Source: Clostridia bacterium (GTDB lineage: Bacteria > Bacillota > Limnochordia > DTU080 > RSA5). Taken from it: a DNA stretch of 64,000 bases. The position numbers and the translations under genes were made by a program. The notes under the pieces are model-generated. The model saw only the letters and a list, made by a program, of their open reading frames with translations. It did no database searches and was not told the DNA's origin. Below, piece by piece: positions 1 through 64,000 of this stretch. Numbering within the stretch: the stretch's first letter is position 1; every line of letters starts with the position of its first letter. The stretch covers positions 62,001 to 126,000 of the forward strand of contig PKEX01000017.1 of NCBI GenBank assembly GCA_002919235.1, given 5' to 3'.

Positions 1-555
1 AACACGCTGCTCAACGCGGTGCTCCCGCGAATTCCCGACCTTAAGTATTCCGTCAGCGCGACGACGCGGCCTCCCCGTCCGGGAGAACGGGACGGGGTCG
101 ATTATTTCTTCCTCGACGACGCCGCCTTCGACGCCATGATCGCCAGGGACGAGTTCCTGGAATGGGCGGAGTTTGCCGGCTACCGGTACGGCACCCCGCG
201 GCGCTTCGTCGAGGAGTGCCTCGCTCAAGGGTACGTGGTGATCACCGACGTCGACATCCAGGGCGCGCGGCAGATCAAAGAGAAGATGCCGGACGGCGTG
301 TTCGTGTTCCTCTTGCCCCCTTCGATGGAGGAACTGCAGCGGCGGCTGGAAAGCCGGGGGACGGAGAGCGCCGAAGCGATCAGCCGGAGGCTCAAGATCG
401 CGCTTGAAGAAGTGGCAGCAATCGTAGATTATGATTATTGGATCCTCAACAACCATCTGGAGGAGGCCTGCGAACAGCTGGTCTCCATCATCCGGGCCGA
501 GCGGGCCAGAGTCTGCCGGACTGATTTCAGCACGCTGCCGTTGAAGGGGGAATAG
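1..555 (+). CDS. gmk: guanylate kinase, 5' truncated by window edge
   Basis: This enzyme phosphorylates GMP to GDP with ATP in the cytosol. The reading frame is open from the first base, which begins just after the P-loop (NTLLNAVL), so the start codon and Walker A motif lie outside the window. The GMP-binding segment is visible: SATTRPPRPGERDGVDYFF, followed by a WAEFAGYRYGT-like stretch and the VITDVDIQGARQIK strand. The stop lies 3 bases before rpoZ, so the two genes are probably co-transcribed, as in many Bacillota. The internal ATG at base 19 is not the real start because it would remove the P-loop. Identification is firm. Confidence 0.95.
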   Translation, partial: NTLLNAVLPRIPDLKYSVSATTRPPRPGERDGVDYFFLDDAAFDAMIARDEFLEWAEFAGYRYGTPRRFVEECLAQGYVVITDVDIQGARQIKEKMPDGVFVFLLPPSMEELQRRLESRGTESAEAISRRLKIALEEVAAIVDYDYWILNNHLEEACEQLVSIIRAERARVCRTDFSTLPLKGE

Positions 556-558
556 GCG

Positions 559-768
559 ATGATGAAGCAACCTCCCTTGGAACTGCTGCGCGACAAGGTC
601 GATAGCCGTTACAGCCTGGTGGTCACCGCCGCCAAGCGGGCGCGGCAGCTCCTGGAAGGCGCGCCCCGCCTGGTGGAAGTGGATTCTAACAAGCCCGTCA
701 CCATCGCCCTGCAAGAGCTGGCCCAGGACAAGCTGGTATTTGAGCGGACCCGCACCGGGATCAAGTAA
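559..768 (+). CDS. rpoZ: RNA polymerase omega subunit
   Basis: This 69-residue protein is the omega subunit, which helps the beta-prime subunit fold and join RNA polymerase. Family features are the N-terminal PPLELLRDKVDSRYSLVVTAAKRARQL segment (given here only as a guide, residues 5-30) and the NKPVTIALQELAQDKL core near residues 44-60. It starts 3 bases after the gmk stop, with two adjacent ATGs at 559 and 562. The length is normal for the family. A hairpin terminator lies about 30 bases after the stop, so gmk-rpoZ appears to end a transcription unit. Confidence 0.93.
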   Translation: MMKQPPLELLRDKVDSRYSLVVTAAKRARQLLEGAPRLVEVDSNKPVTIALQELAQDKLVFERTRTGIK

Positions 769-798
769 GACGGTGAGCAGCTCATGGACGCCGCGCGG

Positions 799-827
799 AG
801 CAGCCCTGACCAGGGCTGCTTCTTTGT
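799..827 (+). terminator. Rho-independent terminator after rpoZ
   Basis: A perfect 9-bp stem, AGCAGCCCT (799-807) with AGGGCTGCT (812-820), closes a 4-base loop and is followed by TCTTTGT. It lies between rpoZ and priA. It falls inside the longest possible priA frame, which argues that priA starts downstream at 838. Confidence 0.85.
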
Positions 828-837
828 GACGGGGACC

Positions 838-3072
838 GTGTGCGAGGTCATCGTCGACCTGCACGTTCCCGACGTCGACAGGGTGTTTCACTATACCGTC
901 CCGCCGGAGCTGGAAGGACGGGTGCGGCTTGGGCACCGGGTGCTGGTCCCCTTCGGCCACCGGCCAAGGGTAGAGGGGTACATCATCGGGTTCGGCCCGG
1001 CCGGGGTCCCCCGGGACCGCCTGAAGAGCATCTTGGCCCTGCTGGATGAGGAGCCGCTCCTCACCCCGGCCCAGATCGAAGTGGCCCGCTGGATGCGGGA
1101 CCGCTACGTGTGCCCGCTGGTCCAGGCGCTGCAGTGTTTCTTGCCCCCGGGAAGCCGCCTGCGGTCGGGACGCACCGCCCGGGCGCTCCGGCAGAAGGTG
1201 GCGCGGCTCGCGGATCCGCCCGCGGCCGGGGCGGCCCGGGAGGCCCTGGCCCGGCGCGCGCCCAAGCAGGCGGCCATCATCCAGGTGCTGCTCGAGAACG
1301 AAGCCCCGCTTCCCAGCGCCGAGCTCCTCCGGCGCGCCCAGGCGCCCCGGAGCGCGCTGCATGCCGTGGTTCAAAAGGGGATCGTGATCGAAGAGGAGCA
1401 GACCGCGCGACGGGATCCGTTTCACGGCCGGCCCGCGCCGCACGCCCGGCGGCCGCACGCCTTGACGGAGGATCAGCAGAGGGCGCTGTCCAGGATCCGG
1501 GAGGCGCTGCGCGGCGGCGAGCCCCGCCGCGTGCTCCTCCAAGGGGTGACGGGGAGCGGGAAGACGGAAGTGTACCTCCAGGCTATGGCGGAAGCCCTGG
1601 CGCAGGGGCGCGGCGCGATCCTCTTGGTCCCCGAAATCGCACTCACTCCCCAGACGGTGGCCTACTTCCGGGCGCACTTTCGCGAGCGGGTCGCCGTGCT
1701 GCACAGCCGGCTCTCCTTGGGGGAGCGCTACGACCAGTGGTGGCGGATCTTTGAAGGGGAGCTCCCGGTCGTCATCGGGGCACGCTCCGCCGTCTTCGCG
1801 CCCGTCAAGAAGTTGGGACTGATCATCCTGGACGAGGAGCACGAGACGTCGTACAAGCAGGAGGAAAGCCCGCGCTACCACGCCCGGGACGTGGCGTGGG
1901 CCCGGGCGCAGCGGGAAGGGGCGGTCCTCATCATGGGCTCCGCCACGCCCGCGGTGGAGGTGCGCTGGGCGGCGGAAGCCGGCGAAGCGCTGTGGCTCTC
2001 CTTGCCCCGGAGAGTGCACCGCCGTCCCCTCCCGCGGGTCGAGACGGTGGACCTGCGGGGGGAGCTCCTGGCCGGCAACCGTTCGATGTTCAGCCGCACG
2101 CTGTCGGAAAAGCTGGAAGCGGCTCTGGACCGGGGAGAGCAGGCGGTCCTCTTCATGAACCGGCGGGGAATGGCGTCGTTCCTCTTGTGCCGGGAGTGCG
2201 GCTACGTGCCCCGCTGCACCCAGTGCGAGGTGAGCCTGACGCTGCACGACCCGGGGATTCTCCGCTGCCACTACTGCGACGCGGCGCACCGGCTCCCGGA
2301 AGCCTGCCCGCAGTGCGGCGGGCCTTACCTGCGCCCTTTCGGCGGCGGCACCCAGCGGATCGAGCAGGAAGTGAAGAGGCTGTTTCCCAAGGCGCGGCCC
2401 GTGAGGATGGACGTGGACACCACCGCGCGCAAGGGCGCCCACGAACGGATCGTCGAAGCCTTCGCCGCGGGGCGCTTCAACGTGCTGGTGGGCACCCAGA
2501 TGGTGGCCAAGGGCCTCCACTTCCCCGGCGTGACGCTGGTGGGAGTGGTGTCGGCGGACACGGCGCTGAATCTCCCCGATTTCCGCGCGGCGGAGCGCAC
2601 GTTCCAGCTCCTTTCCCAAGTGGCCGGGCGGGCCGGGAGGGGAGAGCGGGCGGGGGAAGTGGTCATCCAAACCTACGCGCCGGATCACTATGCGATTCGC
2701 GCCGCCGCGGCCCACGACTACGAGGGGTTTTACCGGGCGGAGCTGGCCTATCGCCGGCGCACCGGCTATCCCCCTTTTTCGACGCTGGTGCGCCTGGTGT
2801 GGTCCGGTGAGGGAGAGGAAGAGGTGGTCCGGGCAGCGCAGGCGGCCGGCGCGGCGGCCGCCGGCGACTTGAGAAGCCTGGGGGTGGAGGCGCTGGGCCC
2901 GTCGCCCGCGCCCCTTTCCCGGCTCCAAGGCCGCTATCGCTGGCATCTGATCCTGAAAGGGGAGGGGGAGCCGGCCATTGAGGCGGCCCGCCGCATCAAG
3001 GAGGCGCACGAGGCGACGGGCAGCAGCGGGGTGCGCCTCACGGTCGACGTCGACCCGGTGGGCATGCTGTGA
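838..3072 (+). CDS. priA: primosomal protein N' (PriA helicase)
   Basis: This is the replication-restart DEAH-box helicase, which recognises stalled forks and reloads the replisome. The N-terminal fork-binding domain starts with CEVIVDLHVPDVDRVFHYTV. The helicase core has Walker A GVTGSGKTE, Walker B LDEEHETSYKQ and motif VI QVAGRAGRG. Between them is the PriA zinc region with CRECG, CTQC, CHYC and CPQCGG pairs. The frame is open from 784, but a terminator hairpin occupies 799-827, so the GTG at 838 is chosen; this also places the conserved N-terminus right after the start and gives 744 residues, a usual length. The def gene follows after about 20 bases. Confidence 0.95.
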   Translation: MCEVIVDLHVPDVDRVFHYTVPPELEGRVRLGHRVLVPFGHRPRVEGYIIGFGPAGVPRDRLKSILALLDEEPLLTPAQIEVARWMRDRYVCPLVQALQCFLPPGSRLRSGRTARALRQKVARLADPPAAGAAREALARRAPKQAAIIQVLLENEAPLPSAELLRRAQAPRSALHAVVQKGIVIEEEQTARRDPFHGRPAPHARRPHALTEDQQRALSRIREALRGGEPRRVLLQGVTGSGKTEVYLQAMAEALAQGRGAILLVPEIALTPQTVAYFRAHFRERVAVLHSRLSLGERYDQWWRIFEGELPVVIGARSAVFAPVKKLGLIILDEEHETSYKQEESPRYHARDVAWARAQREGAVLIMGSATPAVEVRWAAEAGEALWLSLPRRVHRRPLPRVETVDLRGELLAGNRSMFSRTLSEKLEAALDRGEQAVLFMNRRGMASFLLCRECGYVPRCTQCEVSLTLHDPGILRCHYCDAAHRLPEACPQCGGPYLRPFGGGTQRIEQEVKRLFPKARPVRMDVDTTARKGAHERIVEAFAAGRFNVLVGTQMVAKGLHFPGVTLVGVVSADTALNLPDFRAAERTFQLLSQVAGRAGRGERAGEVVIQTYAPDHYAIRAAAAHDYEGFYRAELAYRRRTGYPPFSTLVRLVWSGEGEEEVVRAAQAAGAAAAGDLRSLGVEALGPSPAPLSRLQGRYRWHLILKGEGEPAIEAARRIKEAHEATGSSGVRLTVDVDPVGML

Positions 3073-3094
3073 ACGGGCGAAGGGAAGGTGAACG

Positions 3095-3631
3095 ATGGCT
3101 GTCCTGAAATTGAGGTACTTGGGCGATCCGGTCCTGCGGGCCAAAGCGAAGCCCGTGGCTAGGGTGACGAAGCGCATCGCCAAACTGCTTAAAGATATGG
3201 AAGAGACGATGTACGCAGCCGACGGCGTCGGCCTCGCGGCGCCCCAGGTGGGCGTCTCCCAGCGGCTGATCGTCGTCGACGTGGGCGACGGGCCGATCCA
3301 CCTGGTCAATCCTGTCCTCGAAGAGGGAGAAGGCGCCGAGGTGGACCGGGAGGGGTGCTTGAGCATTCCCGGCGTGTTCGGGTACGTGGAGCGCTACGCC
3401 CGGGTGGTGGTCTCCGGGCTGGACGGGAACGGAAAGCCCATCAGGGTCGAAGGCTCGGGCCTCTTGGCCCGGGCGCTCCAGCACGAAATCGACCACCTCG
3501 ACGGCGTGCTTTTCATCGACAAGGCTACGGGCCTCGTGCAGGCGGGCGAAGAGCCCGGCGAAGAACCGCAGCCCGGCGGAGAGGCCCCGTCCGGCCGGGA
3601 TGCCGGCCAACCCGGAGCGGGGGGACCGTAG
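3095..3631 (+). CDS. def: peptide deformylase
   Basis: This metalloenzyme removes the formyl group from the initiator methionine of new proteins. All three family motifs are present: GVGLAAPQVG, EGCLSIP (metal-binding Cys) and QHEIDHLDG (two metal His and the catalytic Glu). The start is the ATG at 3095, behind a GGGAAGGTG site. After the catalytic domain (about residue 148) there is a Gly/Pro/Glu-rich tail of roughly 30 residues that is unlikely to be structured. It ends one base before the fmt start, consistent with the common def-fmt pair acting at the two ends of the formylation cycle. Confidence 0.95.
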   Translation: MAVLKLRYLGDPVLRAKAKPVARVTKRIAKLLKDMEETMYAADGVGLAAPQVGVSQRLIVVDVGDGPIHLVNPVLEEGEGAEVDREGCLSIPGVFGYVERYARVVVSGLDGNGKPIRVEGSGLLARALQHEIDHLDGVLFIDKATGLVQAGEEPGEEPQPGGEAPSGRDAGQPGAGGP

Positions 3632-3632
3632 G

Positions 3633-4568
3633 GTGCGCATCGTGTTCATGGGCACGCCTGAATTTGCCGTACCCAGCCTGAGGGAGCTGCACCGGCGGGG
3701 ATTCCGGATCGAAGCCGTAGTGACTCAACCTGACCGGCCCCGGGGCAGGGGCCACCGGGTGCTTCCCACGCCGGTGGCGCTGGAGGCGGAGCGGCTCGGG
3801 CTTCCCGTGTACAAGCCTGCCAGAGTCTCGGAGCCTGAGTTCGCCGGGGAGCTTCGCCGGCTGGAGCCGGACGCCATCGCCCTGGTGGCCTTCGGCCAGC
3901 TGATCCCCAAGGCCATTCTAGAGCTGCCGCGGCTGGGGTGCGTCAACGTGCACCCGTCGCTCCTGCCCCGCTACCGGGGGGCGTCTCCGATTCACGCGCC
4001 GATCCTGGCCGGCGACGCCGAGACCGGCGTCACGACCATGCTGATGGACGAAGGGTTGGACACCGGCGACATCCTGATGCAGGAGCGGGTGCCCATCGCG
4101 CCCCACGAGCACGCCGGGGACCTGCACGACCGGCTGGCCGCCCTCGGGGCGAGGCTCCTGGCGGAGACGCTGGACGGGCTGGCCGCCGGAAGGCTGGTCC
4201 CGGTGCCGCAAGACGACGCGCTGGCGTCCTACGCGCCGAAAGTGCAGAAGGTGGAGCTCGACTGGAGCCTTCCCCATGAGACGGTGGCCCGCACCATCCG
4301 GGGGCTGTCTCCTTTCCCCGGGGTCTATACCTTCCGCGGGGAACAGCGGCTCAAGCTTCACCGGGCTGTCCCCGGGCGAGGCGATCCGGCGCAGGCCGCC
4401 CCGGGCGAGGTGCTCGCGGTGGGAGAGGAGGGGATCGCCGTGGCCTGCGGCGGCGGGAGCGTCCTGGTGACCGAGGTGCAGCCGGAGGGCAAAGCGGTGA
4501 TGCGGGCCGCGGACTTCGCCCGGGGATACCGGGTGGCGGCGGGCGAGCGCTGGGGCCGGTCGGCTTGA
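3633..4568 (+). CDS. fmt: methionyl-tRNA formyltransferase
   Basis: The enzyme formylates initiator Met-tRNA using 10-formyltetrahydrofolate. The N-terminus RIVFMGTPEFAVPSL, the folate-site segment HPSLLPRYRGASPI and the catalytic Asp in ETGVTTMLMDEGLDTGDIL are typical, and a C-terminal OB-like domain follows from about residue 205. The GTG at 3633 gives the standard N-terminus; an ATG at 3600 in the same frame would overlap def by 32 bases and add residues not typical of the family. Length is 311 residues. It pairs with def just upstream. Confidence 0.95.
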   Translation: MRIVFMGTPEFAVPSLRELHRRGFRIEAVVTQPDRPRGRGHRVLPTPVALEAERLGLPVYKPARVSEPEFAGELRRLEPDAIALVAFGQLIPKAILELPRLGCVNVHPSLLPRYRGASPIHAPILAGDAETGVTTMLMDEGLDTGDILMQERVPIAPHEHAGDLHDRLAALGARLLAETLDGLAAGRLVPVPQDDALASYAPKVQKVELDWSLPHETVARTIRGLSPFPGVYTFRGEQRLKLHRAVPGRGDPAQAAPGEVLAVGEEGIAVACGGGSVLVTEVQPEGKAVMRAADFARGYRVAAGERWGRSA

Positions 4569-4594
4569 CAGGGAAAGAGTGCCGAAGGTATGTT
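4565..4594 (+). promoter_or_regulatory. candidate sigma-A promoter before the zinc peptidase gene
   Basis: TTGACA at 4565-4570 and TATGTT at 4589-4594 are separated by 18 bases. The -35 box is perfect and overlaps the end of fmt. It would drive the peptidase-rsmB unit, about 90 bases upstream of the next start. Confidence 0.55.
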
Positions 4595-4683
4595 CAAGAT
4601 GAAGCTGGCATAGAGTAACGCCGGCGCCTGTCTTGGGCAAGCGTGGGGGCCTTGCCGGCCAGTTCCTTCAGGAGGTCCGATGC

Positions 4684-5394
4684 ATGTACTGGGGTGCGTT
4701 TTATCTCGATCCGTACGGGATCATCTTCCTGCTTCCGGCTTTGGTCCTTTCTCTTTACGCACAGTTCAAAGTGCAGGCGACGTTCAACAAATACGTGCGG
4801 GTCCCGGCCCGCAGCGGCATGACGGGCGCGGAGGTGGCCCGGCGCATCCTGGATGCCGCGGGCCTGTATGACGTGCCGGTCCAGCTTACCCCGGGGCACC
4901 TGACGGACCACTACGATCCCCGGGCCCGGGTGATGCGCCTCTCCCGGGAGGTATATTACGGGACCTCCGTGGCGTCGCTGGGCGTCGCCGCGCACGAGGC
5001 GGGCCACGCGCTCCAGCACAAGGAGAACTACATCCCGCTCAACATCCGCTCGCAGCTTTTCCCGGTGGCGGCCATCGGCTCGCAGATGGCACTGCCCCTG
5101 TTTTTCCTGGGATTGATCTTCGGAGCGCCGGGCTTGAGCGACACCCTGATGAACCTGGGGATCTGGCTCTTCGCCGCCGCCGTGGCCTTCCAGGTGGTGA
5201 CGCTCCCGGTGGAGTTCAACGCGAGCGCGCGCGCGGTGAAGATGCTGGTCTCCCACGGTTTCATCGACCGGGATGAGGTGCCCCGCACCCGGGCCGTTCT
5301 CAACGCGGCGGCTCTCACCTACGTGGCCGCGGCGGCGGTGGCGGCACTGCAGCTCTTGCGGCTGATCATGCTGCGGAACGCCAGGAGAGACTGA
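4684..5394 (+). CDS. membrane zinc metallopeptidase, YugP family
   Basis: This is a membrane-embedded neutral zinc peptidase of the DUF2201/YugP type; its substrate is unknown. The zinc motif HEAGH sits in a VAAHEAGHALQH context at about residue 105-116. The protein has one N-terminal membrane segment (YGIIFLLPALVLSLYAQF), two central segments (MALPLFFLGLIFG and GIWLFAAAVAFQVV) and a hydrophobic C-terminal helix. The ATG at 4684 is chosen because CAGGAGGTCC precedes it; the upstream TTG at 4633 would add a charged stretch. It stops 6 bases before rsmB, so they are co-transcribed. The gene is commonly placed between fmt and rsmB in Bacillota. Confidence 0.88.
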   Translation: MYWGAFYLDPYGIIFLLPALVLSLYAQFKVQATFNKYVRVPARSGMTGAEVARRILDAAGLYDVPVQLTPGHLTDHYDPRARVMRLSREVYYGTSVASLGVAAHEAGHALQHKENYIPLNIRSQLFPVAAIGSQMALPLFFLGLIFGAPGLSDTLMNLGIWLFAAAVAFQVVTLPVEFNASARAVKMLVSHGFIDRDEVPRTRAVLNAAALTYVAAAAVAALQLLRLIMLRNARRD

Positions 5395-5400
5395 CCGCCG

Positions 5401-6774
5401 GTGGCCGCACCCAGCCCGGCCCGGACCGCCGCCCTCAAGGCGCTCGTCCGGGTGGAGCAGGACAGGGCGTACGCCCCTTTGGCCCTTTCGGCTGCGCTGG
5501 GGCCGTCGCTTTCCCGCCGGGACCGGGCCCTCGCGACGGAGCTGGTCTACGGGACCCTCCGCTGGCAGGGACAGATCGACTATTACCTGCAGGCCTTCTC
5601 TCATCGTCCTCTGGACAAGCTTTCCGCCTGGAGCCGCGCGGCGCTGCGCCTCGCGGTGTACCAGGCTCTTTTTATGGACTCGGTCCCGCTGCCCGTCGCC
5701 GCCAGCGAATCGGTCCTCCTGGTGAAGGAGCGGGAGCCGTGGGCGGCGGGATACGTCAACGGGGTCCTGCGGGCGTTCTCCCGCGGCTGGCAGGAGGTGG
5801 CTTTCCCCGATCCGGGCGAGAACCCGGCGGCGTACCTGGCCGCGGCCGCCTCTCACCCGCAGTGGCTGGTGGCCCGCTGGCTCTCCCGGTGGGGATTCGA
5901 ACGGACGGAGCAGATCTGCCGTTCGAACAACCGGGCTGCACCCGTCACCGTGCGGGTGAACGGGACGGTCACCGGGGTGGATTCCCTGGAGGAAGCGTTC
6001 GCCCGGGCCCGGATCCCCGTAGAGCGGGGCCGGCTGTCGCCGAGCGCCTTGCGCCTCCAGCGCACCGGCGCCGTCCAGGGCCTGCCGGGCTTTGAGGCCG
6101 GGCATTTTCAGGTTCAGGACGAGAGTTCCCAGCTGGTGGCGTGGGTGGTGGACCCGCACCCGGGCCACCGGGTGGCGGACCTCTGCGCGGGCCCGGGAGG
6201 GAAAAGCACGCACCTGGCGGAGCTATTGGCCTTGCGGGGCGCCGGGCCGCAGGACCCGCCGGTGACCGCCGTCGAGCTTCATCCCCACAAGGCGCGGCTC
6301 ATCGAAGAGAGCGCGGCGCGCCTTGGGCTTTCGGAAAGGATCCGGACCTTGGCCGCCGACGCGCGCGAGCTTGGGCCCCAGCACGGCGTCTTCGACCGGG
6401 TGCTGGTGGATGTCCCCTGCTCCGGCACGGGGGTGCTGCGCCGGCGGCCCGACCTGCGCTGGCAGCGCGGGGCAGAAGATCTTCCCGCCCTGGTGAAGCT
6501 GCAGCGGGAGCTCCTTCGCGCCGCGGCTCGCGTCACGGCGCCCGGCGGCGTGCTGGTCTACAGCACGTGTTCGCTGGAACCCGAGGAAAACCGGGAGGTT
6601 TTCGAGTGGTTCCTGCGGGAGTTTCCCGAATTCGAACCGTCTCCCATCCAGGGGTTCCTGCCGGAACCCGCCCGCAGCCGGCTGTCCGCAGCGGGGCCGG
6701 TCCTGGAGATCCTGCCCGATGAGTTCGAGACGGACGGCTTTTTCATCTTCCGCGCGGCGCGCCGGGCCTCCTGA
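5401..6774 (+). CDS. rsmB: 16S rRNA (cytosine(967)-C(5))-methyltransferase
   Basis: The enzyme methylates C967 of 16S rRNA. An N-terminal NusB-like RNA-binding domain (ARTAALKALVRVEQ onward, about residues 1-140) precedes the SAM-dependent domain with motif VADLCAGPGGKSTHLAELL, the catalytic DVPCSGTGVLRRRPDLRW and a second catalytic Cys in VYSTCSLEPEEN. It starts with GTG 6 bases after the peptidase gene. Length is 457 residues, normal for the family. The C-terminal half of the Rossmann domain is intact, and no odd features were seen. Confidence 0.95.
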   Translation: MAAPSPARTAALKALVRVEQDRAYAPLALSAALGPSLSRRDRALATELVYGTLRWQGQIDYYLQAFSHRPLDKLSAWSRAALRLAVYQALFMDSVPLPVAASESVLLVKEREPWAAGYVNGVLRAFSRGWQEVAFPDPGENPAAYLAAAASHPQWLVARWLSRWGFERTEQICRSNNRAAPVTVRVNGTVTGVDSLEEAFARARIPVERGRLSPSALRLQRTGAVQGLPGFEAGHFQVQDESSQLVAWVVDPHPGHRVADLCAGPGGKSTHLAELLALRGAGPQDPPVTAVELHPHKARLIEESAARLGLSERIRTLAADARELGPQHGVFDRVLVDVPCSGTGVLRRRPDLRWQRGAEDLPALVKLQRELLRAAARVTAPGGVLVYSTCSLEPEENREVFEWFLREFPEFEPSPIQGFLPEPARSRLSAAGPVLEILPDEFETDGFFIFRAARRAS

Positions 6775-6982
6775 ACCGGCTGGCCCCGGCTTCTCCAGCC
6801 TTCCCCCATTTCCTGCCTATTTTGTTAACTTGCAGAATTTGAGGGAAATTAAAGGGAACCGCTGGCATGGCTCGAACGTTAAGACCTGTGGGGAGGAGCC
6901 CATCGCGATACTCGGCAAGCTCCCCCGAAAGGGCTTGAGGCCTGAAGCCCGGAGGAGCGCGCCGCGAGGAGGAAGGCGTCGG
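6775..6982. other. intergenic region upstream of spo0A
   Basis: About 208 bases with an AT-rich patch around 6815-6860 that contrasts with the surrounding GC. A GAATTT element near 6835 resembles a sigma-H -10 box, but no matching -35 box was found, and only imperfect 0A-box-like sequences were seen. The spo0A promoter is probably here but is not resolved by eye. Confidence 0.3.
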
Positions 6983-7768
6983 ATGCCAAGCCAGTTGATT
7001 CGCGTGCTCATCGCCGACAACAACCTCGAGCTGTGCCGGACGATCCAGGAGTTCCTGGACAGCCAAGGGGACATGGAAGTGGTCGCCCTTGCCCACGACG
7101 GCCAGCAAGCGCTGGAGGAGATGGCGCGTGAGCGCCCCGACGTGGTGATCCTCGACATCACCATGCCCAACCTGGACGGCATGGCCGTCCTGGAACACAT
7201 GGGAGAGCTGGACCTGGATCCGCAGCCCAAGGTGATCGTCCTCACCGCCCTGGGGCGGGAGGACATTATCCAGCGCTTCACCGAACTGGGAGCCGACTAT
7301 TTCATCATCAAGCCCTTTGACTTGGAGCTCCTCGCCGAGCGGATCCGGCAGTTCTCGCTGCCCAAGAACGGCAGCGTGGTGCGGGAGGGGCGGGGCGTCA
7401 CCGGCGTGCCCAGCTACACGGAGGCGTCGCTCACGGTGACCCAGCTCCTGCACGAGATGGGTGTCCCGCCCAACTTTAAGGGATATAACTACTTGCGGGA
7501 CGCGGTGCTGATGGCCCTGCGGGATCCGCAGCTCTTGGGCGGCTCGCTCACCAAGCGGGTCTACCCGCAGCTGGCGGAGAAGTACGGCTCGACGCCCGGC
7601 GGGGTTGAAGCGGCCATCCGCAACGCGGTCCTGGCCTGCTACGAGCGGGGCAACCAGGAGTTCATCCACAAGCTCTGCGGCGTAGGAAGCAGGAGGAGCT
7701 GCCCCACCAACTCCATGGTCATCGCCAAGCTCGCCGACCACATCCGCCTGCAAAAGAAGGTGGGATGA
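6983..7768 (+). CDS. spo0A: sporulation transcription factor Spo0A
   Basis: This is the master response regulator of sporulation. The receiver domain (about residues 1-125) has the acidic pocket in LIADNN, the phospho-acceptor Asp in VVILDITMPNLDG and the conserved Lys in FIIKPFD. After a linker, the Spo0A C-terminal DNA-binding domain is clear: TQLLHEMGVPPNFKGYNYL, the recognition-helix region GSTPGGVEAAIRNAV and the end PTNSMVIAKLADHIRLQ. The ATG at 6983 follows GAGGAGGAAGG. The longer frame from 6719 runs through rsmB and is not coding upstream. The gene is separated from spoIVB, its usual partner; here it follows rsmB. Confidence 0.97.
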   Translation: MPSQLIRVLIADNNLELCRTIQEFLDSQGDMEVVALAHDGQQALEEMARERPDVVILDITMPNLDGMAVLEHMGELDLDPQPKVIVLTALGREDIIQRFTELGADYFIIKPFDLELLAERIRQFSLPKNGSVVREGRGVTGVPSYTEASLTVTQLLHEMGVPPNFKGYNYLRDAVLMALRDPQLLGGSLTKRVYPQLAEKYGSTPGGVEAAIRNAVLACYERGNQEFIHKLCGVGSRRSCPTNSMVIAKLADHIRLQKKVG

Positions 7769-7795
7769 CCCCGCCCGGGTTTGCGACGCCCCCGG

Positions 7796-8026
7796 TCAGG
7801 CGCCGGCGTCCTCTGCCGGGCCCGCGGAGACGGCGCGGGCGGCGTACGGCTCCATCTCCTTCAAGAGGTCTTCCAGGAGCTTGATCTGCTCCTCTTTAAG
7901 CCTTAGGATGCGGAGGACCTTTTGGTGGAGCTGCGGCGCCCGGGTTCTCAGCATCAGTTCGTGGTAGTCGTGACGGAGAAGGAGGCGCTCGAGGAGCAGG
8001 AGCTTCTCGGTCACATGCTCGTGCAC
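7796..8026 (-). CDS. small helical protein of unknown function
   Basis: A 76-residue protein that I do not recognise. It looks almost entirely helical and charged: a Leu-rich N-terminus (TEKLLLLERLLLR) and a heptad-like core (VLRILRLKEEQIKLLEDLLKEME) suggest a coiled coil; the last 15 residues are Ala-rich. The GTG start at 8026 has an AAAGGGGG site about 9 bases upstream, which supports a real gene. It converges on spo0A with a 27-base gap and lies downstream of tRNA-Pro and its terminator. A sporulation link is only suggested by the neighbour. Confidence 0.6.
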   Translation of the reverse strand: MHEHVTEKLLLLERLLLRHDYHELMLRTRAPQLHQKVLRILRLKEEQIKLLEDLLKEMEPYAARAVSAGPAEDAGA

Positions 8027-8118
8027 CGCGCCGGACCCCCTTTGGCGTCGGATTCTCGGGATATGTGTATGCCGCTGCTTGATTAGGGGTCCGGCGATGG
8101 GCTACACTAAACAAGGAA

Positions 8119-8142
8119 AGAGCCCACTTCAGAGTGGGCTCT
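8119..8142 (-). terminator. terminator of the tRNA-Pro transcript
   Basis: A perfect 10-bp stem, AGAGCCCACT (8119-8128) with AGTGGGCTCT (8133-8142), has a 4-base loop. Read on the minus strand, it is followed by a T-rich run (TTCCTTGTTT). It lies 14 bases past the tRNA 3' end, where a terminator is expected. Confidence 0.85.
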
Positions 8143-8155
8143 TGTCCGGTCTGCC

Positions 8156-8233
8156 TGGTCGGGGCGGCCAGATTTGAACTGGCGGCCTCTGCGTCCCGAA
8201 CGCAGCGCTCTAACCAAGCTGAGCTACGCCCCG
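8156..8233 (-). tRNA. tRNA-Pro (anticodon CGG)
   Basis: On the minus strand, the acceptor arms CGGGGCG (8233-8227) and CGCCCCG (8166-8160) pair perfectly, followed by discriminator A and an encoded CCA (8158-8156). The D arm (GCTCAGCTTGGTTAGAGC), a 5-bp anticodon stem CTGCG/CGCAG with loop TTCGGGA, and the T arm GCCAG-TTCAAAT-CTGGC are all present. The loop gives anticodon CGG, which reads the proline codon CCG. This codon is frequent in this GC-rich genome. Confidence 0.95.
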
Positions 8234-8274
8234 GCTGCGGCACAAGGTGATTATAGCCCAAGCTCCGGCCGTTG

Positions 8275-8574
8275 TCAACGAGACCGCCTCCCTCTCCCGG
8301 CGCGGCCCGGGGAGGGCAAGGGGACCTTGGGAATGTCCAGCCGCTGGGCGGCGAAGGTGTAAAACAGGCGCAAGCTCTTGGCCAGCCGCCGGCGGTAGTG
8401 TTCCGAGCCCGCGGTGTCGAGAAAGGCTTGGACGTCTTCCGGCCCGCTGGTGCGAAGGAGAAAGCGCAAGAAGCGGCTGGCGTCGCCCAGGTAGTCGTTC
8501 TCGTACTTGATTCCCTGTTCCAGCAGGTACTCGAGATACGCGGTAAGGAAATGAGTCTTGGTCTCTTTGCCCAA
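8275..8574 (-). CDS. isolated SAM-like (integrase core-binding) domain protein
   Basis: A protein of about 99 residues whose core (FLTAYLEYLLEQGIKYENDYL, then RFLRFLLRTSGPEDVQAFLD and RRRLAKSLRLFYTFAAQR) resembles the N-terminal four-helix core-binding domain of XerC/XerD tyrosine recombinases. There is no catalytic domain: the R-H-R-Y region is absent. The TTG at 8574 is chosen because a GGGGAGG site lies about 13 bases upstream; the open frame further upstream (to 8742) is low-complexity Pro/Arg/Ser and overlaps rlmN. It is transcribed toward the adjacent tRNA-Pro. It could be an integrase remnant or a stand-alone domain protein; the family match is by pattern only. Confidence 0.5.
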   Translation of the reverse strand: MGKETKTHFLTAYLEYLLEQGIKYENDYLGDASRFLRFLLRTSGPEDVQAFLDTAGSEHYRRRLAKSLRLFYTFAAQRLDIPKVPLPSPGRAGRGRRSR

Positions 8575-8704
8575 GGTGGGTTGCGCGCCTCCCCTGCCTT
8601 CCGGTGGCCGGCGGGTCCCGGCAGCGGGTAGTTTACCCCGGAGCGGGCGGGGCGGCGGCCTTTGACTGGAGGGAACCACACTGCGAGCGGCGCTTGTGCC
8701 CGCC

Positions 8705-9727
8705 ATGGTCGATTTGAAAGGGCTTGACCGCGAGGAGCTCAAGCGCCTGGTGGAAGAGCTGGGCGAGCCTTCCTACCGGGCCGAGCAGATAATGCGCTGG
8801 ATTTACCGGCACGACGCCTCGTCCGTCGACGCGATGACCAACCTGTCCAAAGGCTTGCGGGAGCGGCTGGCCCGCGTGGCCACCATCGGGCGGCTCGCCG
8901 CCGTCTCCGGGGAACAGTCGGTGGACGGCACCCGCAAGTTCCTGTTCCGCCTGGCGGACGGGGCGGCTGTGGAAGCGGTCCTGATCCCCGACGGAAAGCG
9001 GCGCACGGCTTGTATCTCGTCGCAGGCCGGATGCGGCATCGGCTGTCCCTTCTGCGCCACGGGCCTGGACGGGCTGGTGCGCAATCTGAAGGCCGGGGAG
9101 ATCGTGGAGCAGGTTCTCGCGCTCCAGCGGCTCACGGGCGAGAGGGTGAGCCACGTGGTGTTCATGGGGATGGGGGAGCCCTTCGCCAACTATGGAGAGG
9201 TGCTGAAGGCGGCGGGGCTCTTATCCGACCCGAACGGCGTCGGGATCGGGGCGCGGCGGATCACCATCTCCACCTCGGGCGTGGTGCCCGCCATCCGCCG
9301 GTTCGCCCGGGAAGGGGTCCAGTACGGCCTGGCCATTTCGCTCCACGCCGCTTCCGACCCCGTCCGGGACGTGCTGGTCCCCCTGAACCGCAAGTATCCC
9401 ATTGACCAGCTGCTTGATGCCTGCCGGGAGTACGTCGAGCGGACGAACCGGCGGGTGACGTTCGAATACGTGATGATCCGGGGCGTCAACGACGGCCCCG
9501 AGCAGGCGGCACGCCTGGTGGCGCTCCTTAAGGGAATGCTCTGCCACGTCAACCTCATCCCGCTGAACCCCGTGGCCGGCACCGGCTACCAGCGCTCGAC
9601 GCCGGAAGCGGTCCGCCGCTTCGCCCGGATCGTCCGGGACGGGGGCATTGAGGTGACCGTCCGGCGGGAGCGAGGGGCGGACATCCAGGCCGCCTGCGGC
9701 CAGCTGCGACGAAGCCGGGCGAGGTGA
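8705..9727 (+). CDS. rlmN: dual-specificity RNA methyltransferase RlmN
   Basis: This radical-SAM enzyme methylates A2503 of 23S rRNA and A37 of some tRNAs. The [4Fe-4S]/SAM motif CGIGCPFC is present, along with VFMGMGEPFANY, the RRITISTSGVVP strand and SLHAASDPVRD. The two cysteines used in the ping-pong mechanism are plausible in MLCHVN-like and DIQAACGQL contexts near the C-terminus. The ATG at 8705 is preferred over the GTG at 8696; neither has a strong ribosome site. It opens the prpC-prkC-rsgA-rpe region, its usual firmicute neighbourhood. Confidence 0.95.
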   Translation: MVDLKGLDREELKRLVEELGEPSYRAEQIMRWIYRHDASSVDAMTNLSKGLRERLARVATIGRLAAVSGEQSVDGTRKFLFRLADGAAVEAVLIPDGKRRTACISSQAGCGIGCPFCATGLDGLVRNLKAGEIVEQVLALQRLTGERVSHVVFMGMGEPFANYGEVLKAAGLLSDPNGVGIGARRITISTSGVVPAIRRFAREGVQYGLAISLHAASDPVRDVLVPLNRKYPIDQLLDACREYVERTNRRVTFEYVMIRGVNDGPEQAARLVALLKGMLCHVNLIPLNPVAGTGYQRSTPEAVRRFARIVRDGGIEVTVRRERGADIQAACGQLRRSRAR

Positions 9728-9734
9728 AGAGCGG

Positions 9735-10532
9735 TTGGGCATCTTCGCTTCCTTGGACGCGGCCGTCGACCGGGCGCTGGCCCGGCTGTGCGGGAGGCGC
9801 CGGGAAGGCGCCGTCCAGCCCGCGACGATCGCCCGCGAGGCGGCGAAAGCCATGGAGCTCCAGCGCCAGGTGGGCATTGACGCACTCTACGTCCCCAACC
9901 ACTTCGAGGTGCGGCTCCATCCCTTAGACTTGGCGGCCGTCGAACCCGTCCGCAACACGGCGCGGCGAGACGCAGTCCGCTACCTGCTGCGCACTGCGAA
10001 TCGCCGCGGCTACAGCTTCGCCGGGCCCGTGGAGGTAGAGCTCGTCGGGGATCCGCAGGTCACCCGGGGAACCGTCGCCGTGCAAGCCACATTTCGCGAA
10101 GAGGCTCTCGTCGACGGCGGGGGAGAGACGGCGGCGCTGGAGGCGACGAGGGTGCGGGGCGCAGTTCCCGGCCTGGAGGGAGAGACCCGCCTCTACACGG
10201 CCGTGCGCCAGGCCGAGCCGCGCGGGCGGGAGGCCTGGTTGGAGGTTCAGGAGGAGGACGGCGGGGTCCGCCGTTTTCCCCTGGGCTCCAAGGCCGAGTA
10301 CGCCGTCGGGCGCTCCGAAGAGAACGACTTGCAGCTGGCCGACGGGCGGGTTTCCCGCCGCCACGCCCGCTTGGTCTTCGACGGCGGCGCGTGGTGGGTC
10401 GAAGACCTGCAGACCACCAACGGGACGCTCAAGAACGGCGCTCCGGTCCGCCGCGAGCGCCTCCAGGACGGCGACGAGCTTCGCATGGGCCGGGTGGTCC
10501 TGCGGTACGTGGAGCGCCCGCCGCGGGGTTGA
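9735..10532 (+). CDS. fhaA: FhaA-type protein: DUF3662 domain plus FHA domain
   Basis: The first ~130 residues match the DUF3662/FhaA N-terminal domain (GIFASLDAAVDRALARL, then ALYVPNHFEVRLHP). The C-terminal ~85 residues form an FHA phosphothreonine-binding domain with the key motifs AVGRSEENDLQL, VSRRHARL and TNGTLKNG. In Mycobacterium the homologue binds phosphorylated MviN and controls late peptidoglycan synthesis. It starts with TTG 7 bases after rlmN. It is followed closely by a second FHA gene, a PP2C phosphatase, an FtsW/RodA and a PBP, which supports a role in Ser/Thr-kinase control of wall growth. Confidence 0.85.
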   Translation: MGIFASLDAAVDRALARLCGRRREGAVQPATIAREAAKAMELQRQVGIDALYVPNHFEVRLHPLDLAAVEPVRNTARRDAVRYLLRTANRRGYSFAGPVEVELVGDPQVTRGTVAVQATFREEALVDGGGETAALEATRVRGAVPGLEGETRLYTAVRQAEPRGREAWLEVQEEDGGVRRFPLGSKAEYAVGRSEENDLQLADGRVSRRHARLVFDGGAWWVEDLQTTNGTLKNGAPVRRERLQDGDELRMGRVVLRYVERPPRG

Positions 10533-10537
10533 GCCCG

Positions 10538-11002
10538 ATGACCGCCGTCTTGTCCGCCGGCCGGCTTCTTTTCTTCGCACTCCTCTGCTATTTCCTGTAC
10601 CATCTGTACCGGGCACTCCTCACAGCGGGTTCCCCCGGAAGTGGGGATCCCGGGACCAGGCAGGCCATGGCGGCGGTGAGGCTGGTAGGCGCCGCCAGCG
10701 ATGCGAGCGTTTGGGTGGAGGAGACGCCGAGCGGGGAGAGAAGGCTTGGGCAGGGCGATGCCGTCTCGTTCGCAGACCGGCTGGAAGTGGGCCGGGCGCC
10801 CGGAAACCGCCTGAGGATTTCGGACCCTTACGTGTCGGCTCAGCACTGCGTGATCCAGCGCCGCGGCAACGCGTTTGTCCTCAAGGATTTGTCCACCAAC
10901 GGGACGTCCGTGGACGGCCGTCCAGTCCGGGGCGAGTGCCGGCTCCGCCCGGGAGTCCTCATCGAAGTCGGCAGGGCACGGTTCCGATTTGAAGAGAGGT
11001 GA
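10538..11002 (+). CDS. fhaB: membrane-anchored FHA protein (FhaB-like)
   Basis: A 154-residue protein with an N-terminal membrane helix (LLFFALLCYFLYHLYRALL, about residues 10-28), a linker, and an FHA domain at the C-terminus with EVGRAPGNRLRISDPYVSAQHC and LSTNGTSVDG. FHA domains bind phosphothreonine, here presumably made by the PASTA kinase encoded downstream. The ATG at 10538 lies 5 bases after the fhaA stop. The layout (one TM helix, FHA) matches actinobacterial FhaB/FipA, which is linked to septal growth under stress. Confidence 0.85.
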   Translation: MTAVLSAGRLLFFALLCYFLYHLYRALLTAGSPGSGDPGTRQAMAAVRLVGAASDASVWVEETPSGERRLGQGDAVSFADRLEVGRAPGNRLRISDPYVSAQHCVIQRRGNAFVLKDLSTNGTSVDGRPVRGECRLRPGVLIEVGRARFRFEER

Positions 11003-11007
11003 AGGCG

Positions 11008-11724
11008 ATGCGGGTCGGCGGCGCCAGCGACGCCGGCAGGGTCCGCAAGCAGAACGAAGACGCTTTCTGGTTTGACGAGCGCCTTCTGATCGTCGCGGAC
11101 GGCATGGGCGGCCACGCCGCGGGCGACGTCGCGGCCAACCTCGCCCTGAACGCGGCCCGCGCCGCCATCGCCGCGGAATCGCCCGGGACCGGATCTCGGG
11201 AAGAAGTGGTCCGCCGGGCCATAGCCGCCGCCAACCTCGAAGTGTACCAGAGGGCTTCCGGCGATCCCCGGCTTTACGGAATGGGAACGACCCTGACCTT
11301 GGCGTGGATTGTGGAGGGCCGCGCCGTGGTGGGGCACGTGGGCGACAGCCGGGCGTACCATGCCACCCGGGAGCGGCTGCTGCAGCTGACCGCCGACCAC
11401 TCGGTCGTGGCCGAGCTGGTGCGCAGCGGGGGATTGAGAGAAAGCGAAGCCCAGTTCCATCCCTATCGCAATCTCCTGACGCGGGCCATCGGCACGGCGC
11501 CTCACGTGGAGGCCGACGTGACCAGCGTGGACCTGGGCCCCGGAGAGGCGCTGCTCTTGTGCACCGACGGCCTTACCGCGGTGCTGGACGACGCCGAGAT
11601 CCACCGGACGCTCGTGGAGGAGCGCGATCCGCAGGCGTGCGCCCTCCGGTTGGTGGAGATGGCCAACGCGCGCGGGGGGCCCGACAACATCACCGCGGTC
11701 GTCGCTGTCATGGAGGGGAGGTAA
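11008..11724 (+). CDS. prpC: PP2C-family protein phosphatase (PrpC/PstP/Stp type)
   Basis: A metal-dependent Ser/Thr phosphatase that should reverse PrkC-type phosphorylation. PP2C motifs run in order: SDAGRVRKQNEDAF (metal Asp region), LIVADGMGGHAAGDVAA, GTTLTLAWIVEG, VGHVGDSRAY, LLLCTDGLTAVL and GGPDNITAVV. It is soluble, with 238 residues, lacking the transmembrane and outer domain found in actinobacterial PstP. The ATG at 11008 is chosen because GAGAGGTG precedes it; a GTG at 10999 overlaps the fhaB stop. It is tightly coupled with the FHA genes and the FtsW/RodA gene. Confidence 0.93.
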   Translation: MRVGGASDAGRVRKQNEDAFWFDERLLIVADGMGGHAAGDVAANLALNAARAAIAAESPGTGSREEVVRRAIAAANLEVYQRASGDPRLYGMGTTLTLAWIVEGRAVVGHVGDSRAYHATRERLLQLTADHSVVAELVRSGGLRESEAQFHPYRNLLTRAIGTAPHVEADVTSVDLGPGEALLLCTDGLTAVLDDAEIHRTLVEERDPQACALRLVEMANARGGPDNITAVVAVMEGR

Positions 11725-11726
11725 CA

Positions 11727-12998
11727 TTGCGTCTCCTGTTTCTCGCGATCGCTCTGGGGGACGTCGCCCTCCTCTTGGCCCAAGGCGGTCGCGACGGGAC
11801 GCTGCGCCCGGAACACGCGCTCCTTCCCGCCGTCTACACCGGGACCTATCTGGCCCTCGTCGTTTTCCTCCGCTGGAAAGTGCCCCACGGGCTTTCTGAC
11901 CCTGTCCTGCTTTCCGCCATCATGGCCGTGAGCGGCATCGGCCTTGCGGCGGTGAGCCGGATCGACCCGCTGATGGGGGCGCGGCAGGTTCGGTGGTTCG
12001 TCCTGGGCGTGGCCGGCTTCGCCGCGGCCGCGAGCCTGCCGGTATGGGGGCGGGTGAGACGGTACCGCTACACCCTGGCGGTGGCGGGGCTTCTCCTCCT
12101 CGCGGCTACGGCGGCGTTCGGCGTGGAGGCGGGAGGCGCCCGCTCGTGGCTTCAGATCGGGAGCTTTCGCTTCCAGCCCATCGAGATCGTCAAGATCCTC
12201 CTGGTGCTTTACCTGGCCGCTCATCTCGCCGAAGGCCGCATGTACCTGGCCGCGGGGCGGGAGCCCGGCCGGAGCCTGGGCCGGATTTACCTGGGGCCGA
12301 TGGCCGTGATGGCGCTCCTGTTCGTCCTGGTACTGGTGGCCCAGAGGGACTTGGGCGGGGCGCTGCTCCTCTTCGGTTTGGTCGTCGCCATGCTTTACGC
12401 TGCCACCGGCCGGGTGCGCTACCTCCTGGCAGGCGGCGCCGCCGCACTGGCAGGGGCGGGGCTCGCCGTGAGCTTCTTTGACCACGTGAGGGTGCGGTTT
12501 GCCGTCTGGCTCGACCCGTGGAGCCATCCCCGGGGCTACCAGGTGGTGGAGAGCCTCTTTGCCATGGCCGCGGGCGGCATCTTCGGCACCGGCTTCGGTT
12601 TCGGGATGGCGGACCGCATCCCCGCGGTGGAGACCGATTTCATATACGCCTTGATCACGGAGGAACTGGGATTCGTGGGCGCGGCCGCCCTTCTGTTTCT
12701 CCTTGCGGTGATCTGCCTGCGGTCGCTGGCGCCGGCGGGATCGGAGGCTCTGGACGATGTGGAAAGGCTGGGGACGGCAGGATTTTCCCTGCTCATGGCT
12801 ATGCAGGCGGGGCTGATCGTCGCGGGCGTCACCCGCGCCCTGCCGGTCACCGGGGTGACCTTGCCGCTGGTGAGCTACGGCGGCAGCTCCCTGGTGGCTT
12901 CGTTCCTGCAGCTCGGCTTGGTGTACAACTGCACGCGGGCAGCATACGCCGCGGCTCTGCCCGGGGAGGGTACCGGCGCCGTATGGAGCAGAGCCTGA
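11727..12998 (+). CDS. SEDS-family peptidoglycan polymerase (FtsW/RodA/SpoVE)
   Basis: A polytopic membrane protein of about 423 residues and ten or more hydrophobic segments. SEDS signatures are GARSWLQIGSFRFQPIEIVKI, AQRDLGGALLLF (with the catalytic Asp area downstream), GYQVVESLFAMAAGGIFGTGFG, PAVETDFIYALITEELGFVG and LPLVSYGGSSLVASF. The TTG start at 11727 has GGGGAGG 7 bases upstream. The stop overlaps the start of the PBP gene, so the polymerase and its transpeptidase partner are translationally coupled, as in rodA-pbpA of actinobacteria. RodA or FtsW cannot be told apart from sequence alone. Confidence 0.9.
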   Translation: MRLLFLAIALGDVALLLAQGGRDGTLRPEHALLPAVYTGTYLALVVFLRWKVPHGLSDPVLLSAIMAVSGIGLAAVSRIDPLMGARQVRWFVLGVAGFAAAASLPVWGRVRRYRYTLAVAGLLLLAATAAFGVEAGGARSWLQIGSFRFQPIEIVKILLVLYLAAHLAEGRMYLAAGREPGRSLGRIYLGPMAVMALLFVLVLVAQRDLGGALLLFGLVVAMLYAATGRVRYLLAGGAAALAGAGLAVSFFDHVRVRFAVWLDPWSHPRGYQVVESLFAMAAGGIFGTGFGFGMADRIPAVETDFIYALITEELGFVGAAALLFLLAVICLRSLAPAGSEALDDVERLGTAGFSLLMAMQAGLIVAGVTRALPVTGVTLPLVSYGGSSLVASFLQLGLVYNCTRAAYAAALPGEGTGAVWSRA

Positions 12999-14389
12999 AG
13001 TGGATCCGGCGAGCGGTGGCGGCCCTCTTTGCCGCCCTGACGCTCTGGACGGCGTATTGGAGCGTGGTGGCGGGGCCTTTCCTTTCCGCCCATCCCAGAA
13101 ACCTCCGGCGGGCAAGGCTCGAAGCCGAGGTAGAGCCAGGAGGAATCTACGCGCGAGGGGGAGAAGCGCTGAGCGTGACCGGGCGGATGGAGGACGGTCC
13201 AAAGCGGATCTTCGTGGGCCCGGATTCGCTGGCGCATACCGTCGGCTACAGGCATCCTCGGTTCGGCAAGGCCGGGCTGGAAGCAGCGCTCGACGCCTAC
13301 CTCACGGGCGGGGCGGGCGCGACGGGGCTGCTCCCGTGGTGGCTGATCCCGGGCGGGCGCCGGAGAGGCTGGGACGTGGTGACCACCCTTCACCTGCCGC
13401 TTCAGGAAGAAGCCGCCCGGGCCCTGGGCGGGCGGACGGGGGCGGTGGTGGTGATGGATCCGCGAGACGGCGCCGTCCTCGCGATGGTGAGCGAACCGGG
13501 ATTCGACCCGGACCGGCTGGAGAGTTACCTCGAGGAAGGGAGCGGGGCGGGCGCCCCGCTGTTCAACCGGGCGACCCAGGGCCAGTATCCTCCGGGGTCG
13601 GTCTTCAAGCCGGTGGTGCTGGCCGCGGCGCTGGAGGCGGGGCTCGTCGGCCCGGACACCGTCTTCTGGGATACGGGCTCCGTCCGCGTAGGGGGCCGGA
13701 CCATCCGCAACGCAGGCGGGGCCGCCCTGGGAGCGGTAGGCTTGGACGAAGCGCTGGCCCACTCGTCCAATGCCGTCTTTGCATCGCTGGGGGCCGCCCT
13801 TGGAGCGGGAGAGCTCCACGACTTCGCCGCCCGGCTGGGCATCGGGCGCCGGCCGGGGATTGAGATCGCCGCAGCCCCGGGCAGGCTTCCCGCTGCAGAA
13901 GAGCTCGATGACGAGGCAGCCAGGGCCGAGGTCAGCATCGGGCAGGGCGCTCTCTTGGTCACTCCGCTCCAGATGGCGGTGGTCGCATCCGCCGTGGCCA
14001 ACGGCGGCTACAAGGTGGAGCCCACGCTGGTGCTGGCCGTGCGCCCGCCCGGCCAAAGCGCGCGGCAGCTTGAACGTGCCGCACCGGTGCGGGTGATGTC
14101 GCCGGGTACGGCTCGGGTGGTGAAGGAGGCCATGGTCGCCGCGGTGCTGCGGGGAACCGCCCGGGAGGTCGAGTGGCCCGGCGCGCGGGCGGCCGCGGGC
14201 AAGACCGGGACCGCCGAGAATCCCCACGGCCAGCCCCACGCTTGGTTTATCGGCTTTTACCCGGCGGATGAGCCGGAGATCGCGGTGGCGGTCGTGGTCG
14301 AGAACGGGGGCTTTGGCAGCGTCAGCGCCGTTCCGGTGGCGCGGTCGCTCTTTGCCGCGTGGGACTGGATCCGCGCCAGCGGCCGGTGA
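12983..14389 (+). CDS. class B penicillin-binding protein (PbpA/FtsI-like transpeptidase)
   Basis: A peptidoglycan D,D-transpeptidase. One N-terminal membrane anchor (residues ~8-32) is followed by a short pedestal region starting EPGGIYARGG, then the transpeptidase domain with SxxK in PPGSVFKPV, SSN in AHSSNAVF and KTG in AGKTGTAEN. Length is 468 residues, close to mycobacterial PbpA, and it has no PASTA domains. The ATG at 12983 overlaps the end of the SEDS gene by 16 bases. The SEDS-PBP pair, followed immediately by the PASTA kinase, indicates kinase-controlled wall synthesis in elongation or division. Confidence 0.9.
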   Translation: MEQSLKWIRRAVAALFAALTLWTAYWSVVAGPFLSAHPRNLRRARLEAEVEPGGIYARGGEALSVTGRMEDGPKRIFVGPDSLAHTVGYRHPRFGKAGLEAALDAYLTGGAGATGLLPWWLIPGGRRRGWDVVTTLHLPLQEEAARALGGRTGAVVVMDPRDGAVLAMVSEPGFDPDRLESYLEEGSGAGAPLFNRATQGQYPPGSVFKPVVLAAALEAGLVGPDTVFWDTGSVRVGGRTIRNAGGAALGAVGLDEALAHSSNAVFASLGAALGAGELHDFAARLGIGRRPGIEIAAAPGRLPAAEELDDEAARAEVSIGQGALLVTPLQMAVVASAVANGGYKVEPTLVLAVRPPGQSARQLERAAPVRVMSPGTARVVKEAMVAAVLRGTAREVEWPGARAAAGKTGTAENPHGQPHAWFIGFYPADEPEIAVAVVVENGGFGSVSAVPVARSLFAAWDWIRASGR

Positions 14390-14419
14390 CGCATCTTGCC
14401 GGTAGGAGGCGCCGCGAGC

Positions 14420-16405
14420 GTGAGCGACCCTTCGTGCGGGCTGGTTCTCAATAAGCGATACGAGCTTCTCGAACGGGTCGGAGAAGGCGGGATGGCCGTC
14501 GTCTACCGGGCGCGCGACGGGCTTCTGGGCCGCACCGTGGCCGTAAAAGTCCTGCGGGAGCAGTTCGCCGGCGACTCGGAGTTTGTCGCGCGCTTTCGCC
14601 TCGAAGCCCGCGCGGCGGCGAGCCTCTCTCACCCCAACGTGGTGAACATCTTCGACGTCGGCGAGGACGGCGGCCTGCACTTCATCGTGATGGAGTTCGT
14701 CAAGGGCCGCAATCTTAAAGACGTCATCCGGGCTCAAGGACCGCTCCCCGGCGGAAAGGCGGCTCGCATCGCCCTTCAGATTGCCAAAGCGCTGGATGCG
14801 GCCCACCGCCAGCAGCTGGTGCACCGGGACATCAAACCCCACAACATCCTCATCACGGGCGAGGACGAGGTGAAGGTGACCGACTTCGGCATCGCCCAGG
14901 CCGCCAGCGCCGCCTCACTGACCCAGACGGGTACGGTGATCGGCTCTGTTCATTATTTCTCCCCGGAACAGGCCCGGGGCGATACCGTGGACAGCGCTTC
15001 CGACCTCTACTCGCTGGGCGTCGTCCTCTATGAAATGGTGACCGGACGGCTGCCGTTCAGCGGCGAGAACCCGGTGGCGGTGGCGATCAAGCACCTTTCG
15101 GAGCCGCCGGTCCCTCCTCGCCAGCTCCAGCCGGGCGTCGATCCGCGACTTGAGCGGATCGTCCTTAAGATGCTGGAAAAGAAGAAGGAGGACCGCTACC
15201 TCAGCGCCGAGCAGCTCATCCGCGACCTCCGGGAGGTGGCGGAGACGGCCGGCGCCGGGCTCGAGGGGAAGAGCGCGGGTGACGGGTTTGCGGACCAAGC
15301 GACCCAAGTGATCGCCGCCGTCGACGAAGACGAAAAAACGCTGATCCGCCGCCCTAGGGAGGATGGACCGCCGATGACCAAGAGGCAGAAGAGACCGAAG
15401 GGACGGGGCCGCAAGCTCTTGGTCTTATCGATTCTCTTCATCTCCTTTTTCGCCGGTGTGATCTGGGCCGCGCAGATTCTGCCGGACCTCATTTTCCCCG
15501 AGGTCGTGCGGGTCCCCGACATTGTGGGTCTCGAGCCGGCGGAGGCCAAGAGCCTCCTCGACGCGGTGGGCCTGAGGCTCTCCCCGGAAGTGACGGACGT
15601 GTACAGCCGGGACGTGGCCGCCGGGCGGATCGTGCGCCAAGATCCGGAGGCCAACCACATGGTGCGGATGGGCCGGGAAGTGAAAATCACGGTGAGCCGG
15701 GGTCCCGAATACGTGGTGGTCCCTGACGTGGTGGGGCTTCCCAAGATCGAAGCGCAGCTTCTCATCACCCAGCAGAAACTGGTGATGGGCGAGATCCGGG
15801 AGGAGTACAACCCCAACCTCCCGCCCAATACGGTGATCGCGCAGGACCCTCCCGCACAGGCGCGCCTTGAGGCCGGCAGCGCCGTCGACATCGTCGTGGC
15901 GCGGGGAAGCCAGCCGCAGCAGACGGTGACGACACCCGACGTGCGCGGCCTTCCCCTGGAGGAGGCCCAAGCGCGCCTTGAGGCGGCCGGGCTGGTGCGC
16001 GGTCAGCTCCACCCGGAGCCGCACCCCACCGCACGGGAGGGTGACGTCATCGACCAGAATCCCCGGCCGGGCGAAGTGGTAGAGGTGGGCTACCCGTACT
16101 CCCTGGCGTACGCCGTGGCGCAGTCCGAGGGCCCCGAAGCTGCGGCGCCGGCCGAGGTAGAGGACAAGAACTGGGAGAAGTCGATCTTCATCAACGTTCC
16201 GGAGGGACCGCCGCAGGAAGTGGTGATCCTGGTCACCGACGATTGGGGCACGCGCGTGGTCTACCGCGAGGTGGCCCGGGGAGGGAGCCGGTTCAACCAC
16301 ACGGTGAAGCTCCGGGGTGACACGGCCCGGATCCAGGTCTGGTTCGACGGCGTGCCTCAGATGGACGACGAATTGACGCGGCCGGGCGCTGGAGGAGGTC
16401 GCTGA
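14420..16405 (+). CDS. prkC: PASTA-domain Ser/Thr protein kinase (PrkC/PknB)
   Basis: This membrane receptor kinase senses muropeptides or lipid II and controls wall synthesis and spore germination. The cytoplasmic kinase domain (about residues 10-275) has the Gly loop VGEGGMAVVYRA, catalytic Lys in VAVKVL, HRDIKPHNIL and DFGIAQA. A basic segment and one membrane helix (LVLSILFISFFAGVIWAAQ) lead to three PASTA repeats (VPDIVGLEPAEA, VPDVVGLPKIEA, TPDVRGLPLEEA) and an extra ~95-residue extracellular tail. The GTG at 14420 lies 10 bases after GTAGGAGG. The phosphatase is four genes upstream; rsgA follows directly. Confidence 0.95.
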   Translation: MSDPSCGLVLNKRYELLERVGEGGMAVVYRARDGLLGRTVAVKVLREQFAGDSEFVARFRLEARAAASLSHPNVVNIFDVGEDGGLHFIVMEFVKGRNLKDVIRAQGPLPGGKAARIALQIAKALDAAHRQQLVHRDIKPHNILITGEDEVKVTDFGIAQAASAASLTQTGTVIGSVHYFSPEQARGDTVDSASDLYSLGVVLYEMVTGRLPFSGENPVAVAIKHLSEPPVPPRQLQPGVDPRLERIVLKMLEKKKEDRYLSAEQLIRDLREVAETAGAGLEGKSAGDGFADQATQVIAAVDEDEKTLIRRPREDGPPMTKRQKRPKGRGRKLLVLSILFISFFAGVIWAAQILPDLIFPEVVRVPDIVGLEPAEAKSLLDAVGLRLSPEVTDVYSRDVAAGRIVRQDPEANHMVRMGREVKITVSRGPEYVVVPDVVGLPKIEAQLLITQQKLVMGEIREEYNPNLPPNTVIAQDPPAQARLEAGSAVDIVVARGSQPQQTVTTPDVRGLPLEEAQARLEAAGLVRGQLHPEPHPTAREGDVIDQNPRPGEVVEVGYPYSLAYAVAQSEGPEAAAPAEVEDKNWEKSIFINVPEGPPQEVVILVTDDWGTRVVYREVARGGSRFNHTVKLRGDTARIQVWFDGVPQMDDELTRPGAGGGR

Positions 16406-16416
16406 TCCAGGAGTCT

Positions 16417-17301
16417 ATGGAACGGTTTCACGGCCGGGTGATCCGCAGCGTCGGCGATTACCACACCGTCTGGATCGAACCGGGCGCGGAAGTGTTGTGC
16501 CGGGCCCGGGGCAGGCTCAAGCAGAGGGGCAGCCTGGTCACGGGGGATCTGGTGACGGTGGCCTTGACCGGCCCGGACCAGGGCGTGATCGAAGAGGTGG
16601 CACCCCGGTCGACCTTCCTTTTCCGCCCTCCTGTGGCCAACGTCGACACTGCGGTGGTGGTGATGTCGCTGGCGCGCCCCGAGCCGTCCCTGGATCTTGC
16701 GGACCGGATCCTGGCGGTCGCGTCGCGAGCGGGCCTCGACGGGCTCGTGGTGTTGACCAAGGCGGATCTGGTGGACTCCCAAGAGGCGAGCCGGATCTCC
16801 ACCCCTTACGAGGCGGCGGGTTACCCCGTCTTCGTCACCTCCGCCCCCGCGGGCCAGGGGATCGAGGCACTCCGGGAGGCCCTTTCGTCCCGGGTTTCCA
16901 TCCTGGCGGGTCCCTCGGGCGTGGGCAAATCGAGCCTGCTCAACGCGCTGGTTCCCGGTGCCGCACTGCGCACCGGCGAAGTGAGCCGCAAGACGGACAG
17001 GGGACGGCATACCACCCGTCACGTCTCGCTGCTGCGGCTGGGCGAGCGCGGCTGGATCGCGGATTCCCCGGGCTTTTCCAACCTTTCTTTCGGCCCGATG
17101 GATCCCCGGGAGCTCCCCGGGCTCTTTCCCGACCTTCAGCGGTTCGCCGGCGGATGCCGTTTCAGCGGCTGCCTGCACCAGCGGGAACCCGGCTGTGCGG
17201 TCCGGCAGGCGGTGGAGGAAGGGAGCCTCGACGAGGGCAGGTATCGCAGGTACCTGCGGATCCTGCAGGAAGTGAGCGAAGCCTTCGAAAGGCGGTACTG
17301 A
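16417..17301 (+). CDS. rsgA: ribosome small-subunit GTPase RsgA (YloQ/CpgA)
   Basis: A circularly permuted GTPase that checks late assembly of the 30S subunit. An N-terminal OB-fold (HGRVIRSVGDYHTVWIE onward) precedes the GTPase domain in permuted order: G4 VVLTKADLV, G1 GPSGVGKSSLLNAL, G2 TTRHVSLL, G3 DSPGFSNLSFG. The C-terminal zinc module has C, C, H and C in GGCRFSGCLHQREPGC. Length 294 is normal. It sits in its usual place between prkC and rpe and is a known phosphorylation target of PrkC in Bacillus. Confidence 0.96.
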   Translation: MERFHGRVIRSVGDYHTVWIEPGAEVLCRARGRLKQRGSLVTGDLVTVALTGPDQGVIEEVAPRSTFLFRPPVANVDTAVVVMSLARPEPSLDLADRILAVASRAGLDGLVVLTKADLVDSQEASRISTPYEAAGYPVFVTSAPAGQGIEALREALSSRVSILAGPSGVGKSSLLNALVPGAALRTGEVSRKTDRGRHTTRHVSLLRLGERGWIADSPGFSNLSFGPMDPRELPGLFPDLQRFAGGCRFSGCLHQREPGCAVRQAVEEGSLDEGRYRRYLRILQEVSEAFERRY

Positions 17302-17303
17302 AC

Positions 17304-17957
17304 GTGGTAAAGATCGCCCCTTCAATCCTGGCGGCCGACTTTGCCCGCCTGGCCTCCGAGGTGGAGTCGGTCCGCACGGCCGACTGGCTGCACCTGGACA
17401 TTATGGACGGGCACTTCGTCCCCAACATCTCGTTCGGTCCCGACGTGGTGAAGGCGGTCCGGGAAATCTCGCCCCTTTTTTTCGACGTCCACCTCATGGT
17501 CCTGGAGCCCGATCCGTACCTGGAACGCTTTAAGGAGGCGGGGGCCGACCGGATCACCGTGCACGCGGAAGCGTGCCGTCACCTTCACCGGACGCTCAGC
17601 GCCATTCGCGACCTGGGCGTGAAAGCCGGTGTGGCCATCAACCCGGCGACGCCTGCCAGCGCGGTCCAACCGGTGCTTCATTTGGTCGATCTCGTCCTGG
17701 TGATGACCGTCAACCCCGGATTCGGCGGGCAGCGCTTTCTCCCGGAGACCCTCGCGAAGCTGGGCGAGGTCCGCCTGCTGGCGGAGCGCATGGGTATTCA
17801 CGACCTTGAGCTGGAAGTGGACGGGGGGATTGACCGGACGACGGCCGGTCCCGCGGTCCGGGCGGGAGCGACTGCCCTGGTGGCGGGTACAGCCGTCTTC
17901 CGGGAAGCCGACCGTGCGGCCGCCATCGAAGCGCTGCGCCGCGCGGCCCGCGGGTAG
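17304..17957 (+). CDS. rpe: ribulose-phosphate 3-epimerase
   Basis: The enzyme interconverts ribulose-5-phosphate and xylulose-5-phosphate in the pentose phosphate pathway. The TIM-barrel motifs are present: KIAPSILAADFARLA, LHLDIMDGHFVPNISFG (metal His/Asp), DVHLMV, VMTVNPGFGGQ and LEVDGGID. The GTG at 17304 lies 3 bases after the rsgA stop, so the two are coupled. Length is 217 residues. No sign of a downstream thiN homologue, which usually follows in Bacillus. Confidence 0.96.
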   Translation: MVKIAPSILAADFARLASEVESVRTADWLHLDIMDGHFVPNISFGPDVVKAVREISPLFFDVHLMVLEPDPYLERFKEAGADRITVHAEACRHLHRTLSAIRDLGVKAGVAINPATPASAVQPVLHLVDLVLVMTVNPGFGGQRFLPETLAKLGEVRLLAERMGIHDLELEVDGGIDRTTAGPAVRAGATALVAGTAVFREADRAAAIEALRRAARG

Positions 17958-18113
17958 GTCCGGCGCCGTGCGGCGGGAGAAACCCTGACCCCTATTGTCC
18001 CGGCGGGGTTCGACGGAGGGCGAGACGAGAGAACTCCCGGGCGGCTCCACACGGGGGGCCTCCTGCATGGTGCAGCTCTTGCGCGTGTAACATTCAAGAA
18101 TAGTGGACACATT

Positions 18114-18130
18114 GTCAAATTATACTTGAC
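18114..18130. repeat. inverted repeat overlapping the -35 box (operator candidate)
   Basis: GTCAA (18114-18118) and TTGAC (18126-18130) form a perfect 5-bp inverted repeat with a 7-base spacer; the right arm is part of the -35 box of the promoter at 18126. This is the normal position for a repressor or activator site. The regulator is unknown. Confidence 0.45.
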
Positions 18131-18155
18131 TGGAAACATTTTCCTGTCGTATACT
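18126..18155 (+). promoter_or_regulatory. strong sigma-A promoter with internal palindrome
   Basis: TTGACT at 18126-18131 and TATACT at 18150-18155, each 5 of 6 to consensus, are 18 bases apart. The spacer carries GGAAA-CAT-TTTCC (18132-18144), a perfect 5-bp inverted repeat. The nearest plausible coding start is about 180 to 380 bases downstream, so the transcript has a long leader or begins with a small RNA. Confidence 0.65.
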
Positions 18156-18331
18156 CAAGGCGCAAGGACTCCTCCGCGATCTCTGACGCCAAGGAGAGAG
18201 GGGGGATCCCGGGCAGAGAGCCTATCGCCGGCCAGGGGCCGGCCGTTCCGACTGCTTGCTGAAGCGTCATCACTATATCTTAAAAAACTACTCCCTCATG
18301 GGCATGGCTGGTGGCACCTTCTGGGGCGTGG
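18156..18331 (+). other. untranslated leader or small RNA candidate
   Basis: The region downstream of the 18126 promoter has no convincing coding start. It can form local stems: GGCG (18159-18162) with CGCC (18187-18190), and GCCGGCC (18227-18233) with GGCCGGC (18237-18243) around a 3-base loop. No T-run follows the second stem. I cannot match it to a known riboswitch. It may be a structured 5' leader, a small RNA, or simply spacer. Confidence 0.35.
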
Positions 18332-18547
18332 ATGATGTCCCCTGAGTCAACCGCAGAGATCCTGGAGGGCCTGGCACCGGCGCTTCGCCGGGAAATGCAA
18401 AGGAAACGCCTTGCGGGGATGGGCGGCGGCGCTGAGGGCTTGGCCGCGACGGGAGAGAGGATCGACCGCCGCGGCGAAGCGAGGCGTTCGCCGCCTTCCT
18501 CCATTCCGGTCGAAGGCGCGGAGCGCAGTAGGGAATGGAAGGAGTGA
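18332..18547 (+). CDS. possible small basic protein, uncertain
   Basis: An open frame of 71 residues from the ATG at 18332. The N-terminal half (STAEILEGLAPALRREMQRK) looks like an amphipathic helix, and the rest is Arg/Gly/Ser-rich and probably disordered. No good ribosome binding site is visible before any of the possible starts (GTG 18311, ATG 18329, ATG 18332). It overlaps the next gene by 13 bases, which could mean translational coupling. No family is recognised; it may be noncoding. Confidence 0.25.
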   Translation: MMSPESTAEILEGLAPALRREMQRKRLAGMGGGAEGLAATGERIDRRGEARRSPPSSIPVEGAERSREWKE

Positions 18548-19026
18548 AGGAGACCGCTGCGTCCGTTCGCCCGCTCCTGGCAGTGGTCGACTGGGGCGCG
18601 GCCCGCTGGGCGGCGAGGATCACCGCCCGGTTCCAAGAGGAGCTGGGGACGGGGGAGGCAGCCGGATGGGAGGTGGTGTGCCTCAATCCCGGCGCTGGAA
18701 AAGCCCTCATGTGCAGGGTTTCGGCCCATACCCTCCCCGGCGCGGCGTGCCTCGTGGTGATCCCCGGCGACCCCCGCGCGCTGGAAAGGGCGTCGGTTCA
18801 CTTTCACCAGGAGCTGGTCGAGGGCCGGGCCGATCTCGTCCTGGTCGACTGCCGCCTGGAGGCCTTGCCCGCGCTGTGCGAGGCGGTGCTGGGGCTTCCC
18901 CGCTGGCCCGCAGGTTGGCTGGGCTCTTTGGACCACGTCACCCACGAGTCGCTGAAACGGCTGGTGCTCCGGGTGACCGAGCGGACGCTTGAAAGGCGGC
19001 CGGTCCTATGCGGAGCGGGCGGCTGA
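18535..19026 (+). CDS. hypothetical protein of unknown function
   Basis: A 163-residue soluble protein that I do not recognise. Its beginning (PLLAVVDWGAARWAARITARF) and the stretch AACLVVIPGDPRALERA followed by ADLVLVDCRLEALPAL look like alternating strands and helices of an alpha/beta fold; three cysteines are scattered. It has no signal peptide or membrane helix. It occupies the place where thiN and spoVM lie in Bacillus (between rpe and rpmB), but shows no similarity to either. The ATG at 18535 lacks a clear ribosome site and overlaps an uncertain upstream frame. It converges on rpmB with only 3 bases between the stops. Confidence 0.6.
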   Translation: MEGVKETAASVRPLLAVVDWGAARWAARITARFQEELGTGEAAGWEVVCLNPGAGKALMCRVSAHTLPGAACLVVIPGDPRALERASVHFHQELVEGRADLVLVDCRLEALPALCEAVLGLPRWPAGWLGSLDHVTHESLKRLVLRVTERTLERRPVLCGAGG

Positions 19027-19045
19027 GGTTCAGACCGCCCGCTCC
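19012..19045. terminator. hairpin shared by two convergent genes
   Basis: A perfect 11-bp stem, GGAGCGGGCGG (19012-19022) with CCGCCCGCTCC (19035-19045), spans the junction of the 18535 gene and rpmB. Its arms lie inside the last codons of both genes. It probably acts as a bidirectional terminator; T-runs on either side are short. Confidence 0.5.
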
Positions 19046-19221
19046 ACCTTTCCCGACTTCAAACAGCGAGTGCAGACGTAGGCGCGCCTCGTCCGCCCGT
19101 CGAGGACGATGCGGATCCTCTGCAGGTTGGGGTACCACTTCCGCTTGGTCGCCCGGTTGGAGTGGGCGACCGCGAACCCGGTCGTCGTTCCTTTGTCGCA
19201 GACCACACAGCGTCTTGCCAC
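19030..19221 (-). CDS. rpmB: 50S ribosomal protein L28
   Basis: L28 is a late-assembling protein of the large subunit. The 63-residue sequence shows the family pattern ARRCVVCDKGTTTGFAVAHS, NRATKRKWYPNLQ and the C-terminal YVCTRCLKSGKV, with the C-x2-C pairs of the zinc-binding form. The GTG start at 19221 has GGGAGGA upstream; the frame is open 15 bases further, but those residues are atypical. It is a single-gene unit on the minus strand with its own promoter at 19294-19323, unlike most neighbours. Confidence 0.95.
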   Translation of the reverse strand: MARRCVVCDKGTTTGFAVAHSNRATKRKWYPNLQRIRIVLDGRTRRAYVCTRCLKSGKVERAV

Positions 19222-19293
19222 GGCGATTCCTCCCACCGACGCAAAGTTCCCAAAGCCATGGGTCAGGCATAACCGTATCGGACAATCCTTTTC

Positions 19294-19323
19294 ATTATAG
19301 CATGCTGCGTTCTGCGCTGTCTA
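19294..19323 (-). promoter_or_regulatory. sigma-A promoter of rpmB
   Basis: On the minus strand, TAGACA (19323-19318, 5 of 6) and a perfect TATAAT (19299-19294) are 18 bases apart. It lies about 75 bases upstream of the rpmB start. Confidence 0.75.
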
Positions 19324-19410
19324 TGAAGGTGTCCAAGTCCCGGAGGAAAGTTTATGGAGACGCAGAATAATCCCGGATAGTTTTACCTTGAAGGCGACGG
19401 AGGTGCTCAG

Positions 19411-21075
19411 GTGAACAGCCTCACGGGCGATCTGGCCATCGCCATGGTGCAGGCCGCCCTCATCCAGCTCCAAAAGGACGAACGACGCATCAACGCCCTC
19501 AACGTGTTCCCCGTCCCCGACGGGGACACTGCCAGCAACATGATCCTGACGGTCCGGTCGGCGCTGGAAGCCGCCCGGGCAGGCGGAGATCTCGGGCAGG
19601 TCGCCGAGGCCATGGCCTACGGCGCGCTCCGCGGGGCCCGCGGCAACTCCGGGACCATCGTATCACAGTTTTTCTACGGGTTCGCCTTGGAATTGAAAGG
19701 TCTCGAGAGCGCCGGCCCGCTCGAGGTGGCGCGCGCCTTTGCCAGCGCCTCCAGTGCCGCGTACGCGGCGGTTCACGAACCGAAAGAGGGCACGATCCTC
19801 ACCGTAGGCAGGCGGTGGGCGGAAGCTGCCATGGCCGCCGCCGAGGACGGCTGCGACCTGGTGACGGTCTTTGAACGGGCGCTCTCCGCCGCCGAGGTGG
19901 CGCTCGAGGAGACGCCGCTGCTCCTCGATGTCCTGAGCGAAGCCGGCGTGGTGGACGCCGGCGGGGAGGGGTTTGTGGTCGCCCTGCGCGGCGCCCTGGC
20001 CGTGCTCAGGGGCGAGCAGCCGGTGGGCGCGGAGACGCTGGCCAACGGGCACAGCAACGGCGCGGCGGCGCCGGAGATCCGGGAGCGGGCCGGCGATTCC
20101 CACCACCGGGACGCGATCGAGCTTTCCGACATCGAGTACGCCTACTGCACCGAGTTTCTCGTGAAAGGAGAGAACCTCAGTCTCGAGGCGCTCAAGCAGG
20201 CTCTCACCCCTCTCGGCGACTCCCTCATCGTCGTGGGGAACCCGCACATCGTCAAGGTGCACCTCCACACCAACCGCCCCGGGCGGGCGCTGGAGATCGC
20301 CTGTGACATGGGCGAGCTTTCGTCGATCAGCATCTCCAATATGAAAGAACAAAACCGCCAGCACGTGAGGGAGAAAGAGGGACAGGGCGGCCTGGCTGCG
20401 AGGAACGGCAAGGCGCCGGCCGGGGTGGCGGTGGTGGCCGTCGCGCCGGGAAAGGGTTTTGAAGAGCTTTTCCTGAGCCAGGGGGTTTCCCGCGTGGTCC
20501 CGGGGGGCCAGAGCATGAACCCCAGCGCCGGCGAGCTGGCCGACGCGATCGAAGCCACCGGGGCCAAACATGTGATCCTCCTGCCCAACAATAAGAACAT
20601 CGTCCTCACGGCCGAGCAGGCTTCCACTTTGACCCGGGTTCCGGTGACCGTCGTGCCCACGACGTCCGCCCCGCAAGGGGTCGCGGCCACCTTCGACTTC
20701 GATCCCGCGCAGTCGCCGGAAGCCGTCGCGGAGAAGATGCGCCAGGCCATGGCCGGGGTGCGAACCGTGGAGGTCACCCGGGCGGCCCGGGATGCCAAGA
20801 TCGGCACCGCGTCGGTACGGGAGGGCGAGGTGATCGCAGTGAGCGACGGCGCGCTCCTGGCCTCGGGCGACGCAGTGGACCACGTCGTGGTCCAGGCGCT
20901 GGAGCGGCTCAATCCGGGCAAGGGCTCCATCGTGACGCTGTACTACGGCGAGGAAGTCAGCGCCGAGGAGGCCGAGGCGCACCGGGCGCAGGTCGCGGAG
21001 AGGTTTCCCGGCTGCGAGGTGGAGGCCTACTACGGCGGGCAGCCTCTTTACCTTTACTACATCGCCGTGGAATGA
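19411..21075 (+). CDS. fakA: fatty acid kinase ATP-binding subunit FakA (YloV, DhaL/DegV-linked)
   Basis: FakA phosphorylates fatty acids presented by a FakB (DegV) partner, giving acyl-phosphates for PlsX/PlsY. The N-terminal DhaL-type kinase domain is clear: INALNVFPVPDGDTASNM (metal-binding Asp residues), ALRGARGNSGTIVSQFF and VVDAGGEGFV. The middle and C-terminal domains include the region ending in VTLYYGEEV and GGQPLYLYYIAVE. Length 554 fits the family. The GTG at 19411 follows ACGGAGGTG. The DegV gene follows after about 30 bases, a typical fakA-fakB layout. Confidence 0.9.
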   Translation: MNSLTGDLAIAMVQAALIQLQKDERRINALNVFPVPDGDTASNMILTVRSALEAARAGGDLGQVAEAMAYGALRGARGNSGTIVSQFFYGFALELKGLESAGPLEVARAFASASSAAYAAVHEPKEGTILTVGRRWAEAAMAAAEDGCDLVTVFERALSAAEVALEETPLLLDVLSEAGVVDAGGEGFVVALRGALAVLRGEQPVGAETLANGHSNGAAAPEIRERAGDSHHRDAIELSDIEYAYCTEFLVKGENLSLEALKQALTPLGDSLIVVGNPHIVKVHLHTNRPGRALEIACDMGELSSISISNMKEQNRQHVREKEGQGGLAARNGKAPAGVAVVAVAPGKGFEELFLSQGVSRVVPGGQSMNPSAGELADAIEATGAKHVILLPNNKNIVLTAEQASTLTRVPVTVVPTTSAPQGVAATFDFDPAQSPEAVAEKMRQAMAGVRTVEVTRAARDAKIGTASVREGEVIAVSDGALLASGDAVDHVVVQALERLNPGKGSIVTLYYGEEVSAEEAEAHRAQVAERFPGCEVEAYYGGQPLYLYYIAVE

Positions 21076-21107
21076 AGGGCCGCGGGAGCGGCGAAGGAGG
21101 ATGGGCC

Positions 21108-21959
21108 GTGATTCACGTCGTCACCGATTCCACGTCCGATTTGACGCCGGAGTTTCTTGCGGAAACGGGTGTCGCGGGACGGGTTCACGTCGTCCCCCTC
21201 ACGGTGCACTTCGGGGAAGAGGAATACCGGGACGGGGTGGACCTCGACCGGGATGAGTTCTACGCGAAGCTCGCCGGCGGTGCCGCCATGCCGCGCACGT
21301 CCCAGCCGTCGCCCGCGGCGTTCGCCGATGTCTACCGGGAGATCTCGCAGCCCGGCGACGTCATCCTGTCGCTTCACATCTCCAGCCGGCTGAGCGGCAC
21401 GCACCAGTCGGCGGCCCTGGCCGCGAGGCAGTTCGACGACCGGGTCATCGAGGTGGTGGACACCCGCTCCGTCTCCTTGGGCCTGGGCCTGATGGTGGTC
21501 GAAGCGGCGAAGGCCGCGGCGGAAGGGAAAGAGTACAAAGAGATCCTGGCCCAAGTCCGGCAGCGCATCGCGAACGTCCGGATCCTGTTTGTGGTCGATA
21601 CCCTGGAATACCTGCACCGGAACGGGCGGATCGGCAAGGCCCAGGCGCTGGTGGGCGGCATCCTCAACGTCAAACCGCTCCTGACGGTGGAGGACGGCAT
21701 CGTCGCGCCGGTGGAGAAGGCGCGCGGGAAGGCGAAGGCGCTGGAGCGGCTCCTGGACCGGCTGGTGGAGGAGGTGCCCCCGGAAAGACTGGAGATGGGG
21801 GCCGTGATGCACGCGGCGGCCGCTGCAGAGGCCGAGGAGCTCGCAGCGCGCCTCAGCCAGCGGTACGGGGGAGCGCGTTTCTACATCCAGCAGTTGGGAC
21901 CGACCGTGGGGACTCACGCCGGGCCCGGCACCCTCGGTGTGGTTGCGTTTGGCCGGTGA
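21108..21959 (+). CDS. DegV-family fatty-acid-binding protein (FakB)
   Basis: DegV proteins bind a fatty acid and deliver it to FakA. The family start VIHVVTDSTSDLTPEFL is followed by VVPLTVHFGEEEYRDGVDL, the ligand-pocket motif PRTSQPSPAAFADVY, HISSRLSGTHQSA and VDTRSVSLGLGL; the C-terminal half has GRIGKAQALVGGILNVKPLL and a HAGPGTLGVVAF end. The GTG at 21108 follows AAGGAGG; the upstream frame to 21072 is not typical. It overlaps recG by 23 bases. Together with the upstream kinase it should let the cell use exogenous fatty acids. Confidence 0.9.
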   Translation: MIHVVTDSTSDLTPEFLAETGVAGRVHVVPLTVHFGEEEYRDGVDLDRDEFYAKLAGGAAMPRTSQPSPAAFADVYREISQPGDVILSLHISSRLSGTHQSAALAARQFDDRVIEVVDTRSVSLGLGLMVVEAAKAAAEGKEYKEILAQVRQRIANVRILFVVDTLEYLHRNGRIGKAQALVGGILNVKPLLTVEDGIVAPVEKARGKAKALERLLDRLVEEVPPERLEMGAVMHAAAAAEAEELAARLSQRYGGARFYIQQLGPTVGTHAGPGTLGVVAFGR

Positions 21960-23961
21960 TCTCCTGGAGATCCCGGGACTGGGGCGCGCCTCCCTGGAGA
22001 AGCTGCGGCGGCTGGGGATCACCAGCCAGCGGCAGCTTCTGGAGCACCTCCCGAGGCGCTACATCGACCGCGGCGGCGTTACCGCCATCCGCTCGGTCCG
22101 GGACGGGGAGACGGCGACCGTCGTCGGGGTGGTGGAGCGGGCCGGGGTGCGGGAGAGCCGCCGGCGCGGCCTGTACATCGTCGAGGCCGTGCTGCGGGAC
22201 GAGACCGGCCGCATCGGCCTGGTGTGGTTCTTCCAGGGGCCCCGGGGAAAGCGGGCGGCCCGCCCTCCGGTGCGGGAAGGGCGGCGGATTGCCGCCTGGG
22301 GCAAAGTGCGGTGGACCCCCCGGGGCCCTGAGATCCAGAACCCTCAGTGGGAAGAAGTCCCGGCGGCAGCGGGAACGGGGATCTCGCTGGCGCCGCACCC
22401 GGTCTACCCCGCGGGACAGGGCTTGAGCCAGGCGCAGCTCAGGCGGTGGATCCACTGGGTCCTCGACCACCGCCCGCCCGCGGAAACGCTGTCCGAGGCG
22501 ACTCGCCGCCGCCGGGGCCTCATCGGCCTGGCCGAGGCGTTTGAGAAGCTCCACCGGCCGGAAAGCCTCGAAGACGTGGAGGCCGGGCGCCGGCGGCTGG
22601 CCTTCGAGGAGCTCTACCGCCTGCTGCTGGAGATGATGGCGGCGGCTCGCGCGCGGGAGACGACCCGGGCGCCGCGCTGCCCGCGCGAGGCGCTGCCGCC
22701 TGAGGAGTACGAGGCCCGCCTGCCCTTCGCGCTCACCGGGGCGCAGCGGCGGGCCATCGAACGCTGTTCGGAGATGCTGGAGCAGCCCCACGCGACGTCA
22801 GCGCTGCTCCAGGGCGACGTGGGCTCGGGCAAGACCGTGGTCGCGGCGTACATGGCCGCCCGCGCCGTCCTTTCCGGGTACCAGGCGGCCATCATGGCGC
22901 CCACCCGCCTCCTCGCGGAGCAGCATGCGAACAACCTCGCCGGCCTCCTGGCCCCCTGGGGAATCGAAATAGACCTGCTGGTGTCCGGCGTGACCCCCGC
23001 ACAGCGGCGGGAGGTCGTGGCCCGCCTCGAAGCGGGAGAGCCGCGCGTCGTGGTGGGCACGCACGCCCTTTTGTCCTCGGAGATCGCCATGCCCCGGTTC
23101 GCCGTGGGAGTGGTGGACGAGCAGCACCGCTTCGGCGTGGAACAGCGGGAGCGGCTCTCTGACAAAGGGCCCGGCCATCTCCTCCTGATGAGCGCCACCC
23201 CCATCCCGCGGACGCTGGCGCTCACCCTCTACGCGGACCTGGAGCTCATCGCGCTGGACGAAAAGCCGCCGGGGCGCAAGCCCGTCGATACCCGCTGGAT
23301 CCACCCGCGGGACAGAGAGAAGGTGTACGCTTTTGTCCGGCGGGAAGTGGAGCAAGGACGCCAGGCGTACGTGGTCTTCCCGCGGGTCCATGCCGGCGGG
23401 GACGACGAGGACGCGGAGTCGGCCGTGGTCCAGGCGGAGGAGCTGGCCGCGACGTGGCTGCGGGGCGTGCGGGTGGGCCTTCTCCACGGCCAAATGAGGC
23501 CGGCGGAGCAGGAGGCCGTCATGGCCCGTTTCGCCCGGGGCGAGACGGACGTTCTGGTCGCCACCACGGTGGTTGAGGTGGGAGTGGACGTGCCGCGCGC
23601 TTCGGTGATGGTGGTGGAGGGTGCGGACCGCTTTGGCCTGGCCCAGCTCCACCAGCTGCGGGGCCGAGTGGGGCGGGGGCCGTACGCCTCCTACTGCCTG
23701 CTGGTCGCGGATCCCCAGACCGAGGCGGCGAAGCGGCGCATCGACGCGCTGCGCAAGACGGACGACGGCTTTGCCATCGCCGAGATGGATCTGGCGCTGA
23801 GAGGGCCGGGAGAATTGGCCGGCGTGAAGCAGGCGGGCCCGCTGGAGTTTCTCGCCGCGGAGTTCCCCAAGGACCTGGACCTGGCTGCGGCCGCCCGGGA
23901 GGAGGCCCGGGCCGCGCTGGACGGGGGAGCGGGAGGAGGTGGCCGCCCGTGGTCAGGGTGA
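21937..23961 (+). CDS. recG: ATP-dependent DNA helicase RecG
   Basis: RecG remodels stalled forks and Holliday junctions. The N-terminal wedge/OB domain (LGRASLEKLRRLGITSQRQLLEHLPRRYID) precedes the helicase core with Walker A GDVGSGKTVV, the DEQH box in VVDEQHRFGVEQR, SATPIPRTLAL, motif V ATTVVEVGVDVPRA and motif VI QLRGRVGRG. The C-terminal GPGELAGVKQAG segment is the RecG wedge-translocation motif region. The GTG at 21937 overlaps the DegV gene. Length 674 is normal. rsmD follows with a 13-base overlap, the usual firmicute order. Confidence 0.96.
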   Translation: MWLRLAGDLLEIPGLGRASLEKLRRLGITSQRQLLEHLPRRYIDRGGVTAIRSVRDGETATVVGVVERAGVRESRRRGLYIVEAVLRDETGRIGLVWFFQGPRGKRAARPPVREGRRIAAWGKVRWTPRGPEIQNPQWEEVPAAAGTGISLAPHPVYPAGQGLSQAQLRRWIHWVLDHRPPAETLSEATRRRRGLIGLAEAFEKLHRPESLEDVEAGRRRLAFEELYRLLLEMMAAARARETTRAPRCPREALPPEEYEARLPFALTGAQRRAIERCSEMLEQPHATSALLQGDVGSGKTVVAAYMAARAVLSGYQAAIMAPTRLLAEQHANNLAGLLAPWGIEIDLLVSGVTPAQRREVVARLEAGEPRVVVGTHALLSSEIAMPRFAVGVVDEQHRFGVEQRERLSDKGPGHLLLMSATPIPRTLALTLYADLELIALDEKPPGRKPVDTRWIHPRDREKVYAFVRREVEQGRQAYVVFPRVHAGGDDEDAESAVVQAEELAATWLRGVRVGLLHGQMRPAEQEAVMARFARGETDVLVATTVVEVGVDVPRASVMVVEGADRFGLAQLHQLRGRVGRGPYASYCLLVADPQTEAAKRRIDALRKTDDGFAIAEMDLALRGPGELAGVKQAGPLEFLAAEFPKDLDLAAAAREEARAALDGGAGGGGRPWSG

Positions 23962-24500
23962 TCGCCGGGAGCGCCCGGGGCGTCCGGCTCAAAGTCCCCA
24001 AAGGGGATGAGACCCGGCCCACCGCGGACCGGGTGAAGGAGAGCCTTTTCAACGTGCTGGGGGCCAGGGTGGTCGACGCCGTGGTCCTGGACCTCTTTGC
24101 AGGGACGGGTGCCCTGGGCATCGAAGCGCTAAGCCGCGGCGCGGCCCGGGCCCTCTTCGTCGAGAAGGACCCAAAGGTCGCGCGCCTGGTCAAGGAGAAT
24201 CTCGAGCGGTGCCGGCTGTCCGAGGCCGCGCGGGTGCTGGTCTCCCGGGTCCCGCCCCGCCTGCCGCTCCCCGGGGCGTTCGACCGCTTCGACCTGGTGT
24301 TTCTCGATCCTCCGTACGGGCAGGGACTGGTCCGGCCGACGCTGGAGTGGCTCTCCCAATCGGGCCTGGTGGCTGCCGGGGGATGGGTCGCGGTGGAGCG
24401 GAGCCCGAAAGAGGAGATACCTCCGGCTCTGGAGAAGTTGAGCTTGATTCGGGAAAAGGTGTATCACGACACCGTTGTCAGCTTCTTTCAGAGTGGATGA
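23949..24500 (+). CDS. rsmD: 16S rRNA (guanine(966)-N(2))-methyltransferase
   Basis: RsmD methylates G966 of 16S rRNA. The N-terminus RVIAGSARGVRLKVPKG, the SAM-binding LDLFAGTGALGIEALSRGA and the catalytic motif FLDPPYGQG are all present. Length is 183 residues. The GTG at 23949 follows GGAGGAGGT and overlaps recG by 13 bases. coaD begins at its stop, in the conserved recG-rsmD-coaD order. Confidence 0.95.
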   Translation: MVRVIAGSARGVRLKVPKGDETRPTADRVKESLFNVLGARVVDAVVLDLFAGTGALGIEALSRGAARALFVEKDPKVARLVKENLERCRLSEAARVLVSRVPPRLPLPGAFDRFDLVFLDPPYGQGLVRPTLEWLSQSGLVAAGGWVAVERSPKEEIPPALEKLSLIREKVYHDTVVSFFQSG

Positions 24501-24505
24501 TGCCA

Positions 24506-24997
24506 ATGCGCGCCGCGATTTATCCGGGCAGCTTTGATCCCATCACCAATGGGCATCTGGACATCCTGCGGCGGGCGACGCGCCTGTTCGACCGGGTGTA
24601 CGTCGCGGTGTTGAAAAACTCAGAGAAACGGGCCCTGTTCTCCGCTGAGGAGCGGCTCGAGATGATCAAAGAGGCGACGGAGGGAATGCCCGGGGTGGTC
24701 TGCGAGACCTTCGACGGGCTCGCCGTCGAGTACGCCCGTTCTCGAGGCGCCATCGCGATGGTGCGGGGGCTGCGCGCGGTGAGCGACTTTGAAGCGGAGT
24801 TCAAAATGGCCACCGCGAACAACCGCCTCGACCCGGACATTGAAATGGTCTACCTCATGACCAGCACGGAGTACTCGTTCCTGAGCTCCAGCATCGTCCG
24901 GGAGGTGGCGAGCATGGGCGGGCCCGTGGACGCCTGGGTCCCTCCGTGCGTCGCCCGCCGTTTAAGGGAGCGATTCTCGCAAAAGGGAGGGGTCTGA
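24506..24997 (+). CDS. coaD: phosphopantetheine adenylyltransferase
   Basis: CoaD makes dephospho-CoA from 4'-phosphopantetheine and ATP, the fourth step of CoA synthesis. It has the nucleotidyl-transferase motif YPGSFDPITNGHLDI, the RGLRAVSDFEAEFKMA segment and the C-terminal SSSIVREVASMGG. Three ATGs (24497, 24500, 24506) are clustered; the third gives the standard start (MRAAIYPGSF) and is used here, though the first overlaps the rsmD stop and could be coupled. Length 163 matches the family. Confidence 0.95.
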   Translation: MRAAIYPGSFDPITNGHLDILRRATRLFDRVYVAVLKNSEKRALFSAEERLEMIKEATEGMPGVVCETFDGLAVEYARSRGAIAMVRGLRAVSDFEAEFKMATANNRLDPDIEMVYLMTSTEYSFLSSSIVREVASMGGPVDAWVPPCVARRLRERFSQKGGV

Positions 24998-25003
24998 ACC
25001 CCC

Positions 25004-25453
25004 GTGAACCGCATGAATCTCGTCCTCTTGTTGGACCGCCTCGATCAGCTGATCGGCTCCGCGACCGAAATCCCGCTCACCGGCAAGAGCCTGGTCGACA
25101 CCGAAGACGCACTGGACCTGATCGAAAAGATTCGCAACGCCCTTCCCGAAGAAGTGAAGCGGGCCGAGTGGCTTGCGTCGGAAAAGGACCGGATGTTGAA
25201 GGAAAGCCAGGAGGAGGCGGAGCGCATCCTCCTGCAGGCGGAAGAGTACGCCGCCAAGATGGTCAGCGAAAGCGAGATCGTAAAGAGGGCGCGGGAGGAG
25301 GCGGAGCGCATCCTGGAGGAGGCCCGCCAGCAGGCGAAGGAGCTGCAGCAAGAGGCGGCGGCGTACGCCGAGCGCGTCCTCGCGAGCCTGGAAGAGGCCT
25401 TGGAGCGGACCATGGCCGTGGTGAGGCAGGGACGGGAAAGCCTGCAGAAATAG
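25004..25453 (+). CDS. coiled-coil protein, ATP synthase B/E-like, unknown role
   Basis: A 149-residue acidic helical protein. After a short N-terminal region (LVLLLDRLDQLIGSATEIPL), residues 45-149 are a long coiled coil with repeated EEAERIL units (at about 70, 100 and further), as in ATP synthase subunit b or V-type subunit E/H stalk proteins. Genes like this are often annotated simply as 'ATPase' next to coaD and ylbJ in Clostridia. No enzyme motif is visible. It starts 6 bases after coaD (GTG at 25004, or ATG at 25013) and converges on spoVV. Confidence 0.6.
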   Translation: MNRMNLVLLLDRLDQLIGSATEIPLTGKSLVDTEDALDLIEKIRNALPEEVKRAEWLASEKDRMLKESQEEAERILLQAEEYAAKMVSESEIVKRAREEAERILEEARQQAKELQQEAAAYAERVLASLEEALERTMAVVRQGRESLQK

Positions 25454-25473
25454 CGGCGCCGGCGGGGGGCGCA

Positions 25474-26712
25474 TCAGCGGATGCGGATGATGACCACCCG
25501 CCGGCACGCATGGAGGACGAGCGACGCGGCCAGCATCGCCGCCAGGAGGAGCGCGCCCATCACGGTCACGCTGCCCCAAACCTGGAGGAAGGGCATGAAG
25601 CCGGCGCTGCCGGCCGCCGCGGCGCCTGCCGCCGCGGCGGTCTCTGCGGCGGTCCAGCGGCTTTCCATGAGGGGCATCAGGAGCCCCGTCGCCGCCGCGG
25701 CCAGGATCCCGTGGCCCAAGCGGGCCAACAGATACGGCCCGATGCGGATGTCGGTCCCGTGGACCATGGCCGCGACCTGTGCGTGGACCGAAAACCCGCT
25801 CCAGCCCGTGATGAAGCTGGCAGCCATCGCCCGGTGCAGCAGCGGGGCGGCGGCCTGGCTGGCTTCCTGCGCACCGATGGTGATCTCAAACGCCCCCTTG
25901 ATCAGGGCCAGCGCCAGGTCGGGGTCGAGACCGGCCCAAGGCAGGAGGCGGCCCGCGGCCGCGGCCAGCGTGCCGATGAGGCCGGCATCACCCAGGACCC
26001 GGATGAGCACGGAGAACATCATGATGCAGCCGCCGACGAAGAGCATCGCGTTCACCGACTCGGTGACGGCGTCTCGGATGAGCTGGCCGAAGGGCCGGGC
26101 GTCGCTCTGCCTCGCTCGCACCAGGGCGTCCAGTGCGCGCCGGAAGAGGCCCCCCTGGGGCGCTCCGCTTTGGGCCGCCATGCGGCCGCCCGCGTGGAAG
26201 CGCATGGCGAAGCCCACCAGGACGGCAGCGATGTAGTGGGCGAGGGCCAGGACGGCGCCCAGCTCCACCTGGCCGAACATCCCCACCGCGACCGCTCCCG
26301 CCATGAAGAGGGGGTCGGCCGTGTTGGCGAACGCGACCAGCCGCTCGCCTTCCTCCCGGGTGCAGAGGCCGTCCCTGCGGATGCGGCCGGAGATCTTGGC
26401 TCCCAGGGGATACCCCGAGGCCAGGCCCATGGCCACGGCGAATCCCCCGACGCCCGGGATGCGGAAGACCGGCCGCATCAGCGGTTCGAGGAGGACGCCC
26501 ACCGCGTGAATCACCCCGAGCCCCATGAGGATCTCCGACATGGCAAAGAAGGGCAGGAGGGCCGGCAGGACCACGTCGAGCCAGAGCCGCAGCCCTGCCA
26601 GGGACGCTTCAAAGGCGGCCTCGGGAAAGGCGACGAAAGCGATGGTGACGGCGACGCCGAAGAAGGCTGCCAGATACGACCCGCTGCGGGACGGGGCCAT
26701 CGGGGCGCTCAA
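25474..26712 (-). CDS. spoVV: sporulation membrane protein SpoVV (YlbJ)
   Basis: YlbJ/SpoVV is needed in the mother cell to move dipicolinic acid across the outer forespore membrane. The 412-residue protein has about ten hydrophobic helices and two nucleoside-transporter 'gate' type repeats. Typical segments are LWLDVVLPALLPFFAMSEILMGLG, the GLASGYPLGAKISG motif and FANTADPLFMAGAVAVGMFG in the N-half, and FITGWSGFSVHAQVAAM in the C-half. The TTG start at 26712 follows GGAGGAG at 6 bases. It lies on the strand opposite to coaD and ylbK-like genes, so it has its own, probably sporulation-specific, promoter upstream (not resolved). Confidence 0.88.
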   Translation of the reverse strand: MSAPMAPSRSGSYLAAFFGVAVTIAFVAFPEAAFEASLAGLRLWLDVVLPALLPFFAMSEILMGLGVIHAVGVLLEPLMRPVFRIPGVGGFAVAMGLASGYPLGAKISGRIRRDGLCTREEGERLVAFANTADPLFMAGAVAVGMFGQVELGAVLALAHYIAAVLVGFAMRFHAGGRMAAQSGAPQGGLFRRALDALVRARQSDARPFGQLIRDAVTESVNAMLFVGGCIMMFSVLIRVLGDAGLIGTLAAAAGRLLPWAGLDPDLALALIKGAFEITIGAQEASQAAAPLLHRAMAASFITGWSGFSVHAQVAAMVHGTDIRIGPYLLARLGHGILAAAATGLLMPLMESRWTAAETAAAAGAAAAGSAGFMPFLQVWGSVTVMGALLLAAMLAASLVLHACRRVVIIRIR

Positions 26713-26849
26713 GGCGCACTCCTCCTCACGGACCCGGCGGCGCGCCGAGGAGGCGCGCGGGCGATGAGCTTCTAGGGCGGGGCATCCGCCGCCCGTACAA
26801 CTTATGGACGGGGCGAGCGGGTTATGTGAAAGGGTGGGAGGTGCCGCGG

Positions 26850-27602
26850 TTGGCCGATCCGTCGTTGACAGTCCTGCTGGGCCCGGGGCTCGCGCCGGCC
26901 CTGGCCGGGCTCGGGGTGCTCTGTTCCTTGAGAGAGCGGAACGTGCCGGTGGGCCTGGTGGTGGGGGTAAACACAGGCGCCCTGGCGGCCGCCCTGTGGG
27001 CGGCAGGCCCCGACCTCGAGTTCGCCGCCAGGGTGCTGGCGCGCCTTCCGTGGCACCGGTTCGCAGTGGCCCGGGATCTGGCCAGCGCTGACCCGCTCTT
27101 GACGGCGCTCAACGTGCTGACCCGGGGCGCGTCTTTTTCTGACCTGCGCCGGCCCATCGCCGTGGTGGCCGTCGAGGACGGCAGCGGGAAAGCGGTTTGG
27201 ATGGATCAGGGCAGCGTGGCCCGGGCCGTCCGTGCCAGCGTCGCCGTGCCCGGGCTTTTCGAGCCGCTGGAGCAGGACGGCCGGAGGCTGGTGGACGGCG
27301 GCGCTGCTTGGCCCTTGGACCGGGGTCGCTTCGAGGGGAAGCGACTGCTGGTGGTGGAGTTCCGGGCGGCGGACCGCGCCGCGGCGAGACCGGCGCCCGG
27401 TTTTTCCGTCGCCGCTCTTGAACTGGCCCGGGAGACCGCCGGAGCGTGGGGCCGTTTCCAAGGCGGAGCCGGCCAGCTCCTGGTGGTAGACGAGCCGGTG
27501 GGCGGGCTTCTCGACTTTCACCGGGCCGAAGAGTGGTTCGCCGCGGGCCGGCGGGCGTTCGAGGCGTGGCTTCGCCCGGGAGGCGAGGAAGCGGGCGCGT
27601 GA
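26850..27602 (+). CDS. patatin-like (YlbK) protein lacking the catalytic serine
   Basis: The 250-residue protein has the fold pattern of patatin-like phospholipases/esterases of the YlbK (RssA) type and sits at the ylbK position between spoVV and sepM. However, the nucleophile elbow reads VVGVNTGALAAA: the GxSxG serine is Asn (residue 41), and the oxyanion Gly-rich loop is replaced by LLGPGLAPALAGLGVL. The partner Asp in LVDGGAAWPL (residue 149) is kept. Hydrolase activity is therefore unlikely; a binding role is possible. The TTG at 26850 follows GGGAGG by 8 bases and is preferred to the GTG at 26826. Its stop overlaps the sepM-like start (TGATG). Confidence 0.7.
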   Translation: MADPSLTVLLGPGLAPALAGLGVLCSLRERNVPVGLVVGVNTGALAAALWAAGPDLEFAARVLARLPWHRFAVARDLASADPLLTALNVLTRGASFSDLRRPIAVVAVEDGSGKAVWMDQGSVARAVRASVAVPGLFEPLEQDGRRLVDGGAAWPLDRGRFEGKRLLVVEFRAADRAAARPAPGFSVAALELARETAGAWGRFQGGAGQLLVVDEPVGGLLDFHRAEEWFAAGRRAFEAWLRPGGEEAGA

Positions 27603-28348
27603 TGGGCCGGAGATCGACCGTATTCTGGAGCCTTCTCGCAGCAGGGGGCATCCTGCTGGGCGCGAACCAATGGCTCGCAGCCCGCTACGTCACCGTGGAG
27701 CCGGGATGGGTGCGGCCGGCGGCGTCGCTGGTCCGGGTCCAGGGGAGGCAGAGCCGGGAAAACCTGCTCTACGCCGTGGTCCGGCTGCGGCCGGCCGGCG
27801 TAGTGGACGCGGTGAGGGCCGCGTTCGATCCCCTGGTGGAGCTCATCCCTGCTCCCGGGGGGAGCCTGAACGGCCCGGGATGGGAGGAGTACGGGCGGCA
27901 GCTGGAGCAGGACATGGACGAAAGCCGGGCAGTGGCGGTGGCCGTGGCCTTGCGAGCCCTGGGCCGCCGGGCCGGCGAGGAAGGGCTTCGGGTGGGGGAG
28001 GCACTCTTGGAACCGCCCGGGGTGGATGCCGGCGAAGCGGCGGTGGTAGGGGCTTCGGCGGGGTTGATGATGGCGCTGGAAGTTTATGCCCAGCTCCATC
28101 CTGCCGGAGTTCCGGCGCGCCGGAGGATCGCCGGCACCGGCCAGCTGGACGCCGGCGGCGCGGTCCATCCTGTGGGAGGAGTCTCGCAGAAGATCGCCGC
28201 CAGCGCCGCCGCGGGAGCCGACGTCTTCCTCATCCCCAGGGGAAATCTTGACGATGTCAAGAACGGCGGCAGCCTTCTGATCATCCCGGTGGACACGTTC
28301 GAGGACGCGCTGGCGGCGCTCCGGCGGCTGGAAGCCGTGGAGGATTAG
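27602..28348 (+). CDS. membrane-anchored Lon-type serine protease (SepM/YlbL-like) without PDZ
   Basis: A 248-residue membrane protein: one N-terminal anchor (STVFWSLLAAGGILLGANQWL), an outer linker of ~120 residues and a C-terminal Lon protease domain. The Ser-Lys dyad is in place: Ser152 in VVGASAGLMMAL and Lys197 in GGVSQKIAAS. Homologues such as SepM of Streptococcus or YlbL of Bacillus (about 340 residues) carry a PDZ domain between the anchor and the protease; here the sequence passes directly from DESRAVAVAVALRALGR to the protease, so the PDZ is missing. It starts by overlap with the patatin-like gene. Substrate unknown. Confidence 0.8.
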   Translation: MGRRSTVFWSLLAAGGILLGANQWLAARYVTVEPGWVRPAASLVRVQGRQSRENLLYAVVRLRPAGVVDAVRAAFDPLVELIPAPGGSLNGPGWEEYGRQLEQDMDESRAVAVAVALRALGRRAGEEGLRVGEALLEPPGVDAGEAAVVGASAGLMMALEVYAQLHPAGVPARRRIAGTGQLDAGGAVHPVGGVSQKIAASAAAGADVFLIPRGNLDDVKNGGSLLIIPVDTFEDALAALRRLEAVED

Positions 28349-28425
28349 GGGTTTCGGCCTTCGAAATATCCGCCGTATTCGCGCCGGGGCCGGCGGTCAT
28401 TGAGGTGGAAACAGGCGGTGGCGAC

Positions 28426-29337
28426 ATGAGACGACGTGCGGCGCAGGTGCGCCCCATCACCCTGGCGCTCTGGTTCTTTGTGCTGTGTATCCTGCCCGCG
28501 AGCTGGCGCGCGCCCGCGGAGGCAGCGGATGCGCTCAAGGCCGGGTCGAGGGGGCCTTACGTGGCGCTGGCCCAGCACTTCCTTTACCAGTTGGGCTTTT
28601 TGGAGCTCCAGCCCGACGGGATCTTCGGCCCGGCCACCGAGGCAGCGGTGCGCCGGTTCCAGGCGGAGCGAGGCCTCGGGGTGGACGGCATCGTGGGCCG
28701 GCGCACGTGGGCGGAGCTGGAGCAGGCAGTTGCGGCCCGCACGGCCCGCGCCCATGTGGTGCAGCCCGGAGAGAGTTTGTGGCTTCTGGCCCGCCGCTAC
28801 GGCGCGGCGGTGGAGGTCATCGCAGCGGCCAACGGCATCGGCGATCCTTCCCGCATCCGGGCCGGCCAAGTGCTGGTGATTCCCGCCCCGGAAGGGGGCG
28901 GCGAGGCACGGCCGCCGGTGGAGCTGCTCCACTGGGATGAGGCGAAAAAGATCTACACGCCTTTGAAGGTGGCCACGGTCACCGACGTCCGGACAGGAAA
29001 GAGCTTCAAGGTGAGGCGGTACTACGGCACGCTGCACGCCGATACCGAACCGCTCACCGCGGAGGACGCAGAGATCCTGCGGGAAATTTACGGCGGGTGG
29101 AGCTGGGAGCGGCGGCCGATCATCGTCGAGGTGGACGGGAGGCGCATCGCCGCTTCGATGAACGGGATGCCCCACGGCGAAGGGGCCATCGGGGACAACG
29201 GCTTTCCGGGGCACTTCTGCATCCACTTCCTCGGAAGTCGCATTCACCGCACGGGCGCCGTGGATCTCGAGCACCAAAAGGCGGTGCTCACGGCGGCCGG
29301 GTACGCGGTGGACCGCATCTGGCTGGCGGCGCGCTGA
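28426..29337 (+). CDS. secreted protein with peptidoglycan-binding and LysM domains
   Basis: A 303-residue exported protein. A signal peptide (RPITLALWFFVLCILPASW, cleavage near AEA-AD) is followed by a PG_binding_1 domain (ALKAGSRGPYVALAQHFLYQLG to VGRRTWAELEQA), a LysM domain (AHVVQPGESLWLLARRYG to AGQVLVIPAP), and a ~150-residue C-terminal domain ending in NGFPGHFCIHFLGSRIHRTG, seen in clostridial cell-wall and spore-cortex proteins but with no known function to me. The ATG at 28426 gives a clean signal peptide; an in-frame GTG at 28405 adds 7 residues. Its role is probably at the cell wall or spore cortex. Confidence 0.75.
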   Translation: MRRRAAQVRPITLALWFFVLCILPASWRAPAEAADALKAGSRGPYVALAQHFLYQLGFLELQPDGIFGPATEAAVRRFQAERGLGVDGIVGRRTWAELEQAVAARTARAHVVQPGESLWLLARRYGAAVEVIAAANGIGDPSRIRAGQVLVIPAPEGGGEARPPVELLHWDEAKKIYTPLKVATVTDVRTGKSFKVRRYYGTLHADTEPLTAEDAEILREIYGGWSWERRPIIVEVDGRRIAASMNGMPHGEGAIGDNGFPGHFCIHFLGSRIHRTGAVDLEHQKAVLTAAGYAVDRIWLAAR

Positions 29338-29373
29338 CGCCCTATGGGCATCCCCGGCGAAAGGGAGTATTCC

Positions 29374-29403
29374 TTGACAGGCGGAAAGGCGCGTCGCTAT
29401 AAT
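29374..29403 (+). promoter_or_regulatory. consensus sigma-A promoter of yceD-rpmF
   Basis: TTGACA (29374-29379) and TATAAT (29398-29403) are both perfect and 18 bases apart. The yceD ATG at 29419 lies just 15 bases after the -10 box, so the mRNA leader is very short. This rules out upstream in-frame starts such as 29344. Confidence 0.9.
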
Positions 29404-29418
29404 TGTCGGGGTGAAAGC

Positions 29419-29967
29419 ATGCGTCTCCACATCGGCCGCATCAAGGCAAAGCGCGGCGCTCACCTGGACTTCAGCTTCCAGGAGAGCCTCTCATCGCCGT
29501 GGGACGCGAGCCGGGCCCGGTTGGAGGGCCTGGTGGACTTCACGGGCCGGGTGAGCAATACCGGGAAGGGCTACCTTGTCGAGGGGACGCTGCGGGCGGC
29601 GGCGACAGCCGTATGTGACCGGTGTCTTGAGCCGTTCCGCATCGAGCTGGTCGACAGGGTGCAGGAGGAGTTCCGCCCTGCGGCCGGCGCTGCCGAGGAG
29701 GGGATCGACGGCCGGGCGGCTCAGGACCCGGACGAGCCGGAGGACGCCAATCTGTTCCAAGGCGATGCGTTCTCCGTCGACGAACTGGTCCGGGATCAAC
29801 TGCTCCTGGCGCTGCCGCAAAAGCTCTTGTGCACGCCCGGCTGCAAGGGGATTTGCCCCCGCTGCGGCGCCAACCTCAATAAGGGGTCGTGCGGCTGTCC
29901 TCAAGGGGACGTCGATCCCAGGCTGCTCCCGCTGATGGACCTGCTGGATTCAGATCGGTTGCGTTGA
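29419..29967 (+). CDS. yceD: YceD/DUF177-family protein (23S rRNA accumulation protein)
   Basis: DUF177 proteins are encoded just before rpmF in most bacteria and affect 23S rRNA maturation. The 182-residue protein has a conserved cysteine pair CDRCLEPF near the middle and a C-terminal metal-binding CTPGCKGICPRCGANLN motif. The ATG at 29419 is set by the perfect promoter immediately upstream. A weak GGGGTGAAAG sequence precedes the start. It is followed by rpmF after 37 bases in the same transcript. Confidence 0.88.
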   Translation: MRLHIGRIKAKRGAHLDFSFQESLSSPWDASRARLEGLVDFTGRVSNTGKGYLVEGTLRAAATAVCDRCLEPFRIELVDRVQEEFRPAAGAAEEGIDGRAAQDPDEPEDANLFQGDAFSVDELVRDQLLLALPQKLLCTPGCKGICPRCGANLNKGSCGCPQGDVDPRLLPLMDLLDSDRLR

Positions 29968-30004
29968 CTTTCCGCCGCGAGGCGATGGATGGAGGAGAAG
30001 TTCG

Positions 30005-30190
30005 ATGGCAAACCCTAAACGGAGACACTCGAAGGCCCGCACCCGCACGCGGCGTTCGACGTGGAAAGCGGCCGTTCCCGAGATGAGCCGCTGCCCTCAG
30101 TGCCATCAGCCGAAGCTCCCGCACCGGGTGTGCCCGCACTGCGGCGCCTACGCCGGGCGGACGGTGCTTCAGGCCGGGGCGGAAAGCTAA
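30005..30190 (+). CDS. rpmF: 50S ribosomal protein L32
   Basis: L32, 61 residues. The start ANPKRRHSKARTRTRRS and the zinc ribbon CPQCHQPKLPHRVCPHCGAY with four cysteines are typical. AGGAGAAG precedes the ATG. A terminator follows the stop within about 20 bases, so yceD-rpmF forms a two-gene unit. Confidence 0.97.
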   Translation: MANPKRRHSKARTRTRRSTWKAAVPEMSRCPQCHQPKLPHRVCPHCGAYAGRTVLQAGAES

Positions 30191-30207
30191 ACGGCGCCCC
30201 GGTCGAT

Positions 30208-30238
30208 AACGGCCTGACGCATCAGGCCGTTCCTTCTT
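30208..30238 (+). terminator. Rho-independent terminator after rpmF
   Basis: A perfect 10-bp stem, AACGGCCTGA (30208-30217) with TCAGGCCGTT (30222-30231), has a 4-base loop and is followed by CCTTCTT. Confidence 0.85.
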
Positions 30239-30263
30239 GGCATGGATTAGTATCAGGTATTAT
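30234..30263 (+). promoter_or_regulatory. fapR operon promoter
   Basis: A -10 box TATTAT (30258-30263, 5 of 6) lies 18 bases after TTCTTG (30234-30239). The -10 is inside the first FapR operator, so bound FapR would block RNA polymerase directly. Confidence 0.55.
30247..30263. promoter_or_regulatory. FapR operator, site 1
   Basis: TTAGTATCAGGTATTAT closely matches the known FapR palindrome (TTAGTACC and its complement around a central base). Established: FapR is released from this site by malonyl-CoA. Its place upstream of fapR-plsX-fabHDG supports autoregulation. Confidence 0.8.
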
Positions 30264-30272
30264 GAGTTTGTG

Positions 30273-30289
30273 GCAGTCCTAGGTACTAG
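30273..30289. promoter_or_regulatory. FapR operator, site 2 (imperfect)
   Basis: The right half GGTACTAG matches the FapR half-site in 7 of 8 positions; the left half (GCAGTCCT) is degenerate. It lies 9 bases after site 1, downstream of the -10 box, and could be a secondary site. Confidence 0.5.
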
Positions 30290-30342
30290 CTTCAGGTTCA
30301 GCCACTTGCGCCGGGAAACCGGCTCCCTTCGGGGGTTGGGAC

Positions 30343-30927
30343 ATGGCCGCCAGATCGTCCAAGAGCGAGCGCCAGCGAAAGCTCCAGGAGATGATCCGGG
30401 AAGACCCGCTTCTCACCGACGAGATGCTGGCCAAACGGCTCAACGTCAGCGTGCAGACCATCCGCCTGGACCGCCTGGAACTGGGCGTGCCCGAGATGAG
30501 AGCCAGGGCCCGCCAGGTGGTGGAGCGGGTCCAGGGCAGGTTGAAGTCGCTGATCCCGGCCGAGGTCGCCGGCGAGCTGGTCGATCTGGAGCTGGGAGCC
30601 GGCGGCATCTCCATCCTGGAGACCACGCCGGAGATGGGTTTTAAGCGGACCGGCATCGTGCGCGGCCACCATCTTTTCGCCCAGGCCAACTCGCTGGCCG
30701 TGGCGGTCATCGACGCCGAAGTGGCCCTGACGGGATCGGCGAGGCTGCGTTTTCACCGGCCCGTTCGCGTGGGCGACCGCGTCATCGCCAAGGCGACGGT
30801 TCAGAAAGTGGAGGGGAACAAGTCGTACGTGCGGGTGGAGAGCCGGGTGGAGGGCGAGAAGGTCTTTTCGGCGACATTGGTCATCTTCGCCCTGGAGCGG
30901 GACTTTCAGGGAGGCGCCCGCCCGTGA
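30343..30927 (+). CDS. fapR: fatty acid and phospholipid synthesis regulator FapR
   Basis: FapR represses lipid-synthesis genes and is released by malonyl-CoA. The N-terminal winged-helix part is clear (KLQEMIREDPLLTDEMLAKRLNVSVQ, TIRLDRLELGVPEMR), and the C-terminal hot-dog effector domain runs from about residue 75 with GHHLFAQANSLAVAVIDAEV and a PVRVGDRVIAKATV strand. Length 194 fits. Two FapR-type operators and a promoter lie upstream. The stop overlaps the plsX start (GTGA), so it heads the plsX-fabHDG-acpP-fabF unit. Confidence 0.95.
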   Translation: MAARSSKSERQRKLQEMIREDPLLTDEMLAKRLNVSVQTIRLDRLELGVPEMRARARQVVERVQGRLKSLIPAEVAGELVDLELGAGGISILETTPEMGFKRTGIVRGHHLFAQANSLAVAVIDAEVALTGSARLRFHRPVRVGDRVIAKATVQKVEGNKSYVRVESRVEGEKVFSATLVIFALERDFQGGARP

Positions 30928-31961
30928 CGGCTGTCCGCAGAGAGGCGTGTTCGGAGTCCCGCCGCTGGCGGATTGCCGTGGACGCCATGGGCGGCGACCA
31001 CGCCCCCGAAGCCATCGTGGGCGGCGCGGTTCTGGCCGCCCGGGAGCTTCCCGTGGAGATCCTCCTGGTGGGGGAAGAGAGCCGGCTGAAGCCGCTGGCC
31101 GAGGCGAGCCAGGCGCCGGCCAACGTCTCCGTCGTCCACGCGTCGGAGGTCATCGCCATGGACGCCCACCCGGTGGAGGCCGTACGGCGGCAGCGGGATT
31201 CGTCCATCGTGGTGGCGGCCCGCCTGGTGAAGGCCGGAGAGGCCGACGCCCTGGTGAGCGCGGGTAGCACCGGCGCCGCGATGGCCTGCACCTTCCTGGA
31301 ATGGGGGCGGATCAAGGGCATCGACCGGCCCGCCATCAGCGCGGTGCTGCCCACCCTGGACGGCGCCTGCATCATGCTGGACGTCGGCGCCCAGGTGGAC
31401 TGCCATCCCCGGAACCTCGCCCAGTTCGCAGTGATGGGGAGCCTCTATGCCCAGCTGGTCCTCGGCATCGAACGGCCCAGGGTGGGCCTGCTGAACAACG
31501 GCGAGGAGGAAGGAAAGGGCTGCGAGCTGGTGCGCGAGGCGTATCCCCTGCTGGCCGGCATGGACGACCTCAATTTCATCGGAAACGTGGAAGGCCGGGA
31601 CATCCTGGCCGGCAAGGCAGACGTGGTGGTCTGCGACGGCTTCGTGGGCAACGTGGTGCTCAAGTTCGCGGAAGGGATGGGAGCGGTCATCTTTGACCTG
31701 CTGCGGGAGGCCGTCTCCCGCAGCACTCGGACCCGGCTGGGCGGGCTCTTGCTCCGCCCGGCCCTGAAGGAGCTTTGGCGCAAGATGGACTACACGGAGT
31801 ACGGCGGCGCGCCGCTCCTTGGAGTGCAGGGCGTCTGCATCATCTCCCACGGCTCGTCCAACGAGAAGGCCGTGAAGAATGCGATCCGGGTGGCGTGCGA
31901 GTCAGCGGCAGAGGGCGTCGTGGGCGCCATCGCAGCGCGGATTACCGAGATTGGGCGGTGA
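30924..31961 (+). CDS. plsX: phosphate acyltransferase PlsX
   Basis: PlsX converts acyl-ACP to acyl-phosphate, the substrate of PlsY, and links FASII to phospholipid synthesis. Family motifs are RIAVDAMGGDHAPEAIVGGAV near the N-terminus, VSAGSTGAAMACTFLEWGRI, RPAISAVLPT and LLGVQGVCIISHGSSNEKAVKNAI. Start is the GTG at 30924, overlapping the fapR stop by 4 bases. Acyl-phosphate can also be supplied by FakAB, encoded 10 kb upstream. Length 345 is usual. Confidence 0.96.
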   Translation: MTAVRREACSESRRWRIAVDAMGGDHAPEAIVGGAVLAARELPVEILLVGEESRLKPLAEASQAPANVSVVHASEVIAMDAHPVEAVRRQRDSSIVVAARLVKAGEADALVSAGSTGAAMACTFLEWGRIKGIDRPAISAVLPTLDGACIMLDVGAQVDCHPRNLAQFAVMGSLYAQLVLGIERPRVGLLNNGEEEGKGCELVREAYPLLAGMDDLNFIGNVEGRDILAGKADVVVCDGFVGNVVLKFAEGMGAVIFDLLREAVSRSTRTRLGGLLLRPALKELWRKMDYTEYGGAPLLGVQGVCIISHGSSNEKAVKNAIRVACESAAEGVVGAIAARITEIGR

Positions 31962-31966
31962 GCAGT

Positions 31967-32977
31967 GTGAGCCAGAGGATCAGGGCAGGGATTTGGGGCG
32001 TCGGCTCCGCGGTGCCCGAGAGAGTGTTGACCAACCACGACCTGGAGAAGATGGTGGAGACGTCGGACGAGTGGATCTCCACCCGCACGGGCATCAAGGA
32101 GCGGCGGATTTCGGAGCCCGGTGAGAAGACGTCGGACTACGCCGCGGCGGCCGCCCGCCGGGCGCTGGAACGGGCCGGCGTGCACCCTGAGGAGCTGGAC
32201 CTGATCATCGTCGCGACGCTCACCCCGGACATGTTCTGCCCGCCGACGGCCTGCATCGTCCAGCACAAGATCGGGGCGGTGCGCGCCGGGGCGTTCGACC
32301 TCTCTGCCGCCTGCTCAGGCTTTGTCTACGGCCTCGACGTGGCGGCGAGGGGGATCGAAGCGGGCGCCTACCGCAGGGTGCTGGTGATCGGCGCAGACCT
32401 CCTGAGCCACGTGACGGACTATACCGACCGGAGCACCTGCGTGCTGTTCGGCGACGGCGCGGGGGCGTGCGTGCTCGGGCCTGTAGAAGAGGGCGGCGTC
32501 CTTTCGACGTACCTGGGCGCCGACGGCAGCGGCGGGCCGAAGCTGACGGTTCCGGCGTACCGCTCCAACGAGGCGGCCGTCAACGGTGCAGCGAGCCGTG
32601 AGGGGACGTTCATCCGCATGGACGGCAACGAGGTGTTTAAGTTTGCCGTGCGGGTGATGCCCGAAGCGGCCCTGGAGGCGGTGCGGCGGGCCGGAGTGGC
32701 CGTCGAGGACGTGAGGCTGTTCATCCCGCACCAAGCGAACATCCGGATCATCGACGCCGCGGCGAAGCGGCTGGGCATCAGCGGAGACCGGGTGTTCTCC
32801 AACGTGCATAAATACGGCAATACCTCGGCCGCATCGATCCCCATCGCCCTGGACGAGGCGGTGGAGCAGGGGAGGATCTCCCCGGGCGACCTGGTGGTGC
32901 TCGTCGGTTTCGGCGGCGGGCTCACGTGGGCGGCCAGCGTGTTGCAGTGGACAGGGGAGCGTGTGCCGCGTGCTTAA
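31967..32977 (+). CDS. fabH: beta-ketoacyl-ACP synthase III
   Basis: FabH starts fatty-acid synthesis by condensing acyl-CoA with malonyl-ACP. The catalytic Cys is in DLSAACSGFVYGL, the His in IPHQANIRIID and the Asn in HKYGNTSAASIP. The usual N-terminus (IWGVGSAVPERVLTNHDLEK) starts within 10 residues of the GTG at 31967, which has a GGTGAG site; a GTG at 31958 overlapping the plsX stop is the alternative. Length about 336. The operon order plsX-fabH-fabD-fabG is standard for Bacillota. Confidence 0.96.
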   Translation: MSQRIRAGIWGVGSAVPERVLTNHDLEKMVETSDEWISTRTGIKERRISEPGEKTSDYAAAAARRALERAGVHPEELDLIIVATLTPDMFCPPTACIVQHKIGAVRAGAFDLSAACSGFVYGLDVAARGIEAGAYRRVLVIGADLLSHVTDYTDRSTCVLFGDGAGACVLGPVEEGGVLSTYLGADGSGGPKLTVPAYRSNEAAVNGAASREGTFIRMDGNEVFKFAVRVMPEAALEAVRRAGVAVEDVRLFIPHQANIRIIDAAAKRLGISGDRVFSNVHKYGNTSAASIPIALDEAVEQGRISPGDLVVLVGFGGGLTWAASVLQWTGERVPRA

Positions 32978-33905
32978 GCTTGCAGCCGTCTTTCCGGGGC
33001 AGGGCTCGCAGTACGTCGGGATGGGGAAAGCCCTGTACGACCAGCATCCCATCGTGCGCGAGACCTTCGCCGAAGCCGATGAGACCCTGGGATTCTCCCT
33101 CTCGAAGCTGTGCTTTGAAGGACCCGAGGACGAGCTGACTCTGACCCGCAACACCCAGCCGGCTCTGCTGGTGACCAGCATCGCCGTCTACCGGCTGTTG
33201 GAGGCCGAAGGCTTCCGGCCGGCGCTGGCGGCGGGCCATTCCCTGGGAGAGTACAGCGCGCTGGTGGCCGCTGGCGCCCTCTCCTTCCGGGACGCGGTGC
33301 GCACGGTCCGCCTGCGCGGGGAGCTGATGGAACAGGCGGTCCCTCCGGGAGAAGGGACGATGGCGGCGATCCTCGGGCTCGACAGGGAGACGGTGGAGGG
33401 CCTGTGCCGCGAGATCGCAGGGGTCGTGGAGCCGGCGACTTACAACAGCCCGGGACAGGTGGTGGTCGCCGGCGAGACCGGGGCCGTCCAGGCTTTGATG
33501 GAAGCCGCCCTGGCCCGGGGCGCCAAGCGGGCGCAGCCGCTCAAGGTGAGCGGGCCGTTCCACTCGTCGCTCCTGGAGCCGGCCGGCGAGAAGCTGGCCC
33601 AGTGGCTGGAGACGATCCCCGTTGCCGCGCCGCGGTTTGCGGTCTACAGCAACGTCACCGCGGCGCCGGTGACCCGCCCCGATGAGATCCGCCGGGCCCT
33701 GGCCCGCCAGGTCAGCGCGCCGGTGCGGTGGGAGGAGTCGGTGCGCCACATGTGGGCCGCAGGGATCGACGGGTTCGTGGAGATCGGGCCGGGCCGGGTC
33801 CTTTCCGGGCTCATCCGCCGGATTGAACGGTCGGCCAGGCTCTTCAACGTCGAATCTCCGGAAACTCTGGAGGAGTTCCGGCAGGAGGTGGGCTTGGCGC
33901 CATGA
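32970..33905 (+). CDS. fabD: malonyl-CoA:ACP transacylase
   Basis: FabD charges ACP with malonyl groups. The start [19 protein letters not shown], the nucleophile [16 protein letters not shown] and the His in [13 protein letters not shown] are present. The GTG at 32970 is chosen because the AGGGGAG site is 10 bases upstream; an earlier GTG at 32961 would be too close to it. It overlaps the fabH end by 8 bases and the fabG start by 4, showing tight coupling. Length 311. Confidence 0.96.
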
Positions 33906-34642
33906 AGCTGGAGGGGAAAATCGCCCTGGTGACGGGGGCCACGCGCGGCCTGGGCAAGGCCATGGCGGAGCGCTTGGCCCGGGAAGGAGCCACCGTCGTC
34001 GTCACGGGCCGCGACGCGGCCAGGGCGGCGGAGGTGGCCCGCGAGATCGCGGCCGGCGGTGCCAGGGCTTTCGGTTTTCGCCTCGAAGTCTCGGACGCTG
34101 AGAGCGTGGCGGAGCTGCTCCGCCAGGTAGAAGACCAGGTGGGCGCGGTCGACATCCTCGTCAACAACGCAGGGGTCACCCGGGACACCCTCCTCTTGCG
34201 GATGAGCGACGAGGAGTGGGACGAGGTGATCCGGGTGAACCTGACAGGCGCGTACCGCTTGGCAAAAGGCGTCCTCCGGGGCATGATGAAAAAGCGGTGG
34301 GGCCGGATCATCAACATTTCCTCCGTCGTCGGCCTCATCGGCAATCCCGGGCAGACCAACTACGCCGCCTCCAAAGCGGCCCTCATCGGGTTTACCAAGA
34401 GCCTGGCCCGGGAAGTGGCCAGCCGCGGCATCACGGTCAACGCGGTGGCGCCGGGCTTTATCGAGACGGACATGACCGGCGCTCTCTCAAAAGAGCAGCA
34501 GGAGCGCTTGGCGGAAAAGATTCCTCTCGGGCGCATCGGGCGTCCCGAAGAGGTCGCGAGTTGCGTGGCATTTCTCGCCAGCGACGACGCATCGTACATC
34601 ACGGGGCACACCCTGGTCGTCGATGGCGGGCTGGCCATGTGA
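33902..34642 (+). CDS. fabG: 3-oxoacyl-ACP reductase
   Basis: FabG reduces 3-oxoacyl-ACP with NADPH. SDR motifs are the cofactor loop [37 protein letters not shown], the catalytic Ser-Tyr-Lys ([24 protein letters not shown]) and [11 protein letters not shown]. Length 246. The ATG overlaps the fabD stop (ATGA). It is followed by acpP after 25 bases. Confidence 0.97.
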
Positions 34643-34667
34643 GGAATCTTGGCAAGGAGGTGACGAC

Positions 34668-34901
34668 ATGGACGTCTTGGATCGCGTCAAGGAGCTGGTG
34701 GTCGAGCAGCTCGGCGTCGACGCCGAGGAGGTGACGGAGGACGCGTCCTTCGTCGATGACCTCGGGGCGGACTCCCTGGACATCGTCGAACTGGTAATGG
34801 CGTTTGAAGAGGAGTTTGATTTGGAGATTCCCGACGAAGACGCCGAGAAGATCCGGACGGTGGGCGACGCCGCCCGGTACATCAAAGAGAAGCTCGGATG
34901 A
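34668..34901 (+). CDS. acpP: acyl carrier protein
   Basis: ACP carries the growing acyl chain on a phosphopantetheine arm attached to the Ser in [19 protein letters not shown]. The 77-residue acidic protein starts [17 protein letters not shown] at the ATG 34668, with AAGGAGGTG upstream; the longer open frame extends into the fabG end and is not real. A stable hairpin lies between it and fabF, which may protect or raise the acpP message, since cells need far more ACP than FabF. Confidence 0.97.
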
Positions 34902-34922
34902 CGTCGCGAATCCGGGGGAACC

Positions 34923-34955
34923 GTGCTGGGCCTTTCGCACGGGAAGGCCCAGCAC
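34923..34955 (+). repeat. 12-bp intercistronic hairpin between acpP and fabF
   Basis: GTGCTGGGCCTT (34923-34934) pairs perfectly with AAGGCCCAGCAC (34944-34955) around a 9-base loop. No T-run follows, so it is more likely an attenuator or mRNA-stabilising or processing element than a full terminator. Confidence 0.6.
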
Positions 34956-35008
34956 GCCCTCCCCGGCAGCACGACCGAACGCGCTCGGTCGCGAGGAGGT
35001 GAGCGCTG

Positions 35009-36247
35009 GTGAAGAGACGTGTCGTCGTCACGGGAATGGGCGCGGTCACCCCGCTCGGACTCGGCGTCGACGCCTTCTGGGAAGGGCTTGTCCAAGGGAG
35101 GTCGGGAGTCGGCCCCATCACCCAGTTCGACGCGTCCGCGTTTTCCACGCGGATCGCGGCGGAGGTGAAGGATTTCGACCCCACGGACTTTATGGACAAG
35201 AAAGACGCCCGGAGGATGGACCGCTTCGCCCAGTTCGCCGTGGCGGGGGCGCGCATGGCGCTCGAGGATGCGGGCATCTCCGACAACGTCGATTGGGAAC
35301 GGGTCGGCGTCCTGATCGGCTCAGGGATCGGCGGAATCCACACTTTCGAAGAGCAGTGCCGCAACCTTTTTGAGAAGGGACCCGACCGGGTCAGCCCGTT
35401 CTTCGTCCCGATGATGATCCCCGACATGGCGGCGGGCCAGGTGTCGATCCTCCTGGGGGCGAAAGGCCACAACGCCTGCACGGTCACCGCCTGCGCTTCG
35501 GGGTCCCACTCCATCGGGGACGCGTTCAAGGTGATCCAGCGGGGCCAGGCGGACGTGATGATCACGGGCGGGACGGAAGCGGCGGTCAGCGCCCTGTCGA
35601 TGGCGGGGTTCTGCGCCGCCCGGACGCTGTCCACCCGCAACGACGAGCCCGAACGGGCCAGCCGCCCCTTCGACAAGGACCGGGACGGGTTTGTCCTGGG
35701 GGAGGGGGCCGGGATTCTCATCCTGGAAGAGCTGGAACACGCCAAAGCGCGCGGGGCCAAGATTTACGCGGAGATCATCGGCTACGCCTCCACGGGCGAC
35801 GCCTATCACATCACCGCGCCGGCGCCCGAGGGTGACGGGGCGCGCCGGGCCATGCTGGCCGCGCTGGAGGACGCGGGGGTGGAGCCGGGCGACGTGGACT
35901 ACATCAACGCCCACGGCACTTCCACCGAGTACAACGACAAGTTTGAGACCATGGCCATCAAGGCCGTGTTCAAGGAGGCGGCCTACAGGATCCCCGTCAG
36001 CTCCACCAAGTCGATGACGGGGCACCTCCTGGGGGCTGCCGGCGGCGTCGAGGCCATCGCGACGTGCAAGGCCCTGGCCGAGCAGGTGATTCCCCCGACC
36101 ATCAACTACGAGACCCCCGATCCCGAGTGCGACCTGGACTACGTGCCGAACCAGGCCCGGCCGGCCCAGCTGGAGATCGCCATCTCCAACTCCTTCGGGT
36201 TCGGCGGTCACAACGCGGTGCTGGTCTTCCGGAGGTATCGAGAGTAA
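35009..36247 (+). CDS. fabF: beta-ketoacyl-ACP synthase II
   Basis: FabF elongates acyl-ACP. It has the typical start [25 protein letters not shown], the catalytic Cys in [15 protein letters not shown], the two His in [11 protein letters not shown] and [14 protein letters not shown], and the C-terminal [14 protein letters not shown]. Length 412. The GTG at 35009 has GAGGAGGTGAG upstream. rnc follows after about 15 bases, the usual firmicute order. Confidence 0.96.
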
Positions 36248-36262
36248 CCGGCGGTGGGGCCC

Positions 36263-36946
36263 ATGAGCTTGAAGGAACTGGCCAAACGGCTTGGGTTTCG
36301 AGACGAGTCCCTCCTGGAGCGGGCGCTGACCCACTCCTCGTACGCCCACGAAGAGGGGCGAGCGCGAGAGGACAACGAGCGCCTCGAGTTTATGGGCGAC
36401 GCCGTGGTCCAGCTCGCGGTGACCGAGCGCCTCTACCAACAGTTCCCCGACCGGCGCGAAGGCGAGCTGGCCAAGATGCGAGCCAGCGTGGTCTGTGCGG
36501 AATCCCTGGCCGAAGCCGCCCGCCGGCTGTGCCTTGGGGAACACCTGCTCCTGGGAAAGGGCGAGGAGCAGTCGGGAGGGCGGGAGCGGGTCTCGGTCCT
36601 GGGCGACGCCTTTGAAGCGGTGGCCGCCGCCCTGTACCTCGACTCGGGCTGGGACGCGGCCCGGAAGTTCGTCCTCTCCGCTCTCGCCCCCGAGCTGGCC
36701 GGCCTCGACCGGCCCAAGGCCGAAGTCGACCCGAAGAGCGCGCTTCAGGAGCGGCTTCAGGCCCTTTCGAAAAAGACGCCGACCTACCGGCTGGTCAGCG
36801 AGTCGGGCCCCGATCACGACAAGGTGTTCGTCAGCGAGGTGCTGTACGAGGGAAAAGTGCTGGGCCGTGGCACGGGCCGTTCGAAGAAGGAGTCCGAACA
36901 AGAAGCCGCCCGCCAGGCCTTGAAGGCCACGGAGGAGTGGCGGTGA
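36263..36946 (+). CDS. rnc: ribonuclease III
   Basis: RNase III cuts double-stranded RNA in rRNA processing and mRNA decay. The catalytic signature NERLEFMGDAVVQLAV and second acidic site GDAFEAVAAALYLDSGW are complete, followed by a double-stranded RNA-binding domain (KSALQERLQALSKKTPTYRL to KKESEQEAARQALKA). The ATG at 36263 is taken because GGTGGGG precedes it; an in-frame GTG at 36254 is nearby. Length 227. smc is separated from it here by a 2.7 kb insertion containing sporulation-related genes; in Bacillus they are adjacent. Confidence 0.96.
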   Translation: MSLKELAKRLGFRDESLLERALTHSSYAHEEGRAREDNERLEFMGDAVVQLAVTERLYQQFPDRREGELAKMRASVVCAESLAEAARRLCLGEHLLLGKGEEQSGGRERVSVLGDAFEAVAAALYLDSGWDAARKFVLSALAPELAGLDRPKAEVDPKSALQERLQALSKKTPTYRLVSESGPDHDKVFVSEVLYEGKVLGRGTGRSKKESEQEAARQALKATEEWR

Positions 36947-36983
36947 CCGCCGGCCGCGGCGCCCTTCGGTGACCTCCGGCGCC

Positions 36984-37526
36984 TCAAGGCCGGCCTCGCA
37001 CAAGACGGAGCACCACGCCCCGGATCTGCCCGGGGGCCGGGCTCAGTTCCAGAGCGTCCCGGGGGTCGGCGGGATGGACCAGCCACAGCGCGGATGGTCC
37101 CGGATATGCCCGGCGCAGCGCCGCGCCTTCCCCGGGCAGGTCGACGAGGACCAGGTCGCCGCCGGCCGGCGATGCCGCCGGGTCGATGTAGAGTTCGTCG
37201 CCGGCTTTGATCCACGGCTCGTATGCGCGGGTGGAGACCACCACGGTGAAAGGGCGCCGCTCCTCAGGGCGCTCCCGCACCGCTTGGCCGCCGGGCCCGG
37301 CGGCGTCCCCCGCCATGCGCCGCTCTTCTTCCCGGACGGCGGCCGGCGGTCCGGCCCACACCACCTGCTCTTTCAGCGACTTGAGCCCCTTGTGTCCTGC
37401 CTTGCGAAGCCAGTAATAGACGGAGCGCTCTTCAGAAAACCCCAGTTCCCGGGCGAGTTCTCTCACGGTGATGGTGGGGCGGGCGCGGACGAGGGCGATG
37501 ATCTTTTCCAGCACCTGCTCTGCCAC
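36984..37526 (-). CDS. winged-helix regulator with an S24/LexA-like domain lacking the catalytic dyad
   Basis: A 180-residue protein: an N-terminal helix-turn-helix region (LEKIIALVRARPTITVRELARELGF), a proline/charged linker (residues ~58-92), and a C-terminal part resembling the LexA/S24 beta-fold. In S24 peptidases the serine lies in an SMxP motif before ik.GD; here that site is AYEPWIKAGD (Ala101-Tyr102), and the catalytic lysine position reads ALRRAY (Arg138-Arg139). It therefore should not self-cleave. The GTG start at 37526 follows GGGGAG. It is divergent from the 37728 gene, and the shared region holds promoters and a palindrome. The family match is by pattern. Confidence 0.6.
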   Translation of the reverse strand: MAEQVLEKIIALVRARPTITVRELARELGFSEERSVYYWLRKAGHKGLKSLKEQVVWAGPPAAVREEERRMAGDAAGPGGQAVRERPEERRPFTVVVSTRAYEPWIKAGDELYIDPAASPAGGDLVLVDLPGEGAALRRAYPGPSALWLVHPADPRDALELSPAPGQIRGVVLRLVRGRP

Positions 37527-37586
37527 GGCGATCGCTCCCCGCGGGCGCGCAGAAGTTCAGCTAAAATTAACTATCGGAATGAAAAT

Positions 37587-37595
37587 ATTGTACCA
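37587..37595 (-). promoter_or_regulatory. extended -10 promoter for the S24-like regulator
   Basis: On the minus strand the sequence TGGTACAAT (37595-37587) is an extended -10 element: TG one base before TACAAT (5 of 6). No good -35 box is present. It is about 60 bases upstream of the GTG at 37526. Confidence 0.5.
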
Positions 37596-37602
37596 TACTT
37601 GC

Positions 37603-37631
37603 TTGGCTGCGCAGCGGATTTCGTGTAGAAT
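37603..37631 (+). promoter_or_regulatory. sigma-A-like promoter for the 37728 gene
   Basis: TTGGCT (37603-37608, 4 of 6) and TAGAAT (37626-37631, 5 of 6) are 17 bases apart. Transcription would start near 37638, just before a perfect palindrome. Confidence 0.55.
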
Positions 37632-37642
37632 GAAGTGTGACG

Positions 37643-37659
37643 GTGCCAAAACCTGGCAC
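37643..37659. repeat. perfect palindrome near the transcription start (operator candidate)
   Basis: GTGCCA (37643-37648) and TGGCAC (37654-37659) are perfect inverted repeats with a 5-base spacer (AAACC), 11 bases after the -10 box. This position suits a repressor; the adjacent divergent regulator gene is an obvious candidate. It could also be a small leader hairpin. Confidence 0.45.
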
Positions 37660-37727
37660 GCGGCAGGCCGTCTCGGGGCCGTTTCCCGCCCGCGGCAGGG
37701 ACGGCAGAAGCGGCAGGGAGTGGTGGC

Positions 37728-38363
37728 GTGGTCGATCGAGTGCACGTGGAGGAGACCCTCAAGTTGATCTCGGGCGTCCTGTCCGCCCGGGTGATCGGGG
37801 AGGCGGCCGATCCCGAAGAGGTCCACATCCTCGCCGACAGCACGCGCCATCCCAAGCAGATCGCCCGAGACGTGGAGACCTGTCTCGTAGCGAGGTTCGG
37901 CATCGTCATCGACCACCGGCGGATCAGCGTCGCTCAGGTGGAGCCGGCGCCCGCCGCGGAAGTGCGCCTGTCGGTGGAAGCCGTGGCGTATCGCCTTCAA
38001 GGGCGCACGGCGAGGGCCGAGGTCTCCCTGCGCTTGGGCGACGCGGTCTTCCTGGGGACAGCCGAAGGGCCCGCCTCGTCCCGGCACCGCTTGCGGCTGG
38101 CCGCCGAGGCGGCGGCCGCCGGGGTAAAGCAGACGGCGGGCGGTCGGCTGGACGTGGTGGTGGAGGACGTGGGCTGGTTTTCCGTGGGCCATCAGCCGGT
38201 GATCGCCTGTGTGGTCACGTTGGCCGACGGCCGGTCTGAAGAACCGCTGTCCGGCAGCGCCCCGGTGCGCCGCGACGCCGTGGAGGCCGCTGCCCGGGCG
38301 GTCCTCTCCGCCCTCAACCGTCGGCTCGGCCTCTTGCTCGACGAGACACACGTGCCCGTTTGA
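37728..38363 (+). CDS. conserved hypothetical protein upstream of spoVS
   Basis: A 211-residue soluble protein with no enzyme motif known to me. Its N-terminal region, VHVEETLKLISGVLSARVIG with EVHILADSTRHPKQIARDVE and FGIVIDHRRISVAQVE, has the pattern of an uncharacterised clostridial family (isgv.sakvv, eihvla...r.pkqivrdie). The second half contains two stretches (RLSVEAVAYRLQGRTARAEV and VVTLADGRSEEPLSGSAPVRR) that read like repeated small alpha/beta units. GTG at 37728 follows GGGAG. It lies 29 bases before spoVS, so the two are probably co-transcribed and it may act in sporulation. Confidence 0.6.
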   Translation: MVDRVHVEETLKLISGVLSARVIGEAADPEEVHILADSTRHPKQIARDVETCLVARFGIVIDHRRISVAQVEPAPAAEVRLSVEAVAYRLQGRTARAEVSLRLGDAVFLGTAEGPASSRHRLRLAAEAAAAGVKQTAGGRLDVVVEDVGWFSVGHQPVIACVVTLADGRSEEPLSGSAPVRRDAVEAAARAVLSALNRRLGLLLDETHVPV

Positions 38364-38392
38364 GACGGATACGACACGGAGGAGGAGTGTGC

Positions 38393-38653
38393 GTGGAAAT
38401 CCTCAAGGTCTCGTCCAACTCACAGCCCAAGTCGGTTGCGGGAGCTATCGCCGCAGTCGTGCGGGCTCAGGGCACTGTCCAAATGCAGGCGGTGGGAGCG
38501 GGCGCCGTCAACCAAGCCATCAAAGCCATCGCGATCGCGCGGGGCTTCGTCGCACCTTCCGGCATCGACCTGGTGTGTGTTCCGGCGTTCTCCGAGATCA
38601 CCATTGACGGCGAGGAGCGGACGGCGATCCGCTTCCACGTGGGGCCCCGCTGA
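38393..38653 (+). CDS. spoVS: stage V sporulation protein S
   Basis: SpoVS is a small Alba-fold-like protein that helps sporulation beyond stage V and affects septation. The 86-residue sequence EILKVSSNSQPKSVAGAIAAV and GAVNQAIKAIAIARGF are family hallmarks. GTG at 38393 gives the standard start; GGAGGAGG precedes it. The in-frame GTG at 38387 is a near alternative. Confidence 0.95.
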   Translation: MEILKVSSNSQPKSVAGAIAAVVRAQGTVQMQAVGAGAVNQAIKAIAIARGFVAPSGIDLVCVPAFSEITIDGEERTAIRFHVGPR

Positions 38654-38729
38654 GCGGGGCCGTCCGTCCGGGGGCGCCGCGCGGCGGGCCTCGGACCCCT
38701 CCTTCAACGATGAAATAAAACCCACACGA

Positions 38730-38760
38730 GTCATATCCCCCCGAGACAAGCCGTATAGAT
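38730..38760 (+). promoter_or_regulatory. possible sigma-E-like promoter before the sigma factor gene
   Basis: GTCATATC (38730-38737) resembles the mother-cell sigma-E -35 element, and CGTATAGAT (38752-38760) begins 14 bases later, a partial match to the -10 element CATACAAT. Only about half of the -10 positions agree, so this is tentative. Confidence 0.3.
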
Positions 38761-38790
38761 GTACAAACCTCGGCTTGGACAGGGGGGAGT

Positions 38791-39528
38791 TTGTTGCTTG
38801 GGGATCGAAACCAGCAGCGCGACCTGGTGTTGATCCGCCGGATCCGCAGCGGCGATCCGCAGGCCAAGGACGAGCTGGTCCGCAAGTACCTGCCCATGGT
38901 CAAGCACATCGTCAAACGGCACTACGCCTCGTTCCTGGAGTTTGACGACCTGATGCAGGAGGGTCTCATCGGGCTGCTGGCCGCGATCGACGAGTACCGC
39001 CCCGACGCCTTCGACGTCAAGTTCAGCTCCTTCGCCTACATGTGCATCATCCGAAAGGTGTACAACGCGATCAAGCAGTGCAACGGCAACAAGCACAAGG
39101 CCCTCAACCAGGCAGTGTCGCTGCAGGCCTACGTCAACGCGGACGAAACCCGCACGGTGATGGACCTCCTTCCGCTGGCCGACCCCAGCGTCGATCCGGT
39201 GGAACTGCTCGAAATGAAGAGCGCAGACCACCGCATTCACCTCCTCCTCCGAAACCACCTCTCGGTGCTGGAGTACACCGTCATCGCGCTCCTGCTGCGA
39301 GGCTACAGCAGCTCCGAGATCGAACGGGCCATCGGGGTGAAGGCGAAAGTGGTAGACAACGCCCGCACCCGGGTAAAGGCCAAGCTCAAGCGGCTCGTCG
39401 ACACGTACGGCTCCCTGCTTTCCCCTCAGATCCCGATGAAGGTGCGCCGGCGCACGGATCTTTACATGAAGCTGCCGGTCTGCGGGGAAGAGCTCTTCTC
39501 CCTCGAGCAGGAGGCGGCAGGGGTGTGA
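38791..39528 (+). CDS. sigma-70 family RNA polymerase sigma factor (SigH-like)
   Basis: A 245-residue sigma factor with region 2 (DELVRKYLPMVKHIVKRHYA, FDDLMQEGLIGLLAAIDEYRP, FSSFAYMCIIRKVYNAIKQ) and region 4 with a helix-turn-helix (YTVIALLLRGYSSSEIERAIGV). It most resembles SigH/SigK-type factors, but the real sigH lies normally near nusG; this is probably a paralogue. A ~40-residue C-terminal tail with two Cys-free segments follows region 4. The start is a pair of TTG codons (38791 or 38794) after AGGGGGGAG. Its position after spoVS suggests a sporulation or stress role. Confidence 0.8.
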   Translation: MLLGDRNQQRDLVLIRRIRSGDPQAKDELVRKYLPMVKHIVKRHYASFLEFDDLMQEGLIGLLAAIDEYRPDAFDVKFSSFAYMCIIRKVYNAIKQCNGNKHKALNQAVSLQAYVNADETRTVMDLLPLADPSVDPVELLEMKSADHRIHLLLRNHLSVLEYTVIALLLRGYSSSEIERAIGVKAKVVDNARTRVKAKLKRLVDTYGSLLSPQIPMKVRRRTDLYMKLPVCGEELFSLEQEAAGV

Positions 39529-39642
39529 GGGCGGCTGGCGAAGTGAATGGGACGCGGCGTGCGGCGGCCGGCGGGGTTCGGCCGCCGCACGTGCGTCCGC
39601 CCGGACGGCGGCTTACCTCTTCGTCTGCGGGAGGCGCCGCAG

Positions 39643-42600
39643 GTGTTCTTGAAGTCCATCACGCTGCACGGGTTCAAGTCTTTCGCCGGGCGCACCACGC
39701 TGGAGCTGCCTAAAGGGATTGCGGCCGTGGTGGGCCCCAACGGCAGCGGCAAGAGCAACATCGCCGACGCCATCCGCTGGGTCCTCGGGGAACAGAGCGT
39801 GCGCCTCTTGCGGGGCACCCGTCTGGAAGACGTGATCTTCGCCGGGAGCGAGCGAAAGAAGTCCCTGGGGATGGCGGAGGTCTCCCTCACCTTCGACAAC
39901 ACCGGCGGGCAGATCCCCCTGGAATATTCCGAGGTGACCGTCACCCGCCGGGTCTACCGGTCCGGAGAGAGCGAGTTCTTCATCAACCGCACGCCCTGCC
40001 GCCTCAAGGACATCCAGGAGCTGTTTCTCGACACGGGGCTCGGGCGCGGGTCGCTTTCCATCATCGGCCAGGGCGAGGTGGACGCCGTCTTGAACGCCCG
40101 GCCGGAGGAGCGGCGTGCCTTTCTCGAAGAGGCGGCGGGCATCAGCAAGTACCGGGTGAAAAAGCGGGAGGCTCTCCTCAAGCTCGCCCAGACGGAGGAG
40201 CACTTAGTCCGCCTCGGCGACATCATCGGCGAGGTGGAAGCCCGCCTCGGCCCGCTGGCGGCCCAGGCGGAAGCGGCTAAGGCGTATGAACGGGTGGCCG
40301 AGAGGCTGCGCGAGGTCGAGATCCGGCTGTTCGTCGGCGAGCTCTTGGAACTGGAGCGAAAGGCCGCCGAGCTGGCGGCGGCCCTGCGGGAGAGGGAAGA
40401 GCACCGGGACAAGGCAGAAGCCGCGGCGCGCGCCCTCGAGTCCAAACTGGCCGAGATGAGCGGCGCGGTGGACGCGCTGGACGAGGAGATAGAGCGGCTT
40501 CACGCGGGCCTTCAGGAACTGCACCGGAGCGAGCTGGACGCGAAGCACCAAGGAGAGCTGGCCCGGGCCCTTCTGGAGCGGGCCGGGGAGGACGAGGCCG
40601 AGATTCATCGCCGCATCCAGAGTGCCGGGGAGCGAGCAGCCCGCCTCTCCGCCGAATTGGAGCGGACCCGGGAAGCGCTGGCCCGGGCCAGGGAGGAGCT
40701 GGCACCCAAGGCGCGGGAGCTGCATGCGCTGGAGGAAGCGGTGGCCGGCACCTTCCGCCGGGCGGAGGACACGGCGCGCGCTCTGGAGCAGAAGCGCCGG
40801 GAGCTGGCCGGGGTCTCGCAGCGCCTGGTCCAAATCGAAAGCCTGCGGGCGTCTCTCGGGCGCGAGGAGGCCCACCGGGGAGACGCTCGCAGCGAAGCGG
40901 TGCAGCGCCTGGAGGAGTTGACCCAAGAGCTCCAGGAAGAGCAGCGTCACCTTGAAGAGGCGCAGCGCCGCCTCGCGGAAGTGGAGCGCGCCGGCCGGGA
41001 GGTGCGGGAGCGCATCGCCGGCCTCGAAGGGGAATCCGCCGGTTTGCGCGCAGAGCGGGAGCGGCTCGAGGCGGCGCTGGCTTCGGTGCGCGGCAAGCTC
41101 CACGAACTCAGCGCGGAACGGCGGGCCCTCGCGGAGATGGAGGCCGCCCGGGAGGGCTATCACCGGGGCGTGCGGGAGGCTTTGGCCGCCGCCGGGCGGC
41201 GGGGATGGGGCCTGCTGGGCGCCGTCGCGGAACTGATCCGGGTCAGCCGGGAGCTGGAGACCGCGATCGAGGTGGCGCTGGGCGGGGCCGCCCAGTACAT
41301 CGTCGCGGAGCGGGACGAGGATGCCAAGCAGGCGATCCTCCATCTCAAGGAGACCCGGGCCGGCCGGGCCACGTTCCTCCCGTTGAACACGCTGAAAGCG
41401 CAGGCCCTGCCTCCGGAGGCCCGGCGGGCTCTGGACGGGATCTCCGGCGTCGTGGGGGTGGCCGCGGACCTGGTGGAGGTGGACGAGGCGTGCCGCCCGG
41501 CGGTGGATTACCTGTTGGGCCGGGTGGTGGTGACGCGGGACCTGGACGCGGCCATGGCCGTCGCGCGGCGGGTAAGGGGGGTCAGCCGCGCCGTCACGCT
41601 CGACGGCGATCTGGTGGTTCCTCAAGGCGCCATGACCGGCGGCAGCCGGCCGGGCCGCTCCGACGGCCTCATCGCCCGCGGGCGGCAACTGGAGGAGCTC
41701 TCGCTGGCCATCGGCCAGGCGAAGGAGCGGGAAGAGCAGCTGGTCCGGAGCCTAGCCGCTTTGGAAGAGAAGGCCATGGCCCTGGCGGGCTCGTTGAAGG
41801 AGGCCGAGGAGGCCCGCCGCCGGATCGAGATCGAGCGGATCTCGGCGGAGCGGGACGTCAAGGAGGCCGAGCGCAACGCCGCGCGCGCCCTGCGGGACGT
41901 GGAGGCGCTGCGGCAGACCGTCGAGCGGTTTGACGCCGACCAGGCCGCGCGGGAACAGGAGGCGGCCGCGCTCGAGCAGGAGCAGGCGCTGCTCGCCGAA
42001 AAGCAGGACCAGCTCCGGCGGGAGATCGAGGGGCTGGAGCAGGAGGTGCTCTCCCTGCGGGAAGCGCGGGAGGAGGCGCGCCGTCAGGCCGAAGCGCTGA
42101 GGCTGGAAGTACACGCTTTGAGGCAGGAGATGGAGCAGCGCGAGCGGGAAGAGCGCCGTCTCCAGGCGGAACTGGCCGAGGCGGAGCGGGCCGTGGAGGA
42201 GGAGAAGGCCCGCCTCGCGGAGCTCCACCGGGCGCGCCGGCAGGCCAAGGAGCGCCTGGACGAGGCTGCGGCCCGGGCGCAGGCCGCGGGCAGGCAGCGA
42301 GAAGAGAGCGAGTCCCGCCTGGAGGAACTCCGGCGGCAGCGCAAGGCCGTCAAGGACGAGCTGGACGCCTTGTCGGCCAAGGCGAAGGAGGCCCAGGCCC
42401 GGCTGGCCGCGGCCCACCAGGAGGTGACCCGCCTTCTGGTCGAGAGGGAACGGACGGAGGTCGCGCGGGAGCAGGCGCTCGAGCGCCTGCGGGAACAGGG
42501 CGTCGACGATCCGCACGATGCGGCGCGGCGGGTCGCGCAAGAGGGCGCCGGGGATCCCGCCGCCCTGAAGGCGGAGGTGCGTCGCCTGCGGCAAGAGCTG

Positions 42601-43218
42601 GACGCCATGGGGCCGGTCAACCTGGCCAGCGTGGAAGAGTACGAAGAGGTGAAAAAGCGCCACGCCTTCCTCACCGCCCAGCGAGATGACCTCCTGGAGG
42701 CCAAAGAGAAGCTGGACCAGGTGATCGCCCGCATCGACAGGGAGTCCGTGGAAAAGCTGCAGGACGTCTACGCCAAAGTGAGGGCGGCTTTTGCCGCCAC
42801 CTTCACCCGCCTGTTCGGCGGCGGCAAGGCGGACTTGCTCTTTACCGATCCCGACGACCCGCTGGAGTCGGGGATCGACATCGTGGTGCAGCCGCCCGGC
42901 AAGCGGCTCCAGAACCTGTTGGCCCTCTCCGGCGGTGAGAAGGCGCTGGCAGCCATCGCCCTCCTCTTTGCACTGCTGGAGGTGAAGCCCAGCCCCTTCT
43001 GCGTCCTGGACGAGATCGACGCCGCCTTGGACGATCACAACCTGGAGCGGTTCCGGGCGCTGCTGGTGGAGTACGCCGCGCGGACCCAGTTTCTCGTCAT
43101 CACGCACCGCCAGACCACGATGGAAGGAGCGGACAGCCTCTTCGGCGTCACGATGGAGGAGGCGGGCGTGTCGACGTTGGTGTCGCTGGACCTTGAGCGC
43201 GTCAAGACTGTCTCATGA
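39643..43218 (+). CDS. smc: chromosome segregation ATPase SMC
   Basis: SMC compacts and segregates the chromosome together with ScpAB. The head has Walker A VGPNGSGKSNIADAIRWVLG near residue 30; Q-loop follows. Two long coiled coils (about residues 170-500 and 670-1020) surround a hinge with GAAQYIVAERDEDAKQAI and a Gly-rich patch GAMTGGS. The C-terminal head has the signature LLALSGGEKALAAIALLFA and Walker B PFCVLDEIDAALDD. GTG at 39643 lies 8 bases after GGGAGG; the open frame upstream to 39547 is not coding. 1191 residues, the usual length. scpA/scpB are not in the window. Confidence 0.97.
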   Translation: MFLKSITLHGFKSFAGRTTLELPKGIAAVVGPNGSGKSNIADAIRWVLGEQSVRLLRGTRLEDVIFAGSERKKSLGMAEVSLTFDNTGGQIPLEYSEVTVTRRVYRSGESEFFINRTPCRLKDIQELFLDTGLGRGSLSIIGQGEVDAVLNARPEERRAFLEEAAGISKYRVKKREALLKLAQTEEHLVRLGDIIGEVEARLGPLAAQAEAAKAYERVAERLREVEIRLFVGELLELERKAAELAAALREREEHRDKAEAAARALESKLAEMSGAVDALDEEIERLHAGLQELHRSELDAKHQGELARALLERAGEDEAEIHRRIQSAGERAARLSAELERTREALARAREELAPKARELHALEEAVAGTFRRAEDTARALEQKRRELAGVSQRLVQIESLRASLGREEAHRGDARSEAVQRLEELTQELQEEQRHLEEAQRRLAEVERAGREVRERIAGLEGESAGLRAERERLEAALASVRGKLHELSAERRALAEMEAAREGYHRGVREALAAAGRRGWGLLGAVAELIRVSRELETAIEVALGGAAQYIVAERDEDAKQAILHLKETRAGRATFLPLNTLKAQALPPEARRALDGISGVVGVAADLVEVDEACRPAVDYLLGRVVVTRDLDAAMAVARRVRGVSRAVTLDGDLVVPQGAMTGGSRPGRSDGLIARGRQLEELSLAIGQAKEREEQLVRSLAALEEKAMALAGSLKEAEEARRRIEIERISAERDVKEAERNAARALRDVEALRQTVERFDADQAAREQEAAALEQEQALLAEKQDQLRREIEGLEQEVLSLREAREEARRQAEALRLEVHALRQEMEQREREERRLQAELAEAERAVEEEKARLAELHRARRQAKERLDEAAARAQAAGRQREESESRLEELRRQRKAVKDELDALSAKAKEAQARLAAAHQEVTRLLVERERTEVAREQALERLREQGVDDPHDAARRVAQEGAGDPAALKAEVRRLRQELDAMGPVNLASVEEYEEVKKRHAFLTAQRDDLLEAKEKLDQVIARIDRESVEKLQDVYAKVRAAFAATFTRLFGGGKADLLFTDPDDPLESGIDIVVQPPGKRLQNLLALSGGEKALAAIALLFALLEVKPSPFCVLDEIDAALDDHNLERFRALLVEYAARTQFLVITHRQTTMEGADSLFGVTMEEAGVSTLVSLDLERVKTVS

Positions 43219-43270
43219 GGCGGGCCGGGCTCTTGACGGAAGGCGAAGGACCGGAGAAGGAGACGAGGTC

Positions 43271-44218
<948 letters not shown>

Positions 44219-44327
44219 AGGGAAGAGGCGCTTTTCTCCGGATGGTCTGACTTTTCGGCAGGAACTTCGGGACCGGGAGCGAATAGAGTACCAGCCGACC
44301 GGAGTGGGCCCTTTCTTATGATCCTGA

Positions 44328-44345
44328 TTGTGATAGTGCTCACAA
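44328..44345. promoter_or_regulatory. Rex-type operator upstream of the hydrogenase operon
   Basis: TTGTGATAGTGCTCACAA is a perfect inverted repeat of TTGTGA and TCACAA with a 6-base centre, which matches the known Rex box (TTGTGAA-N4-TTCACAA) except at one base on each side of the centre. Rex binds NAD+ and represses fermentative and hydrogenase genes; NADH releases it. The site overlaps the -35 box of the putative promoter. Confidence 0.85.
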
Positions 44346-44356
44346 GCACATATACG
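44328..44356 (+). promoter_or_regulatory. putative promoter of the hydrogenase operon
   Basis: TTGTGA (44328-44333, 4 of 6) and TATACG (44351-44356, 4 of 6) are separated by 17 bases. The -35 half lies within the Rex box, so bound Rex would exclude RNA polymerase. The hydB start is about 60 bases downstream. Confidence 0.5.
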
Positions 44357-44414
44357 CCGGGTCCACCGCCCGGAAGGCTTGGGTTCAGAGGCAGAGTGGC
44401 AAGGGGGAAGTCCC

Positions 44415-46244
44415 ATGCGCGGCAAGGGCCGAGTGCTGGTGTGCGCCGGCGCAGGGTGCATCTCCTCGGGGTGCCAACGCCTCGCGGAGGCGCTGCGCCA
44501 GCGGATCGAAGAAGCGGGGCTGGACGGCCAGTTTGACGTGGTGGAGACCGGCTGCGTCGGATCCTGTGACCTAGGGCCGGTGGTGGTCGTCGAAAGCGAC
44601 GGCACCTTCTACGCGCGCGTCAAGCCCGAGGACGCGCCGGACATCGTCACCCGGCACCTGGTGTGGGGCCGGCCGGTGGAGCGGCTCCTTCACACGCCGG
44701 AGGCCGGCGGGAAGTCGGCGGCCAAGATGGACGAGATCGGGTTTTTCCGGGCGCAGACCCGTGTGGTCCTGCGCAACTGCGGCGCGATGGACCCGCGGAA
44801 CATCGACGAGTACATCGCCCGCCGGGGCTACGAAGCCCTGGCCAAGGCGCTGACCGCCATGACGCCGGCGGAGGTGGTCGAGGCGGTGAAGGCGTCGGGG
44901 CTTCGGGGGCGCGGCGGCGCCGGATTTCCCACCGGCGTCAAGTGGGAGCTGGCGGCCCGGGCGGAAGGGACCCCCAAGTACGTGGTGTGCAACGCCGACG
45001 AAGGCGACCCGGGAGCCTTCATGGACCGCTCGGTCTTGGAGGGCGACCCCCACAGCGTCATCGAGGCGATGATCCTCGCGGGGTACGCCATCGGTGCGAG
45101 CCAGGGATTCGTCTACGTGCGGGCCGAGTACCCCCTCGCGGTGGAACGCTTGGGCTACGCGATCGGCCAGGCCCGGGAGCGGGGCTTTCTGGGCAGGAAC
45201 ATCCTCGGCAGCGGCTTCGACTTCGACCTCGAGATCCGGGTGGGAGCCGGCGCCTTCGTCTGCGGCGAGGAGACCGCGCTGATCGCCTCCATCGAAGGGA
45301 AGCGGGGCATGCCCCGGCCGCGGCCGCCTTTTCCGGCCCAAGCCGGGCTCTGGGGAAAGCCGACGCTCATCAACAACGTGGAGACCTTCGCGAACATCGC
45401 CCCCATCATCCTCAACGGTCCCCGGTGGTTCCGGAGCATAGGGACGGAGAGGAGCCCGGGGACGAAAGTTTTCGCCCTGGCCGGGAAAATCAACCACACC
45501 GGCTTGGTGGAAGTGCCGATGGGGACGAGCCTGCGGCAGATCATCTACGAAGTGGGCGGCGGCATTCCCGGGGGGAAGAAGTTCAAGGCGGCCCAGACGG
45601 GCGGGCCGTCCGGCGGCTGCATCCCCGCGGAGTACCTGGACGTTCCCATGGAGTACGATTCCCTGGTGAGCCTGGGCGCCATGATGGGCTCCGGCGGCCT
45701 CATCGTCATGGACGAGGACACCTGTATGGTCGACGTCGCCAAGTTCTTCCTGCAGTTCACCCAGGACGAGTCGTGCGGCACGTGTGTTCCCTGCCGCGAA
45801 GGGACCAAGGCGATGCTCGACATCCTCGAACGCATCACCCGGGGCGAGGGGGAGGAAGACGACCTCGCGCTCCTGGAGAGCCTGGCTGAGACCATCAAGA
45901 AGACGTCCCTTTGCGGCCTGGGTCAGACGGCGCCCAACCCGGTCCTCAGCACGCTGCGCTACTTCCGGGACGAGTACGAAGCGCACGTACGGGAGAAGCG
46001 CTGCCCGGCGGGGGTTTGCAAGGGGCTGGCGCCTTACGTGATCCACCTGGACAAGTGCCGCGGGTGCGGGCGCTGCGTCAAGGTCTGCCCGGCCGAGGCC
46101 ATCTATCCCGTGGAGCTCCCCAAGGCCGCGGGCGACGAAGAGCGGGCCAGGCGGCGACTCCCCCTCTACGCCATCGACCCGTCCAAGTGCATCAAGTGCG
46201 GAGCGTGTGCCGCCGAGTGCCGCTTGGGCGCGATTTCTCGCTGA
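44415..46244 (+). CDS. hydB: NAD(H)-linked [FeFe]-hydrogenase subunit B (NuoF-like, HydB)
   Basis: The flavoprotein subunit that exchanges electrons with NAD(H). An N-terminal thioredoxin-like [2Fe-2S] domain (CAGAGCISSGC and CVGSCDLG) precedes the NuoF core with FMN/NADH motifs RGRGGAGFPTGVKWELA, GAGAFVCGEETALIASIEG and the N3-type cluster SCGTCVPCREGTKAML with a later CGLGQTAPNP; the C-terminus is a two-[4Fe-4S] ferredoxin (CRGCGRCVKVCPAEAI, CIKCGACAAECRLGAI). 609 residues. ATG at 44415 follows AAGGGGGAAG; the frame open from 44379 lacks a ribosome site. It is the first gene of the hydBAC unit. Confidence 0.93.
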   Translation: MRGKGRVLVCAGAGCISSGCQRLAEALRQRIEEAGLDGQFDVVETGCVGSCDLGPVVVVESDGTFYARVKPEDAPDIVTRHLVWGRPVERLLHTPEAGGKSAAKMDEIGFFRAQTRVVLRNCGAMDPRNIDEYIARRGYEALAKALTAMTPAEVVEAVKASGLRGRGGAGFPTGVKWELAARAEGTPKYVVCNADEGDPGAFMDRSVLEGDPHSVIEAMILAGYAIGASQGFVYVRAEYPLAVERLGYAIGQARERGFLGRNILGSGFDFDLEIRVGAGAFVCGEETALIASIEGKRGMPRPRPPFPAQAGLWGKPTLINNVETFANIAPIILNGPRWFRSIGTERSPGTKVFALAGKINHTGLVEVPMGTSLRQIIYEVGGGIPGGKKFKAAQTGGPSGGCIPAEYLDVPMEYDSLVSLGAMMGSGGLIVMDEDTCMVDVAKFFLQFTQDESCGTCVPCREGTKAMLDILERITRGEGEEDDLALLESLAETIKKTSLCGLGQTAPNPVLSTLRYFRDEYEAHVREKRCPAGVCKGLAPYVIHLDKCRGCGRCVKVCPAEAIYPVELPKAAGDEERARRRLPLYAIDPSKCIKCGACAAECRLGAISR

Positions 46245-46290
46245 GGGCGAGGGCCAGGCCCGCGGTACACAGCTGGGAGAGGTGTTCGCT

Positions 46291-48027
46291 ATGGAACGCG
46301 TGAGGCTCTTGATCGACGGCCAACCCGTAGAGGTGGAGCCGGGCGCGACCATCCTCGAAGCGGCAAGGCGCATCGGCATTGACATACCGACGCTCTGCCA
46401 CCACCCCGCCCTGGGCGGCGGCGGGGCGTGCCGGGTCTGCGTCTGTGAAGTGGAAGGAGCCAAGACCCTGGTCGCCGCGTGCGTCTGCCCGGCCAGCGAC
46501 GGGATGGTTGTCTGGACCCATTCGAAGGCGGTCCGGGATGCCCGGCGGATGGTGGTGGAGCTGATCCTCGCCGCGCACCCGCAGGACTGCCTCGCCTGCG
46601 CCCGCTCTGACACCTGTGAGCTGCGGCGGCTGGCCGCCCGGCTCAACGCAGGACCCGCGCGGTTCCGGCGCGAGAAGGCGGTGCCGGCCGTCGACGCGTC
46701 CAACCCGTCGCTGGTCCGGGACCCGTCCAAGTGCATCCTGTGCGGGCGATGCGTCAAGGTCTGCCGGGACGTCCAGGGCGTCGCCGCCATCGGCTACGCC
46801 CACAGGGGCATCGAAGCCGCGGTGGGGCCGGCCTACGGCGATCCCCTGGCGTACACCCGGTGCGTCTTCTGCGGCCAGTGCGCTGCGGTGTGCCCGGTGG
46901 GCGCCATCGTGGTCAAGGACGACACGGACCGCGTCTTTGAGGCGCTGAGCGATCCGGCCAAACACGTGGTGGTGCAGGTGGCCCCGGCGGTGCGGGCGGC
47001 TTTGGGCGAGGAGTTCGGCCTGCCGGCCGGGACGGACGTCACCCGGGAGATGGTGGGCGCCCTCAAGCGGCTGGGATTCGACGCCGTCTTTGACACCCAG
47101 TTCTCGGCCGACCTGACCATCGTGGAGGAAGGGCACGAGTTCATCGAACGGCTGAAAAGCGGGGAGCGGCTGCCGCTCATCACCTCGTGCAGCCCCGGAT
47201 GGATCAACTATATGGAAAACTTCCATCCGGAGCTGGCGGCTCATGTCTCCTCGTGCAAGTCCCCGCAGCAGATGATGGGAGCCGTCATCAAGACCTACTA
47301 CGCCCGCCAAGCGGGCATCGACCCGGAGACCATCGTTTCCGTCTCCGTGATGCCCTGCACCGCGAAGAAGTTCGAGGCGCAAAGACCCGAGATGAACAGT
47401 TCGGGCTACCGGGACGTAGACGTGGTGCTCACCACCCGGGAGCTGGCCGCCATGCTGCGGCAGGCCGGGATCGACCTCAGCGGGGCCCCGCAGGCTGACT
47501 TCGACAGCCCGCTGGGAGAGTCGACGGGCGCCGGCGAGATCTTCGGCGTGACCGGCGGCGTCATGGAAGCGGCGCTCCGGTCAGTCTCCTTCGCGCTGGC
47601 CGGCGAGCCCCTGGAGGAGCTGGAGGTGCGGCCGGTGCGCGGCTTTGAGGGACTGCGGGAGGCGGAGATCGAGATCGCCGGGCGCCCGGTGCGGGTCGCC
47701 GTGGCCCACGGTCTCTCCAACGCCGAAGAGCTCCTGAGGCGGATCCAGCGGGGCGAGCGGGAGTACCACTTCGTCGAAGTGATGGCTTGCCCCGGCGGCT
47801 GCATCGGCGGCGGAGGCCAGCCGCTGTCCAAGGATCCGGAAATACGGCAGAAGCGCGCCTCCGTGCTGTACCGCGGCGACCGCGCCAAACGGCAGCGCAT
47901 GGCCCACGACAACCCGGCCGTCCGGAGGCTTTACGAGGAGTTTCTCGGGCAGCCGGGCAGCCCGCTGGCGCACCGGCTGCTCCACACCACCTACTGCCAG
48001 AAGCTGTCGCCGGCCGCCGCCTCGTGA
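46291..48027 (+). CDS. hydA: [FeFe]-hydrogenase catalytic subunit (HydA)
   Basis: The H-cluster subunit that makes or consumes H2. N-terminal [2Fe-2S] ferredoxin (Cys36, 47, 50, 64), a His-Cys [4Fe-4S] motif HPQDCLACARSDTC, two [4Fe-4S] motifs (CILCGRCVKVC, CVFCGQCAAVCP), then the H domain with L1 TSCSPGW (Cys300), L2 MPCTAKKFE (Cys356) and L3 MACPGGCIGGGGQP (Cys500, Cys504); a small-subunit-like C-terminus follows. All H-cluster ligands are present. The pairing with NuoF- and NuoE-like genes places it in group A3, known for electron bifurcation. The maturases HydE, HydF and HydG are not in the window. ATG 46291, GGGAGAGG site. Confidence 0.95.
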   Translation: MERVRLLIDGQPVEVEPGATILEAARRIGIDIPTLCHHPALGGGGACRVCVCEVEGAKTLVAACVCPASDGMVVWTHSKAVRDARRMVVELILAAHPQDCLACARSDTCELRRLAARLNAGPARFRREKAVPAVDASNPSLVRDPSKCILCGRCVKVCRDVQGVAAIGYAHRGIEAAVGPAYGDPLAYTRCVFCGQCAAVCPVGAIVVKDDTDRVFEALSDPAKHVVVQVAPAVRAALGEEFGLPAGTDVTREMVGALKRLGFDAVFDTQFSADLTIVEEGHEFIERLKSGERLPLITSCSPGWINYMENFHPELAAHVSSCKSPQQMMGAVIKTYYARQAGIDPETIVSVSVMPCTAKKFEAQRPEMNSSGYRDVDVVLTTRELAAMLRQAGIDLSGAPQADFDSPLGESTGAGEIFGVTGGVMEAALRSVSFALAGEPLEELEVRPVRGFEGLREAEIEIAGRPVRVAVAHGLSNAEELLRRIQRGEREYHFVEVMACPGGCIGGGGQPLSKDPEIRQKRASVLYRGDRAKRQRMAHDNPAVRRLYEEFLGQPGSPLAHRLLHTTYCQKLSPAAAS

Positions 48028-48086
48028 GCGGGGGAGGCCGGCTGTGGGCAGGTCTGGCCAACGCCGGCAGATTCGAGGTGAAACCG

Positions 48087-48596
48087 ATGGCGCAGGCAGC
48101 AGTGGGAACCGTTTCCAACCTCCAGAGCCGTGAGCCCGGCCCGGAGGTGCTGGAAAAGGTGGACAAGGTGATCGAGGCCTACCGGGGAAAGGAGGGAGCT
48201 TTGATCCCGGTCCTGCACGAAGTGCAGCAGATCGCCGGCTACCTTCCCCGGTGTGTCCTCCGCCGGATCGCAAGGGGTCTCGCCGTCCCAGAGTCGGAAG
48301 TGTACGGGGTCGTCACCTTCTATTCGCTGTTCACCATGACGCCGGCGGGCCGCCACAAGATCGGGGTGTGCATGGGCACGGCGTGCTACGTGAAAGGGGC
48401 GGCGGCGCTGCTGGAGGCCGTCCGCAGCGCCTCGGGCGCCGGCGCGGACGGCATCTCGCACGACGGCCGCTTCAGCCTGGAGGTGACCCGCTGCGTAGGC
48501 GCGTGCGGCCTGGCACCGGTGCTTTCCGTCGACGGGGAGATCTACAGCCGGGTCGAGCCCGAAGCCGTTCCCGCGATCCTGGAGCGGTACCCGTAG
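48087..48596 (+). CDS. hydC: NuoE-like hydrogenase subunit C (HydC)
   Basis: A 169-residue thioredoxin-fold [2Fe-2S] protein of the NuoE family. The four-cysteine pattern is visible in CMGTACYVKG and RCVGACGLAPVL. It follows the typical helical N-terminus (VLEKVDKVIEAYRGKEGALIPVLHEVQQIAGYLP) and SEVYGVVTFYSLF. ATG 48087 after GAGGTG. With HydB and HydA it forms the trimeric complex. The order B-A-C differs from the common C-B-A. A strong terminator follows. Confidence 0.93.
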   Translation: MAQAAVGTVSNLQSREPGPEVLEKVDKVIEAYRGKEGALIPVLHEVQQIAGYLPRCVLRRIARGLAVPESEVYGVVTFYSLFTMTPAGRHKIGVCMGTACYVKGAAALLEAVRSASGAGADGISHDGRFSLEVTRCVGACGLAPVLSVDGEIYSRVEPEAVPAILERYP

Positions 48597-48626
48597 TTCG
48601 CCGGCATCGAGCACGTCCCGGGAGGA

Positions 48627-48680
48627 GGCGGCGCCCCGGCCGCGGCCCGAGGAGGCCGCGCGCCGGGGCGCCGCCTTTCC
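48627..48680 (+). terminator. terminator between hydC and the ABC transporter
   Basis: A perfect 13-bp GC-rich stem, GGCGGCGCCCCGG (48627-48639) with CCGGGGCGCCGCC (48663-48675), encloses a 23-base loop and is followed by TTT. It lies between convergent genes and may stop transcription from both sides. Confidence 0.7.
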
Positions 48681-48686
48681 GGCGCT

Positions 48687-49676
48687 TCACTGCTCCGGTG
48701 CCCGCGCCTCGTCGAGGAGGGACCTGTCGATCATCGCCGAGACGTCGATTTTCCGGGCGATCAACCCCCGCTCGAACAGGAAGTCGGCCACGGCCTGAAG
48801 GTCCTCGAGGGCCCCGAGGTCCAGCTCCGAGGAGAAGCGGTACTTGGCGGCCACCCGTTCCACCACGGGCAGCGGAAGGTCCAGTTCGGCTGCGGCCAGT
48901 TCCAAGAGTCCGGCGTCGAGATCCTGGGCCCGCGCCGCGGCGGCCTCCTGCGCCCGCAGGTATTCCACCACCACCTCCGGGTGATCCCGGAGGAACTGGC
49001 CCCGGACCGCGACGAAGGTGGCTCCCGGCATCAGCCCTTCGCCCGTCCTGAGCACCCGCACTCTGCCCTGGGATTCAAAAGCGGACATCGTAGGCTCCAC
49101 GGCCAGCGCCGCGTCGGCGTGGCCGTTGATCACGTAGTTGATCGCGTTGGGCACCAGGTCGTTCAGGAACTGCACGTCGTCCAGGGTGAGGCCCGCCTCT
49201 TCCAGCGCCCGGGCCAAGAGGTAGTGCACCTCGGTGCCGGCCGGGCCCACCACCACCTTGCCTTTGAGGTCGGCGACGGACGCGATGGGCGAATCGGCTC
49301 GCACGACGATGCCGAAGCCCCGGGGCGCCCGGCTGTACCCGGCCACCAGGACGATGTCCCGCCCGCCCGCGAACGAGACGATCGCCGACGTCCCTCCCAT
49401 GACGCTGGCGATGTCCAGCTCCCCGGCGGCCATGCTCTCCGTCATGAGCGATCCCTTGAGAAGCCCGCCGACCCACTCCACCTGAATTCCCATCGGGCTC
49501 AACCGCTCCTCGAGGAGGCCCTGGCGCATGAGGATGGTGGGCGCGTTGAACGGGACGGGGTTGTACGAGACTCGAAGGCGCACGGGGCCGCTTTGCGCGC
49601 ACGCCATACCGGAGCCGGCCAGCAGCGCGACGACGAGCGCAAGGACGGCGAACGTTCTCCTTCCGGCACGCACCAT
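48687..49676 (-). CDS. ABC transporter substrate-binding protein, SsuA/NMT1 type
   Basis: A 329-residue periplasmic-type binding protein for a nitrate/sulfonate/taurine/thiamine-precursor type uptake system; the real ligand is not evident. A signal peptide (TFAVLALVVALLAGSGMACA-QS) leads to the lobe motifs VSYNPVPFNAPTILMRQGLL, VEWVGGLLKGSLMTESMAAGELDIASV and PIASVADLKGKVVVGPAGTEVHYLL. The Cys in MACAQ is not in a good lipobox. ATG 49676. It is the last gene of a permease-ATPase-binding protein unit on the minus strand. Confidence 0.82.
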   Translation of the reverse strand: MVRAGRRTFAVLALVVALLAGSGMACAQSGPVRLRVSYNPVPFNAPTILMRQGLLEERLSPMGIQVEWVGGLLKGSLMTESMAAGELDIASVMGGTSAIVSFAGGRDIVLVAGYSRAPRGFGIVVRADSPIASVADLKGKVVVGPAGTEVHYLLARALEEAGLTLDDVQFLNDLVPNAINYVINGHADAALAVEPTMSAFESQGRVRVLRTGEGLMPGATFVAVRGQFLRDHPEVVVEYLRAQEAAAARAQDLDAGLLELAAAELDLPLPVVERVAAKYRFSSELDLGALEDLQAVADFLFERGLIARKIDVSAMIDRSLLDEARAPEQ

Positions 49677-49683
49677 TTTGGGT

Positions 49684-50492
49684 TCACCCTTCCACTTTGA
49701 GATCCGGCCCGGGACGCCGGGGGCGGGGCGCGGCGCCCAAAGCCTCCAGCACCCGGCGCTGGCACCGGGCGAACCCGGCCGAGAGGCGGTCTCGCGGCCG
49801 GGGGAGAGACACCTCGATCTCCGCCACCACCGACGCGGGCCTTTCGCTCAGGATGTAGATCCGGTCCGACAGGTAGACCGCTTCGTCGATGCTCTGAGTG
49901 ACCATGATGCAGCTGCGCCTGCCGGCCATCCCGTCCAGGAGGTCCTGGACGGCCAGGCGGTTCTTGACGTCCAGCGACCCCAGCGGCTCATCGAGGAGGA
50001 GCAGGTCCGGATCGCTCACCAGCGCCCGCGCCAGGGCGGCTCGCTGGGCCATGCCCCCCGACACCTGATGCGGCAAGTACGATGAGAACCCGCTGAGACC
50101 CAGGAGTTCCAGGGCCTCCTGGACCGCCCGCTCCCTCTCGGCGCGGGACATGGACTTGGCCCGGTCCTGCAGTCCGTATCGCACGTTGTGAAAAAGAGAG
50201 GCCCACGGGAGCAGCCGGGGCTCCTGGAAGACCATGCCGAGGCGGATGGCCGTCCGGTCCAGCCGGCGGCGGGAACCGTCGACGATGGCCACTTCTCCGC
50301 CTTGGGGACGGTCGAGCCCGGCGATGAGGCGCAGGAGGGTGGTCTTTCCCGCCCCGCTGGGACCCAGGACGCTGACGAACTCGCCCGGCCGGCAGGAGAG
50401 CGACACGCCGTCCAGGACCAGCAGTCGCCCAGCACCGGCGGTAAACGCCTTGACCACGTCTCGGATCATCACACCGACGCCACCGGCCAAAG
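49684..50492 (-). CDS. ABC transporter ATP-binding protein, SsuB/TauB type
   Basis: The ATPase of the same uptake system. Walker A GPSGAGKTTLLRLIAG, the Q-loop in GMVFQEPRLLPW, the signature QVSGGMAQRAALARAL, Walker B LLLLDEPLGSLD and switch VTQSIDEAV (His replaced by Gln in the usual H-loop position) are all visible. The TTG at 50492 follows GGAGG by about 7 bases; an ATG at 50471 is also possible. Note that the H-loop reads TQS rather than THD/THS, which would need checking. Its end is 7 bases before the binding-protein gene. Confidence 0.88.
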
Positions 50493-50546
50493 GGCATCCT
50501 CCTCGCCTGACGCAAACCCCAGGGTGCGCGGCCCTCGCGGGAACCG

Positions 50547-51299
50547 TCACGTCCAGGGCGCCACCGCCTTCTGCAGCCGGACGGCCGCGGCGTCCATCGC
50601 GTACCCCAGAAGGCCCATGACGGCGATCCCGAGGAACATCACGTCGGGCCGGACCAGCTCGCGCGAGAGGACGATCATATACCCGAGCCCGCTGGCGGAG
50701 GCCAGCATCTCTGCCGCCACCAAGGCCCGCCAGCTGTTGGAGAGGGCCAGCCTCAGGCCGGTGAACATAGGCCCGAGGCTTCCCGGCACGATGATGCGGG
50801 TGAGGACCTCCCTCCGGGAGAACCGGTACACCTCTCCCAGTTCGAGATAGCTTTCGCTCACCAGGGCGGCCGCCGCCTCGGTGTTGAGCAGCACCGGGAA
50901 AAAGGCGGCGTAGGCCACGACGGAAATCTTTGAACCTTCCCCGATGCCGAACCACGCGATAAAGAGGGGAATCCAGGCCACGGGAGGGATCTGCCGCAGG
51001 AAGTGGAGGAGCGGGCCCAAGAGGGCTCGCAAGGAAGGGATCCAGCCCAGGGCCAGCCCTGCCGGGATGCCGGCCGCCGAGGCGGCCAGGAAGCCCCGGG
51101 CCACCCGGATCAGGCTGATTTCCACGTGTCTTGCCAGCTCACCGGTGCGCAAGGCGCGGGTGGCCGCCGCCAGCACGGTGCCCGGGGAAGGGATCATGGA
51201 GGGCTCCAAAGCGCCCCGGGAGCTCAGGCCCTGCCAGAGGAAGAGGATGACCACGGGGACCAAGAGGCCCAACGGTTTCGGCAGCAGAGCCCGATTCAC
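50547..51299 (-). CDS. ABC transporter permease, SsuC/TauC type
   Basis: An inner-membrane permease of about 250 residues with six hydrophobic segments (PLGLLVPVVILFLWQGL at the start; SLRALLGPLLHFLRQIPPVAWIPLFIAWFG; YAAFFPVLLNTEAAAALV). The cytoplasmic EAA-like loop for ATPase docking reads EVYRFSRREVLTRIIVPGSLGPMFTGL. GTG at 51299 with a GAGGAG site is chosen over the TTG at 51329. It is the first gene of the operon. Confidence 0.85.
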   Translation of the reverse strand: MNRALLPKPLGLLVPVVILFLWQGLSSRGALEPSMIPSPGTVLAAATRALRTGELARHVEISLIRVARGFLAASAAGIPAGLALGWIPSLRALLGPLLHFLRQIPPVAWIPLFIAWFGIGEGSKISVVAYAAFFPVLLNTEAAAALVSESYLELGEVYRFSRREVLTRIIVPGSLGPMFTGLRLALSNSWRALVAAEMLASASGLGYMIVLSRELVRPDVMFLGIAVMGLLGYAMDAAAVRLQKAVAPWT

Positions 51300-51556
51300 T
51301 GCATGACCACGCTCCTCGCGGCGGGCCAAAGGGCGGATTCGGCGGGGCCCGCCGTCCGGGATGCGTTGACCTTCCTTAATTTATTGTGTCTAATACGCCG
51401 CAGCTTTGGCGGGGTCCTGGCGGCAGGAGGAGGTCGTTCGCGCTGTTTCGGTTCCTATCCTTGACAGGGATGAACTCCATCTGCTAACTTAGACTCGTGT
51501 AAAGCGATTCTGCTTAACATAGGATCGCTTGCATGCCACGGGAGGCGTCGTCCGGG
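51300..51556. other. divergent intergenic region between ABC operon and ylxM
   Basis: The region holds the ylxM promoter at 51461-51490 and a possible hairpin GCGATTCT/AGGATCGC (51502-51529, one G-T pair). An AT-rich patch at 51375-51400 (AATTTATTGTGTCTAATA) lies upstream of the transporter operon and may hold its promoter, but no clear -35/-10 pair is visible. Confidence 0.4.
51461..51490 (+). promoter_or_regulatory. candidate sigma-A promoter of ylxM-ffh
   Basis: A perfect TTGACA (51461-51466) is followed after 18 bases by TAACTT (51485-51490), a weaker -10 box. It lies about 70 bases before ylxM. Confidence 0.5.
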
Positions 51557-51557
51557 G

Positions 51558-51938
51558 ATGATCGAAAAGACGGTGCGGATGAGCCTGCTCTTTGACTTTT
51601 ACGGCCAGCTTCTCACCCCAAGGCAGCAGGAGTTCTTCGCACTGTACTACGACGATGACCTCTCTCTGGGCGAGATCGCCTCGCAGTACGGCGTGAGCCG
51701 CCAGGCGGTCTACGATATTCTCAAGCGCTCGAGCCAGGCTCTGGAGGAGCTGGAGAGCAAACTCCGCCTGGTGGAGCGTTTCCAGCGACAGCACGCGGCG
51801 CTGAGCCAGGCGGTGGCGGAGCTGGATGCGGCCATCGCGGAGCTGGGAGCGGTGGAAGGGGCCGCCGGCGCCGTAGAGCGGCTCGCGCGCGCTCGCGCCC
51901 TCCTCTCCGAGGTGGAAGCGGCGGGCTTGGAAGCCTAG
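51558..51938 (+). CDS. ylxM: YlxM-type helix-turn-helix protein (SRP-associated)
   Basis: YlxM is a small DNA-binding-like protein encoded before ffh in Bacillota and thought to act with the SRP. The 126-residue protein has a sigma-like HTH ([40 protein letters not shown]) and a C-terminal coiled coil. ATG at 51558. ffh starts about 20 bases downstream. Confidence 0.9.
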
Positions 51939-51956
51939 ATCCGGGGGGTGAGAGCG

Positions 51957-53297
51957 GTGTTCGAGAGCCTTTCCCAGCGGCTGCAGTCCGTATTCCAAAA
52001 GCTCAAGGGGCGCGGGAAGCTGAGCGAGCAGGACGTCGATCAAGCCCTGCGAGAGGTGCGGCTGGCGCTTCTTGAGGCTGACGTCAATTTCAAGGTGGTG
52101 CGGGAGTTTCTCGCCCGGGTGCGCGAGCGGGCCGTGGGGCAGGAGGTGCTCCAGAGCCTTTCTCCGGCCCAGCAGGTGATCAAGATCGTCCACGAGGAGC
52201 TCGCCGCGCTCATGGGTGGTTCCCACGCCCGCCTCGAACTGGGCGGCGCACCGCCGGTGGCCGTCTTGATGGCAGGGCTCCAAGGCTCGGGCAAGACCAC
52301 GGTCACCGCCAAGCTGGCCCGGATGCTCAAGGCGCAGGGCCGCAGGCCCCTCCTGGTGGCCGGCGACGTCTACCGCCCGGCTGCGATCCGCCAGCTCCAG
52401 GTGCTGGGCGAGCAGATCGGCGTGGCCGTCTTCGAGATGGGACAGGAGACGCCGCCGCCGGTGATCGCCGAGAAGGCGCTGGCCCACGCGAAGCTGCACG
52501 GGAACGACGTGGTCCTGATGGACACCGCCGGCCGTCTCCACGTCGACGAGGAGCTGATGGATGAGATCCAGCAGATCAAGGAGGCCCTAAACCCGGCCGA
52601 GATCCTGCTGGTGGTCGACGCGATGACGGGCCAGGACGCGGTGAACGTGGCGGAAGCCTTTCACGCCCGCCTGGGCCTCACCGGCGTCATCTTGACCAAA
52701 CTGGACGGGGACGCGCGCGGCGGGGCGGCGCTCTCCATCCGGGCCGTCACCGGGGCCCCGGTTAAGTTCGTGGGAACCGGTGAGAAGCTGGATGCCCTGG
52801 AGCCGTTCCATCCCGAGCGCATCGCCTCGCGGATCCTGGGCATGGGCGACGTGCTCACGCTGATCGAACGGGCTCAGGAGACGCTGGACCAGGAAAAGTC
52901 GAGGAAAATGGTGGAGAAGCTGGCCCGGGGGGACGACCTGACGCTGGAGGACTTCCTCGAGCAGATGCAGCAGGTCCGCAAGATGGGCCCCCTCGACCAG
53001 CTGCTGGGGATGATCCCCGGGATGAGCAGCCTGAAAAACGTGCCCGGGCTGGAAGTGGACGAGCGGGAGCTGCGCCGGGTCGAAGCCATCATCCAATCGA
53101 TGACCCCCGAAGAGCGGCGGAACCCGGCGATCATCGACGGCAGCCGGCGGCGCCGGATCGCGCGAGGCAGCGGCACGCGCGTGCAAGACGTCAACCGGCT
53201 GCTGAAGCAGTTCGAACAGACCAGGGCCATGATGCGGCACCTGATGGGCGGCGGCAAGAGGAGCCGCAGGCTCCTGGGAAGCCTTTTCAAGCGTTAA
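51957..53297 (+). CDS. ffh: signal recognition particle protein Ffh (SRP54)
   Basis: Ffh binds signal sequences and SRP RNA and targets ribosomes to FtsY. NG domain: [22 protein letters not shown]-loop [42 protein letters not shown] and [14 protein letters not shown]. The Met-rich M domain has [43 protein letters not shown] and [13 protein letters not shown] at 51957 after GGGGGTGAG. 446 residues. The SRP RNA gene was not found in the window. Confidence 0.97.
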
Positions 53298-53310
53298 GGA
53301 GGTGCAGGCG

Positions 53311-53598
53311 ATGGCAGTTCGCATTCGGCTCAAGAGAATGGGGGCGAAGAAGCGCCCGTTTTACCGCCTGGTGGTGGCGGACTCCCGGGCGGCGCGGGAC
53401 GGGCGGGTCATCGACACGCTGGGATATTATGACCCGCTGACCGATCCCGCCACCGTGAAGGTGGACGCGGAACGGGCCAAGGCGTGGCTGGGCCAGGGGG
53501 CGCAGCCTTCGGATACCGCGCGCAAGCTGCTGGTGCGCGCGGGCGTCCTGGATGGCGACGGCAAGGCCCCGTCCCAGGGCGAGGCGGGCGAGGCGTAA
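53311..53598 (+). CDS. rpsP: 30S ribosomal protein S16
   Basis: S16, 95 residues. The start [25 protein letters not shown] and [13 protein letters not shown] are typical. A short Gly/Ala/Glu-rich tail (residues 83-95) extends beyond the usual end. TAAGGAGGTG site before the ATG. It follows ffh by 13 bases in the conserved order. Confidence 0.97.
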
Positions 53599-53650
53599 GC
53601 CGCGGGCGCGCGGAAGCGCTCGAGGCTTTTGAGAGGAGGTGCCTCGCACG

Positions 53651-53881
53651 GTGAAGGAGCTTGTGACGTATCTGGCCCAGGCCCTGGTGGACCATCCCGA
53701 TGAGGTGCGCGTCAGCCAGGTGGAAGGCGAGAAATCGATCATCCTCGAGCTCAGGGTGGCCCCTTCCGACATGGGGAAGGTCATCGGCCGGCAGGGCCGG
53801 GTGGCCAAGGCCCTCCGCGCCGTCGTGAAGGCGGCGGCGCCGCGGGGCGACAAAGTGGTGCACCTGGAGATCGTCGGGTGA
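53651..53881 (+). CDS. khpA: KH-domain RNA-binding protein KhpA (YlqC)
   Basis: A 76-residue single KH-domain protein that pairs with KhpB and affects cell size and RNA regulation. The RNA-binding GxxG loop is in MGKVIGRQGRVAKALRAVV. It begins with KELVTYLAQALVDHPDEVRVSQVEG. GTG at 53651 is used; the upstream GTG at 53639 lies within the GAGGAGGTG ribosome binding site itself. It sits between rpsP and rimM as in other Bacillota. Confidence 0.93.
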   Translation: MKELVTYLAQALVDHPDEVRVSQVEGEKSIILELRVAPSDMGKVIGRQGRVAKALRAVVKAAAPRGDKVVHLEIVG

Positions 53882-53912
53882 CGCACGCCGCTTTCGGGTG
53901 AGGCCGTTGACG

Positions 53913-54425
53913 GTGGAGTGGGTGACGATCGGGAAAGTGACCGCGCCGCACGGGGTCCGCGGCGAGGTGCGGGTCTACCCCCTGACGGAGTTCCCCGACC
54001 GGTTTTTCGATCTGGCGCGCGTCTTCCTGTGCCGCGGGGAGGAGCGGTCCGAGCGCCGGGTCAGCCGGGTGAAGGGCCTCGCCCGAGGACTCTTCCTGCT
54101 GAAGCTGGAGGGGATCGACACCCGGGACGAGGCAGAGCGCTGGCGGGGGGCGGAGGTGCAGGTGCCCAGGGCGGAGGCCGTCCCGCTGCCGCCGGGAAGG
54201 TACTACGTCTTTGAACTGGTAGGCGCGCGGGTGGTGACGAAAGACGGGGCGCCGGTGGGCCGGCTGGAGGACGTGCTGGCCACCGCGGCCAACGACGTGT
54301 TCGTCGTCCGCTCGGAAGAGGGCCGCGAGATCCTGGTCCCCGCCGTGAGGCACGTGGTCCTGTCCATCGACCCGGAGGAGGGCACCATCGTCATCGATCC
54401 CATCCCCGGGCTCTTGGAGGAGTAG
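53913..54425 (+). CDS. rimM: ribosome maturation factor RimM
   Basis: RimM helps assemble the 30S head by binding S19. The start [23 protein letters not shown] and the C-terminal PRC-barrel ([15 protein letters not shown] to [21 protein letters not shown]) are typical. GTG at 53913 is preferred because GGGTGAGG lies 9 bases upstream; starts at 53898 and 53907 are possible. It overlaps no gene and precedes trmD by 2 bases. Confidence 0.95.
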
Positions 54426-54427
54426 CG

Positions 54428-55183
54428 GTGGAGATCGACGTCCTCACGCTCTTTCCGGCGATGTTCGCCGCCTTGGACGAGAGCATCGTGAAGCGGGCCC
54501 GGGAGCGGGGTCTTCTCACGCTGAGGGTGTGGGACATCCGGGAGTTTGCCTACGACCGGCACCGGACGGTCGACGACACACCCTACGGCGGGGGCGCGGG
54601 CATGGTCATGAAACCCGAGCCCATCCACCGGGCGCTCCAGCACGTGAAAGCCGTCTCCGCCCGGCCCGCGCGCCGGGTGATCTTGATGTCCCCGCAGGGG
54701 CGCCGGTTCGACCAGGCGCTGGCCCGGGAACTGGCCGCGCAAGAGCGGCTCATCTTCATCTGCGGGCGGTACGAAGGCGTCGACGAGCGGGTCCGGCTGC
54801 ACCTGGTGAGCGACGAGATCTCCATCGGGGACTACGTCCTGACGGGCGGGGAGCTCCCCGCGATGGTGGTGATCGACGCCGTGGCCCGGCTCATCCCCGG
54901 GGTATTGGGCAGCGCCGAATCGCCCCGGGAAGAGTCGTTCAGCGACGGGCTGCTGGAGTACCCGCACTACACTCGGCCCCGGGAGTATCTGGGCACTGCC
55001 GTGCCCGAGGTGCTGCTCAGCGGGGATCACGAAGCGGTGCGCCGCTGGCGGCGCAAGGAGTCGCTGCGGCGCACGCGCGAGCGGCGGCCGGACCTCCTGG
55101 AGGCCGTCCGGTTGACCCCGGAAGACCTGCGGCTGCTCCAGGAGATCGAGGCGGAAGAGGGCGCGCCGCCCGGCGGCCTGTGA
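54428..55183 (+). CDS. trmD: tRNA (guanine(37)-N(1))-methyltransferase
   Basis: TrmD methylates G37 next to the anticodon and prevents +1 frameshifts on proline and similar codons. The trefoil-knot motifs [60 protein letters not shown] and [16 protein letters not shown] are complete. The GTG at 54428 follows the rimM stop directly, after the GGAGGAGTAG site within rimM. 251 residues. Confidence 0.97.
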
Positions 55184-55210
55184 GCGGCGACGGACAGGGG
55201 CTTCGCCGCG

Positions 55211-55240
55211 TTGCCGCCGGGATCGGCGGTGTGGTAGAAT
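55211..55240 (+). promoter_or_regulatory. sigma-A promoter before rplS
   Basis: TTGCCG (55211-55216, 4 of 6) and TAGAAT (55235-55240, 5 of 6) are 18 bases apart, about 30 bases before the rplS start. It gives rplS a promoter of its own inside the cluster. Confidence 0.65.
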
Positions 55241-55272
55241 ATCGTCGCGTTTGACAAGAGGAGGCTCATGCC

Positions 55273-55614
55273 ATGGACATCATCCGGAGCATCGAAGAAG
55301 CGCAGATGCGCACGGATCTGCCGGAGTTCGGTCCGGGCGACACGCTCAAAGTCCACGTGAAAGTGGTGGAGGGCGACCGCGAGCGGATTCAGGTGTTCGA
55401 AGGCGTCTGCATCAAGCGGGACGGGGGCGGTCTGACCGAGACCTTCACCGTGCGCAAGATCTCTCAGGGTGTCGGCGTGGAGCGGACGTTCCCGGTTCAC
55501 TCGCCGAGGATCGACCGGATCGAGGTGGTGCGGAAAGGGCGGGTGCGGCGCGCTCGGCTGTTCTACCTGCGCGACCGCATCGGCAAGGCGGCTCGGATCA
55601 AGGAGCGCCGCTAA
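55273..55614 (+). CDS. rplS: 50S ribosomal protein L19
   Basis: L19, 113 residues, at the interface of the subunits. The motifs [47 protein letters not shown] and [19 protein letters not shown] are typical. ATG 55273 after AAGAGGAGG. It completes the rpsP-khpA-rimM-trmD-rplS cluster. Confidence 0.97.
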
Positions 55615-55644
55615 GCCGTCCGGCCCGGGCAGGAGGCATCCCAC

Positions 55645-56193
55645 GTGGCGCAGGTGCGACAGGAGATCCGGGAATACGCGGAATCCTTCGTCATCGCGGT
55701 CTTGCTGGCGCTCTTTATCATCCTGTTCGTCGCCCAATCCTTCTTGGTGCAAGGCGACTCGATGGAGCCCAGCCTCCACCACGGGGAGCGCCTTCTGGTC
55801 GACAAAGTGACGTATCGTTTTCGCCCACCGGAACGGGGCGAGATCATCGTCTTCTCCTTTCCCAAGGATCCCCGGCGCAAGTTTATCAAGCGGGTGATCG
55901 GGGTGCCCGGGGACACGGTGGAGATCCGCAACCGGACGCTTTTTATCAACGGGATCCCCATCGAGGAGGATTACATCCGCGGGCCCATGTACCAGCCGTA
56001 CGGGCCCGTCGTCGTTCCCGAAGGGACCGTCTGGGTGCTGGGGGACAACCGCAACAACAGCGAAGACAGCCGCTTCCCCGACGTCGGCCCGGTCCCGTTG
56101 GATCTGGTCGTGGGACGCGCCGTGGTGGTCTACTGGCCGCTGCGGGAAGCGGGCTTGATCGCCGTGCCGCGCGTCCTCGCCGACTTGGAGTGA
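55645..56193 (+). CDS. lepB: type I signal peptidase
   Basis: Signal peptidase I cleaves secreted preproteins outside the membrane. One N-terminal membrane helix (SFVIAVLLALFIILFVAQSFL) precedes the catalytic Ser in GDSMEPSLHHGERLLV and the Lys in RKFIKRVIGVPGD; a GDNRNNSEDSR box (box E) follows. It is 182 residues, the usual Gram-positive form. GTG at 55645 follows AGGAGG. It lies between rplS and rbgA, as in Bacillus. Confidence 0.96.
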   Translation: MAQVRQEIREYAESFVIAVLLALFIILFVAQSFLVQGDSMEPSLHHGERLLVDKVTYRFRPPERGEIIVFSFPKDPRRKFIKRVIGVPGDTVEIRNRTLFINGIPIEEDYIRGPMYQPYGPVVVPEGTVWVLGDNRNNSEDSRFPDVGPVPLDLVVGRAVVVYWPLREAGLIAVPRVLADLE

Positions 56194-56205
56194 GGTTGGC
56201 CGGGA

Positions 56206-57111
56206 TTGGTTTTTGACGATTTTCAGGTCCAGTGGTACCCCGGGCACATGGCCAAAGCCCGGCGCGAGCTGGTCCAACGAATCAAGCAAGCCGACTTCGT
56301 CATCGAAGTGGCGGACGCCCGGGCGCCGGCCACGACCCGCAATCCGGAGCTGGAAGCGTTGATCCAGGGGCGTCCCCGGCTGCTCCTCCTGGCCAAGGCG
56401 GACCTGGCGGAGCCGGGGACGCTTTCTTCGTGGGTGAAGGCGTTTCGCGGCCGGGGCGTGGAGACGCTGGCGGCGTCCCTCACCTCAGGGCGGGAAGCGG
56501 CGGCCATCCGGAGCCGCCTGCAGGCCTGGGTCGAGCGGGAATTCTCCCGGCGCCAGGGGCCGGCCGACCTCGCGCGGCTGGCCGGGGTGCGCCTGCCCAA
56601 GAGCGCCCGGGAGAAGCACGTCCGAGGGCTCGTGGTGGGCATCCCCAACACGGGCAAGTCGACGCTCATCCGCGTCCTCGGCGGCAAAGGCGTGCAGGTG
56701 GGCGCGATCGCCGGCGTCACCCGGGGCCTCCTGTGGGTGAACGTCGCCGGCGGCGTAAAACTCCTCGACACCCCCGGGATCTTGTGGCCGCGCCTTGAGA
56801 AGGGGATGACCGCCCTCAAACTGGCCTGGCTGGGGTGCGTGGGCGACGGGGCGTTTGACCCGGAACAGGCGGCGCTGAAGCTCATCCAGTGGTTTGCCGT
56901 CCGGGATCCGGAGGCGATGGCCCGGCGCTACCGGCTGGCGCCCGGCATGCTCGAGGATCCCCCGGCCGTGCTGGCGCACATCGCGCGGCAGCGGGGCCAT
57001 TTGGAGAGCGGCGGATCGCCCGATCTGCCGCAAGGCGCCGAGTCTCTTCTCTGGGATTTTCGCCGGGGGAGGCTCGGCCGCTTGGCGCTGGACGATCCCG
57101 TGGAGGAGTGA
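56206..57111 (+). CDS. rbgA: ribosome biogenesis GTPase YlqF/RbgA
   Basis: RbgA is a circularly permuted GTPase for late 50S assembly. The start QVQWYPGHMAKARREL is typical; G4 is LLAKADLA, G1 GIPNTGKSTLIRVL and G3 DTPGILWP. The C-terminal NusB-like helical domain follows. TTG at 56206 with a TGAGG site upstream. 301 residues. Confidence 0.94.
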   Translation: MVFDDFQVQWYPGHMAKARRELVQRIKQADFVIEVADARAPATTRNPELEALIQGRPRLLLLAKADLAEPGTLSSWVKAFRGRGVETLAASLTSGREAAAIRSRLQAWVEREFSRRQGPADLARLAGVRLPKSAREKHVRGLVVGIPNTGKSTLIRVLGGKGVQVGAIAGVTRGLLWVNVAGGVKLLDTPGILWPRLEKGMTALKLAWLGCVGDGAFDPEQAALKLIQWFAVRDPEAMARRYRLAPGMLEDPPAVLAHIARQRGHLESGGSPDLPQGAESLLWDFRRGRLGRLALDDPVEE

Positions 57112-57124
57112 CGCAGGGAGAACC

Positions 57125-57739
57125 ATGGACCGGGACGGAGCGGGCCGGTGGACCGTCGGGGTGGATGAAGCGGGGCGGGGATGCCTCGCCGGGCCGATTT
57201 TCGCCGCCGCGGTCCTGCTGGACCCGGAGAGACCCATCGTGGGACTGGACGACAGCAAGCGGCTGCCGCCGGGAACCCGGGAACGCTTGTCCCGGGAGAT
57301 CCGGGAAAGGGCGCTGGCTTGGGGCGTCGCCTGGGCTACCGTCCGCGAGATCGACCAGCGAGGCATCGAGTGGGCCAATCGCATCGCGTTCTCTCGAGCG
57401 GTGCGCGCCCTCCTGCGCCGGGTCCCTCAGGTGCCGCCGGGCCGGCTGGTGGTGTACATCGACGGGACGCGCCGGGCTTTGCGCCTCGGGCTGCCCCAGG
57501 TGACCGTGGCCGGCGGGGACCGGACGCACGCAGCCATCGCCGCCGCCAGCATCCTGGCCAAGACGGCCAGGGACCGGTTTGTGCTGGAGACCATGCACGC
57601 CCGCTACCCCCAGTACGGTTTCGACCAGCACAAAGGTTACGCCACCGCCCGGCATCTCGAAGCCCTTCGCGCCTGGGGCCCGTGTCCGTATCACCGCATG
57701 AGCTTCCGGCCGCTGGCGGAAGCGAGCGGAGGGGAGTGA
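57125..57739 (+). CDS. rnhB: ribonuclease HII
   Basis: RNase HII removes ribonucleotides and RNA primers from DNA. The active site is VGVDEAGRGCLAGPIFAAAVLL (Asp, Glu), LDDSKRLP and the GGDRTHAAIAAASILAKTARD motif; the acidic DGT in VVYIDGT completes the set. ATG 57125 after AGGGAG. 204 residues. Confidence 0.96.
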   Translation: MDRDGAGRWTVGVDEAGRGCLAGPIFAAAVLLDPERPIVGLDDSKRLPPGTRERLSREIRERALAWGVAWATVREIDQRGIEWANRIAFSRAVRALLRRVPQVPPGRLVVYIDGTRRALRLGLPQVTVAGGDRTHAAIAAASILAKTARDRFVLETMHARYPQYGFDQHKGYATARHLEALRAWGPCPYHRMSFRPLAEASGGE

Positions 57740-57785
57740 GGCGGCAGGCCGTGCGGCCGCGCGTGGATTGCGGGAGGCGGCGGTC

Positions 57786-58160
57786 TTGACGTGCCGCAGG
57801 CGGGATCTGGGAGCGAAAGGCGAGGCGCTCGCGGCGAGGTACCTGGAGGCACAGGGCTTTCGCATCCGGGAGCGCAACGTGCGCTTTCGCCGCGGCGAGA
57901 TCGACATCGTGGCGCAGGACGGCCCGATCCTGGTGTTCGTGGAGGTCAAGACCAGGAGGAGCCGGAGATTCGGCAGCCCGTTAGAGAGCGTTGATCCCCG
58001 CAAGCGGCGAAAGCTTTGGGCCCTGGCCCGGACCTATCTCTATTCCCGCCGGCTCGACGGCGTCGACTGCCGTTTCGACGTCATCGGTATCACCTGGGAG
58101 GCGCCGGGCAAGCCGCCCGTGATCGAGCACGTGCGGGACGCGCTGGGCCACCGGGCGTGA
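57786..58160 (+). CDS. yraN: UPF0102 family nuclease-like protein YraN
   Basis: A small restriction-endonuclease-fold protein of unknown role, encoded after rnhB. The family pattern DLGAKGEALAARYLEAQGFRIRERNVRFRRGEIDIVAQDG (given only in part: the catalytic-like E-x-D and E-V-K residues are in GEIDIVA and FVEVKTRRS) is complete. The TTG at 57786 lies 8 bases after GGGAGG; an earlier TTG at 57768 would be within the ribosome site. 124 residues. Confidence 0.88.
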   Translation: MTCRRRDLGAKGEALAARYLEAQGFRIRERNVRFRRGEIDIVAQDGPILVFVEVKTRRSRRFGSPLESVDPRKRRKLWALARTYLYSRRLDGVDCRFDVIGITWEAPGKPPVIEHVRDALGHRA

Positions 58161-58197
58161 GAAGGCCCGCTGCGCACCGGTGAACTGCGGTTTATAT

Positions 58198-58214
58198 AAA
58201 GGTATGTAACCTTT
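58198..58214. repeat. 6-bp inverted repeat between yraN and comM
   Basis: AAAGGT (58198-58203) and ACCTTT (58209-58214) are perfect inverted repeats with a 5-base spacer, in an AT-rich patch of an otherwise GC-rich gap, next to TTTATATAAA. It could be an operator or a weak hairpin; no partner protein is suggested. Confidence 0.3.
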
Positions 58215-58310
58215 GAGATTTTTCGCGGGCAGGAGGCCCTGTGACAGGTGGACTCCGCCGCACCAGCGAATGTGCGTCTCACCGTGGTCACGGAACGGCG
58301 GAGGTGCGGT

Positions 58311-59831
58311 GTGCTCGCGAAAGTCTCGTCGTGCGCCGTGGTCGGCATCGACGCGCTGGCCGTCGAGGTCGAGGTCGATGTGGCCAGCGGCCTTCCCAGC
58401 TTTGACATCGTCGGCCTTCCCGGTGCGTCGGTCCGGGAAGCGCGCGATCGGGTGCGGAGCGCGATCAAAAATTCGGGCTTTGATTTCCCGATGGGGCGGG
58501 TGACGGTGAACCTGGCCCCCGCACACGTGCCCAAAGCGGGGACTCTCTTTGACCTTCCCATCGCCATGGGCATCTTGGCGGCCAGCGGGCAGCTTCCCCT
58601 GCCGGCTCGGGATTCTCCCGTGATGGTGGGCGAACTGTCGCTGGACGGTTCGGTGCGGGCCGTCTGGGGGGTGCTCTGCATCGCGGCAGCGATGGGCGGT
58701 TCGCCCCGGCTTCTCGTGCTGCCCCGGGGAAACCGTGCCGAGGTGGAGGCGGTGGCGGGGGTGCGGGCCGTCCCGGTGGCCACGCTCCGGGAGGCGGCCG
58801 AGCTGGCCAAGCAGGGGTGGCCGCGGGCGGAAATCACCGCGGGAGTGGGCGATCCCCCTGCCCAGAGCCGGGACGATCCGTGGAAAGACGTATGGGGCCA
58901 GGAGACGGCCAAGCGGGCGCTGGAGATCAGCATCGCCGGAGGGCATCACGCGCTGCTGATCGGCCCTCCCGGCGCGGGGAAGACCCTGCTGGCCCGCCAG
59001 GCGGCCCGGCTGGCGCCGCCGCTGTCCCGGGACGAGGTGGTGGAGGTCTCCCGGATCTACAGCGTGGCGGGGCTCCTTTCGGAGGACGAGCCCTTCCTTT
59101 ACCAGCGGCCGTTTCGAAGCCCGCATCACACCGTGACGATCCCGGCCCTCCTGGGCGGCGGCGCCGCGCCGCGGCCAGGCGAAGTGAGCCTCGCGCACAG
59201 GGGGGTTCTCTTCCTGGACGAGCTAGGCGAGTTTGACCGGGCAGTGATCGACGCTCTGAGGGAGCCCCTGGAGGAGGGTGTCGTCACGGTCTCCCGGGTC
59301 TTTGGGCGGTGCGTCTTTCCCGCGCGGTTCACCCTCATCGGGGCGCTCAACCCGTGCCCCTGCGGGTACCTGGGCGATCCGGAACGGCCCTGTTCCTGCC
59401 GGCCGGCGGAAGTCCACCGCTACCGCCGCCGGCTGTCCGGTCCCATCCTGGACCGCATCGACCTTTTCATTCGCGTCCAGCGCCCTGCGGCCGGCGAGGC
59501 CCGGCTGCGCGGGGGACAGAGGAGCGCCCCGGTGCGGGACCGGGCGGCGGCCATCGCACGGGCCAGGCGCCTGCAGCGGGAGCGGTTCGGCCGGGAAGGG
59601 AGGCTCAACGGGGAGATCCCCTTCGACGAGATCCACGTTTACTGCGTCCTCGACCGCGAAGGCGAGCGGCTGCTGAGGCGGGCGGCGGCCGGGTGGAACC
59701 TGAGCCCCCGGTCCGTCCACCGGGTGATGCGGGTGGCCCGGACCATCGCCGACCTGGAAGGCGACGAGCGCATCCGGGCGCAGCACGTCGCGGAGGCCCT
59801 TTCCTACCGGCAGGAAAGCCAGCTCGCCTGA
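58311..59831 (+). CDS. comM: YifB/ComM-family Mg-chelatase-like AAA+ ATPase
   Basis: ComM is a branch-migration helicase that helps take up DNA recombination in natural transformation in some bacteria. The N-terminal Lon-like domain (AKVSSCAVVGIDALAVEVEVDVASG, FDIVGLPGASVREARDRVRSAI) precedes the AAA+ core with Walker A GPPGAGKTLLARQAA, Walker B VLFLDELGEF, AAA+ sensor and a zinc-like cysteine group NPCPCGYLGD with CSC. The GTG at 58311 follows GGAGG by 6 bases; the open frame to 58248 is not typical. 506 residues. Confidence 0.93.
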   Translation: MLAKVSSCAVVGIDALAVEVEVDVASGLPSFDIVGLPGASVREARDRVRSAIKNSGFDFPMGRVTVNLAPAHVPKAGTLFDLPIAMGILAASGQLPLPARDSPVMVGELSLDGSVRAVWGVLCIAAAMGGSPRLLVLPRGNRAEVEAVAGVRAVPVATLREAAELAKQGWPRAEITAGVGDPPAQSRDDPWKDVWGQETAKRALEISIAGGHHALLIGPPGAGKTLLARQAARLAPPLSRDEVVEVSRIYSVAGLLSEDEPFLYQRPFRSPHHTVTIPALLGGGAAPRPGEVSLAHRGVLFLDELGEFDRAVIDALREPLEEGVVTVSRVFGRCVFPARFTLIGALNPCPCGYLGDPERPCSCRPAEVHRYRRRLSGPILDRIDLFIRVQRPAAGEARLRGGQRSAPVRDRAAAIARARRLQRERFGREGRLNGEIPFDEIHVYCVLDREGERLLRRAAAGWNLSPRSVHRVMRVARTIADLEGDERIRAQHVAEALSYRQESQLA

Positions 59832-60053
59832 GTGGCCGGCGCGGGCGGTGCGGGGAGGATCAACCTTTGCGGCTTGGGAATCTTAGTACCGCGTGACGGG
59901 CCGTCTTTCGGCAAACTGCGCGCGAAAAATCGCCGCTTGGCAGGAAAATGCATCACGTAAGCGAAGCGTAGGAAGGTGCCCGGAAGCTGGTGGTATGTAG
60001 GCGTCCGGCTCTTTTTCTGACCGAGCACGAGTCTGGGGAGGTCTGCCGTCCCT
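59832..60053. other. intergenic region before the cytochrome bc operon
   Basis: A 222-base gap with no convincing ORF. A TTGGCA element at about 59937 and AT-rich patches near 59920-59960 may belong to a promoter, but the -10 box is not clear. No terminator is obvious after comM. Confidence 0.3.
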
Positions 60054-60890
60054 ATGGGCCTTTGGCAGAAGCTGACCAACAACCGCTTCTTTAAGTCGAT
60101 CTATCGCGAAGGCTATCCGGATACCGACCGCAAGCGGGTGATGGTGGTCATCAACAGCCTCGCGCTCCACCTGCACCCGGTGCGGGTCCCCAAGAAGGCG
60201 CTGCGGGTGAGCTACACCTGGGGACTGGGCGGCCTTTCGGTCTGGATGTTCGTCATCTTGACCATCACCGGCGTCTTTTTGATGTTCTACTACATCCCCT
60301 CGGTCAAGGACGCCTGGTGGTCGATTATCAACATCAACACCAGCGTCTACTTCGGCTCGTTCATGCGGAACATGCACCGCTGGGCCGCGCACGCGATGGT
60401 CATCCTGGTCCTGCTGCACATGACGCGCGTCTTTTATACCGGGTCTTACAAGCCGCCGCGCGAGTTTAACTGGGTGTTGGGAGTCGTCCTGCTCACGGTC
60501 ACCTTCCTGCTGAGCTTCACCGGGTACCTCCTCCCGTGGGACCAGCTGGCGTACTGGGCCATCACCGTCGGCGCCCAGATGGGCGGCTCGACGCCCATCA
60601 TCGGCAAGCAGATCAACGTCGCGCTGCTGGGGGGCCATCAGATCGGCCAGCCGACGCTGATTCGCTGGTACACGCTGCATGTCATCTTCCTGCCTCTGAT
60701 CATGATCGTCCTGGTCTCGATGCACTTCTGGCGCGTGCGAAAGGACGGCAACATCTCGACGCCGGTCTACGCCGCGCCGCCTGAGGAAGAAGAGGTTCAG
60801 GAGCTGCCTGCCGCGCGAGCCGACGCCCAAGAGGAGGCGGAGGCCGCGGCGCCGGAAGGCGGCGATGAGGAGCCGGAGCCGGAGTCGTAA
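60054..60890 (+). CDS. petB: menaquinol:cytochrome c reductase cytochrome b6-like subunit
   Basis: The cytochrome b subunit of a quinol:cytochrome c reductase, with four membrane helices. The two heme-b His pairs are H108/H122 (HRWAAHAMVILVLLH) and H209/H224 (HVIFLPLIMIVLVSMH). The second pair has 14 residues between the His, as in b6-type cytochromes. The position of the cysteine that binds heme ci in b6f and Bacillus QcrB is Gly57 (TWGLGG); the whole protein has no Cys. After the last helix there is a 45-residue acidic tail (PPEEEEVQELPA onward). 278 residues, ATG 60054. Confidence 0.93.
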   Translation: MGLWQKLTNNRFFKSIYREGYPDTDRKRVMVVINSLALHLHPVRVPKKALRVSYTWGLGGLSVWMFVILTITGVFLMFYYIPSVKDAWWSIININTSVYFGSFMRNMHRWAAHAMVILVLLHMTRVFYTGSYKPPREFNWVLGVVLLTVTFLLSFTGYLLPWDQLAYWAITVGAQMGGSTPIIGKQINVALLGGHQIGQPTLIRWYTLHVIFLPLIMIVLVSMHFWRVRKDGNISTPVYAAPPEEEEVQELPAARADAQEEAEAAAPEGGDEEPEPES

Positions 60891-60898
60891 GCGGGAGG

Positions 60899-60956
60899 GC
60901 GCCGGGCCGCCGGGCCCGGAAAGGGCCGGACGGCGCTGCTTCCGTGTTTGTTTTAG
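60899..60956 (+). terminator. possible attenuator hairpin between petB and petD
   Basis: GCGCCG (60899-60904) pairs with CGGCGC (60931-60936), with further GC pairing inside and a downstream TTTGTTTT (60947-60954). It could reduce read-through to the next genes, or act as an mRNA processing site. The T-run is 10 bases from the stem, so this is weak. Confidence 0.3.
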
Positions 60957-61007
60957 AACGATTTCCACCAGTGCAGCCCGCGAGGGCGAGGAGGGTTTGG
61001 AGCGCTC

Positions 61008-61745
61008 ATGGCACGCGTGTTGCAGCACGAGGAAGAGGAACGGGTTATCGAGGATCCCGGCGAACGGGTTCACGTGTGGCCGCACCTGGTCAGCATCGAG
61101 CTGGTGGGGGCCCTCATTTACCTCTTGGCCCTCAGCTTAATGGCCATCTTGATCCGAGCGCCCCTGGTCGACCTGGCTAACCCCGAGGTGACGCCCAACC
61201 CGGCCAAAGCGCCCTGGTACTTCTTGGGCCTGCAGGAGCTTCTCCTGCACATGCATCCCGCCTTGGCCGGCGTCATCGTCCCCGGGGCCGTGCTGATCCT
61301 GCTGGCAGCCATCCCGTACATCGACCGCTCGCGCGTGGGGACCGGCATCTGGTTCAGCACGCCGAAGGGCCTTCCCATCACCAAATTCTCGGCTGTGTAC
61401 ACGGCGGTCTGGGTGATCGGCCTCGTTTTGCTGGACGAGTTCCTGCCGGCGGGCGAGGGAGCGCACGGCATCAGCCCGCTGCTGGAGCTGTACGGCTTTC
61501 CGCCGGCGGTGGGCGATATCTTCGTCCCCCTGGTGTTCATGACGTTCATCCCCTGGTCGCTCGCGGTCATCGTCAAGCGGCGCTGGAACGCGAACACCCG
61601 GGAGATCATCATCGCGCTGTACACCTTCTTCCTTGCGTCGTTTGTCGTGCTGACGGTGATCGGCACGGCGTTCCGCGGGCACAGCATGCAGCTGGTCTGG
61701 CCGTGGGAGATCGGCACGCCTGAAGGGGTCATGGGCCACTACTGA
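61008..61745 (+). CDS. petD: menaquinol:cytochrome c reductase subunit IV-like protein
   Basis: The second half of split cytochrome b, with the quinol-site loop. Membrane helices are LVSIELVGALIYLLALSLMAIL, GVIVPGAVLILLAAIPYI and others (about 3 in the family core plus two more at the C-end: FVPLVFMTFIPWSLAVIV and YTFFLASFVVLTVIG). The Qo-site motif usually PEWY is APWYFLGLQELLLHMHP; the glutamate is replaced. 245 residues; ATG 61008 after GAGGAGG. Confidence 0.9.
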   Translation: MARVLQHEEEERVIEDPGERVHVWPHLVSIELVGALIYLLALSLMAILIRAPLVDLANPEVTPNPAKAPWYFLGLQELLLHMHPALAGVIVPGAVLILLAAIPYIDRSRVGTGIWFSTPKGLPITKFSAVYTAVWVIGLVLLDEFLPAGEGAHGISPLLELYGFPPAVGDIFVPLVFMTFIPWSLAVIVKRRWNANTREIIIALYTFFLASFVVLTVIGTAFRGHSMQLVWPWEIGTPEGVMGHY

Positions 61746-61832
61746 TGCCCTGCCCCGGCGCCGGCCGCCGGCGTGAGCGGGCGGCGCGCGGCCGGGCCGC
61801 GCCCAGGTATCACGGTAAGGAGGATCGTCACC

Positions 61833-62336
61833 TTGGCGGACGACAAGGATCGCACCGAACAACTTACCGATGAGGAAAGGAAACGCCGCAGCTTCTTGCG
61901 GAAAGTGATGTGGTCGTCGGCGGGTTTGGTCCTGGCCGAATCGGCCCTTGCCGGCCTGGCCCTTTTTTGGCCGCGAAAGGTCCAGGGATTCGGTTCGGTG
62001 ATCCGGGCGGGGCGCATCCAGGATTTCGAAGTCGGCAGCGTCACGCGGTTTCGCGACGGCAAGTTCTATCTGTCGCGCCTTCCCGAAGGCTTTATCGCTC
62101 TCTACTGGAAGTGCCCGCACCTGGGGTGCACGGTGCCGTGGGATCCGTCCAGGGGGCAGTTTGCCTGCCCCTGCCACGGCTCGATCTATGAACCGACGGG
62201 CCAGAACGTGGCGGGGCCTGCGCCGCGGCCTATGGACTACATGGAGATCCAGATCCGCGGCGACGAGATCTGGGTGAATACCGGAGCCATTTTCGAGCGC
62301 CGGGTGCACTCCGACGAGCACGTCACCAAGGTGTGA
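61833..62336 (+). CDS. petC: Rieske [2Fe-2S] protein of the cytochrome bc complex
   Basis: The Rieske subunit. One N-terminal membrane anchor (VMWSSAGLVLAESALAGLALFW) follows a charged N-terminus with an RR-like SFLRK twin region (ERKRRSFLRK), as in Tat-inserted Rieske proteins. The cluster ligands are CPHLGC and CPCHGSIY, with the two disulfide cysteines. The TTG at 61833 lies 9 bases after TAAGGAGG; the open frame to 61773 is not coding. 167 residues. The gene is third in its operon; in many bacteria it is first. Confidence 0.94.
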   Translation: MADDKDRTEQLTDEERKRRSFLRKVMWSSAGLVLAESALAGLALFWPRKVQGFGSVIRAGRIQDFEVGSVTRFRDGKFYLSRLPEGFIALYWKCPHLGCTVPWDPSRGQFACPCHGSIYEPTGQNVAGPAPRPMDYMEIQIRGDEIWVNTGAIFERRVHSDEHVTKV

Positions 62337-62376
62337 GCCGGGGCGCGCTCGCAAGACCCGGCGAGGAGGATGAGCC

Positions 62377-62481
62377 GTGTTTCAGGTTTCCGAATCGGTC
62401 GAGCTGCTCTTGGTCTTTTTGATGATCGTCGTCGCCCAGGCGGCGCTCTACTTCATCGGGCGGTGGATGGATCGGCCGTAA
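62377..62481 (+). CDS. 34-residue single-span membrane peptide in the bc operon
   Basis: A very short gene between petC and the cytochrome c gene. GTG at 62377 is preceded by GCGAGGAGG (about 6-8 bases), and it ends in TAA at 62481. The peptide has a short polar N-end, one hydrophobic helix (ELLLVFLMIVVAQAALYFIG) and the basic end RWMDRP. It is too small for automatic calling but its ribosome site and place in the operon support it. It resembles, in size and topology, the small subunits PetG, PetL, PetM and PetN of cytochrome b6f; sequence similarity cannot be judged by eye. Confidence 0.75.
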   Translation: MFQVSESVELLLVFLMIVVAQAALYFIGRWMDRP

Positions 62482-62529
62482 GCCGGCGGCCGCGGTGGCT
62501 TTATCGTTCGGGGAAAGGAGCATCCCGAG

Positions 62530-63519
62530 GTGAGGGGTAAACGTTATCTCGCAGTCACTGTCTTAGCCTGGCTGACCATCATCGTACTCGGATGGTACTT
62601 TATCTACGACCAAAGCCGGATGGAGCGCGCCGAGGCGCAGCACAAGGCGCAGCTGGCTTCGATCGGCGCCATTCTCTATGCGGAAAACTGCGTGGTCTGC
62701 CATGGTCCCGTGGGTGAAGGCGTCGTCGGGCCTCCCCTCAACGTCGACAGCTTCCGGGCCGATCCGGACGAGAACCGTGAGGTGTACGATCTGATCCACC
62801 GCACCATCGTCCATGGCCGCCCGGGCACCAGCGATCCGCACTGGGTCAGGCTGGGGAACGGCATGTGGGCCTCGTACACGGCCATGCCGGCGTGGGGCGA
62901 GGAGGCCGGAGGGCCCATGAACGACCTCCAGACCGCAGCGTTGGCGCACTTTATCATGATGGGCGATTGGAACCAGGTAGGCCGGCACATCCCCGCACCG
63001 GCACCCTGGATTGATTCGGCAACCGGTCAAGTGATGTGGGACCGGATGCCCGATGCAGTGGGCATCCCGGCCGAGGCGTCGCAGCGGGGCAAGGAGATCT
63101 TTGTGAACAGGGGCTGCGTCGCCTGCCACACCCTGGGCCAGGTGGGCGGCTACGTCGGGCCTGATCTGACCAAGGTGGGTTCATGGGGCCTGGACGAAGA
63201 GTTCCTAAAGCAGTGGATTAAGGACCCGGCGTCCGTCGTGGAGCGAGCGCCGCGCTACTGGTCCAACTACGGGGGGCCGTACCAGTTCCCCGTCCTGGCG
63301 TCCCACGGCAGCGACGCCCTGCGCAGGACCACGGCGGCCGACGAGATCGGCCAGACGGGAACGCAAGGGTTCGGGGAAAGGGCCGATGGCACCGCCGGCG
63401 CGCTGCCTGACTTCCCGATTCCCAACACGCAGTCGCTGCCTCCTACTACCATGCCTGCGCTGGGCCTGACGGACGAAGAGATCGAAGACCTGGTTTACTA
63501 CCTGCTGAACTTGAAATAG
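62530..63519 (+). CDS. petA: membrane-anchored diheme cytochrome c
   Basis: A 329-residue cytochrome c with an N-terminal membrane anchor (LAVTVLAWLTIIVLGWYF). Two CXXCH motifs (C54-C57-H58, CVVCH; C196-C199-H200, CVACH) lie in two domains. Axial Met candidates are in YTAMPAWG and TTMPALG. GTG 62530 follows AAAGGAG by 9 bases. Diheme c of this type is known in heliobacterial cytochrome bc complexes, where it arose by domain duplication. It is the last known subunit in this operon. Confidence 0.93.
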   Translation: MRGKRYLAVTVLAWLTIIVLGWYFIYDQSRMERAEAQHKAQLASIGAILYAENCVVCHGPVGEGVVGPPLNVDSFRADPDENREVYDLIHRTIVHGRPGTSDPHWVRLGNGMWASYTAMPAWGEEAGGPMNDLQTAALAHFIMMGDWNQVGRHIPAPAPWIDSATGQVMWDRMPDAVGIPAEASQRGKEIFVNRGCVACHTLGQVGGYVGPDLTKVGSWGLDEEFLKQWIKDPASVVERAPRYWSNYGGPYQFPVLASHGSDALRRTTAADEIGQTGTQGFGERADGTAGALPDFPIPNTQSLPPTTMPALGLTDEEIEDLVYYLLNLK

Positions 63520-63599
63520 GCGCGGGACGGCGGGCGCGCTCGGGGCGCTCGCCGCCCCGGGCCGCCGGTGGGCGGAAGCCGGAGAGGAGTCGTGGGCCG

Positions 63600-64000
63600 T
63601 TGCGGCGATGGGTTCCCGTGTTGGTGCTGGCCTTCGTGGTCGGCGCCCTTTTTCGCCTAGGAAACGAGCTGGGCGTCGCGGTCCTGCGCATGTTCGGCAC
63701 CCAGGGGATCGTCATCATCGGGATTCTCGTCGCGGTGAACCTCAAGCGGCTGCAGGCCGAAGACGGATTGCGGCGGCTGGAAGAACAGCTGCAAGCGCTG
63801 CCGGACAGGGTGCGTGTCCAGGCAGTACGGGGCCCGGGCCGCCCGCCGTTGTGGCTGGTGGAGGCGGATGGGCGGCGGGTGCTCGTGGGCACCAGCGACC
63901 TCGCGAATTCGGTGGGCGCGGGCCGGGCGTGGCGGCTGCTCTGCCGCCGCGCGGAGGAGCTGGCTCAAGCAGCCCGCGCCCATGGACTCGCACCCGGCGA
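63600..64000 (+). CDS. membrane protein of unknown function, 3' truncated
   Basis: An open frame from the TTG at 63600, running off the window end. GGAGAGGAG lies 10 bases upstream. Two membrane helices are predicted at the N-terminus (WVPVLVLAFVVGALFRL and GIVIIGILVAVNLKRL), then a soluble helical region (LQAEDGLRRLEEQLQALPD). The rest has a Gly/Arg-rich pattern (VRGPGRPPLWLVEADGRR). No family is recognised. It is about 80 bases after petA and may be in the same operon. Confidence 0.6.
   Translation, partial: MRRWVPVLVLAFVVGALFRLGNELGVAVLRMFGTQGIVIIGILVAVNLKRLQAEDGLRRLEEQLQALPDRVRVQAVRGPGRPPLWLVEADGRRVLVGTSDLANSVGAGRAWRLLCRRAEELAQAARAHGLAPG

Follow-up and report, generated by a model that had tools for sequence, protein, structure and literature searches.

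The window, a stretch of 64,000 nucleotides, carries near its end a cytochrome bc operon whose Rieske and diheme cytochrome c genes are separated by a gap of 193 bp. This gap holds an open reading frame of 34 codons, which raises the question of whether so short a frame is a gene and, if so, what its product does in the complex. The frame runs from a GTG start codon to a TAA stop codon, encodes MFQVSESVELLLVFLMIVVAQAALYFIGRWMDRP, and lies seven nucleotides downstream of an AGGAGG ribosome-binding site. The original prediction had noted the start codon, the strong AGGAGG site, a single transmembrane helix and the position between the Rieske and diheme cytochrome c genes, all of which we found as described, and had likened the product to the small subunits PetG, PetL, PetM and PetN of cytochrome b6f. 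The gene order of the operon is cytochrome b, subunit IV, Rieske, peptide and cytochrome c.

Table 1. Coordinates of the bc operon in the window and of short frames upstream of Rieske genes in heliobacterial-type operons
Feature	Position	Strand	Evidence
Cytochrome b, b6-like N-terminal four-helix part	60054..60890	+	Pfam PF00033 E 9.7e-46; NCBIfam ExtP-type b cytochrome 305 bits
Subunit IV-like C-terminal cytochrome b part	61008..61745	+	Pfam PF00032 E 4.8e-9
Rieske iron-sulfur protein	61827..62336	+	Pfam PF00355 E 1e-7; NCBIfam b6f iron-sulfur subunit 2e-21, under its cut-off
AGGAGG ribosome-binding site of the 34-aa peptide gene	62364..62369	+	sequence
34-aa single-span peptide gene	62377..62481	+	conserved frame, dN/dS about 0.13, AlphaFold2 helix
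Diheme cytochrome c, N-terminal membrane anchor	62530..63519	+	Pfam PF00034 E 3.5e-19; two CxxCH motifs
64-87 aa frames upstream of Rieske	L089:85-303, L090:98-316, L094:85-330 (minus strand numbering), L095:146-379, L107:13-207		

The cytochrome b of this operon scores above the cut-off of the NCBIfam ExtP model (305 versus 290 bits), which describes proteins of selenite/tellurite reduction operons. Because a Rieske protein, a subunit IV and a cytochrome c adjoin it, the complex is a bc complex despite this score, and the ExtP model perhaps misnames cytochromes b of bc operons such as this one. Downstream of the cytochrome c gene, a frame of 177 residues lies at 63600-64000 and continues past the window end (L154:7101-7634). 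It combines hydrophobic N-terminal segments with a soluble part, has no Pfam match, and follows cytochrome c in most such operons of both classes described below; it may be a further accessory component.

The length of the 34-codon frame alone is no proof of a gene in this GC-rich DNA, where the 6 kb around it hold 66 frames of at least 25 residues. Comparison across genomes decided the matter. A tblastn search of 60 relatives recovered the peptide in 13 further genomes (E <= 0.0015), always between the Rieske and cytochrome c genes, and Shine-Dalgarno-like sites also precede the orthologues. Pooled over 11 independent close pairs, synonymous changes far outnumber amino-acid changes (pS 0.402, pN 0.070), and the resulting dN/dS of about 0.13 indicates that close copies of the gene are under strong purifying selection. 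All 36 of the 36 genomes with the operon have the frame in this position, which, together with the substitution pattern, establishes it as a conserved protein-coding gene with a single-helix product. The original prediction had named a conserved position and a synonymous-rich codon pattern in related genomes as support, and both were found; its refuting conditions, a missing frame, stops or frameshifts in relatives, yielded nothing that speaks against the gene.

The 36 genomes belong to two classes of Bacillota. In the class of the window, 14 of 73 genomes encode the operon Rieske protein (E<=3.1e-60), and exactly the same 14 encode the peptide (E<=2.5e-15). In the second class, subunit IV was detected in 21 of 101 sampled genomes (E<=1.1e-49), 19 of which have the peptide at E<=1.2e-5; the remaining two are G471, with a diverged copy in the right gap, and G529, with a peptide fused to cytochrome c. 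One additional genome (G531), in which the contig begins inside the Rieske gene, has the peptide, Rieske and cytochrome c and completes the count. In a sample across the phylum, lineages outside the class of the window had the gene in the corresponding gap, namely G408, G080/G164 and G197; G408 and G080 belong to one class. The subunit IV match in genome G515, at L127 (G515:C1:3254131-3254847), contains one in-frame TGA, which represents either a sequencing error or a split gene.

Clear matches to the full profile among 398 genomes across Bacillota are restricted to the two classes, and so are matches to the subunit IV of the window at E<=1.1e-77 in a sample of 289 genomes. Two genomes outside these classes have weaker relatives of subunit IV (E about 1e-23 to 1e-25), and no peptide was found in about 3 kb around them. 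Sampled genomes that lack the operon gave no clear match, so that the peptide is encoded with, and only with, the complex. Several longer frames (L036-L043, L069, L070, L170-L172) contain weak profile matches, which we took to be fortuitous; those tested with tblastn are not accompanied by Rieske, cytochrome b or cytochrome c. Altogether, the family appears to be specific to a single lineage of bc complexes among the Bacillota sampled, and the peptide is not essential to general bc chemistry, since other Bacillota bc operons do without it. Heliobacterial-type Bacillota operons, with the order Rieske, b, IV and c, have no 34-aa gene. Just upstream of their Rieske genes lies a frame of 64-87 residues, similar among several genomes and apparently with two transmembrane segments, which may be a different overlooked small subunit.

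Members of the family are 33-54 residues long and consist mostly of helix, with N-terminal extensions in some members and acidic C-terminal tails in others. Their consensus is [M]-x-x-V-S-[ED]-[SA]-V-E-L-L-x-V-(about 11 hydrophobic)-Y-F-x-[QDE]-[RK]-W. Across 29 distinct sequences, Glu9 and Leu10 (alignment numbering) are invariant, whereas Glu6/Asp, Val13 and Arg29/Lys are nearly so. The AlphaFold2 model of the 34-residue peptide is a single helix spanning residues 6-31 with a pLDDT of 91.6. The flanks of the helix carry 5 positive and 72 negative charges on the N-terminal side, against 55 positive and 44 negative charges on the C-terminal side. As positive charges are rare before the helix and common after it, the positive-inside rule places the N-terminus outside and the C-terminus inside; flank charges and AlphaFold2 models are consistent in giving one helix with one topology. 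It is thus strongly indicated that the near-invariant acidic pair (Glu6/Asp and Glu9) sits with the N-terminus on the p-side and that the Arg/Lys-Trp end is cytoplasmic, an orientation antiparallel to that of the cytochrome c anchor. A search for a conserved face of the helix was negative, the conservation moment being reached by 2251 of 5000 shuffles, and the packing partner is therefore not readable from the sequence.

A partner is suggested by the fused gene of G529, in which the peptide and the diheme cytochrome c share one reading frame, with the peptide at the N-terminal end. The fusion starts with ATG behind an AGGAGG-type ribosome-binding site of its own. A lead of about 38 residues precedes the peptide helix FVELLLIVLFVGVCEGLLYLFHIW; a short loop of basic character, VTRRGGDPLETR, connects this helix to the cytochrome c anchor, and the two heme domains follow. 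The frame reads on from the peptide helix via RRGGDPLET into the anchor; the in-frame GTG codons found fall inside the two helices, and no suitable separate cytochrome c start lies just before the anchor. AlphaFold2 modelled a helical hairpin, with helices at residues 39-67 and 72-128 joined by a four-residue turn, from an alignment whose rows are cytochrome c only and which gives the first helix no depth. As the heme domains have to lie outside the cell membrane, the peptide helix would run out-to-in and the anchor in-to-out, in agreement with the topology derived from the flank charges. Natural gene fusions are a customary sign that two proteins associate physically, and this one implies that the peptide associates with cytochrome c. 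The fusion occurs in a single draft genome and is possibly an assembly error.

Taken together, the co-occurrence in all 36 genomes, the fixed position, the purifying selection, the topology with the N-terminus on the p-side and the one fusion to cytochrome c make it probable that the peptide is a small integral structural subunit of the menaquinol:cytochrome c oxidoreductase (cytochrome bc complex) of this lineage, and we infer its membership in the purified complex. As such a subunit it would be stoichiometric, with its helix packed beside the cytochrome c anchor and possibly also against the rim of cytochrome b/subunit IV. It may keep the anchors of the c-type cytochrome and the Rieske protein in place and help the complex to assemble and remain stable, a role like that of PetG/L/M/N in b6f and of subunit IIa in ba3 oxidase. 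No cofactor ligand pattern is evident in the peptide, and it is not expected to transfer electrons.

The main rival to a structural subunit is a dedicated assembly or maturation factor, acting transiently on the anchor of cytochrome c or Rieske and gone before the complex is complete. Respiratory enzymes are known to have small assembly factors with a single span, and such a factor would be expected to share the operon position, the co-occurrence and the selection seen here. Two observations render it unlikely: in G529 the peptide is permanently part of cytochrome c, and a chain of 33-54 residues taken up mostly by its helix leaves no space for a soluble functional domain. The peptide might alternatively be a membrane linker or regulator that ties some further partner, for instance the terminal oxidase of a supercomplex, to the bc complex. 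Actinobacterial supercomplexes do contain accessory subunits with a single span. For Limnochordales, aerobic chains with aa3 oxidases have been described (PMC11456536). However, the immediate surroundings of the bc operon showed no oxidase genes, and the fusion partner in G529 is the cytochrome c of the bc complex itself, so that a linker of this kind is quite improbable.

Common ancestry with one of the small b6f subunits, PetG or another, is one version of the structural-subunit reading rather than a separate role, and its probability overlaps with that reading. The peptide resembles PetG in its size, its one helix, its acidic N-terminal end and its C-terminal end bearing Tyr and Arg; some members start with MFEV or MIEV, and plant PetG starts with MIEV. 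The searches point the other way. The peptide is unmatched by the Pfam PetG model (PF02529, cut-off 23.7 bits), for which the best score in the genome is 12.4 bits, elsewhere, and to which a Synechococcus control responds. Fourteen family members gave no match to any Pfam Pet model at E<=10, hhalign of the peptide family against PetG returned a probability of 1.3%, and a PDB profile search with the family retrieved no Pet chain even at E 10. PetG packs through a GG4 motif of Gly8 and Gly12 (PMC1540425), whereas the corresponding positions of our alignment (A3) are Val-type and Leu-type, and GxxxG occurs anywhere in 5 of 29 sequences. Shuffle tests were mixed across PetGs and were judged insufficient for kinship: the cyanobacterial PetG of 2zt9 scored above all 250 shuffles at 6.5 bits and that of 7zxy above 245 of 250, but the scores of plant and algal PetG were unremarkable. 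For PetL, PetM and PetN, kinship was tested via Pfam scans alone, and these short, weakly sensitive models gave no match to the window peptide at E<=1. Given also that other sampled Bacillota bc operons have no match, descent from a shared ancestor is highly improbable. The analogy drawn in the original prediction thus stands as far as a real, single-span gene of the bc operon whose best reading is a small structural subunit, and is not supported as to sequence kinship with PetG. Finally, a frame that arose by chance, or a leader peptide whose only role is to couple translation of Rieske and cytochrome c, would suit the shortness, the gap and the good ribosome-binding site, and is already refuted by the protein-level constraint across two classes, the conserved topology signals and the fusion.

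The peptide also found no family in wider searches: there is no match in Pfam or NCBIfam and no significant relative in the PDB profile search, where PsbW was best at E 0.14. It appears to represent a new small-subunit family. No description of a small subunit in Bacillota bc complexes was found in the literature searched, whose coverage left out most subscription papers. A family of 33-54 residues without a Pfam or NCBIfam model is now defined. Bacterial bc complexes are usually described with three or four large subunits, and here one Bacillota lineage probably has a conserved fifth, single-helix chain, which suggests that small supernumerary helices originated repeatedly in quinol:cytochrome c oxidoreductases. 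With one peptide and one natural fusion, it offers a minimal case for studying the role of such helices.

Among known systems, PetG/L/M/N resemble the proposed subunit: they are single-helix chains of about 29-40 residues in a quinol:cytochrome c oxidoreductase with a split cytochrome b. They differ in that b6f has four such subunits whereas one peptide was found here, encoded in the operon between Rieske and a diheme cytochrome c and not cytochrome f. The CydX/CydS-type subunits of cytochrome bd are stabilising single helices of about 30-40 residues that are often missed by annotation; cytochrome bd, however, is a quinol oxidase, and no relation emerged in Pfam or PDB searches. The closest mechanistic precedent is subunit IIa of ba3 (B-family) oxidases, the detached helix of a neighbouring subunit. 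Subunit IIa has 34-71 residues in bacteria, forms one helix and is often unannotated; in structural terms it supplies the helix that subunit II lacks, and in oxidases without IIa subunit II has two helices (PMC3128077). Both are small, with one helix and a gene adjoining that of a redox subunit, but the enzymes differ, the neighbours of the peptide being bc-complex genes and not oxidase subunit II, and the PxGT/A motif of subunit IIa with its conserved Gly is not reproduced. The cytochrome c of the present complex has a single anchor as a rule, and a fusion of the peptide to it occurs in one genome. We consider the chances evenly balanced that this is an undescribed family of single-helix bc subunits that either began as a second membrane anchor for the diheme cytochrome c or is able to turn into one, a split-anchor arrangement that would parallel subunits IIa and II of ba3 oxidase and be independent of the small subunits of b6f.
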